A stretch of 41,009 nucleotides of DNA from an uncultured Bacteroidota bacterium (lineage in GTDB: Bacteria > Bacteroidota > Bacteroidia > 2-12-FULL-35-15): contig CAIQBY010000403.1 of the NCBI GenBank assembly GCA_903870175.1, positions 1 through 41,009 of the forward strand, in the 5' to 3' direction. Of the stretch, positions 1 through 41,009 are shown one piece after another (position 1 is the first letter of the stretch; each line of letters starts with the position of its first letter). The notes under the pieces were generated by a model that was given only the letters and a program-made list of their open reading frames with translations, was not told where the DNA came from and made no database searches. Both the position numbers and the translations under genes were made by a program.

Positions 1-22
1 TATTTCGAACCTGATAGCAAGT

Positions 23-886
23 GTGGTAACATTATTATTGCTTTCGCCGGAAATATTCAGAGTGCGTTATGTGTTCGATTCTCATCTCTGGAAACTGATG
101 ATGCGGTATTCAATGCCTCTGTTAATAGCAGGTCTGGCAGGCATGGTGAATGAAACATTGGATAGAATTTTACTGTCACATCTCCTGCCGGAAAAGGTAG
201 CAATGATTCAAACAGGCATATATGGCGCATGTTACAAGATATCCATCATAATGACAATTTTTGTACAAACCTTTCGATTCGCGGCAGAGCCGTTCTTTTT
301 CAATCATTCGAAAGAGAAAGATTCCAAGAAAACATACGCAGAAGTGATGAATTATTTTGTGATTATATGTTCATTGATATTTCTTGGAACAATGATGAAC
401 ATGGATTGGATACAATATTTTGTGGGGAAAGATTATCGCGAAGGATTGGCTGTAGTACCCATTTTATTGCTCGCAAATATGTTTCTAGGTATCTTTTTTA
501 ACCAGTCGATATGGTATAAACTCACCGGACAAACGCAATATGGTGCGCTGTTAACAATATTTGGCGCAGTGATAACCATAGTATTGAACATTTACTGGAT
601 TCCGCGGATAGGCTATATGGGCAGCGCCTGGGCGACTTTAATATGTTATGCAAGCATGATGATTGCTTCCTGGTTTTTGGGTAATAAACATTACCCTGTT
701 AATTATGATTTGAAACGAATTTTGGGATACCTCTCTTTATCTGTACTTTTGTATTTTATCAGTACATTTATTAATGGCAATTCGGTAACAATGAATTTAA
801 TAATAAATAATTTATTACTTATCGGTTTTGGGTTGGTAGTATGGAAACTGGAAGGGAAAAAATTAATGCCTGTTAAACAGAAATGA
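23..886 (+). CDS. Polysaccharide/lipopolysaccharide flippase (MATE/Wzx-like), C-terminal part; probably starts upstream of the window
   Basis: Strongly hydrophobic multi-TM protein; motifs such as '[11 protein letters not shown]' and 'AEPFFF' typical of oligosaccharide flippases; at the window edge, no convincing start context. Confidence 0.75.
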
Positions 887-1317
887 AAATAAAAATAATA
901 AATAAATCGAAACACGAACTGCCTTCGTATGCAACTCACGCCGCAGCAGGTATGGATTTGAGAGCCAATCTGGAAGAACCGATAACATTAAAATCATTGG
1001 AACGTACATTGGTTGCTACTGGTTTGTTCATCGAAATACCGGTAGGATATGAAGCACAGATTCGTCCCCGCAGCGGATTGGCATTTAAAAACGGATTGAC
1101 AGTACTTAACTCGCCGGGCACAATTGATGCGGATTACAGAGGAGAAATAAAAGTGATTTTGGTTAATCTTTCGAAAGAAGATTTTATAATAAATGACGGC
1201 GAACGTGTAGCGCAAATGGTTATAGCAAAACACGAACAAGCCGAATGGATAGAAGTGGAACAATTAATGGAAACAGCAAGAGGAGAAGGCGGTTTCGGAA
1301 GTACAGGCAAAAAATAA
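883..1317 (+). CDS. dut: dUTP diphosphatase
   Basis: dUTPase motifs 'AAGMDLRAN', 'RPRSGLA', '[17 protein letters not shown]', 'GERVAQMVI', '[12 protein letters not shown]'. Confidence 0.97.
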
Positions 1318-1326
1318 AACAAGTTT

Positions 1327-2325
1327 ATGAAGATTATTATCCCGATGGCAGGAATGGGCAAACGCATGCGCCCGCACACATTAACAACACCAAAACCATT
1401 GATACCTATTGCAGGAAAGCCAATGGTGCAGCGTATAGTAGAAGACATCATAAAAGTATGTGATGAGAAGGTAGATGAAATAGCCTTTGTAATTGGGCGT
1501 TTCGGAAAAGAAGCAGAAGATAATCTGGTAAAAGTTGCTGAAAGTCTTGGAGCTAAAGGCAGTATTTTTTATCAGGATGAGCCGCTGGGCACTGCACATG
1601 CGATAATGTGTGCAGAAGATGCGTTGACAGGAAAAGTGGTAGTGGCATTTGCCGATACGCTATTTAAAGCAGACTTCAAATTGGATTCTTCAAAGGAAGG
1701 AATAATCTGGGTACAGAAGGTGGATGACCCTAAACCTTTTGGTGTCGTAAAAATTGATGCTGATAATATCATTACTGACTTTGTAGAGAAGCCTCAAACA
1801 TTTGTTTCGGACCTTGCCATTATCGGTATTTATTATTTTAATGACGGGGAATATCTAAAGCGCGAATTAAAATATCTGCTTGATAATAACATCAAGGAAA
1901 AGGGCGAATATCAATTGACAAATGCTTTGGAAAATATGAAAGCGAAGGGAGTAAAATTTCATCCCGGGAAAGTTACCGAATGGCTTGATTGCGGTAATAA
2001 AGATGCAACAGTATATACAAATCAGCGGATATTGGAGTTCAATAAAGATACTGGACGAACAACAAAATTCATCAATGATAACTCAGTGATAATTGAACCT
2101 TGTTTTATAGGAGAAAATGTGCAGTTGATTAATGCGAAAGTAGGCCCGTATGTGTCAGTTGGAGCGGGAAGTATTATTGAAAACTCCGTTGTAAAAAACA
2201 GTATAATACAAAACAACAGCAAAGTAATAAACGCAGACCTTAGCAATTCGATGATTGGAAATAATGCTGAATACACAGGAAAATCGAGTGATTTAAGTTT
2301 GAGTGATTACAGTGTTATCCGATAA
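1327..2325 (+). CDS. Sugar-phosphate nucleotidyltransferase (NTP_transferase domain with left-handed beta-helix-like C-terminus)
   Basis: N-terminal 'IIPMAGMGKRMRPHTLTTPKPLIPIAGKPMV'; C-terminal hexapeptide-like repeats. Confidence 0.92.
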   Translation: MKIIIPMAGMGKRMRPHTLTTPKPLIPIAGKPMVQRIVEDIIKVCDEKVDEIAFVIGRFGKEAEDNLVKVAESLGAKGSIFYQDEPLGTAHAIMCAEDALTGKVVVAFADTLFKADFKLDSSKEGIIWVQKVDDPKPFGVVKIDADNIITDFVEKPQTFVSDLAIIGIYYFNDGEYLKRELKYLLDNNIKEKGEYQLTNALENMKAKGVKFHPGKVTEWLDCGNKDATVYTNQRILEFNKDTGRTTKFINDNSVIIEPCFIGENVQLINAKVGPYVSVGAGSIIENSVVKNSIIQNNSKVINADLSNSMIGNNAEYTGKSSDLSLSDYSVIR

Positions 2326-2330
2326 TTTAA

Positions 2331-4112
2331 TTGTTAATAAAACATCTCTTTTTGAAAAATATTATTTCAAAGTATAAATATAAACAAGTTGCATTTTTAG
2401 TTGCCGCATTGTTATCACTTTCATTTTCTTCCTGCAAAACAACTCAAAAAGATACTTCATTGGCAGCAAGGAAAGGAGAATTGACAGGAAAGGAAAAACA
2501 GAATTTTGATTATCTGTTTTTCGAAGCGAACAAAGAAAAGATACTTGGTAATTATGAGTTGGCAGAAACTTATTTTATTCAGGCATTAAAAATGGACCAG
2601 AATAATGCAGCAGCATTATACGAAGTGGCATATATATATACATTGCAGAAAGAAAAGGTGAAGGCACTGGTATTTAGTAAAAAAGCAGCATCCATTGATC
2701 CTGATAATGTTTGGTATCAATTGTTATATGCCGATTGCCTCAAACAAAATAATCAGTCAGCGGAAAGGGTGGGTGTTTATGAAAGAATAGTTAAAAAAAA
2801 TCCTGAGAATATAGATTATTACTATGATCTTGCAAATGCATATCTGACTATCAACAAGCCAGGTGATGCATTAAAGTTATTTGATAAGATGGAAATTAAA
2901 TTCGGCGTAACCGAAGAAATATCATTGTCTAAACTTACCATTTATAAGAACACGAACAATTTTGATAAGGCACTTGAAGAAGTACAGAAGTTAATAAAAT
3001 TATATCCTAAAGAAGCTAAATATTACGGGATGCTTGGCGAATTATATCAGTCGAAAGGAATGAATGATAAGGCTCTTCAGGCATATACAGATTTGATAAA
3101 ACTTGATCCTTCCAATGCTTTTGTTCATTTATCATTAGCTGATTATTACAGAAGTCAAAAGCAAAATGATAAAGCATACTCTGAAATAAAATTTGCTTTT
3201 AAAAGCAAGGAATTGGATATAGATACAAAAATAAAAATCCTTTTGTCTTACTACGAAATAACAGATAAGTATCCCGAATTGAAACCTGAAGCCGATACAT
3301 TGTGTAAAATATTGGTGGATGTACATCCTGATGAAGCAAAGGCATTTGCAATGTATGGCGACTTTCTTATTCGTGATAAAAAATTGGAAGAAGCAAGAAT
3401 TCAATACAGAAAAGCAGTTGCTATTGATAAAGAAAAATATGCATTGTGGGAACAGTTGATGTATATTGATTCGGAATTGAATGATTTTACTTCTATAGAA
3501 AAAGAAAGTAAGGAAGCTATTGAATTATTTCCAAATCAGCCTGTGCCATATTTATATAATGGAGATGTAAATATCCGATTGAAAAAGAATCAGGAAGCAA
3601 TAGATGTACTTACTGAAGGGAAAGAATTTGTAATAAATAACAAAACTATTTTATCAAAGTTTTATTCTTTGATAGGAGATGCACAGAATAACTTGAACAA
3701 TCACGATGCTTCCGATTTAGCTTTTGACAAGGCTTTGGAGGCTGACCCGAATAATGTAAATGTATTAAATAATTATGCTTATTATTTATCCTTGCGAAAA
3801 GTAAATTTGGAAAAAGCAGAGAAAATGTCGAAGAAAAGTAATGAGTTGGAACCGAATAATAATTCGTATCAGGATACGTATGGATGGATATTATATCAAT
3901 CAAATAAATATGACGATGCGAAAGTATGGGTGGGCAAAGCAATTGATAATGGTGGAAAAGGAAACGGAACTTTACTTGAACATTATGGGGATATATTATA
4001 CAAAATGGGAGAGACGGAAGATGCGCTGAAATATTGGATGGATGCAAAGAAGGCTGGTGGCGCTTCAAACTTAATTGATAAAAAAATTGCAGACAAAAAA
4101 CTATATGAGTAA
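2331..4112 (+). CDS. TPR-repeat lipoprotein
   Basis: N-terminal signal with lipobox-like 'SLSFSSC'; many TPR units ('AAALYEVAYIYTLQKEKVKALVFSKKAASIDPDN'); TTG start. Confidence 0.88.
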   Translation: MLIKHLFLKNIISKYKYKQVAFLVAALLSLSFSSCKTTQKDTSLAARKGELTGKEKQNFDYLFFEANKEKILGNYELAETYFIQALKMDQNNAAALYEVAYIYTLQKEKVKALVFSKKAASIDPDNVWYQLLYADCLKQNNQSAERVGVYERIVKKNPENIDYYYDLANAYLTINKPGDALKLFDKMEIKFGVTEEISLSKLTIYKNTNNFDKALEEVQKLIKLYPKEAKYYGMLGELYQSKGMNDKALQAYTDLIKLDPSNAFVHLSLADYYRSQKQNDKAYSEIKFAFKSKELDIDTKIKILLSYYEITDKYPELKPEADTLCKILVDVHPDEAKAFAMYGDFLIRDKKLEEARIQYRKAVAIDKEKYALWEQLMYIDSELNDFTSIEKESKEAIELFPNQPVPYLYNGDVNIRLKKNQEAIDVLTEGKEFVINNKTILSKFYSLIGDAQNNLNNHDASDLAFDKALEADPNNVNVLNNYAYYLSLRKVNLEKAEKMSKKSNELEPNNNSYQDTYGWILYQSNKYDDAKVWVGKAIDNGGKGNGTLLEHYGDILYKMGETEDALKYWMDAKKAGGASNLIDKKIADKKLYE

Positions 4113-4989
4113 CCATTTTTCAAGTACTCGTTTCTTTGTGTTCAGCAAGGAAATCTATTCTTTAGTTTTTATTCTTGCTGCTATTCTCACTTTTTCTTCC
4201 TGCAAAAATCAACAGAAACTATTAACTCTTAATAATGGCAAATGTCTATTGGATTATAAAAATGCAAAAACACTAACAGCTAAATTAAAAGCAAATGAAT
4301 TTCATTTTAATAAACTAAATGCAAAATTAAATATAGAATCAACTATTGACAGCACTTCCAATTCGTTCACTGTAAATTTACGGATGAAGAAAGATAGTGT
4401 AATCTGGATGTCGATTTCTAAATTTGGAATAGAAGGAGCAAGAGTAATGATAACACGCGACTCCGTGAAACTCACAATAAATTTCGGGGATAAAAAATAT
4501 TTTAAAGGAAACTTCTCATACATAAGTAAATTATTAAATACCGATTTGGATTTTGAAATTGTTCAGTCTCTGTTAATTGGAAACAGTGTTGAGTTTTATG
4601 ATGATGATGAAAAACTGAAACCCGGTTCCAGCAATTGTCAATACACCCTTGGAACTATCAGGAAACATAAATTAAAAAAAGTAATGGAGAAGGGAAAAGA
4701 GTTGAAAGAATCGGCACAAAGTATATATATGATTCCTGAAACATTCAAGATTTCCCGTATCCTTTTTTATGAGTTTAATCCGGATAGGAATCTGGATGTC
4801 AAATATAAAGAATACGCTAAAGTTGATTCAACTCAACTGTTACCACTTAAAATGAATTTGACTTTTAAAGGACAAAAAAATATTAATATTGATATAACAT
4901 ATACTAAAACTTCTTTAGATCAGGAACAAAGTTTCCCTTTTAAAATACCTGAAGATTATGAGCAAATTGTTTACAAGGAAAAAAAGTAG
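4105..4989 (+). CDS. DUF4292-like lipoprotein
   Basis: Lipobox-like 'ILTFSSC'; start chosen at internal ATG 4105 overlapping the upstream stop; fold and gene context resemble Bacteroidota DUF4292 proteins next to EnvC-like peptidases. Confidence 0.72.
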   Translation: MSNHFSSTRFFVFSKEIYSLVFILAAILTFSSCKNQQKLLTLNNGKCLLDYKNAKTLTAKLKANEFHFNKLNAKLNIESTIDSTSNSFTVNLRMKKDSVIWMSISKFGIEGARVMITRDSVKLTINFGDKKYFKGNFSYISKLLNTDLDFEIVQSLLIGNSVEFYDDDEKLKPGSSNCQYTLGTIRKHKLKKVMEKGKELKESAQSIYMIPETFKISRILFYEFNPDRNLDVKYKEYAKVDSTQLLPLKMNLTFKGQKNINIDITYTKTSLDQEQSFPFKIPEDYEQIVYKEKK

Positions 4990-6214
4990 AAAGTTATTCT
5001 ATCTACTGCTTTTGTGTTTGGCAATGCTGAACACAGGAGTACTATTGGCTCAGAAACAAACAAAAAAGGAGCTGGAGAATAAAAAGAAACAACTTCAACA
5101 GGAAATTGATAACACTAATCAACTTCTTCTGGAAACGAAGAAAAATAAAAAACTTTCTTTGAATCAATTAGTAATGCTCAATAAGAAAATAGGTGCACGC
5201 GAAGAATTGATTGCAACTATAAATGGAGAAATTGGAGATTTGGAAAATCAGATTAATGAAAATAATGAATCTATAAAGGGGTTGCAAAATGATCTGACAA
5301 AGTTAAAAGCGGAGTATGCCAAGATGATATTTTATGCATATAAAAATCAGGATGCATATAGCAGATTGATGTTCATTTTTGCTTCTAAAGATTTTGAACA
5401 GGCATTTTTAAGACTAAAATATTTTCAGCAATACAGCGAATATCGGCATAAACAAGCAGAAAGGATTACTAATACAAAAAGGAATTTGAATGAGAAGGTT
5501 CAGGATTTAGAAAATAAAAAGACTGATAAGGGTGTATTATTAGGTACTCAGGAACATGAAAAGAAAAACCTGACTTCGGAAAAAAGTGAGAAAGAACAAG
5601 TGTTTTCTCAACTTCAGGATCAGGAGAGCAAGTTGAAAAAGGATTTGGAAAAGAAGAAGAAAGCTGCTAAAGATTTGCAATTGGCAATTCAAAAAGTAAT
5701 AGAGAAGGAATTAGAGAAAGCGCAGAAGGATGCTGAAACATCAAATAAACCGAAACCGCTCAAACTGGTTTTGACCCCTGAGTCACAACTTTTATCTAAT
5801 TCGTTTGAAAGTAATAAAGGGAAACTGCCTTGGCCAGTGGCGAAAGGAGTAATAAGCGAGCGGTTTGGAATTCATCCTCATCCATTGATGCACAACATTG
5901 ATATTAATAATGATGGGGTAGATATTTCTACAAGTGCAGGGACACTAGTTCGTGCAATTTTTGATGGCGAAGTAAGAGCTATCGGAAATATTCCGGGTTC
6001 GGGACAATATATTTTGTTAAGACATGGAGAATTTTTGACGATTTATTCGAACTTGAAAGATGTATATATTAAAGTGGGTGACAAGGTGAAGACAAAACAA
6101 AATATGGCGTCGATAGTTTATGATGAAGAAGAATCAAAGACAGTTCTTCATATAGAAGTATGGAAGGGAAAAACCAGAATGGATCCTGAAGAATGGCTAT
6201 ATAAGAATAATTAA
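4958..6214 (+). CDS. Murein hydrolase activator EnvC-like, coiled coil plus M23 peptidase domain
   Basis: Signal peptide, long coiled coil, C-terminal M23-like domain 'GVDISTSAGTLVRAIFDGEVRAIGNIPGSGQYILLRHGEFLTIYSNL'. Confidence 0.9.
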   Translation: MSKLFTRKKSRKLFYLLLLCLAMLNTGVLLAQKQTKKELENKKKQLQQEIDNTNQLLLETKKNKKLSLNQLVMLNKKIGAREELIATINGEIGDLENQINENNESIKGLQNDLTKLKAEYAKMIFYAYKNQDAYSRLMFIFASKDFEQAFLRLKYFQQYSEYRHKQAERITNTKRNLNEKVQDLENKKTDKGVLLGTQEHEKKNLTSEKSEKEQVFSQLQDQESKLKKDLEKKKKAAKDLQLAIQKVIEKELEKAQKDAETSNKPKPLKLVLTPESQLLSNSFESNKGKLPWPVAKGVISERFGIHPHPLMHNIDINNDGVDISTSAGTLVRAIFDGEVRAIGNIPGSGQYILLRHGEFLTIYSNLKDVYIKVGDKVKTKQNMASIVYDEEESKTVLHIEVWKGKTRMDPEEWLYKNN

Positions 6215-6301
6215 GAATACTTCTTTTAAAGAGAAAGCCCGCCAACCGGCTAAATAGCTATTATAAATAAACTGAAGGGATTAAAGTTTAATAATCAAAA
6301 C

Positions 6302-6748
6302 TTACTTCTGCGTCTTTATTTTTGTTCCTTCTCCAATTTCTTTATCCAGATTTTCGTTGAACGAAAAGTTTTCTACCATCCATTTATCTTTCGGTTTGTA
6401 AAGTAAAAAAGTAAACTGAAGCGGCTCTCTTTCATAGCGTACCAAAAATTTTACTTCTTTCAAACTTGACGAAATAACATTTTCTTCTATCGGTTCGAAG
6501 CCATAATACTCGCCAATTAAATCGGTTAGTGTTTTCAACTGTGTTTTTACGTTAGTTACAACTTCAGGCTTTTTTAGCATCCATTTATTTGTACCAAATG
6601 CGTAATCAACAGCCTTTGCAGGGTATTTTGCATAAACTGCAAAAAAAGCATCAGTGATTTCCTTGGAAGTTGATTGGGCAAGTAATTTCGATTCCATCGA
6701 AAGAAATAAGAAAGCTGTTGCGCATAAAATCGTAATTACTTTTTTCAT
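6302..6748 (-). CDS. Secreted hypothetical protein
   Basis: Signal peptide 'MKKVITILCATAFLFLSMESKLLAQ'; intact 148-aa ORF in a non-overlapping gap. Confidence 0.75.
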   Translation of the reverse strand: MKKVITILCATAFLFLSMESKLLAQSTSKEITDAFFAVYAKYPAKAVDYAFGTNKWMLKKPEVVTNVKTQLKTLTDLIGEYYGFEPIEENVISSSLKEVKFLVRYEREPLQFTFLLYKPKDKWMVENFSFNENLDKEIGEGTKIKTQK

Positions 6749-6896
6749 TTTAAATTGTTTTTATTTGTGAATAAAAACAAATGTAGATAAAACAATTTGA
6801 TAATTGTATTTTTATTTATGTGAGTCCTATGAAAATGATTCGCATTTCATACCAAATTCTTGTTACTTTTATCCTCCTTTAAAAATAAATAATCCA

Positions 6897-9800
6897 ATGG
6901 AAGAAAACAATAAGAAACTATTTTTGCTTGATGCATTTGCATTGATTTACAGAGCTTATTTTGCATTCAGTAATAATCATCGTATTAATTCGAAAGGCTT
7001 GAATACATCGGCTGTGTTTGGTTTCACCAATACGCTGCTTGATGTTTTGAAGAAAGAAAAGCCGACACATATAGCTGTTGTATTTGATACACCAGAGCAA
7101 ACTGCACGTCATATTGAGTTTGCAGATTACAAAGCACATCGTGAAGAAATGCCGGAAGACCTGCGCACAGCCATTCCTTACATCATTAAAATAATAGAAG
7201 CATTTAATATTCCTGTGATTAAAAAACCGGGCTTTGAAGCAGATGATGTAATAGGAACACTGGCAAAGATGGCAGAGAAGAAAGGGTTCACGACTTATAT
7301 GATGACGCCGGATAAAGATTATGGTCAATTGGTATCCGATAAAATATTTATGTATAAACCTGCCCGACTTGGTAATGGCGCAGAAATAATGGGTGTTCCG
7401 GAGATATGTAAAAAGTGGGATATACAAAATGTAGATCAGGTAATTGATATTTTAGGTTTAATGGGTGACAGTGCCGATAACATTCCCGGCATCCCAGGAG
7501 TAGGCGAAAAGACAGCCATTCAGCTCATAAAAGATTTTGGAAGCATTGATAATTTATTGAAGAATACAGATAAATTAAAGGGGAAATTAAAAGAAAAAGT
7601 TGAACAGAATACTGAAAAAGCAATTCAATCGAAATGGCTGGCAACCATAATTTGTGATGTGCCTGTAGAGCTTGATGAAAAAGCATTAGAGCTCGAGGAA
7701 CCTAACAAAGAAGCATTGAGAGAATTATTTGTTGAACTTGAATTCAGAAATCTCGCTGATAAATTATTCAATGGCTCTGCAACACCTGCTTCAACAGGAG
7801 AAACGGCAGCTGCTCCAGTTAAAGTAAAAGCTAAATCATCTCCTAAAATAAATCCTGACCAAGTAGATATGTTTGGACAGGCAGAAGAAATGTCGACGGA
7901 GAAGATAGAAGGTGAATTAAGCGGAGAGTTAGAAGGTGATGAAGTTTTAGCAGAGGAAGAAGAAGTGATAGAAGCTGCTTCATTCAAAACAATAAAGGAA
8001 ATTGCGCATACTTATCATCTTGTTGATACAAAAGAAAAAAGAGAAGAACTGATAAAAGATTTATTAAATCAATCGGCAATTTGCTTTGATACGGAAACTA
8101 CAGGGCTGGATGCACATAATTCGGAATTGGTGGGAATGTCGTTTGCTTACAAGGTTTCGGAGGCGTATTATATTCCGGTGCCGGCTAATCTTAATGAGGC
8201 ACAGGAAATTGTGAATGAGTTTAAACCTCTTTTCTCTAATGAAAACATAGGTAAGATAGGACAAAATATTAAGTATGATTTATCTATTTTGAAATGGTAT
8301 GGAGTAGAAATAAAAGGGAAATTGTTTGATACAATGGTGGCGCATTTCCTTATTCAGCCTGAGATGCGACATAATATGAATGTGCTTGCGGAAACATATT
8401 TGAACTATTCGCCGGTGTCGATTGAGACATTAATTGGCAAGAAAGGGAAAGGGCAAACATCGATGAGAGATGCGGCAATAGAGGAAATAAAAGAATATGC
8501 GGCAGAGGATGCAGACATTACTCTTCAACTTAAAAACAAGTTTGAGCCGATGCTGAAGGAAAGTCATACCACAAAATTATTTGAAGAAATAGAGATTCCT
8601 CTTATTCCTGTGTTGGCTGATATGGAAGCCGAAGGGATTACTCTGGATAAAAATGCGTTGAAGGAAATATCTGTTGAACTGGCAAAGGATATATTTACTG
8701 CAGATGAAGAAATTCAGAAATTGGCGGGAACTCCTTTTAATATTTCTTCGCCAAAACAAGTGGGTGATATTCTTTTTGAGATATTAAAAATAGTTGAGAA
8801 GCCTAAGAAAACAAAGACCGGGCAATATGCTACAGGGGAAGATATTTTATCGAAACTGGTAGGGAAACATGAAATAGTCGGGAAGATATTGGATTATCGT
8901 GAGTTGGTTAAATTAAAAAACACGTATGTGGATAGCTTGCCGTTGCTGGTGAATCCGAGGACTGGAAGAATTCATACTTCGTATAATCAAGTGGTAGCGG
9001 TGACGGGACGGTTGAGTTCGGATAATCCTAATCTTCAAAATATACCTATACGGACTGAAAGAGGAAGAGAAATACGGAAGGCTTTTGTAGCAAGAGATGA
9101 ACATCATGTGCTGCTTTCGGCAGATTATTCGCAGATAGAATTGAGGATAATTGCAGAGTTGAGCAAGGATGCGGGAATGATAGAAGCATTTTTATCGGGG
9201 CAGGATATTCATAAGTCGACTGCTGCCAAGGTTTATAATATTTCGCTTGAAGAAGTAACATCTGAAATGAGAAGCAGGGCAAAGATGGTGAACTTCGGAA
9301 TAATATATGGAATATCGGCTTTTGGGCTTTCGGAACGATTGAATATTCCTAGAAAAGAAGCGGCTGAGATTATTGAAAACTACTTTATAAAGTATCCTCG
9401 TATTAAAGCTTATATGGATGAAAGTATTAATCTGGCAAGAGAAAGAGGATATGTGGAAACGATTATGGGACGCAGGAGATATTTGCGGGACATCAATTCG
9501 AATAATCATACTGTGAGAGGTTTTGCGGAGCGAAATGCCATAAATGCGCCTATACAAGGAAGTGCAGCCGATATGATAAAGATTGCGATGATTAATATTC
9601 ACGATGATTTTAAGACCATGAATATTAAATCGAAAATGCTGCTGCAGGTACATGATGAGTTGGTATTTGATGTGTTGAAAGAGGAGCTTGAAGATGTGAA
9701 ACCGATTATAAAAGCAAGGATGATGAACGCTATTCCGGGATTGACTATTCCGATGGAAGTGGGAATGGGAACTGGAAGAAACTGGTTGGAGGCGCATTAG
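6897..9800 (+). CDS. polA: DNA polymerase I with 5' nuclease and 3'-5' exonuclease domains
   Basis: 'LFLLDAFALIYRAYFAF', 'GDSADNIPGIPGVGEKTA', 'CFDTETTGLD', 'SADYSQIELRIIAELS', 'NFGIIYGISAFGLS', 'QVHDELVFDV'; start at 6897 preferred over the longer ORF start at 6804. Confidence 0.98.
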   Translation: MEENNKKLFLLDAFALIYRAYFAFSNNHRINSKGLNTSAVFGFTNTLLDVLKKEKPTHIAVVFDTPEQTARHIEFADYKAHREEMPEDLRTAIPYIIKIIEAFNIPVIKKPGFEADDVIGTLAKMAEKKGFTTYMMTPDKDYGQLVSDKIFMYKPARLGNGAEIMGVPEICKKWDIQNVDQVIDILGLMGDSADNIPGIPGVGEKTAIQLIKDFGSIDNLLKNTDKLKGKLKEKVEQNTEKAIQSKWLATIICDVPVELDEKALELEEPNKEALRELFVELEFRNLADKLFNGSATPASTGETAAAPVKVKAKSSPKINPDQVDMFGQAEEMSTEKIEGELSGELEGDEVLAEEEEVIEAASFKTIKEIAHTYHLVDTKEKREELIKDLLNQSAICFDTETTGLDAHNSELVGMSFAYKVSEAYYIPVPANLNEAQEIVNEFKPLFSNENIGKIGQNIKYDLSILKWYGVEIKGKLFDTMVAHFLIQPEMRHNMNVLAETYLNYSPVSIETLIGKKGKGQTSMRDAAIEEIKEYAAEDADITLQLKNKFEPMLKESHTTKLFEEIEIPLIPVLADMEAEGITLDKNALKEISVELAKDIFTADEEIQKLAGTPFNISSPKQVGDILFEILKIVEKPKKTKTGQYATGEDILSKLVGKHEIVGKILDYRELVKLKNTYVDSLPLLVNPRTGRIHTSYNQVVAVTGRLSSDNPNLQNIPIRTERGREIRKAFVARDEHHVLLSADYSQIELRIIAELSKDAGMIEAFLSGQDIHKSTAAKVYNISLEEVTSEMRSRAKMVNFGIIYGISAFGLSERLNIPRKEAAEIIENYFIKYPRIKAYMDESINLARERGYVETIMGRRRYLRDINSNNHTVRGFAERNAINAPIQGSAADMIKIAMINIHDDFKTMNIKSKMLLQVHDELVFDVLKEELEDVKPIIKARMMNAIPGLTIPMEVGMGTGRNWLEAH

Positions 9801-10033
9801 GATGATTTCAAAATGATGTGTTTTTTTTAAAACTGAGGCCACTGAGAAGACATATAGTTTCACAGAGGGATATTTACCAAAAATTTTATTGATTTTAAGA
9901 AAACGCACAAGGCTGTGATTTGGGTTTTAAATCTAGAAAAGAGGTTTGAGGGAGAGATAATGCATTGGCGTGCGTAAAAAGGGTGTGTTTTATTTTAGGA
10001 GGTGTTTTTCTCAAGTATTCGAGTGTAAAACTT

Positions 10034-10160
10034 GGGACACGGAGCATTTTTTATGACATCGCGAGCGTTTTTTACGGGACACCGAGCATTTTATATGACA
10101 TCGCGTGAGCAAAAAATAGGACACTTAGTGTTTTTAAGACATCGCGCGAGCAAAAAATAG
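10034..10160. repeat. Degenerate 21-bp-period tandem array, about 6 units with alternating unit types (~42-bp higher-order period)
   Basis: Units: GGGACACGGAGCATTTTTTAT / GACATCGCGAGCGTTTTTTAC / GGGACACCGAGCATTTTATAT (each 21 bp), then GACATCGCGTGAGCAAAAAATAG / GACACTTAGTGTTTTTAA / GACATCGCGCGAGCAAAAAATAG (indels). Confidence 0.8.
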
Positions 10161-10425
10161 TAACGATACAGTATTAAAGGAAAATTGTATGGTGATTTTG
10201 AAATATTGTTAGAAAAGGAGTTTTGAGGGAAAGGTAAAAGGGTTGTTGGGAAAAGGATTTCGGGAGGAATGTGCGATATTATTCAAAGTCTGTTGCGTTT
10301 TCGCAGATTAATAGCGGACTAAAGTCATTAAGCGAACTGATTTCAATCATAATTGGCATGGATTAAAGTGCAGACTTTTGTATTGTAAAAACTAATGAAC
10401 AGTTTATTAACAAAACAAAACATTT

Positions 10426-11622
10426 ATGAAAAATTCATTTGTAATAGGAATCACATTTAAAAATGCAAATATAGCTACGAGAAGTGCATTTTCGATTTCG
10501 CCGGAAAAACAAAAAGAATGTTATGATATGGCAAGAAGCCATAATTTTAATGATTTTGTGGTATTAAGTACTTGCAACCGTACTGAAATATATGGTGCAG
10601 GATGTGTAGCGCATGCTGAATATATTATTACTACGGTATGTAATCAGCCCAAAGAATTATTGGATGAGTATAAATTTGTGAAAACTTCGGAAGAGGCTTT
10701 GTCGCATATTTTTCATGTGGCTTCGGGTTTGGATTCTCAGATATTGGGTGATTATGAAATATTGGGACAGTTTAAAAATGCATGTAAGTTTTCGAAAGAG
10801 AATGGATTGCTTGGACCGGTGTTTGAAAGAATGGCGAATATCTGCATTCAGGCATCGAAAGAAATAAAAACTAAAACTGCTTTAAGTAAAGGAACTGTTT
10901 CGGCATCATATGCTGCTATTGAAATATTGAAAGATAAAATAAAGGAGAAACCAACAAAATGTTTGCTTGTAGGAACCGGAAAATTCGGTAATAATATTGC
11001 AAAAAACATTAAACACTATTTACCTCATTTTGATTTGACGATTTCGAACAGGACTTATGCAACTGCTTTGGATATTGCAACTGCGAATGGTTTCAGCTTG
11101 CTGCCGTTTGAAGATTTGAATGACAACATTAAAGATTATGATGTAATTGTGTTGAGTACTACTGCGGATAAATATATAGTGACACCGGAGAATTTACAAA
11201 ATTCGAGAACACGATTGATACTTGATTTATCGATACCACAAACGGTGCATCCACAATGTAAATACAATAGTAATCTGGAGATTCTTGATATTGATTCTAT
11301 CTCGGCAATTTTGGATAAATCACTTGAAAACAGAAAGACTTATTTGCCAATTGCAAACGGAATACTTAATACTCATATAGCTTCATTTATTGACTGGAAT
11401 AAATTTTATGAGCAAAGAAATCAGATAGTGACATTGAAAAATATGCTGATAGAGGCAAGTAACTCTTGTCCGCATTTAGCACGACTTGATGATGCAAAGA
11501 AAGATGAGTTGGTGAAAAAAACAGTCGCGTCATTTGTTCTTGAATTGAAACAAAACAATGGAATGCAATTGGAGCCGGAAGAAATTGTTAATAAATTCAT
11601 GCGTCATGCCTCGGCTAATTAG
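10426..11622 (+). CDS. hemA: Glutamyl-tRNA reductase
   Basis: 'VLSTCNRTEIYG', 'HVASGLDSQILGDYEILGQFKNA', 'LLVGTGKFGNNIAKNI'. Confidence 0.97.
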   Translation: MKNSFVIGITFKNANIATRSAFSISPEKQKECYDMARSHNFNDFVVLSTCNRTEIYGAGCVAHAEYIITTVCNQPKELLDEYKFVKTSEEALSHIFHVASGLDSQILGDYEILGQFKNACKFSKENGLLGPVFERMANICIQASKEIKTKTALSKGTVSASYAAIEILKDKIKEKPTKCLLVGTGKFGNNIAKNIKHYLPHFDLTISNRTYATALDIATANGFSLLPFEDLNDNIKDYDVIVLSTTADKYIVTPENLQNSRTRLILDLSIPQTVHPQCKYNSNLEILDIDSISAILDKSLENRKTYLPIANGILNTHIASFIDWNKFYEQRNQIVTLKNMLIEASNSCPHLARLDDAKKDELVKKTVASFVLELKQNNGMQLEPEEIVNKFMRHASAN

Positions 11623-12532
11623 AATAGGATCGAGAGATAGCAGCCTGGCATTATGGCAAGCTAAATTCATAGAAAGTTTATTGAATAAGCAAGGGATAAA
11701 AACTGAATTGACCCTTGTAAAAAGTGTCGGAGATATAAATCTTACTTCACCATTATATGAAATGGGGGTGCAGGGAATATTTACCAAGACGCTTGATAGC
11801 GGACTGTTATCAAACAATATTGATATTGCAGTGCATTCGTTAAAAGATGTGCCCACACAATTGCCGAAGAATCTTAAGATAGCAGCTATTCCTAAAAGAG
11901 CAAATGTGAAGGATGCGATTGTGTATCAAGATGCGAATTTTAAAGTAACTGATGAAGCAGGAATAACGATTGCAACGAGCAGTTTGAGAAGAAAGGCACA
12001 GTGGCTGAACAGGTATCCGAATCATACAATAGAATCAATAAGAGGGAATATTAATACCCGGTTGGAGAAACTAAATAAGACCCCACATTGGAATGCTGCA
12101 TTATTTGCAGTTGCTGGAATTGAAAGGATAGAACTGGATGTTCCCAATAAAATGGAATTGGAGTGGATGTTGCCTGCACCGGCTCAAGGCGCACTGGCTG
12201 TGGTTTGCAGAGAAGATGACCAAGAGGCGCTGAAGATATGTAAAACTTTGAATCATCAGGAGACTGCGATTTGCACAGGAATTGAACGCTCATTTTTAAG
12301 AAATTTGAAAGGCGGCTGCTCCATTCCTATTGCCGCATTGGCAACTATTGAAAAAGACAAAATACATTTTAAGGGAAATATTCTTTCGCTGGATGGAGTC
12401 AGGAAAGTAGAAATAAAAATGGAGTTTGAACTTGGTAACTATGAGAATGCCGGAAGATTGGCAGCGGAAAAATTGCTGAAGAATGGTGGAGATAAAATAG
12501 CATTGGAGTTAAAAAGCCTGATGACCGAATAA
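11606..12532 (+). CDS. hemC: Hydroxymethylbilane synthase
   Basis: 'RIGSRDSSLALWQA', 'AVHSLKDVPTQLP', 'IRGNINTRLEKL', 'LPAPAQGALAV', 'GGCSIPIAALA'; ATG at 11606 overlaps the hemA end. Confidence 0.97.
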   Translation: MPRLIRIGSRDSSLALWQAKFIESLLNKQGIKTELTLVKSVGDINLTSPLYEMGVQGIFTKTLDSGLLSNNIDIAVHSLKDVPTQLPKNLKIAAIPKRANVKDAIVYQDANFKVTDEAGITIATSSLRRKAQWLNRYPNHTIESIRGNINTRLEKLNKTPHWNAALFAVAGIERIELDVPNKMELEWMLPAPAQGALAVVCREDDQEALKICKTLNHQETAICTGIERSFLRNLKGGCSIPIAALATIEKDKIHFKGNILSLDGVRKVEIKMEFELGNYENAGRLAAEKLLKNGGDKIALELKSLMTE

Positions 12533-12625
12533 AACTTCAGAAAAAATTCCCTTTAATATTTAATGATTGCAAATTGATTCGGCGAAATACGTTGAAAGTA
12601 TTATTTATATAAAACGAAGAAGAGT

Positions 12626-13651
12626 ATGAGTGAAGAACATCTGTTTATAAAAGCACTGAAAGGTGAAACGGTGGAACGACCGCCGGTTTGGATGATGAGA
12701 CAGGCAGGCAGGTATTTGCCTGAATATATAGAATTGCGAAATAAATATGATTTTTTTACGCGAGTGCAAACACCGGAGTTGGCCTGTGAAATTACAATTC
12801 AACCGGTAGATATTGTTGGAGTGGATGCAGCAATTTTGTTTTCAGATATACTTGTAATTCCACAGGCAATGGGAGTTGAGGTGCAATTGCTGGAACATAA
12901 AGGACCTGTTTTGCCGAGGACGATAACCACACAAAAAGATGTGGATACTTTAATTGTTGGAGAAGATGCAGTAGCATCACTGGAATATGTTTCGAAGGCA
13001 ATAAAGCTGATAAAAAAGGAATTGAATAATCGTGTTCCGTTGATTGGATTTGCAGGAGCACCATTTACAATACTTTGTTATCTGGTAGAAGGAAAAGGAA
13101 GTAAGAACTTTGATGTTGCCAAACAATTTTGTTTTTCGCAACCTAAACTTGCACATCAATTATTGAATAAAATAACAGATGTGACTATTTCTTATCTGCA
13201 CGAACAAGTTAATGCAGGAGCAGATGCTATTCAGGTATTTGACAGTTGGAGTGGATTGCTGGGACCCGAAGATTTTAATGAATTTTCATTGCCTTATTTG
13301 AATAAAATATCGGATAGTTTAAGTGCAAGAGTTCCTGTAATTCTGTTCCCGAAGGGTAGTTGGTATGCTTTGGAAGAATTAAGTAAATCATCCGCATCGG
13401 CGATTGGAATTGACTGGTGCATAACTCCAAAACTTGCCAGGACACTGACACAGAATAAAAAAACATTGCAGGGGAATTTTGATCCTTGTAAATTATTGCT
13501 TCCGATACCTCAGATTCAAAAAGAAGTAAAAGAGATGATTGATGAATTTGGAAAAGATAAATACATTGCCAATTTAGGACATGGAATATTGCCTAACATA
13601 CCTGTTGAAAATGCTAAAGCCTTTGTGGATGCTGTAAAAAATTACAGATAA
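12626..13651 (+). CDS. hemE: Uroporphyrinogen decarboxylase
   Basis: '[17 protein letters not shown]', '[14 protein letters not shown]', '[16 protein letters not shown]', '[15 protein letters not shown]'. Confidence 0.98.
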
Positions 13652-13750
13652 GCAATTTTTACGGGAAAGTAACTGCATAGAAACATGATGTAAGTCCTAA
13701 AATCGTTCTTTATTTATGATTAACTTTGTTCTGAAAAAAAACACTTTTAA

Positions 13751-14785
13751 ATGATCGCTTATTTCAGAAATGCCAATATCTCTTTTTTTATTTCTGGAGC
13801 GATTCTTTTATCATTAACTAACTTCTGCAAAGCACAGGATTCATTATCGTTAAAATCTTCAAAGACGAATGAACGATGGGAAGTTAAATGGTTAAGTCAG
13901 TTTCCTAAGGCAGATAGTAAAAATCAAAAGCGGGATACCAAACAACAAATAAAAGATTTTGTTTTCGGAAGAAAAAGGCAGGATTTGAACAGGCCTGTTT
14001 CATCGCTGGTTGATAAACAAAATTCAATGTGGATTTTGGATCAGGAAAACAATTGCGTTTTTCAAATGATAAATAATCAGGCAAAGATCCCTCGTTTTAT
14101 TGAAAAGAAGAATAAAAATTTTGCTTCATTAGTTGGAATTTGTTCTTATAAAGACAATGAATTACTTTTTACGGATTCGTATTCAAATAAAATTTTCGTT
14201 GTTAATTCCAATAAAAAAGATTGCAGAATTTTAAATGATTCATTGAAATTAAATCAAATTACAGGTATTGCTTATTCACCGTTGACAAAGGAAATATGGG
14301 TAATAGAAACAGGAGGTCACATGCTTTTAGTTTTAAATGAAAAAGGGGAGATAATAAAAAAGATTGGCTCGCGCGGCAGTGCTAAGGGAGAATTTAATTT
14401 CCCAACACATATTTGGATTGACAAAAAAGGAAATGTTTATGTGGTGGATGCAATGAATTTTAGAGTGCAAATTTTAAATAAAGAAGGAGCTGTAATATCA
14501 GTTTTTGGAACTAATGGTGACGCCACTGGATATTTTGCCTGCCCTAAAGGAATAGCAACAGATTCTTATGGGCATATTTTTGTTGCAGATGCATTGTTTC
14601 ATGCGGTTCAGGTTTTTGATATATATGGAAATTTTCTGTATAGATTTGGTTCTCAGGGGCAGGAGGAAGGTCAATTTTGGATGCCATCAGGAATATATAT
14701 TGATGAAGATGATAAAATTTACGTAGCTGACAGCTACAATTCAAGAATACAGGTTTTTCAACTTATTACAGGAGGTAAAAAATGA
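13751..14785 (+). CDS. NHL-repeat beta-propeller protein, secreted
   Basis: NHL units 'GEFNFPTHIWIDKKGNVYVVDAMNFRVQILNKEG', 'GYFACPKGIATDSYGHIFVADALFHAVQVFD', 'GQFWMPSGIYIDEDDKIYVADSYNSRIQVF'; overlaps the next gene by 4 nt. Confidence 0.9.
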   Translation: MIAYFRNANISFFISGAILLSLTNFCKAQDSLSLKSSKTNERWEVKWLSQFPKADSKNQKRDTKQQIKDFVFGRKRQDLNRPVSSLVDKQNSMWILDQENNCVFQMINNQAKIPRFIEKKNKNFASLVGICSYKDNELLFTDSYSNKIFVVNSNKKDCRILNDSLKLNQITGIAYSPLTKEIWVIETGGHMLLVLNEKGEIIKKIGSRGSAKGEFNFPTHIWIDKKGNVYVVDAMNFRVQILNKEGAVISVFGTNGDATGYFACPKGIATDSYGHIFVADALFHAVQVFDIYGNFLYRFGSQGQEEGQFWMPSGIYIDEDDKIYVADSYNSRIQVFQLITGGKK

Positions 14786-16449
14786 AACTATTATTTTATA
14801 TGCTGATGTTATTGGGGATTCCCGCGATACTGAATGCTCAATCAATTACCACAACAAAACATAATTTGTCGTCAGGTGGACCCGGTACTGTGAAAGCAAC
14901 TTCGGAAGATGAGATATGTATCTTTTGCCATACCGCACATAATACCAATCCGTTAAAACCATTATGGAACAGAAATGACCCGGGATCAAATTATACTATT
15001 TATGGCAGTACCACCTTGAAAGCATTGCCGGGACAGCCAAGCGGTTCATCAATTTTATGTCTTTCCTGTCACGATGGTACTATTGCTTTAGGGGAAGTAT
15101 TGAGCAGAGGAACAGTAATCAGTTTTGCAGGAACAGTAAATATGCCTGTGGGCAATAGCAATTTAACAACAAACTTACAAAATGACCATCCCATTTCATT
15201 TACTTATGACGTTGCTCTGGCAACATTAAATGGGCAACTGAAAAATCCAGCTACATTACCATCTCAAGTAAAATTGGAAAATAATCAGCTGCAATGCACT
15301 TCCTGTCATGACCCGCATATTAACACAACTACTAAATTTCTTGTGGTTACCAACCAAAATTCGGCATTGTGTATTACCTGTCATAATATTCCAAACTGGA
15401 CAACAAGCATTCACAACACCTCAGCAGTAACTTGGAACACAGTGGCTCCTAATCCCTGGCCTTTTACTACATATACTACTGTAGCTCAGAACGCATGCGA
15501 AAACTGTCATAATCCTCATAATTCAACAGGGCTAACACGTTTATTGCAGTATCCGGCTGAAGAAGACAATTGTTTTAATTGTCATAATGGAAATGCAGCT
15601 TCCATAAATCTTCAGGCACAATTTACAAAAGCATATACTCATAATGTTTATAATTATTTAGCAAAACATGACCCTACAGAAGCTGCTTTGGTTACCACTC
15701 CAATGCATGTTGAATGTGTCGATTGTCATAATCCACATGCAACAAAAGCGCAGACTGCCACAGCACCGGCAGTTAAAGGACCAAATATCGGTGTAGTAGG
15801 TATTAGCCAGGGAGGTGTAGCTGTAAATCCCGTAGTCAACGAATATGAGATTTGCTACCGATGCCATTCAGGAAGTAGCCCTGCAACCGGCCCTACATCA
15901 CCTAGAAAAATAGTACAATCAGATGAACGGCTGGAGTTCGACCCTACTAATCCTTCTTATCACCCAATTGCTGCAGTAGGCAAAAACTCAACTATTTCAG
16001 GACTGATTACATATACTGCATCAAGCCTCATTTATTGTACGGATTGCCATGCCAGTGATGGCACAGGTTCTCCAGCAGGGCCGCATGGCTCCATTTATCC
16101 TCAGATATTAAAATATAATTATGACCGAACTACAAATTATGTAAATACTTATGCAGCTTACGAATTATGTTATCAATGCCATCTTCAGGCAACTACTACC
16201 ACTAATCATAATTTATTAAGTGCAAGCGCAACTCATGGTTCAATAACTTCTTGCAATACCTGTCATGACCCTCATGGAATCAGCGGTACTCAAGGTACTA
16301 CTACTAATAATAGTCACCTGATGAATTTTAATATGAATTTTGTCTCTAATAATAGTAACGGAGTACTTAATTGGACTTATACTTCGCCGGGACATGGTAG
16401 TTGCAACTTGACCTGTCATTCTCATAATCATGTTAATTCAACTTATTAA
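14782..16449 (+). CDS. Multihaem c-type cytochrome (doubled CXXCH motif type)
   Basis: Signal peptide; 11 CXXCH motifs (CIFCH, CLSCH, CTSCH, CITCH, CENCH, CFNCH, CVDCH, CYRCH, CTDCH, CYQCH, CNTCH) plus a C-terminal CNLTCH (CX3CH). Confidence 0.93.
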   Translation: MKLLFYMLMLLGIPAILNAQSITTTKHNLSSGGPGTVKATSEDEICIFCHTAHNTNPLKPLWNRNDPGSNYTIYGSTTLKALPGQPSGSSILCLSCHDGTIALGEVLSRGTVISFAGTVNMPVGNSNLTTNLQNDHPISFTYDVALATLNGQLKNPATLPSQVKLENNQLQCTSCHDPHINTTTKFLVVTNQNSALCITCHNIPNWTTSIHNTSAVTWNTVAPNPWPFTTYTTVAQNACENCHNPHNSTGLTRLLQYPAEEDNCFNCHNGNAASINLQAQFTKAYTHNVYNYLAKHDPTEAALVTTPMHVECVDCHNPHATKAQTATAPAVKGPNIGVVGISQGGVAVNPVVNEYEICYRCHSGSSPATGPTSPRKIVQSDERLEFDPTNPSYHPIAAVGKNSTISGLITYTASSLIYCTDCHASDGTGSPAGPHGSIYPQILKYNYDRTTNYVNTYAAYELCYQCHLQATTTTNHNLLSASATHGSITSCNTCHDPHGISGTQGTTTNNSHLMNFNMNFVSNNSNGVLNWTYTSPGHGSCNLTCHSHNHVNSTY

Positions 16450-16478
16450 ATTTTCAAAATCTACATACAAATAAAAAA

Positions 16479-17183
16479 ATGAGAGAAAAAATAGAATGTA
16501 AAAGTTGTACAAGTCACAATTGTTTTGTAAAAAGATATTGTACCGGAGACGCATTAATGACTATTTCCGATACTAAAAATCAGGACTTCTATAAAAAGGG
16601 AGACCATATTTTCAGAGAAGGAAATACGATGCTTGGAATTCATTTTATTCAGAATGGAGGAGTAAAAGTTGTTACTCCGAATCTTCATGGCAGAGAACAG
16701 GTGGTCCGATTAGCCTCTGATGGCAATATTCTTGGCCACAGAGTATTGGGAAACGACAAGTATTATTTTAATGCAATTGCATTGATGGATACTAATGTTT
16801 GTTTTATAGAAACCAGTGTGTTTAAAGATACTTGTATGAATAGTCCTGATTTTGCTTATGGTCTGATACTGTTTTATGCACTCGAATTAAGAAGAACGGA
16901 GTTACGTGTGAAATATCAATCGCAAATGAATATTCGCGAAAAAGTAGCTGAAGCATTTGTTTACCTTAATGAAATATTCGGCACCAATGTCAAAACTAAA
17001 ACTTTAAATATTGAATTGAGCCGTCAGGAAATTGCTGATACCGCAGGCACCACACCCGAGCAGGTTTCAAGACAGTTAAGCGATTTTGAGGATGAGAAAT
17101 TAATCTCCCGCAAAAAAAGAGAAATACAAATTCTGAATCTTAGAGGGCTGCAAAATATTGTTCGTAATTACAAAATCGAATAA
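16479..17183 (+). CDS. Crp/Fnr-family transcriptional regulator with an N-terminal Cys-rich segment
   Basis: cNMP-like domain 'GDHIFREGNTMLGIHFIQNGGVKVV', HTH 'LSRQEIADTAGTTPEQVSRQLSDFEDEKLI'; N-terminus 'IECKSCTSHNCFVKRYC'. Confidence 0.93.
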   Translation: MREKIECKSCTSHNCFVKRYCTGDALMTISDTKNQDFYKKGDHIFREGNTMLGIHFIQNGGVKVVTPNLHGREQVVRLASDGNILGHRVLGNDKYYFNAIALMDTNVCFIETSVFKDTCMNSPDFAYGLILFYALELRRTELRVKYQSQMNIREKVAEAFVYLNEIFGTNVKTKTLNIELSRQEIADTAGTTPEQVSRQLSDFEDEKLISRKKREIQILNLRGLQNIVRNYKIE

Positions 17184-17225
17184 CATTTTTAATTCCAATT
17201 CCTGAATTCTAAACTCTGAACCCCA

Positions 17226-19010
17226 ATGAAATTAGGAAGTTTTACAATTGACTTCAAATTCCAACTGATTCTATTAGTATTTATTGCCATTGCTATCAAT
17301 GCGAATACGTTATTTAATGAATACGTACTGGACGACGCAATTGTAATTTCCGACAATCAATTTGTGGCGAAAGGCATTCATGGAATTCCGGAAATCATTA
17401 CCCAAAGTTATTTTAAAGGATACAAAAAACTGGAGAATCTCGAGTTTTCAGGTGGTCGTTATCGCCCGTTTGCTTTAGTTATTTTTGCTCTGGAGTATCA
17501 GTTTTTTGGCGCTAATCCAGTGGTAAGCCATTTAATTAATGTGTTATTATTTGCTCTCCTTATCGTCTCGCTTTTTTATTTATTACAGAAGCATATCTTT
17601 AAGGAACAGAATAAAAATTTAGCGTTCCTCACCTGCCTGCTCTTCGCCATTCATCCTATCCATACCGAAGTAATTGCAAACGTAAAAGGTCGTGACGAAC
17701 TGATTACATTTTTATTAATCATAGTTTCATTAATTACTTCTATCCGTTATCTCGAACGGAAAAAAATATGGATATATGGTGTAAGCTTATTTTGTTTTTT
17801 CCTGGCATTGCTTACGCGGGAAAGTGCCATAACATTTGTAGTTATCGCACCTCTCATTTTATATTTCTTTTGCAATCAATCCAAAAAAAAATGCCTCTTG
17901 TTTTCCATCCCGCTCATTCTTGTTGTCGTCGGTTATTTATCGCTCCGGTTCATCGTTGTTGACGTATCACCTCACACCACAAATGATATTTCAAATGCTC
18001 CTTTTCTTTATGCAACAGTTTCCGAAGCCTTTGCCACAAAGGTTTTTATTGTCTTCAAATATTTAGTACTGCTCATTTTTCCGCATCCATTAATTTTCGA
18101 ATACGGATACAATCACATTCCGTATGTCAATATAATTTCCGCTCCTTTTATTTTATCATCGCTGCTCTTACTCACTCTCCTTGTTTATGCGGCGTTCACC
18201 GTCAATAAAAAATCTGTGTACACATTCAGCATACTTTATTTTTTTATAACCATTTTTCTGGTGAGTAATTTTATTGTTGATATCGGCACTCCTCTTTCCG
18301 AACGCCTTTTGTTTCAGCCTTCTCTGGCGTTTTGTATTGTTGTTGCCGCTTTATATTTTAAAGTCGAAAAAAAATTCAGCATCCCTGCAAAGAGTATTTT
18401 AGCCTTGCTGATTATTTTATTTTCCATCAAAACATTTTCACGAAATGCAGTCTGGAAAAATTATGAAACGCTCGTTCTCACTGATGTCAAATCGGCTCCA
18501 AACAGCGTCAGGATAAATCAGTTTGCAATGAATATTTATTTATCAAAATCAATTGTCGAAAATAATATCGACAGGAAAAACGAAGACTTAAAAAAAGGAG
18601 CGGAGTATGGCGAACAGATGCTGAAAATATGTCCGAAGATTCCTGATATTTATATGAATTTAGGATATACGTATTATAATTTATTCGATTATAATAAAGC
18701 AACTGAACTATGGAAACAAGGCTTGAAACAGGAACCTACCGAACAGGCGACCAAACAAGCCGCAGAAGCATTAAGTACCGATTTATATAAACTTGGCAAT
18801 GGATATTACGAACGAAATAAAATATCGGAAGCAATAAACTGTTATAAAAAATCAATCGAAATAAATAATAAAAACACAGAAGCATGGTATAATCTCGGAG
18901 GCAATTATTTTTTAATAAATGACACCATAAAAGGAAATGATGCCTGGCAAAATGTTTTAAAGCTCTCCCCGAATCATCCATTAAATAAATCGGAATTCAG
19001 CAAAAACTAA
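17226..19010 (+). CDS. Integral membrane TPR protein (TMTC/PMT-like glycosyltransferase superfamily)
   Basis: 'YVLDDAIVISDN', 'SGGRYRPFALVIFALEYQFFG', 'HPIHTEVIANVKGRDEL' motifs, about 10 TM segments, C-terminal TPRs. Confidence 0.82.
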   Translation: MKLGSFTIDFKFQLILLVFIAIAINANTLFNEYVLDDAIVISDNQFVAKGIHGIPEIITQSYFKGYKKLENLEFSGGRYRPFALVIFALEYQFFGANPVVSHLINVLLFALLIVSLFYLLQKHIFKEQNKNLAFLTCLLFAIHPIHTEVIANVKGRDELITFLLIIVSLITSIRYLERKKIWIYGVSLFCFFLALLTRESAITFVVIAPLILYFFCNQSKKKCLLFSIPLILVVVGYLSLRFIVVDVSPHTTNDISNAPFLYATVSEAFATKVFIVFKYLVLLIFPHPLIFEYGYNHIPYVNIISAPFILSSLLLLTLLVYAAFTVNKKSVYTFSILYFFITIFLVSNFIVDIGTPLSERLLFQPSLAFCIVVAALYFKVEKKFSIPAKSILALLIILFSIKTFSRNAVWKNYETLVLTDVKSAPNSVRINQFAMNIYLSKSIVENNIDRKNEDLKKGAEYGEQMLKICPKIPDIYMNLGYTYYNLFDYNKATELWKQGLKQEPTEQATKQAAEALSTDLYKLGNGYYERNKISEAINCYKKSIEINNKNTEAWYNLGGNYFLINDTIKGNDAWQNVLKLSPNHPLNKSEFSKN

Positions 19011-19039
19011 AAAGCATTAGTCTCTACTAAAAAAGATTC

Positions 19040-19216
19040 AATAATCGCCTGCGACTTCTTGATAATTGCTAACGACTTCTTGATAATCGCTAACGACTTC
19101 TTGATAATTGCTAACGACTCCCCGATAATTGCTAACGACCTTCCGATAATTGCTAACGACCTCCCGATAATCGCTAACGACTCCCCGATAATCGCTAACG
19201 ACCTTTCGATAATCGA
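19040..19216. repeat. Perfect-register 21-bp tandem array, 8 units plus a partial
   Basis: Consensus GATAATYGCTAACGACYYYYY; unit starts at 19040, 19061, 19082, 19103, 19124, 19145, 19166, 19187, with a partial unit at 19208. Confidence 0.97.
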
Positions 19217-19358
19217 GGGTTTTTCAAAAAAACCTTCACAAACGCCATCAAAACGCGTTCTGATTATTTAAAGTCTTTTTAGATATTAAACGAAATAAAG
19301 TGATTTGCGGGGCTTATTTTGAGAAATCGGGTTTTATTTTGTCCTGAGTCTAAAATAG

Positions 19359-21161
19359 TTACTTCCCCTTATAAAAATCAAAAACCAGTTTCCCTTTCGA
19401 TTTACCCAAAATCTCAACCAGTTCTTCCTCTTTTGCTTCCTTTATTTTCTTCACCGATTTAAAATGTGAAAGCAATTTCTGTGCACTTGTGTCGCTTATC
19501 CCTTTTATTTCCGTAAGCTCGGTTTTCAAAGTTCCCTTATCCCGTTTGCTGCGGTGATGTGTAATCCCGAAACGATGAGCTTCATCGCGTATCTGCTGAA
19601 TTATTTTTAAAGATTCACTTCTTTTGTCAAGATATAAAGGGATTGAATCTCCCGGAAAATAAATTTCTTCCAGTCGCTTCGCAATTCCGATAATGGCAAC
19701 TTGGCCTCTCAAGCCCAGTTTATCAAGGCTTTCCAGCGCAGCACTCAATTGTCCCTTGCCACCATCAATCACTATTAATTGCGGCATCGATTGTTTTTCC
19801 TCCAGCACACGTTTATATCTTCTGTAAATAATTTCTTCCATCGAAGCAAAGTCATCAGGCCCTTCCACCGTTTTTATATTAAAGTGGCGATAATCTTTTT
19901 TACTTGGCTTCGTATCCTTAAACACCGTCATTGCAGCCACAGGATAGGCTCCCTGAAAATTGGAATTGTCAAAACATTCAATATGCCGTGGCTCCTCTGT
20001 CAATCGCAAATCTTTTTTCATTTGCTCAAGTATGCGTTTAGTATGGCGTTCAGGGTCAACCAGACTTTCCTGTTTCATTTTTTCCCGTCGATAATATTCC
20101 ACATTTCTTAACGAAAGTTCAAGCAAATGTTTTTTATCACCGCGTTGCGGAACAATAAATTCAACATTCGGAAACTCCGTTTCTATTTCAAAAGGAACAA
20201 CAATTTCCTTCGAATCACTGTTGAATCGCTCCCTCAATTCAGCTATCGCAAGGGTAAGCAATTCTTCATTGCTCTCATCCAGTTTCTTTTTCAGCTCCAC
20301 AGTATGTCCCTGTATAATGGCGCCATTCACCACTTTCAGAAAATTTATATACGCATTCTTTTCATCCGAAACAATTGAAAATACATCTACATTATTTATT
20401 GTTGGGCTCACCACCGTTGATTTACTTTGAAACTTATCAAGCAAATCTATTTTCTCTTTAATAATATGAGCCTTCTCAAATTCCATTTTCTCCACTGTAG
20501 TCTGAAGTAAATCTTTTAAATGCCGCGATACAGTATTTATATTCCCCTTCACTATTTCCTTAATATCGGCAATGGTTTCATTGTATTCCTCTTCCGATTC
20601 TTTTCCTACACAAGGAGCCTTGCAATTGCCAATATGATATTCCAGACATACTTTAAATTTGTTTGCTTTTATGTTCTCATCTGTCAAATTCAAATTACAA
20701 TTTCTCAATTTGAAAAGATGTTTTATTAAATCCAAAACAGTATGCATCAATTTACCGGAAGCATAAGGCCCAAAGTATAAAGACCCGTCTTTAATAAAAT
20801 TTCTTGTAGAGAAAACTCTCGGGAAACGTTCATTTTTAATGCAAATCCAGGGATACGTTTTATCATCTTTAAGTAAAACATTATAACGCGGCTGATACTT
20901 TTTTATAAGATTGTTTTCCAGCAAAAGCGCATCCAGTTCGGTATCAACAATAATAAATTTAATGTCGGCTATCTTCCTGACAAGTATTTGAGTCTTGCCA
21001 TTTTCACTTTGGTCTTTATTGAAATAAGAAGAAACCCGTTTCTTTAAATTCTTTGCTTTGCCCACATAAATTATTTTTCCTTCAACATCAAAGTACTGAT
21101 AAACGCCTGGATTATCAGGCAATGCACGTATGATATTATTTATGTATTCGGATTTTTCCAT
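19359..21161 (-). CDS. uvrC: Excinuclease ABC subunit C
   Basis: GIY-YIG N-terminus 'LPDNPGVYQYFDVEGKIIYVGKAKNLKKRVSSYF', 'ECFDNSNFQGAYPVAAMTVF', 'VIDGGKGQLSAA', C-terminal HhH; internal ATG at 21161 preferred as start. Confidence 0.97.
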   Translation of the reverse strand: MEKSEYINNIIRALPDNPGVYQYFDVEGKIIYVGKAKNLKKRVSSYFNKDQSENGKTQILVRKIADIKFIIVDTELDALLLENNLIKKYQPRYNVLLKDDKTYPWICIKNERFPRVFSTRNFIKDGSLYFGPYASGKLMHTVLDLIKHLFKLRNCNLNLTDENIKANKFKVCLEYHIGNCKAPCVGKESEEEYNETIADIKEIVKGNINTVSRHLKDLLQTTVEKMEFEKAHIIKEKIDLLDKFQSKSTVVSPTINNVDVFSIVSDEKNAYINFLKVVNGAIIQGHTVELKKKLDESNEELLTLAIAELRERFNSDSKEIVVPFEIETEFPNVEFIVPQRGDKKHLLELSLRNVEYYRREKMKQESLVDPERHTKRILEQMKKDLRLTEEPRHIECFDNSNFQGAYPVAAMTVFKDTKPSKKDYRHFNIKTVEGPDDFASMEEIIYRRYKRVLEEKQSMPQLIVIDGGKGQLSAALESLDKLGLRGQVAIIGIAKRLEEIYFPGDSIPLYLDKRSESLKIIQQIRDEAHRFGITHHRSKRDKGTLKTELTEIKGISDTSAQKLLSHFKSVKKIKEAKEEELVEILGKSKGKLVFDFYKGK

Positions 21162-21185
21162 TGGAAAGACAGCAAAGATAAAAAC

Positions 21186-21218
21186 AAAAACGTCCTGCAA
21201 TTAATGCAGGACGTTTTA
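21186..21218. terminator. Bidirectional-looking rho-independent terminator
   Basis: AAAACGTCCTGCA-ATTAA-TGCAGGACGTTTT perfect inverted repeat, upstream of uvrC and downstream of the T9SS gene. Confidence 0.85.
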
Positions 21219-21238
21219 TAAAACATTATTAATGTTGA

Positions 21239-22183
21239 TTATCTGCAAATAGTAATCTTTCTGGTGCTGATATAATTATTATTTTTAATCTTGATGAAAT
21301 AGCTGCCGTTAGGCTGATTCAATAAATCAATTGTTTGTTTATTCCCTGAATTAATTTCTTTTGAAAGAATTTCATTCCCGATAATATCATAAACAGTAAT
21401 TATTGTTTTCCCGGTTACAGCTCCTAAATCAAAAGTAAACAAACCGTTTGCAGAAGGGTTTGGATAAACAATCAAGTCAGTTTTTTTGTTTTCTTTAATA
21501 CTTGTTGAAATAGTCGCCGTCCCATTTATACTGACATTATCAATGCCGAAACTTCCTCCACTTGCTTCAGCATTCCATGCATAAAATCGAAAAGTAATTG
21601 GATTTGTCAGTGCATTAAAGCTTCCTCCCGTTAATAAAATTAAATTTCCATTTATATTATTCAATGCATTACTGGAGGTATCATGATTATAAAAAAACTC
21701 ATTGGTTCCCTGAATACTTATCCAGGGGCTTGCTGTAAGAAAACCATTTGAAATATTTGTTGTAAATCCATCAGCACTCGAACGAACAGAGTAAGAACGA
21801 GGACCTGTACTTGAGCGCCTTGCAGTAAATCTGATAGTATCTAAAGTAATTGAATAACCTGCAATTGGCGAAATTGTCACCTCAAAATATTCAGTAGTAC
21901 TTAATGAACCTGTCATTCCTGAGTAAAGCGAATCTGCTATTCCGCCTGTGGAACCTGTTGGCCAATTCGTAAATGAAAATCGCGACATTGCGTTCGGATT
22001 TATCGGTGTTCCTGTTGCAGTAAAGCTTCCAAATGTAACTCCTGTAGCAGTCGGAACAAAACTTGGGTCGGTTGTTCCTGTTGTAGTTTTTACACTATCA
22101 AATGTGTAAATACCCATAAAATTTTGTGCCTGTGCACAAATTGAAAATGCTGTAATAATAATTAGGATGGTAATTTTTTTCAT
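21239..22183 (-). CDS. Secreted protein with a type IX secretion (T9SS) C-terminal sorting domain
   Basis: Signal peptide; C-terminal 'LIVYPNPSANGLFTFDLGAVTGKTIITVYDIIGNEILSKEI...GSYFIKIKNNNYISTRKITICR'. Confidence 0.92.
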   Translation of the reverse strand: MKKITILIIITAFSICAQAQNFMGIYTFDSVKTTTGTTDPSFVPTATGVTFGSFTATGTPINPNAMSRFSFTNWPTGSTGGIADSLYSGMTGSLSTTEYFEVTISPIAGYSITLDTIRFTARRSSTGPRSYSVRSSADGFTTNISNGFLTASPWISIQGTNEFFYNHDTSSNALNNINGNLILLTGGSFNALTNPITFRFYAWNAEASGGSFGIDNVSINGTATISTSIKENKKTDLIVYPNPSANGLFTFDLGAVTGKTIITVYDIIGNEILSKEINSGNKQTIDLLNQPNGSYFIKIKNNNYISTRKITICR

Positions 22184-22233
22184 GTTTGATATGTTTTATT
22201 TTTCGTAAAAGTAAACTTAAATTGTTATCACAA

Positions 22234-22800
22234 TTATTTATTATTAAAGTTGGTCATCGTCAATTGTAACCCAATAGTTGCAAAACTTATAATCATATCA
22301 GCTGCCATTTTAATTCTTGGAACCAAAGCTTTTTTTTCATCCTCACTCCAGGTTCCGAGGACATAATCCACTTGACGTCCTTTCGAAAATTCACTTCCCA
22401 CACCAAATCGCAATCGCGCATATTCTGTGGTATTCAATATTTCCTGAATATTCTTTAATCCATTATGTCCTCCGTCACTTCCTTTTCCCTTCATTCGTAA
22501 TGTTCCAAAAGGCAAAGCAATATCATCAGTCACAACTAATAAATTTTCTTTGTTTATCCGTTCCGCCTGTAGCCAGTAGTTTACAGCCTTGCCACTTAGG
22601 TTCATATAAGTAGATGGCTTTATAAATATAATTGTTTTGCCTCTTGTTTTATATTCCGCCACTGCAGCCAAGCGGTCAACTCTGAATTTGAAATTGTTTT
22701 CTTTTGCCAAAGCGTCAAGCACAGTAAATCCAATATTATGACGAGTATTTTCGTATTCATCTCCTATATTTCCCAATCCTACAACTAATATTTTACTCAT
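22234..22800 (-). CDS. pth: Aminoacyl-tRNA hydrolase
   Basis: 'LVVGLGNIGDEYENTRHNIGFTVLDALA', 'KPSTYMNLSGKAV', 'DDIALPFGTLRMKGKGSDGGHNGLKNI'. Confidence 0.98.
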   Translation of the reverse strand: MSKILVVGLGNIGDEYENTRHNIGFTVLDALAKENNFKFRVDRLAAVAEYKTRGKTIIFIKPSTYMNLSGKAVNYWLQAERINKENLLVVTDDIALPFGTLRMKGKGSDGGHNGLKNIQEILNTTEYARLRFGVGSEFSKGRQVDYVLGTWSEDEKKALVPRIKMAADMIISFATIGLQLTMTNFNNK

Positions 22801-22852
22801 GTTGAAAATCTATTTGAAGCAAAAATAATAAAACTTATTACCGAACAGGCAT

Positions 22853-22889
22853 AAAAAAAGTTGGCAGAACAATTGTTCCGCCAACTTTT
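22853..22889. terminator. Rho-independent terminator between rplY and pth
   Basis: AAAAGTTGGCAGAACAATTGTTCCGCCAACTTTT near-perfect hairpin flanked by A/T runs. Confidence 0.85.
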
Positions 22890-22906
22890 CAATTCTTAAT
22901 TAACAA

Positions 22907-23560
22907 CTATTTTTTAGCTGGAGCTTTTGCTGCTGGAGCTGCTGGAGCTTTTGCCGCTGCTGCTGCCGGAGCTTTTGCAACTGCTGCCGGAGCTGCTGCT
23001 GTCGGTGTTTCTACTGCTACACGTGTTACTTCCACTGAAACAACCGTTACATTTGGAGCATTTAAAAAAGTGATCCCATCAATATGTATATCTCCTACTC
23101 TTACCGAATTCCCAATTTCCATCTTATCAATAGCAATTGTAACTGTATCAGGCATTTTTTCAACTAATCCCTTTGCACGCAAAGTTTTTAATTTTTTAGA
23201 TAATCTTCCACCGTTTCTTACTCCTGGCGATGTTCCTGAAGTTCTAACTGGTAACTCCATTACTACTGGTTTTCCTGCTACAATTTCCAAAAAGTCAACA
23301 TGCATCAGATGATCTTTTAATGGATGAAATTGTGTTTCCTGAACTATTGCATGATATTTATTTCCTGCAATGTCCAAATCTACAGTGTGCACATTCGGCG
23401 TGTAGATTAGGTTTTTAAAATCGGCGGATAAAACCGAAAAGTGAATTTGTTCTTTACCTCCGTAAAGTACACAAGGTACCAGCTTTGCATTTCTCAATGC
23501 TTTTGCATCTGTTTTCCCTACGTTCGCTCTTGGCGAACCGCTAATAGATACTGACTTCAT
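22907..23560 (-). CDS. rplY: 50S ribosomal protein L25/general stress protein Ctc
   Basis: L25/TL5/CTC fold motifs 'RANVGKTDAKALRNAKLVPCVLYGG', 'HPLKDHLMHVDFLEI'; Ala/Lys/Pro-rich C-terminal tail. Confidence 0.95.
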   Translation of the reverse strand: MKSVSISGSPRANVGKTDAKALRNAKLVPCVLYGGKEQIHFSVLSADFKNLIYTPNVHTVDLDIAGNKYHAIVQETQFHPLKDHLMHVDFLEIVAGKPVVMELPVRTSGTSPGVRNGGRLSKKLKTLRAKGLVEKMPDTVTIAIDKMEIGNSVRVGDIHIDGITFLNAPNVTVVSVEVTRVAVETPTAAAPAAVAKAPAAAAAKAPAAPAAKAPAKK

Positions 23561-23644
23561 TTTATTTATTTATTTATTATTTTTGTTGATTGACGCGCCA
23601 TTCAACCAACTGTTTATATATGTTGGCGCAATATTTTTATTCTC

Positions 23645-24580
23645 TTATGCTACTATAAAATTCGATGCTATCGATTCGTGATTATGTACGCTATGCAATA
23701 CTTTTGCAAACAAACTGGCTACAGTAAGCACCTTTATCTTCTTACATTCCTGCTTCAGCGGAATAGTATCTGTAACCACTAATTCCGTTATCTTTGATTT
23801 CTCAATATTCTCGTATGCTTTGCCTGATAATACAGCATGTGTGCAAACTGCACGAACGCTTCTTGCCCCTCTTTCAAGCATCATGTCAGCTGCTTTAGTC
23901 AGCGTCCCTCCTGTATCTATCAAATCATCTACAAGCACAATATCTTTCCCTTCCACTTCACCTATCACAGTCATGCTATCAACCACATTTGCCTTTGTAC
24001 GCTGTTTGTAACAGATAACAATATCCGATTTCAAAAATTTAGCGTATGCATTTGCTCTTTTTGTACCCCCCATATCAGGTGCTGCCATTGTTAAATTTGG
24101 TAGATTCAAACTTTGAATATAGGGCAAAAATATAGAAGATGCATATAGATGGTCAACTGGAAAATCAAAGAATCCTTGAATCTGGTCAGCATGCAAATCC
24201 ATAGTAATAATTCGGGTAGCACCTGCTGCCGACAATAAATTAGCAACCATTTTCGCTCCAATTGCTACTCTCGGCTGATCTTTTCTGTCCTGACGGGCAA
24301 ATCCGAAATAAGGCAGTACTGCTATTATTTGATGTGCCGAGGCCCGCTTAGCCGCATCAATCATTAGCAAAAGTTCAAATAAATTATCCGTTGGCGGAAC
24401 CGTAGATTGAATGATAAACACATCACTTCCCCTCACCGTTTCCTCGTAAGAAGTCTGAAACTCCCCATCACTAAAACGAAGCAACGATACTTTTCCTAAA
24501 TCCTGACCATAACTTTTAGCAATATTTTCTGCTAAATGACGCGTACAAGAACCTGAAAATAATTTAACCTGATAACTCAT
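23645..24580 (-). CDS. prs: Ribose-phosphate pyrophosphokinase
   Basis: 'FSDGEFQTSYEETVRGSDVFIIQST', 'ARQDRKDQPRVAIGAKMVANLL', 'DLHADQIQGFFD', 'VLVDDLIDTGGTLTKAA'. Confidence 0.98.
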   Translation of the reverse strand: MSYQVKLFSGSCTRHLAENIAKSYGQDLGKVSLLRFSDGEFQTSYEETVRGSDVFIIQSTVPPTDNLFELLLMIDAAKRASAHQIIAVLPYFGFARQDRKDQPRVAIGAKMVANLLSAAGATRIITMDLHADQIQGFFDFPVDHLYASSIFLPYIQSLNLPNLTMAAPDMGGTKRANAYAKFLKSDIVICYKQRTKANVVDSMTVIGEVEGKDIVLVDDLIDTGGTLTKAADMMLERGARSVRAVCTHAVLSGKAYENIEKSKITELVVTDTIPLKQECKKIKVLTVASLFAKVLHSVHNHESIASNFIVA

Positions 24581-24636
24581 TGTTTTTTCTAAAAGGGATG
24601 CAAATGTAATTAAAAATGCTTTACATGAAAGATTTT

Positions 24637-24667
24637 TTTGTCAATCCAAATGATTTGAATAGTTTTG
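24637..24667 (+). promoter_or_regulatory. Bacteroidota-type primary sigma promoter for tRNA-Leu
   Basis: TTTG - 19 nt - TAGTTTTG, matching the TTTG/TAnnTTTG consensus. Confidence 0.7.
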
Positions 24668-24724
24668 CACCCCGATTTCCAATTAGCTAATTAATTATTC
24701 AGCTAATTAGCTAATTCAAAAGAT

Positions 24725-24807
24725 GCCCAGTTGGCGGAATTGGTAGACGCGCTGGTCTCAAACACCAGTGAGAAATCGTGCCGGTTCGACTCCGGCACTG
24801 GGTACCA
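24725..24807 (+). tRNA. tRNA-Leu (anticodon CAA), encoded CCA
   Basis: GCCCAGT...ACTGGGT-A-CCA acceptor stem; CTGGT-CTCAAAC-ACCAG anticodon arm; GGTTCGACTCC T arm. Confidence 0.96.
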
Positions 24808-24811
24808 AAGG

Positions 24812-24845
24812 AAAAGCCTCAATATTATTGAGGCTTTTCCTTTTT
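24812..24845 (+). terminator. Rho-independent terminator of tRNA-Leu
   Basis: AAAAGCCTCAA-TATTA-TTGAGGCTTTT followed by a T run. Confidence 0.88.
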
Positions 24846-24898
24846 AATTAAATAGGATCCATTCTTTACCTTATTTCCTCAATTCTCCCCAAATTCAA

Positions 24899-25150
24899 GT
24901 GCGTTGTTCCATCTCTTTTGAACGTTGTTCCTAAACTTTCGAACGTTGTTCCTTCAATTCCGAACATTGTTCCTCCTCATTCTAACATTCTCTCCTCACT
25001 TCTTGACGTCCTCTCTTCACTTCCTAACGTCCTCTCTCCACTTTCGAACGTTGTTCCTTCTCTTTTCAACGTCCTCTCCCAACTTCCGAACGTTGTTCCT
25101 CTTCTTTCTAACGTTCTCTCCTCACTTTTGAACGTTGTTTTCCAACTTTC
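24899..25150. repeat. 21-bp tandem array, 12 units with no indels, composed of two interspersed unit types
   Basis: Type A GAACGTTGTTCC..., type B NAACGTYCTCTC...; unit starts every 21 bp from 24899 to 25130. Confidence 0.97.
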
Positions 25151-25394
25151 AAGCTCCATTTCATTAATCATTAGATTATTACAGCTTATTCCGTTTGTAT
25201 TTTTACTAATTTCCAATTATTAAATGATCAATAAGAGTTCACAATTATCAACCAGAATATTCAAACCTCTCCTCTCCATTTTAAGTTTTTTATGTACCAG
25301 TAAAAAAAGTAACAAAGCCGAATCGTTTTCCCAACAGTATCATATAGCTGTATGACACTTATCATATTTTTAATTGGTAAATCAAAATACTTTT

Positions 25395-27434
25395 ATGCCT
25401 CAAAACAATATTCTCATGGCATATAATTTCAAAAACTTAAACATCACAAAAATTTCGGTTATCGGTGCAGGACAAATAGGACCTGACATTGCGCTTCATT
25501 TTGCAAAATCGCTTTCGCCTTTCGGAGTCACTGTCAATATCATTGATATTTCGCCGCAGGCATTGGAAAAAGCAGAAGCCAAGGCGCATAAGAAAATTAA
25601 TAAAGGTCTGGAAACAGGAGCTTTCAAGCCCGAGCAGGCAGAGAAAATAAAAAAGACAATGGTTTTTTCTGCAGATTATGAAAACGTGCGTGGCTCGCAA
25701 TTGGTGATAGAAGCTGCTACGGAAGACGAAAACATAAAAGATAAGATTTTCCGTCAGGTAGAACTTATGACGGCTGATAGTTGCATCTATCTTTCCAATT
25801 CGTCGCACATGCAGCCGGAAGTGATATTCCGCAACATTAAGAATAAATCGCGCGGTTTGGTTGCTCATTATTTTTTTCCTGCGGAAATTAATCCTGTTGT
25901 TGAACTTGTTCCCGGAAAAGATACAGATGCCAATCAGGTAAAGCTGTTGCAGGGATTTTATGAAGCAATAGGAAAGGTGCCAATCATCGTAAAAAGTTCG
26001 TATGGATATGCAATAGACCCTATTTTCGAAGGCATCTGTCAGACAGCTATTATGTGTCTCGAAAAAGGCTGGGGCAACGAAAAGGAAATAGATGCAGCAG
26101 CTGTAAAAGCATTGGGCTTGGGCGTAGGACCGTTTACGGCATTGAATCTTACCGGCGGAAATCCTATAACAGCGCACGGCTTGGATGAAATGAACAAACT
26201 TGTGATGTTGTGGTTCCATACTCCAAAAATTCTTCATGAAAAAAATACTAAGAAAGAAGCTTGGAACACTGCACAAAGAGGGGAAAAAGTAGAATTGTCT
26301 CCTGAGAAAGAAGAGAGATTGGTAAAGGAATTTCAGGGTGCTTTCTTCGCGCTTGCCTCCTACATTTATGACATCGGAATTGTTGATATAAATGATTTGA
26401 ATATGGCTTGCGAAATGTCGCTCGTTATCAAATCGCCTTTTACTTTCATGAATAAAATAGGTATCAACAAAGCGTATGATTTGGTAAAAAACTTTTGTGC
26501 AATACATACTTCTTTTCCGTTTCCAAAAGTACTGGACAAAGCAAAAGCAGATGGAGGCTGGAAGCTACAGGATATTGTAAATGCAAAACGTGATGATGTT
26601 TTTGTAATAACTATCCGTCGTCCAAAAGTATTGAATGCTTTGAACCTTGAAGTACTGGACCAAATTAAAAATGCAATGGAAAGTGTGAAGAATGACAATG
26701 CTGTGAAAGCCATTGTAATTACCGGCTTTGGAACAAAAGCATTTGTTTCCGGTGCCGATTTGAATATGCTTGCATCGCTTAAAACTCCTGAAGAAGGATA
26801 TAATAATTCGCATACATTTCAGTCTGTTTTAAATTATGTTGAAAGTTATTCCAAGCCTGTAGTATGCGCAATGAATGGTTTTGCGTTCGGCGGCGGAAAC
26901 GAATTGGCAATGTCCTGCACTACACGAATCTGTAAAAAAGGATTATCCGTTCTTGCTTGTCAGCCGGAAGTTAATTTAGGATTTATTCCTGGAGCCGGCG
27001 GCACTCAACGTTTACCGCGTATTGTCGGAGTTGAAAAAGCTGCTGATATTCTTCGTACTGCAAGAAATGTTTCTTCGAAAGAAGCTGCAGAAATAGGATT
27101 GGTTTACAAAGAAGTGGAAGGTGATTTAATTGATGAAGCAGTAAAATTAGCCAACCAGATTGTTTCGGGAGAAGTGAAATTATCAAACGTTTCAAAGGAT
27201 GCAATTGCAACTAACGGCAATCCAAAACCATTGGAATTAGGACATCTCAGCAAAAAAATAGATGACATACTTGTGAAAGCAATTTACGAAGGTTCTCGTC
27301 TGAATTTACATGAAGGACTTGAATTGGAATCGCGTATGTTCGGTGAATGCCTGCTTACAGAAGATATGAAAATCGGTTTGAATAATTTCAAGGAAAACGG
27401 ACCCAAAGCTAAAGCGAATTTTATTCATAAATAA
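25395..27434 (+). CDS. 3-hydroxyacyl-CoA dehydrogenase (N-terminal) / enoyl-CoA hydratase (C-terminal) fusion
   Basis: Rossmann 'ISVIGAGQIGPDIALHFA', HAD helical region, then crotonase 'AIVITGFGTKAFVSGADLNML', 'AMNGFAFGGGNELAMSC', 'PEVNLGFIPGAGGTQRLPR'. ORF track start is 25374; ATGs at 25395 and 25416 are alternatives. Confidence 0.93.
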   Translation: MPQNNILMAYNFKNLNITKISVIGAGQIGPDIALHFAKSLSPFGVTVNIIDISPQALEKAEAKAHKKINKGLETGAFKPEQAEKIKKTMVFSADYENVRGSQLVIEAATEDENIKDKIFRQVELMTADSCIYLSNSSHMQPEVIFRNIKNKSRGLVAHYFFPAEINPVVELVPGKDTDANQVKLLQGFYEAIGKVPIIVKSSYGYAIDPIFEGICQTAIMCLEKGWGNEKEIDAAAVKALGLGVGPFTALNLTGGNPITAHGLDEMNKLVMLWFHTPKILHEKNTKKEAWNTAQRGEKVELSPEKEERLVKEFQGAFFALASYIYDIGIVDINDLNMACEMSLVIKSPFTFMNKIGINKAYDLVKNFCAIHTSFPFPKVLDKAKADGGWKLQDIVNAKRDDVFVITIRRPKVLNALNLEVLDQIKNAMESVKNDNAVKAIVITGFGTKAFVSGADLNMLASLKTPEEGYNNSHTFQSVLNYVESYSKPVVCAMNGFAFGGGNELAMSCTTRICKKGLSVLACQPEVNLGFIPGAGGTQRLPRIVGVEKAADILRTARNVSSKEAAEIGLVYKEVEGDLIDEAVKLANQIVSGEVKLSNVSKDAIATNGNPKPLELGHLSKKIDDILVKAIYEGSRLNLHEGLELESRMFGECLLTEDMKIGLNNFKENGPKAKANFIHK

Positions 27435-29564
27435 ATGAAGTATAATGTAGGAATTGATATCGGCGGCACATTCACAGATTTAATCTGTGTTTCTTCCGAA
27501 GGCAAAACAATAGTACATAAAACACTTTCCACACCGCAGGACTCTTCTGTCGGATTTATAAATGGTATCAGAGAAGTATCCGAAATGCTTGGTGAAACAT
27601 TTGAGAAATTTGTTTCATCCATTGATACAATCGTTCACGGAACTACTGTTGCTACAAATGCATTGCTAACGCTGAAAGGTGCTAAGACAGCACTTATAAC
27701 TACAAAAGGTTTTCGTGATGCACTGGAAATGCGAAGGGGAATTCGTGAAGAACAATTCAACAATCATTATCGGAATGTAGCTCCTCTTGCTCCTCGTTAC
27801 TTGCGTTTCACTGTTGATGAACGAATAGATTCAGAAGGGAAAGTACTGAAGAAATTCAATGAGAAAGACTTGTTGCCAATCATCAAAAAGATAAAAGCGG
27901 AGAAAGTAGAATCAGTTGCTATCTGCTTTATGAATTCATTTAAAAATGCAAGTCATGAAAAACAGGCATTAAAGTTTCTTCGCAAAAATTTGAAAGGAGT
28001 TTTTGTTACGGCTTCTTATGAAGTATTGCCTTCCATCCGTTTTTATGAACGTGTGAGTACCACTGCTGTTAGTGCGTTTGTTGGTCCAATCGTTGCAAAA
28101 TATCTCGATAATCTTACCAGGAAATTAGAGGAGATAAATTATAAAGGCACACTATTGATTATGCAATCAAATGGAGGAGTTGTAGTTCCGGATCAGGTAA
28201 AGAAAAACCCTGCAGTTACAGTATTATCAGGTCCCGCAGCGGCACCTACAGCGGGTGCATTTTATTCTAAAATGCTTGGCTATAAAAACTGTATAACTGC
28301 GGATATGGGAGGAACAAGCTTTGATGCTGCTATTGTAATCAATAATGAATGTGTAACAGGTACCGAAGGAAATATCAACCGTTATCGTATTGCTCTTCCT
28401 TCGCTTGATATCATTACCATTGGAGCCGGAGGAGGAAGTATCGGATGGATAAATGAAGGTGGTCTTTTACAAATGGGACCTCAAAGTGCAGGTGCAATGC
28501 CTGGTCCGGTATGTTACGGAAGAGGTGGCACAGTGCCGACTTGCACGGATGCAGATATAATACTTGGTTATCTTAATCCTGATTTCTTCGCAGGAGGAAA
28601 ATTAAAGTTGAATAAAGCAAAGGCTGAAAATGCTATTAAAACAGAGCTTGCAACTAAACTTGGCTTGTCAGTTTTAGAAACAGCAGCAGGGATGTATCGT
28701 ATTATTAACAGTAATATGGCACAGGGAGTGAGAGAGATTTCTGTTGAACGCGGTTACGACCCAAGAGAGTTTTTATTCATTGTTGCCGGTGGTGCAGGTT
28801 CTATTCATTCGTCGGAAATATGCAAGGAACTGGAGATTCCAATGTTTCTTGTACCAAATGTTTCCTCAATTTTCTGCGCAGCAGGTATGTTGCTTGGCGA
28901 TTTGAAACATGATTATATACGTTCTTATTTTACTTCATTCACAAATCTTGATAAGAAAAAATTCCAGTCGTTGCTTAATGAAATGAAGGAAGATGGCTTG
29001 AAAGCATTAGTGGAAGATGAAGGTGTGGCGCGCGAACGAATTACTTTTCATCCGATATTGGATATGCGCTATCTTGGACAATATCACGAAGTGCAAATGG
29101 AATCAAGTTGGGAAGATGTGATGAACTTTAACATGGATGCTATTTTTGAATCGTTTCATAAAGAACATAACCGTCAGTTTGGTTATTCATTGAAAGAAGA
29201 AGGAACTGAAATGGAACTTATAAATGTTCGTTTGCGAGTGGTTGGAAAAACAGAACGCCCTAAATTTCTTTCTGGGAAAATAAAATCAGTGCCTGTGGAA
29301 TCAGCCATTAAAGAATACAGAGAAGTTTATATTCCTGAATTAAATAAGATGAAAAAAGTGGCTGTTTACGATGGCGACAAACCGATATTTAATTCAAAAA
29401 TAAACGGACCATGTGTAATTGAGAAGATAACTACTTCGGTATTTATAAGTGAAGATTATGACTGCGAAGTGGATGGCTTCGGGTCGTTCATAGTATATGA
29501 AAAGAAAAAGTTCCCTGATGGATTTATGTTGAAACAAAAACTTAGTGAAGTAAATGAACATTGA
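27435..29564 (+). CDS. Hydantoinase/oxoprolinase subunit A family protein (HyuA-like)
   Basis: 'YNVGIDIGGTFTDLICV', 'VHGTTVATNALLTLKGAKTALITTKGFRD', 'SGPAAAPTAGAFY', 'TADMGGTSFDAAIV'. Confidence 0.95.
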   Translation: MKYNVGIDIGGTFTDLICVSSEGKTIVHKTLSTPQDSSVGFINGIREVSEMLGETFEKFVSSIDTIVHGTTVATNALLTLKGAKTALITTKGFRDALEMRRGIREEQFNNHYRNVAPLAPRYLRFTVDERIDSEGKVLKKFNEKDLLPIIKKIKAEKVESVAICFMNSFKNASHEKQALKFLRKNLKGVFVTASYEVLPSIRFYERVSTTAVSAFVGPIVAKYLDNLTRKLEEINYKGTLLIMQSNGGVVVPDQVKKNPAVTVLSGPAAAPTAGAFYSKMLGYKNCITADMGGTSFDAAIVINNECVTGTEGNINRYRIALPSLDIITIGAGGGSIGWINEGGLLQMGPQSAGAMPGPVCYGRGGTVPTCTDADIILGYLNPDFFAGGKLKLNKAKAENAIKTELATKLGLSVLETAAGMYRIINSNMAQGVREISVERGYDPREFLFIVAGGAGSIHSSEICKELEIPMFLVPNVSSIFCAAGMLLGDLKHDYIRSYFTSFTNLDKKKFQSLLNEMKEDGLKALVEDEGVARERITFHPILDMRYLGQYHEVQMESSWEDVMNFNMDAIFESFHKEHNRQFGYSLKEEGTEMELINVRLRVVGKTERPKFLSGKIKSVPVESAIKEYREVYIPELNKMKKVAVYDGDKPIFNSKINGPCVIEKITTSVFISEDYDCEVDGFGSFIVYEKKKFPDGFMLKQKLSEVNEH

Positions 29565-31227
29565 TAAAATTTTAGTTTCTATTTTTCAGCGTGCCTTTAA
29601 ATCCATCACGGATGAAATGAGTATTTCGCTGACAAAAACCACACGCTCTCCTATTCTTTGCGAAGCAAAAGATTTTGTTACCGGATTATATGATGCGAAG
29701 GGACAGATGCTGGAACAGACGGAAAACCTGCCTATACTTTCGTTTTCACTGGGTCCTGTATGCAAAGTTATTCTTGAACAATATGGAAATGATATTCATG
29801 AAGGCGATGTGATTATCCACAATGACGTGTTCACGATGGGAAATCAGAACAACGATGTGGCTATTTTCAAACCAATATTTAATAATAATATTTTAGTCGG
29901 ATGGTCGGCTGCCAAGGGACATCAAGCTGATATTGGCGGTGCGGTGCAGGGCGGATATAATCCAAATGCAACCGAAGTGTGGCAGGAAGCAATACGGATT
30001 CCGGCTGTTAAATTGTATGAGAAAGGTAAACTGCGGAAAGATGTATGGAATTTAATATTCGCTAACATACGTCTGACAATGGTTCAGGAAGACATCAAAG
30101 CGCAGATTGGCGCATGTACGCTTGGTGAAAGAAGGCTTCAGGCTTTTATAGCGAAATATGGTCAGGATGTTTTTGATGCGCATAAACAGGCATTGTTTGA
30201 CTCCACTGAAAAGATGATGCGTGCTGAAATAAAAAACATTCCGAATGGTGTGTATAAAGGCGGAAGCATGGTGTATTACGATGGTAAAAACAAAGGAAGT
30301 AAATTCCCTATTCGCACTGTGATTACTGTGAAAGACGAGGATATTACATTTGATTTCTCAACATCTTCTCCGCAGACAAAAGGTTTTGTTAACGGAATAT
30401 ATACATCTACCTGCTCAGCAATTACACTTACGTTTCTACAAATGGTGAATCCGAATATCCCGCATAACGAAGGAATGATAAAGCCTTTAAAATATATTGT
30501 TCCCGAAGGAACTATACTTAATGCATCTTATCCTGCGGCAACTACTTTTGGAAATCATCTTTGTCCGCAAGTGGCAGATGCAATATTTAAAGCACTTGGG
30601 CCTGCTGTGCCGGAGCGAATCACTGCGGGATGGAATCATTTATTATGCTCTTTGTTTACCGGCAATCATCCGCGAACCGGCAAAAAGTATGTTGACATTT
30701 GTTTCCTTGGATTGAAAGGCGGAAGCGGTGCAATGAAAGGCGATGACGGATATGATCATATTGGAATGATTGATGCTTCGGGCGGTGCGCTTGATCAGGA
30801 TTATGAAATGTATGAACAGCAAACACCACATTTAATTGTGCAGCACGAATATTTATGTGATTCGGGTGGTGCAGGACAATGGCGTGGCGGACTCGGAACT
30901 GTAACACAAATAATGCTTAGAGGGGACGACACGACTATGGTTATTTTTGGGGATGGTGATGTGGAACCTAATTACGGCTTGTTTGGCGGCAAAGGAAGTG
31001 TGCTGAATAAAATAGAATTGAAATATAAAAACGGCAAAAAGCATATTCCGATGAGCAAGGATATTATTCATGGAATAACTGATAACACACTGTACTTACA
31101 GGTTGCAGGAGGCGGAGGCGGATATGGTAATCCTAAAAAAAGAGACAAGGCAAAAGTTATTCAGGATGTGAGAAACGAAGTGGTTTCTAAAAAAGCTGCT
31201 GAGAAATTATACGGATTAAAAAAATAA
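29554..31227 (+). CDS. Hydantoinase/oxoprolinase subunit B family protein (HyuB-like)
   Basis: 'ILCEAKDFVTGLYDAKGQMLEQTENLPI', 'GHQADIGGAVQGGYNPNATEVWQE', 'HEYLCDSGGAGQWRGGLGTV'; overlaps hyuA by 11 nt. Confidence 0.95.
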   Translation: MNIDKILVSIFQRAFKSITDEMSISLTKTTRSPILCEAKDFVTGLYDAKGQMLEQTENLPILSFSLGPVCKVILEQYGNDIHEGDVIIHNDVFTMGNQNNDVAIFKPIFNNNILVGWSAAKGHQADIGGAVQGGYNPNATEVWQEAIRIPAVKLYEKGKLRKDVWNLIFANIRLTMVQEDIKAQIGACTLGERRLQAFIAKYGQDVFDAHKQALFDSTEKMMRAEIKNIPNGVYKGGSMVYYDGKNKGSKFPIRTVITVKDEDITFDFSTSSPQTKGFVNGIYTSTCSAITLTFLQMVNPNIPHNEGMIKPLKYIVPEGTILNASYPAATTFGNHLCPQVADAIFKALGPAVPERITAGWNHLLCSLFTGNHPRTGKKYVDICFLGLKGGSGAMKGDDGYDHIGMIDASGGALDQDYEMYEQQTPHLIVQHEYLCDSGGAGQWRGGLGTVTQIMLRGDDTTMVIFGDGDVEPNYGLFGGKGSVLNKIELKYKNGKKHIPMSKDIIHGITDNTLYLQVAGGGGGYGNPKKRDKAKVIQDVRNEVVSKKAAEKLYGLKK

Positions 31228-31230
31228 AAC

Positions 31231-31632
31231 ATGAGTCATCAGATTATTTTACCCGATGGTTGGCCCACTCCGAAAGGGTATTCAAACGGAATACTTGCTG
31301 CAAAAGGAAGAACGCTTTATCTTGCAGGACAAGTTGGCTGGTCGGCGGAAGAGAAATTTGCAAGTGATAAACTGGCTCCGCAATTTGAACAGGCACTCAA
31401 AAATATTGTTGCCATTGTGAATAAAGCAGGCGGCAAACCCGAACATATCTGCAAAATGACTTGCTTCTGCAAAGACAGAGATCAATATCTGGCATCAAGA
31501 AAGGAGTTGGGAAAAATATGGAAAGCGATTATCGGAAATCACTATCCTTGTATGAGTATGATTTTTGTAGTTGACTTACTTGACCATCCTGCCTTGATTG
31601 AAATAGAAGCTACCGCTGTAATTCCTGAGTAA
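31231..31632 (+). CDS. RidA/YjgF-family protein
   Basis: 'YSNGILAAKGRTLYLAGQVGW', 'QFEQALKNIVAIVNKAGGKPEHICKMTCF', C-terminal 'ALIEIEATAVIPE'. Confidence 0.93.
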   Translation: MSHQIILPDGWPTPKGYSNGILAAKGRTLYLAGQVGWSAEEKFASDKLAPQFEQALKNIVAIVNKAGGKPEHICKMTCFCKDRDQYLASRKELGKIWKAIIGNHYPCMSMIFVVDLLDHPALIEIEATAVIPE

Positions 31633-32762
31633 TGGATTTTGAATTAAACGATTTACAAAAACAAGTTCAGCAGACTTTTAAAGATTTTGTTGACCGCAAG
31701 GTGAAGCCATTGGCTGCGGAGATTGATGAGAAAAAAGAATTTCCGCGTGACTTATTTAATCAGGTAGGTGAGCTTGGTTTTTATGGTATGCGTTATCCCG
31801 AAAGTGCCGGCGGCAATGGTCTTGACATTACTTCTTACTGTCTTGCCGTAATGGAATTAGCCAGAGGTTCGCTGTCGCTTGCTGCTTCCTGTACCATGCA
31901 ATCGTTGATGGGCACTTACTTTCTTTATCGTTTCGGTGATGATGAAATAAAGAATAAATATTTTGCGGAAGCACTTAAAGGAAATAAAATCGGTGGCATC
32001 TGCATGACTGAACCCAATGCCGGCAGTGATTTGCTTGGTGTGAAATCCATAGCGAAAGTTACTAAAGATGGTTTTATATTGAACGGACAAAAGACATGGA
32101 TTACTTCTGCGCCTGTTGCCGATTTTTTTACAGTGCTAGCCAAAACAGATAATCACGAACAGCTTTCCATATTTTTTGTACCTGCAAATTTAAAAGGAGT
32201 GATGGTTGGCAAAACCATTGAAAAGCTCGGTTTATGCGGCTCGCTGACAAGTGAAGTAGGTTTTGTGGATGTACATCTTCCGAAGAATTATCTGCTTGGA
32301 CAGATTGGTGGCGGAACAAAATGCCTGATGGAAATACTTGCTGAAATACGGATAATGACTGCTGCACTTGCTATTGGTGTTGCGACAGCAGCTTATGAAG
32401 ATGCTGTGGAATATGCAAAAACACGAGAACAATTCGGGAAAGCGATTGGTACATTTCAGGCAATGAGAACAAAGTTTGCAGATATGGCTGTGCAGTTGGA
32501 GACCGCGAAACACTACGTGTTTTATGCTGCATGGCTGAGTGAAAAAAATATGCCGCGACAAAAAGAATCCATGCTTGCTAAATTGTATGCCTCTGAATGT
32601 GCCAATTCTATTTGCGACCAGGCGACACGAGTTTTTGCTTCGTATGGTTTTGCGATGGAATATCCGGTACAGCGTTATTTCCGCGATGCGCGATTTACAT
32701 TGATTGGCGGCGGCACTTCGGAGATATTGAAAAATAATATCGGGAAGATGATTTTGGGTTAG
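31632..32762 (+). CDS. Acyl-CoA dehydrogenase
   Basis: 'GGICMTEPNAGSDL', 'LNGQKTWITSAPVADFFTVLAKT', 'YAKTREQFGKAIGTFQAMRTKFADMA', 'FRDARFTLIGGGTSEILKNNIGKMILG'. Confidence 0.96.
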   Translation: MDFELNDLQKQVQQTFKDFVDRKVKPLAAEIDEKKEFPRDLFNQVGELGFYGMRYPESAGGNGLDITSYCLAVMELARGSLSLAASCTMQSLMGTYFLYRFGDDEIKNKYFAEALKGNKIGGICMTEPNAGSDLLGVKSIAKVTKDGFILNGQKTWITSAPVADFFTVLAKTDNHEQLSIFFVPANLKGVMVGKTIEKLGLCGSLTSEVGFVDVHLPKNYLLGQIGGGTKCLMEILAEIRIMTAALAIGVATAAYEDAVEYAKTREQFGKAIGTFQAMRTKFADMAVQLETAKHYVFYAAWLSEKNMPRQKESMLAKLYASECANSICDQATRVFASYGFAMEYPVQRYFRDARFTLIGGGTSEILKNNIGKMILG

Positions 32763-32962
32763 TTTATTAGTTAACTGGTTCATTAGTTAATTAGTTTATT
32801 ACTGCTTTGTGAATTATACGTTGTGTTTTTCAGATGAAATTTTGGAAAGGGAATTGGTACATTGCCGATTCATTAAAAATAATATTAGAGAAATTGAAGA
32901 CAATAAAAAGAATAATTGTATTAAGACGAATAAAGCAAATGATTTGTGGACGGAATCCTGCC

Positions 32963-34564
32963 CTACTTCATTAATTCTATCGCTTTCTTCAATACATTAT
33001 CCTCTTGCTGAATAATCGGATAATAACCTTCATTGTTCCAGATAGCGCGTGCAATCAAGGCTTTTAATTCATTCTTGATAATTTGAGAAGAAGTTTTTAT
33101 CTGTTTATCATTTCGCTTGATTTTATTTTTAGCGGCAAATTCAATAAAATCATTCAGCAGCGCATCACTTACTTCAAATGACTTACTAAAGTTTTGCGGT
33201 GTTTTATATGCATTGAGTTTAGTTCTGTTTTTATCTGCGTAATCAAAACTGAATTCATTAAGCAAGCCTGAATACAATACTTCCCCAAGATAATGCGTAT
33301 TGCCGGTAGTATCAATCGGAACAAAAACATCAGGAGTAATTCCTCCGCCGCCATATACTATTTTGCCTGCCGGAGTTTTAAACTTCAATGAATCCGATAC
33401 TTTCATGCTGTCAGCATTTTCCAGTTCGCCAGATGAGTATCGTTTATATTCCTCTTCGTAATAAGCATCCAGACCTTTGGCATACGACTTCTGAATACAT
33501 CTTCCGGTAGGCGTATAATATCGTGCAATAGTCAACCGAATAGCTGAACCATCAGTAAATTCGCTTTGTTCCTGCACCAGTCCTTTCCCGAACGAACGTC
33601 TTCCGACAATAGTTGCCCGGTCGTTATCCTGCAGCGCACCTGATAATATTTCACTTGCGGATGCAGAGCCATCATCAATCAATACAATGAGTTTACCATT
33701 CTCAAAGTCACCCGCAGCAGTCGCTTTATAATCTTTTCGCGGTCGTGCTCTGCCAAGCGTATATACTATTTCTTTGTCTTTACTAAGGAATTCATCTGCA
33801 AGGCTCACTGCTGTGTTTAAGTATCCGCCGCCGTTACCACGCAAATCAACAATTAACTGCTGCATCCCTTCGCCTTGCAGTTTCTTGAAAGCAGTCATAT
33901 ATTCTTTATAGGTGCTCTCGGCAAATCGCGCCACTTTAATATATCCGGTTTTGGCATTCACCATGTAAGCCGCATCAATACTGTAAATAGGAATAGTGCC
34001 GCGCGTAATGGTAAACTCAATAAGTTGCGGCTTGCCTCTGCGCATCATACTCACCTTCACTTTCGTGCCTCCCTTTCCTTTAAGTTTAGCCATCACATCT
34101 TTGTTCTTTATCTTGATACCGGCTACCTTTTTTCCGTCAACAAGTACTACTTTATCGCCAGCCTGCACTCCTACTTTTTCGGATGGTCCGCCTGGAATCA
34201 CAGCAACCACGCATACTGTATCTTTCACAATATTAAACTCGACACCTATGCCTTCAAAGTTTCCCTGCAAAGGCGCATTTGTTTCTGCCAGTTCATCAGC
34301 TGTAATATATGCCGAATGCGGGTCGAGATTCTGCAGCATCGAGATAATAGTTTTATCCACCAGTTTATTTGGCTTGATGGTATCAACATATTGTTCGGTC
34401 ACAAATTTCAATATCTCATCAATCTTGCTCGAGCCGCCTGTTCCATCTGCAGCAATGTTTCCATCCTTTTTGTTGACATGAAAAGTACTGCCGATAAAGA
34501 TGCCGATAATCAGGAGCAGCGAAAAAACAATTGGCAGATAAACATAAAACTTAGGACGATTCAT
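32963..34564 (-). CDS. S41-family C-terminal processing peptidase with PDZ domain
   Basis: PDZ 'GGPSEKVGVQAGDKVVLVDGKKV', S41 'LIVDLRGNGGGYLNTAVSLADEF', 'IDDGSASASEILSGALQDNDRATIVGRRSFGKGLVQ'. Confidence 0.97.
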   Translation of the reverse strand: MNRPKFYVYLPIVFSLLLIIGIFIGSTFHVNKKDGNIAADGTGGSSKIDEILKFVTEQYVDTIKPNKLVDKTIISMLQNLDPHSAYITADELAETNAPLQGNFEGIGVEFNIVKDTVCVVAVIPGGPSEKVGVQAGDKVVLVDGKKVAGIKIKNKDVMAKLKGKGGTKVKVSMMRRGKPQLIEFTITRGTIPIYSIDAAYMVNAKTGYIKVARFAESTYKEYMTAFKKLQGEGMQQLIVDLRGNGGGYLNTAVSLADEFLSKDKEIVYTLGRARPRKDYKATAAGDFENGKLIVLIDDGSASASEILSGALQDNDRATIVGRRSFGKGLVQEQSEFTDGSAIRLTIARYYTPTGRCIQKSYAKGLDAYYEEEYKRYSSGELENADSMKVSDSLKFKTPAGKIVYGGGGITPDVFVPIDTTGNTHYLGEVLYSGLLNEFSFDYADKNRTKLNAYKTPQNFSKSFEVSDALLNDFIEFAAKNKIKRNDKQIKTSSQIIKNELKALIARAIWNNEGYYPIIQQEDNVLKKAIELMK

Positions 34565-34814
34565 ATATTAAAGTATGGTATATTATTTATTAAAAAGTTG
34601 GCAAAGGTAATGTATTAATAAATATTAATTATGGTAATTAATTAACGCCGCAAAACTTGAAACCTTATACCTTAAACTCCCTCCTTCCACAGTTATTAAC
34701 AATATTGCCTTGATTAAGCACTTTTTAATGTTTATAAACTCTAGGCAAACGACATCAAAACATCATTCATTAACTATAATTTTGTGAGATAATAAATTTA
34801 TAAAACATATTAAG

Positions 34815-35822
34815 ATGAAAAAGAAAACCTATTATATCCCGGTGCTGTTATTTACATTGGCACTTACTTCCTGCGTTCCGCAAAAACTGTTGGAAGATGA
34901 GCAGACAAAACGCAAAAGCTGCGAAACAGAATTGGCAGCTTTGAAAACTTCCTCTCAGGATTGTGATTCGAAACTTGCCGAAGCCAACAAACAGCTTGCG
35001 GATGACCAGAGAGAAATAAAGAGTTTGAAAAAAGATACAGCACGTGTAGGTGACGATTTGAGAGGTGTGAGTATGAAATATGACAAGCTTAATCAAATTA
35101 ACGATCAGTTGCTTAATAAATATAATACCCTTCTGGAAGGTAATATTAAGGATACAAAAAAAATTTCCGGCGAATTGCAAACTACACAGGAACAGCTTTT
35201 GAAAAAGCAGGACGACCTGAAACAGTTGGAAGCACAGCTTAACAATCAGAAAAAACAACTTGATGACTTGAGTGATGAATTAAAAAAACGGGAAGCGCGC
35301 GTAGCAGAACTGGAACACATACTTAAAAGTAAAGATGATGCAACAAACGATTTGAAGAAGAAACTTTCGGATGCATTATTTAACTTTGAAGGAAAAGGAT
35401 TGACTGTTACACAAAAGAATGGCAAGGTATACGTATCCATGGATGAGAGTTTATTATTTGCTTCGGGAAGTATAAAAGTGGAAGAGAAAGGACAGGAAGC
35501 ATTGATAAAAGTTGCAAAAGTATTGGAACAGAATAAAGATATAAATGTGCTGATAGAAGGACATACTGATGATGTGCCAATGACCGGCAAGTCGGAGATA
35601 AAGGATAACTGGGACTTATCGGTATTGCGTGCGACTTCGATAGTAAAAATAATAACAAAAAATTCTACCATCGACCCAAAACAACTTACAGCAGCAGGTT
35701 GCGGCGAATATTTCCCGATAGACCCTGCTAAAACAACTGAAGCAAGAAAGAAAAACAGGAGGACAGAAATTATACTTACACCTAAACTAGATGAATTATT
35801 TAAAGTGCTGGAAACAAAATAG
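34815..35822 (+). CDS. OmpA-family lipoprotein with coiled-coil domain
   Basis: Lipobox 'LALTSC', long coiled coil, C-terminal OmpA 'INVLIEGHTDDVPMTGKSEIKDNWDLSVLRATSIVKII...AAGCGEYFPIDPAKTTEARKKNRRTEIIL'. Confidence 0.94.
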   Translation: MKKKTYYIPVLLFTLALTSCVPQKLLEDEQTKRKSCETELAALKTSSQDCDSKLAEANKQLADDQREIKSLKKDTARVGDDLRGVSMKYDKLNQINDQLLNKYNTLLEGNIKDTKKISGELQTTQEQLLKKQDDLKQLEAQLNNQKKQLDDLSDELKKREARVAELEHILKSKDDATNDLKKKLSDALFNFEGKGLTVTQKNGKVYVSMDESLLFASGSIKVEEKGQEALIKVAKVLEQNKDINVLIEGHTDDVPMTGKSEIKDNWDLSVLRATSIVKIITKNSTIDPKQLTAAGCGEYFPIDPAKTTEARKKNRRTEIILTPKLDELFKVLETK

Positions 35823-35832
35823 AGTATAATAT

Positions 35833-37575
35833 TTGACAATTCTAATGAAAAAAATATTCCTTTCTCTTCTTTTTACCCTATATATAGGCTTTTCGTTTGC
35901 TCAACCATTAACAGAATATTGGGATGCGGAACAGACAAAAAAGAAATCAGAACAGCAAATAAAAAATGGAATGCAGGATGGTAAATTTACTGCATGGTAC
36001 GAAAATGGTGAGGTAGCGAAGGAAGGAAACTTTACAATGGGAAAAGAAAATGGTAAGTTTATTACTTATTACCCGGGTAAAAAAATAAAAATAGAAGAGA
36101 ATTATTCCTTCGGGAAAAAGAATGGTGCCTGGAAATACTGGTATATCAACGGAAAGAAAGCTCAGGAAACTTATTTTAAAGATGATAAAAATGACAGCAC
36201 ATGGCTTGGCTGGTACGAAAACGGTAAACAGAAAAGCATAGAGAATTATAAACTTGGAAAGAAGGAAGGTAAATGGACATACTATTATGATAATGGTCAA
36301 AAAGAAAGTGAAGGAACATTTATCAATAATAAAGCAGAAGGAATATATCTTGGATGGCATGCCAATGGTGCTAAACAGACAGAAGGGCAATATAAGGACG
36401 GGAAAGAAACAGGTACCTGGAAAGAATATTTTAATACCGGAAAGCCAAAACAGGAACTTGTATATGAAAATGGAGAATCGCTGTTAATGAACCAGTGGTT
36501 GAAATCGGGGGCGCAGATTATAAAAGACGGGAATGGTAAAATAACTGCTGTATATGATAATGGCAAGAAAAAAAGTGAAGGTGATTATAAAGGAGGAAGA
36601 ATTGAAGGTGAGTGGATGTTCTATCTTTCCTCCGGAGAAAAGGATTTCAAGGTTACATATCTGAAAGGTAAAAAGGATGGACCCTGTATAAACTGGTTTA
36701 AGAATGGTAAAGTAAAGAGCGAAGGACCTTATTCAAATGATAAGAAAAACGGTTATTGGAAATGGTATGACGAGACAGGCAAAATAGAAATGGAAGGAAC
36801 AATAACTGATGATATACGCGCCGGAAAATGGATGTATTGGTTCCCGACAGGAATAAAAGAATCAGAAGGATATTATAAAAATGACCGGCAGGATAGCCTT
36901 TGGAACTACAATTATAAAGGCGGGATGAAATGGAAAATCGGGAAATATAAAGAAGGCAAAAAAGATGGAGTATGGACTACCTGGTACGAAAACGGACAGA
37001 AGGTGAATGAAGGAAAATTTGTTAATGGGAAAGAAGATGGCACGTGGCAGTCCTGGTACGATGATGGTGTGCTGAAAGATGAAGGAAATTTTAAAGAAGG
37101 TAAAATGAATGGCAGCTGGAAAGGGTTTCTGCCAAATAAAACTCCTATTTATGAAGGGTTTTATAAAGATGATGTGAAAGAAGGCAATTGGAAATTGTTT
37201 TACGAATCAGGAAAACTTCATCAGGAAGGAACTTATAAACTTGGTAAAAAGAACGGGCACTGGACGGAATACACTCCTCATAGTTTTAAAGATAATGAAG
37301 GGGACTATAAAGATGACAAACAGGATGGATTATGGACTTATTATTATGAAACAGGCGTAAAGGCTATGGAACAGACTTTCAGAGAGAGCTTATTAAGCGG
37401 CGATTGCAAAAGCTGGTACGAAGATGCAAAACTAAAAAGCACTACTTCATACATATTAATGAAAGGTAAAAAAGGAAGACTTGACAGCCAGCCCAACGGC
37501 AAATGGGTTTATTATGACAAGAACGGTAATATAATGCTGGAAACCACTTACAAAAACGGGGTAAAAATCAAGTAA
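35833..37575 (+). CDS. MORN-2/YwqK-family repeat protein (about 20 repeats)
   Basis: Signal peptide followed by many 'WxxWYENGxKxxEGxFKxGKxxG' units of ~23 aa. Confidence 0.92.
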   Translation: MTILMKKIFLSLLFTLYIGFSFAQPLTEYWDAEQTKKKSEQQIKNGMQDGKFTAWYENGEVAKEGNFTMGKENGKFITYYPGKKIKIEENYSFGKKNGAWKYWYINGKKAQETYFKDDKNDSTWLGWYENGKQKSIENYKLGKKEGKWTYYYDNGQKESEGTFINNKAEGIYLGWHANGAKQTEGQYKDGKETGTWKEYFNTGKPKQELVYENGESLLMNQWLKSGAQIIKDGNGKITAVYDNGKKKSEGDYKGGRIEGEWMFYLSSGEKDFKVTYLKGKKDGPCINWFKNGKVKSEGPYSNDKKNGYWKWYDETGKIEMEGTITDDIRAGKWMYWFPTGIKESEGYYKNDRQDSLWNYNYKGGMKWKIGKYKEGKKDGVWTTWYENGQKVNEGKFVNGKEDGTWQSWYDDGVLKDEGNFKEGKMNGSWKGFLPNKTPIYEGFYKDDVKEGNWKLFYESGKLHQEGTYKLGKKNGHWTEYTPHSFKDNEGDYKDDKQDGLWTYYYETGVKAMEQTFRESLLSGDCKSWYEDAKLKSTTSYILMKGKKGRLDSQPNGKWVYYDKNGNIMLETTYKNGVKIK

Positions 37576-37599
37576 TATAGAAAATAAATCCACTTTTTA

Positions 37600-37630
37600 T
37601 TGACTTTGCCTCGTAATTATATTACTTTTG
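37600..37630 (+). promoter_or_regulatory. Bacteroidota-type promoter upstream of queA
   Basis: TTG - 20 nt - TACTTTTG. Confidence 0.6.
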
Positions 37631-37735
37631 CAGCCTTTTAAAATTTAACATTAATAAATCCCGTAAGATTTATGAAATAAGTCCGGCCTTCAGCCCCTCT
37701 CATTCCAGACTTTCTTACATTAAACAAAACAGTAA

Positions 37736-38785
37736 ATGAAGTTATCACAGTTCAAATTCAACTTACCAAAAGAATTAATTGCAGAACATCCTGCTAAAAC
37801 ACGCGAAGGCGCACGTTTGATGGTTATAAACCGCAAAACAGGCAAAATAGAGCATAAACACTTTAAAGATGTTTTGACTTATTTTGGCGACGGTGATTGT
37901 ATGATTCTAAACGACACCAAAGTATTTCCTGCCCGTATGTATGGCAATAAAGAAAAAACAGGTGCAAAAATCGAAGTGTTTTTATTAAGAGAATTAAATG
38001 CTGAAAGCCGTTTGTGGGATGTATTGGTTGATCCTGCGCGTAAAATACGTATCGGGAACAAACTTTACTTTGGCGAAGATGATACATTAGTGGCTGAAGT
38101 AATTGATAACACTACCTCACGTGGACGTACACTTCGTTTTTTATTCGATGGTTCATACGAAGATTTCCGCAAAACACTGGAAGAAATGGGCGAAACTCCA
38201 CTTCCTAAATATATTAAACGTGCACCTACGGAAGAAGATAAAGACCGTTATCAAACTGTATTTGCAAAACACGAAGGAGCTGTGGCAGCACCAACAGCAG
38301 GTTTGCACTTTAGCCGTGAGCTTTTAAAACGTTTGGAAATTAAAGGTGTTAACTTTGCAAATGTTACATTACATGTTGGATTAGGCACTTTCCGTACTGT
38401 TGAAGTGGAAGATTTAACCAAACATAAAATGGATTCGGAGCAGTTGTTTATTACAGAACAAAACTGCGAAATAGTAAATAATGCACGTAGAAATAAAAAG
38501 AAAATATGCTGTGTTGGTACCACCACAATGCGTGCTATTGAAACATCTGTAAGTACAGACGGATTCTTAAAACCATTTGAAGGCTGGACAAACAAATTTA
38601 TTTTTCCTCCTTATGATTTCAGTGTTGCAAATTGTATGATTACTAACTTCCACATGCCTGAATCTACATTATTAATGATGGTTTATGCATTTGGCGGATA
38701 CGATTTAATGGTGAAAGCATACAAAGAAGCTATTAAAGAAAAGTATCGCTTTTATACGTATGGCGATGCAATGCTGATATTGTAA
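37736..38785 (+). CDS. queA: S-adenosylmethionine:tRNA ribosyltransferase-isomerase
   Basis: '[30 protein letters not shown]', '[14 protein letters not shown]', '[24 protein letters not shown]', '[14 protein letters not shown]'. Confidence 0.97.
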
Positions 38786-38815
38786 CTATCGTTATTTTAC
38801 AGATAACTAATCTTA

Positions 38816-38862
38816 ACGAATTTACGAATACTACTAAATAGATTCGTAAATTCGTTTTTTTT
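38816..38862 (+). terminator. Rho-independent terminator after queA
   Basis: ACGAATTTACGAAT-loop-ATTCGTAAATTCGT perfect 14-bp stem plus T8. Confidence 0.9.
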
Positions 38863-38895
38863 ATTTATAATCTTTACTTTTAACATTCAAATGTC

Positions 38896-39561
38896 TTGAA
38901 AAAGTATGTAATTATAGTTGCAGGAGGTAGCGGAACCAGAATGAATAATGCTGTTCCGAAGCAATTTATTCTTTTGCAGGGGAAACCAATCCTGATGCAT
39001 ACTATCGAGAAATTCTCTTCATCAATTCCCGACATACATATTATTGTAGTATTAAATTTGCAATTGAATGACGAATGGCAACTGCTTTGCAAACATCATA
39101 ATTTTAATATTCCTCATACTTTAGTTGGAGGCGGCGAAACTCGTTTTCATTCTGTAAAGAATGGTTTGAATTCAGTACCCGAAAACTCTGTAGTTGGGGT
39201 GCATGATGCTGCCCGACCTTTAGTAAATACCCATACCATTAGTACTGCTTTTAAAACTGCTGAAGAAAAAGGAAATGCAACTCCTGCCATTTCTTTAAAT
39301 GAATCGATACGCCAAGTGGATGGAGAAACGAATAAAGCAGTGGATAGAAATAAATATATGATTATACAAACACCGCAATGTTTTCATTCTTCTATATTAA
39401 AGAAAGCTTTTGAACAGGAATATACTCCTTCATTTACTGATGATGCCAGTGTGGCGGAAACTATTGGGGTAAAAATAAATTTGATTGAAGGCAACCGAGA
39501 AAATATTAAAATTACTACTTCTCAGGATTTGATAATTGCGGAAACGCTGATTGGGAAATAA
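38896..39561 (+). CDS. ispD: 2-C-methyl-D-erythritol 4-phosphate cytidylyltransferase
   Basis: 'VIIVAGGSGTRMNNAVPKQFILLQGKPILMHTIEKF', 'VGVHDAARPLVN', 'IQTPQCFHSSIL', 'TDDASVAE', 'EGNRENIKITTSQDLIIAE'; TTG start. Confidence 0.96.
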   Translation: MKKYVIIVAGGSGTRMNNAVPKQFILLQGKPILMHTIEKFSSSIPDIHIIVVLNLQLNDEWQLLCKHHNFNIPHTLVGGGETRFHSVKNGLNSVPENSVVGVHDAARPLVNTHTISTAFKTAEEKGNATPAISLNESIRQVDGETNKAVDRNKYMIIQTPQCFHSSILKKAFEQEYTPSFTDDASVAETIGVKINLIEGNRENIKITTSQDLIIAETLIGK

Positions 39562-39568
39562 TTAAAAT

Positions 39569-39599
39569 AAAAAGCCTCGTATTTCTACGAGGCTTTTTT
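39569..39599. terminator. Bidirectional terminator between convergent genes
   Basis: AAAAGCCTCGTA-TTTC-TACGAGGCTTTTTT. Confidence 0.9.
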
Positions 39600-39634
39600 G
39601 TTATGAACTAATAAACTTAGAACTTACGAACTTA

Positions 39635-40303
39635 TTATATAATCGGACTTGCAATAATTTTTGAATACTCTCCATCTCCTGCATCATTGCTGAAACATAC
39701 TGCTATATATGCAATCATTCCAATTTGATCTTCGGTAAATGGTATATCAAAACGCATAGTACCGCTTTCCATTTCTGCTTTCAGCATATCAATTGTAGGT
39801 ATTCCCGCTTTTGCATCAAGTACAATCATTACTACTTTTACGCGTTTTGTTCCTTTTGGTTTTGCTCCGCTTGATGGGTTGGCAACATCGCTCACCAGAT
39901 ATTCATTGTTCAAATGAGAAACCAATCGCTGAATAACAACTGCGGTGGCAGTTGGTTTTGAAGCTTTTGTTCTTGAAGCATCTTTGTGGATGTTGAAAAT
40001 AATAAAATCCAACTCTTCCAACGTAATTGATTTACTTGTTTTCAACTGCTGAGTAAGTCCATCAGTCACCAACTTACACATGCGATACACTTTATTTTGT
40101 ATTGCAATAGATAGTTTTCCATAGGTTTCAGGTTCTGTATAGTTTTGGAAAGCCTTGTCCCACTGATCTTTCAACAAAATTAATTCATCTTTTTGATCGT
40201 CACTAATTCCCAGACGAGTTTGATTAGCAGCATCTATTGCATAAGGCACATAAAAGCCGAAATAAAGATTGTAAAACACGATTGTTACACTGTAATTTAT
40301 CAT
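39635..40303 (-). CDS. Hypothetical protein
   Basis: Intact 222-aa ORF convergent with ispD and separated from it by a terminator; no family recognised. Confidence 0.75.
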   Translation of the reverse strand: MINYSVTIVFYNLYFGFYVPYAIDAANQTRLGISDDQKDELILLKDQWDKAFQNYTEPETYGKLSIAIQNKVYRMCKLVTDGLTQQLKTSKSITLEELDFIIFNIHKDASRTKASKPTATAVVIQRLVSHLNNEYLVSDVANPSSGAKPKGTKRVKVVMIVLDAKAGIPTIDMLKAEMESGTMRFDIPFTEDQIGMIAYIAVCFSNDAGDGEYSKIIASPII

Positions 40304-40585
40304 AATATTAAATTTAAATTGTTTACATTTTATTTTTATAACTCAAAAATAAAATCACAACTTTTATATTATGACCCTAATTGGAAGAGATATAGTCTAG
40401 TGTTACCCGACTCCTTCGAGGTTTGACAACTCTTTTTTGTAAAAGAATTACAGGGCAAAGGTAAACATATTTATGACCTGCAAGTTTTATTCCGCTTTTA
40501 TTTTCTTTTTTATTTATTACTCCGCTTTAGTCAATTTATTTTGTATTCGATTTGACATGAAAAGTATTAAAGGTCGAAATATGAA

Positions 40586-40809
40586 AATTAAGACTAATCA
40601 TGCCGTCATTAGTTCAAATGTACAGAACATTTGAACTAATGATGCGAACATTAGTTCAAATGACGCCGTCATTTGAACTAAATATCCGAATATTAGATCT
40701 AATTATGCTACCATTAGAACTAATTATGCCACCATTAAGTATAATGATGCGAACATTAAGACTAATCATGCCACCATTAGAACTAATTATGTCACCAATT
40801 AACCTAATT
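40586..40809. repeat. 21-bp-period array of 11 14-bp quasi-palindromic cores separated by 10 7-bp spacers
   Basis: Cores such as CATTAGTTCAAATG / CATTTGAACTAATG (alternating orientation) and CATTAGAACTAATT; spacers ATGCGAA, ATGCCAC, ATCCGAA etc.; spacing exactly 14+7 throughout. Confidence 0.96.
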
Positions 40810-41009
40810 GTGTTTATAATGGTTTTAGCATTTTGGAGGGTGGGAAAAAGGGTGTTTTTGGCCAGAAAAGGGGAAATGAAGGCAGGTTTCCGTGTATTCT
40901 TTAGGGAATTGTTCGGGAAGTTTTTCTCAGGGCGATTGTAGGAGGTTTTGGTTTTGGGTTATTATTATAAGGAGTAAATAATGATTTAGTACTTTTGGGA
41001 TTGTATAAA

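What the first reader, a model, noticed from the sequence alone, without database searches (positions are those of the whole stretch)
40586..40809. 40.6-kb array is built of alternating-orientation 14-bp quasi-palindromes with strict 7-bp spacers
Parsed by hand: AATTAAGACTAATC-atgccgt-CATTAGTTCAAATG-tacagaa-CATTTGAACTAATG-atgcgaa-CATTAGTTCAAATG-acgccgt-CATTTGAACTAAAT-atccgaa-TATTAGATCTAATT-atgctac-CATTAGAACTAATT-atgccac-CATTAAGTATAATG-atgcgaa-CATTAAGACTAATC-atgccac-CATTAGAACTAATT-atgtcac-CAATTAACCTAATT. Cores 2/3 and 3/4 are perfect 14/7/14 inverted repeats, and many cores approximate the dyad ATTAGnnCTAAT. Spacers vary within a narrow pattern (A-T-G-C-x-A-x). This resembles an array of dimeric protein operator sites, or a potential multi-hairpin RNA or DNA.
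Basis: seen in the sequence. Interest (0 to 1): 0.75.

Follow-up and report, generated by a model that had tools for sequence, protein, structure and literature searches.

The report
Genome-wide 21-bp dyad repeat arrays
The repeat array is real and is one of roughly 240 spacer-located arrays in this uncultured Bacteroidota genome; they share a repeat length of two DNA turns and often mirror symmetry, but each has its own sequence, which suggests that spacing and symmetry matter more than the letters.

Summary
Window 40586-40809 holds eleven 14-bp cores and 7-bp spacers in strict 21-bp register, with dyad cores and three consecutive inverted units (2, 3 and 4).

It is not a private operator array. 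In an unbiased 461-kb sample of the same genome, 28 of 33 non-coding tandem arrays have period 21, 42 or 63 (within 1 bp), which extrapolates to about 240. In 1.36 Mb around queA in 80 Bacteroidota contigs only two have period 21. Unit sequences differ from array to array, yet 33 of 57 show significant dyad symmetry. Several same-genus genomes have such arrays; others sampled have none.

The window array has a second copy elsewhere (array 91%, flank 83%). Its right flank is dispersed in two species and almost always lies downstream of a 21n array, usually of unrelated sequence. Between the two species an array can be present or absent, can keep its place but change its units, or can be replaced by a different 21-bp array.

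Best reading: a clade-restricted, dispersed intergenic minisatellite element resembling P. gingivalis BrickBuilt, but with fixed period and free sequence. It probably acts as a helically phased row of dimer-sized binding sites; the binding step is inferred. Coding and strong curvature were tested and not supported.

The parts
40586..40809 (.). 21-bp-register array: eleven 14-bp cores (consensus CATTAnnnnTAATn, dyad ATTA....TAAT) and ten 7-bp spacers
40607..40662 (.). units 2, 3 and 4, cores alternating exactly in orientation; units 2/3 give a hairpin of about 17 bp
40534..40585 (.). left flank shared with the C319 copy (49 of 52 identical); GGTCGAAAT just before the array is also shared with C372 and C285
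40810..41009 (+). right flank ('tail'), a dispersed sequence found in about 20 loci of G000 and G012, nearly always downstream of a 21n array
40980..40998 (+). promoter-like AATGATTTAGTACTTTTGG (fits the Bacteroidetes -7 element TAnnTTTG, from memory), 11 copies with at most 1 mismatch in the genome; would drive transcription to the right, past the contig end
   Evidence: function inferred
40600..40941 (+). ORF of 113 aa running through the array, judged spurious: no Pfam match, substitutions between the two copies spread 8/7/5 over codon positions, arrays in general no more open than permuted ones
10035..10160 (.). another 21/42-bp array with a different unit (CATCGCGAG...), between polA and the glutamyl-tRNA reductase gene
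19052..19213 (.). another 21-bp array (GATAATTGCTAACGACTTCTC), convergent spacer between a TPR gene and uvrC
24902..25139 (.). another 21/42-bp array (CGAACGTTGTTCCTCCTCTTT), after tRNA-Leu

Best explanation
The array is one member of a clade-restricted class of dispersed, non-coding elements in the intergenic DNA of a Bacteroidota genus. Its body is a minisatellite of about 8-20 units kept in a 21-bp register (two helical turns), often with a dyad in each unit. SHOWN: the register recurs in nearly all non-coding arrays, unit sequences do not; arrays with flanks are copied to new places; they are gained, lost or replaced between related species; homologous arrays changed their core letters while staying dyad-symmetric. 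INFERRED: the array works as a row of dimer-sized sites on one face of the helix, occupied cooperatively by a DNA-binding protein (a nucleoid-type protein, or one that spreads or maintains the element), so that phase and symmetry are constrained and sequence is nearly free. It is not the private operator of a neighbouring gene.
For: Period: 28 of 33 non-coding arrays in an unbiased 461 kb are 21n, about 240 extrapolated; intergenic autocorrelation peaks only at 21, 42, 63 and 84. Clade: 16 arrays in about 343 kb of seven same-genus genomes, none in about 303 kb of eleven others; two with period 21 in 1.36 Mb of other Bacteroidota. Dyads: 33 of 57 arrays at p < 0.05, where about 3 are expected. 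Coherent core switch between homologous arrays: covariation 0.186 against 0.088 +/- 0.025 in shuffles. Element: second copy on C319 with no indel inside the array; the tail lies downstream of a 21n array in 20 of 21 places, 17 of them within 200 bp. Turnover: array absent in G012 (5 bp instead of about 286 bp), a different array beside the same tRNA, and orthologous arrays with new units.
Against: No binding protein was identified. About 40% of arrays show no significant dyad. There is no unit-by-unit compensation within arrays. The common period could be inherited from one ancestral array and need not be selected. Terminal inverted repeats are absent in most copies, so the way it spreads is unknown. 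Nearly all data are draft MAGs; short-read assembly limits array length and may misjoin contigs at repeats.
Confidence: 0.42

Rival explanations
1. Neutral minisatellites: one ancestral 21-bp array spread by recombination and its descendants diverge by slippage and concerted evolution. The period is shared by descent, and dyads are by-products of hairpin-assisted slippage. No function.
For: Arrays occur in all spacer types in proportion; presence, absence and replacement between species; mismatch to indel ratio of about 12:1 inside arrays is not unusual.
Against: Dyad symmetry recurs in arrays of unrelated sequence and survived a coherent change of core letters between homologous arrays; the period hardly departs from 21n.
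Confidence: 0.27
2. Transcription-factor operator array controlling the adjacent gene: dimers bind the ATTAGnnCTAAT dyads about 200 bp upstream of the TAGTACTTTTG promoter.
For: Dyad, two-turn spacing, position upstream of a repeated promoter-like motif; in E. [quoted passage not shown] 21 bp centre to centre (PMC6640053).
Against: About 240 arrays with different cores; convergent spacers; different arrays at the same place in related species.
Confidence: 0.12
3. RNA element: the transcribed array folds into a row of hairpins (stability, termination or attenuation).
For: Strong folding against dinucleotide shuffles on both strands.
Against: The window array lies upstream of the leftward gene and of the rightward promoter-like motif, where no transcript is expected; several arrays lack dyads; RNA pairing gives no reason for a two-turn period; no Rfam match reached its gathering score.
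Confidence: 0.1
4. Intrinsically curved DNA: a 21-bp period adds up static bends whatever the sequence.
For: In a wedge model, periods of 20-22 bp give slightly more curvature than periods of 16, 18, 24 or 26.
Against: Arrays are barely more curved than other intergenic DNA (0.874 against 0.915, p = 0.053) and equal to column-permuted arrays (p = 0.89).
Confidence: 0.06
5. Coding repeat: 21 bp = 7 codons, a heptad-repeat peptide (ORF 40600-40941).
For: The frame is open through the array in both copies.
Against: Substitutions fall evenly on codon positions; open frames are no more frequent than in permuted arrays (p = 0.20), 30% of arrays have none, and variability is equal at the three codon positions.
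Confidence: 0.02

Closest known systems
BrickBuilt (Porphyromonas gingivalis; PMC4596501)
   Same: Bacteroidota; intergenic minisatellite with imperfect units, dispersed in the genome, flanked by conserved 'leader' and 'tail' segments
   Different: 23-bp units of one sequence family, 19 copies, terminal inverted repeats in part of the copies; here 21 bp, about 240 arrays of many unrelated sequences, mostly without terminal inverted repeats
MITE464/PgRS of P. gingivalis (41-nt tandem repeats; PMC4596501)
   Same: Intergenic element with internal tandem repeats of about four helical turns
   Different: One sequence family, about 10-20 copies, terminal inverted repeats like an IS5 element
REP/BIME elements and RAYT transposases
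   Same: Intergenic palindromic units, sometimes in alternating orientation (from memory)
   Different: REPs share one sequence family; here units differ per array. Y1_Tnp (PF01797) genes do not follow array content across the genus
ArgR operators: paired ARG boxes in E. coli (PMC6640053)
   Same: Semi-palindromes 21 bp centre to centre on one face of the helix
   Different: Two boxes of one consensus at specific genes, not long arrays of free sequence

Membership tests
BrickBuilt / minisatellite-bearing MITE | tandem repeat body located between genes | tested here: met
BrickBuilt / minisatellite-bearing MITE | same repeat unit sequence in all copies, 23 bp | tested here: not met
   21 bp, unit sequence differs per locus
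BrickBuilt / minisatellite-bearing MITE | conserved flanking segment shared by copies | tested here: met
   tail shared by about 20 loci; only a subset of all arrays
BrickBuilt / minisatellite-bearing MITE | terminal inverted repeats | tested here: not met
   a 12-bp inverted match only in C403/C319, none in 8 other element loci; none at the G000-only array site
BrickBuilt / minisatellite-bearing MITE | insertion into an otherwise conserved empty site | tested here: inconclusive
   one spacer holds about 286 bp in G000 and 5 bp in G012; direction and target-site duplication unclear
REP/BIME with RAYT | presence of a cognate RAYT (Y1_Tnp) gene in array-bearing genomes and not in others | tested here: not met
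   PF01797 in 30 of 37 genomes, array-rich and array-poor alike
Operator array of a dimeric regulator | dyad sites in phase with the helix | tested here: met
Operator array of a dimeric regulator | one consensus shared by the sites of the regulator | tested here: not met
   met inside an array, not between arrays
Operator array of a dimeric regulator | protein binding | not testable with these tools
   needs pulldown or ChIP
CRISPR array | identical repeats with unrelated spacers | tested here: not met
   the spacers are themselves repeats of one motif

The most novel reading that the evidence does not exclude
A genome-wide element class defined by geometry and not by sequence: hundreds of intergenic arrays whose only common specification is a 21-bp (two-turn) register with dyad units, read by a protein that recognises phased symmetry and tolerates nearly any letters, so that arrays can swap sequence and place while keeping function.
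Probability: 0.2. Interest if true: 0.85.

Novelty: new variant of a known kind. Interest (0 to 1): 0.6.

Why it matters
Bacterial repeat families are normally recognised by shared sequence. Here the shared trait appears to be the period and symmetry, so similarity searches cannot see the class; only an autocorrelation scan does. If a protein reads it, that would be a mode of genome organisation coded by spacing. If it is neutral, it shows a mutational process with a two-turn ruler, or the spread and drift of one ancestral array. These readings can be told apart by experiment. The arrays also lie where gene order changed in several comparisons.

Tried and rejected
Coding heptad repeat: rejected. 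Intrinsic curvature: no clear signal. RAYT/REP: no phyletic match. Rfam: nothing over a gathering score. Classical MITE with terminal inverted repeats: not general. Within-array covariation: an early positive result (p = 0.0008) came from choosing the axis by the observed pairing; with the axis chosen from column composition it vanished (p = 0.30) and was dropped. Specific promoter association for all arrays: dropped, since spacer types are hit in proportion. Orthologous spacers of uvrC and of the enoyl-CoA hydratase gene in G012 were not syntenic. The literature searches found no description of such 21-bp arrays in open-access papers; subscription papers were not covered.

Full report
OBSERVATION. 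TRF finds periods 21 and 42. Lag-21 identity reaches 0.79 over 84 bp against about 0.29 in the genome's intergenic DNA, and shuffled sequence gives no arrays. Cores 2, 3 and 4 alternate exactly in orientation; the others are mostly direct repeats with a dyad core ATTA....TAAT. Folding of either strand is far better than in dinucleotide shuffles, mostly from the inverted units 2/3 and 4/5.

CONTEXT. The window is a whole contig (C403) of a 3.95-Mb, 423-contig draft genome. Its nearest relatives in the named collection are uncultured Bacteroidota MAGs. The array lies between a gene read leftward (39635-40303, no Pfam match) and a promoter-like motif at the contig end (40980-40998). The same window holds three other 21-bp arrays with other units.

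A GENOME-WIDE CLASS. In 723 kb sampled from this genome most tandem arrays have period 21, 42 or 63. Restricted to a subset of contigs picked by number and not by any match (461 kb), 28 of 33 non-coding arrays are 21n, about 240 for the genome, and 24 of 103 non-coding stretches of 300 bp or more hold one. Intergenic autocorrelation peaks at 21, 42, 63 and 84 only. In 1.36 Mb around queA in 80 other Bacteroidota contigs only two arrays have period 21. Within the genus, seven relatives (G012, G004, G005, G032, G035, G043, G044) carry 16 such arrays in about 343 kb, and eleven others none in about 303 kb. The samples are small, so the split is approximate.

SEQUENCE FREE, SYMMETRY COMMON. Units differ from array to array, for example CGGTTTGAACCG, AACTAGnCTAGTT, GGGAAGCTTCCC, TGACATATGTCA. 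With the dyad axis sought in each 21-column profile and compared with column-permuted profiles, 33 of 57 arrays are significant at 0.05 and the combined p is about 1e-36. Some are plainly not dyadic. A first test seemed to show compensation between units of one array; this was a selection effect and vanished when corrected. Between homologous arrays, however, the core changed coherently: C403/C319 have mostly G-C at pair 6/9, while C372, C285 (same left flank GGTCGAAAT and similar spacers ATGCCAC) and G012 C413 have T-A or C-G (covariation 0.186 against 0.088 +/- 0.025 in shuffles, and above all slid versions). Relatedness of units inflates this control, so it is supportive and not proof.

A DISPERSED ELEMENT. 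The array with both flanks recurs on C319: array 204 of 224 identical, no indel inside it; right flank 159 of 191. Pieces of the right flank occur at about 20 other places in G000 and G012. Of 21 places examined, 20 have a 21n array on the upstream side (17 within 200 bp, the others at about 0.4, 0.7 and 0.8 kb), mostly of unrelated unit sequence; one tail copy in C319 has none. By array density alone about 6% would have one within 1 kb. Part of these places share only the promoter-like motif AATGATTTAGTACTTTTGG, followed by small accessory genes, often after a hairpin GTTGTTGGTGnnnnCACCAACAAC. An inverted match between the two ends was found only for C403/C319, so this is not a typical MITE.

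TURNOVER BETWEEN SPECIES. (a) L124 array 1 and the array in G012 C456 are orthologous by flank (84%) and by a shared last unit, but the other units differ; both have period 21. (b) L124 array 3 is absent in G012, where 5 bp stand for about 286 bp. (c) Beside the same tRNA, G000 L129 and G012 C28 carry different 21-bp arrays, and the array homologous to that of L129 sits elsewhere in G012 (C425). Gene order breaks at or next to several arrays. MAG contamination and misassembly cannot be excluded for single cases.

MECHANISM. What the arrays share is register and, in most, symmetry. A 21-bp register places equivalent positions on one face of the helix, and a dyad is the usual footprint of a dimer; E. 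coli ArgR uses two 18-bp semi-palindromes separated by 3 bp, i.e. 21 bp centre to centre (PMC6640053). I therefore commit to a phased binding platform in a dispersed element, with the binding step inferred. The main rival is neutral descent of all arrays from one ancestral 21-bp array. Coding, curvature, RAYT association and known RNA families were tested and not supported.

COMPARISON AND NOVELTY. Closest is BrickBuilt of P. gingivalis, a 23-bp minisatellite with leader and tail (PMC4596501). It shares the architecture, but BrickBuilt copies share their unit sequence and some carry terminal inverted repeats. The present class has one period and many sequences. I file it as a new variant of a known kind (dispersed intergenic minisatellite element), not as a BrickBuilt member.

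Noticed in passing
L009 (C319) 2530-2553 and 4791-4814; L169-L182: Palindrome GTTGTTGGTGnnnnCACCAACAAC, 14 places in the genome, mostly just downstream of TAnnTTTG promoter-like motifs and before small accessory genes: possibly a repeated 5'-UTR hairpin.
   Followed up: partly
L009 (C319), L323, L324, L317: Recurring sequences such as GAACGCACGTAACGAACTTTATCGCAACG between small accessory ORFs recall gene-cassette junctions; whether this is an integron-like array was not tested.
   Followed up: no
L021 1050-2145, L326, L328: A spacer with a GGGAAGCTTCCC array is about 97% identical between G000 C30 and G012 C240 although the species differ clearly in proteins such as IspD (78%): recent transfer, strong constraint or MAG contamination.
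   Followed up: partly
L213, L186 (G002): G002 carries 14-bp tandem arrays (CAACTAACAACTAG) while no 21-bp array was seen in its 40-kb sample.
   Followed up: no
L315, L316, L206, L328: A repeated terminator-like hairpin AAAAAAGTCCCGAAnnnnTTCGGGACTTTTTT lies beside several arrays.
   Followed up: no
L329 (G000 C33:42000-43354): A weak Y1_Tnp (RAYT-like) match lies about 0.7 kb downstream of a 21n array; a single case.
   Followed up: no
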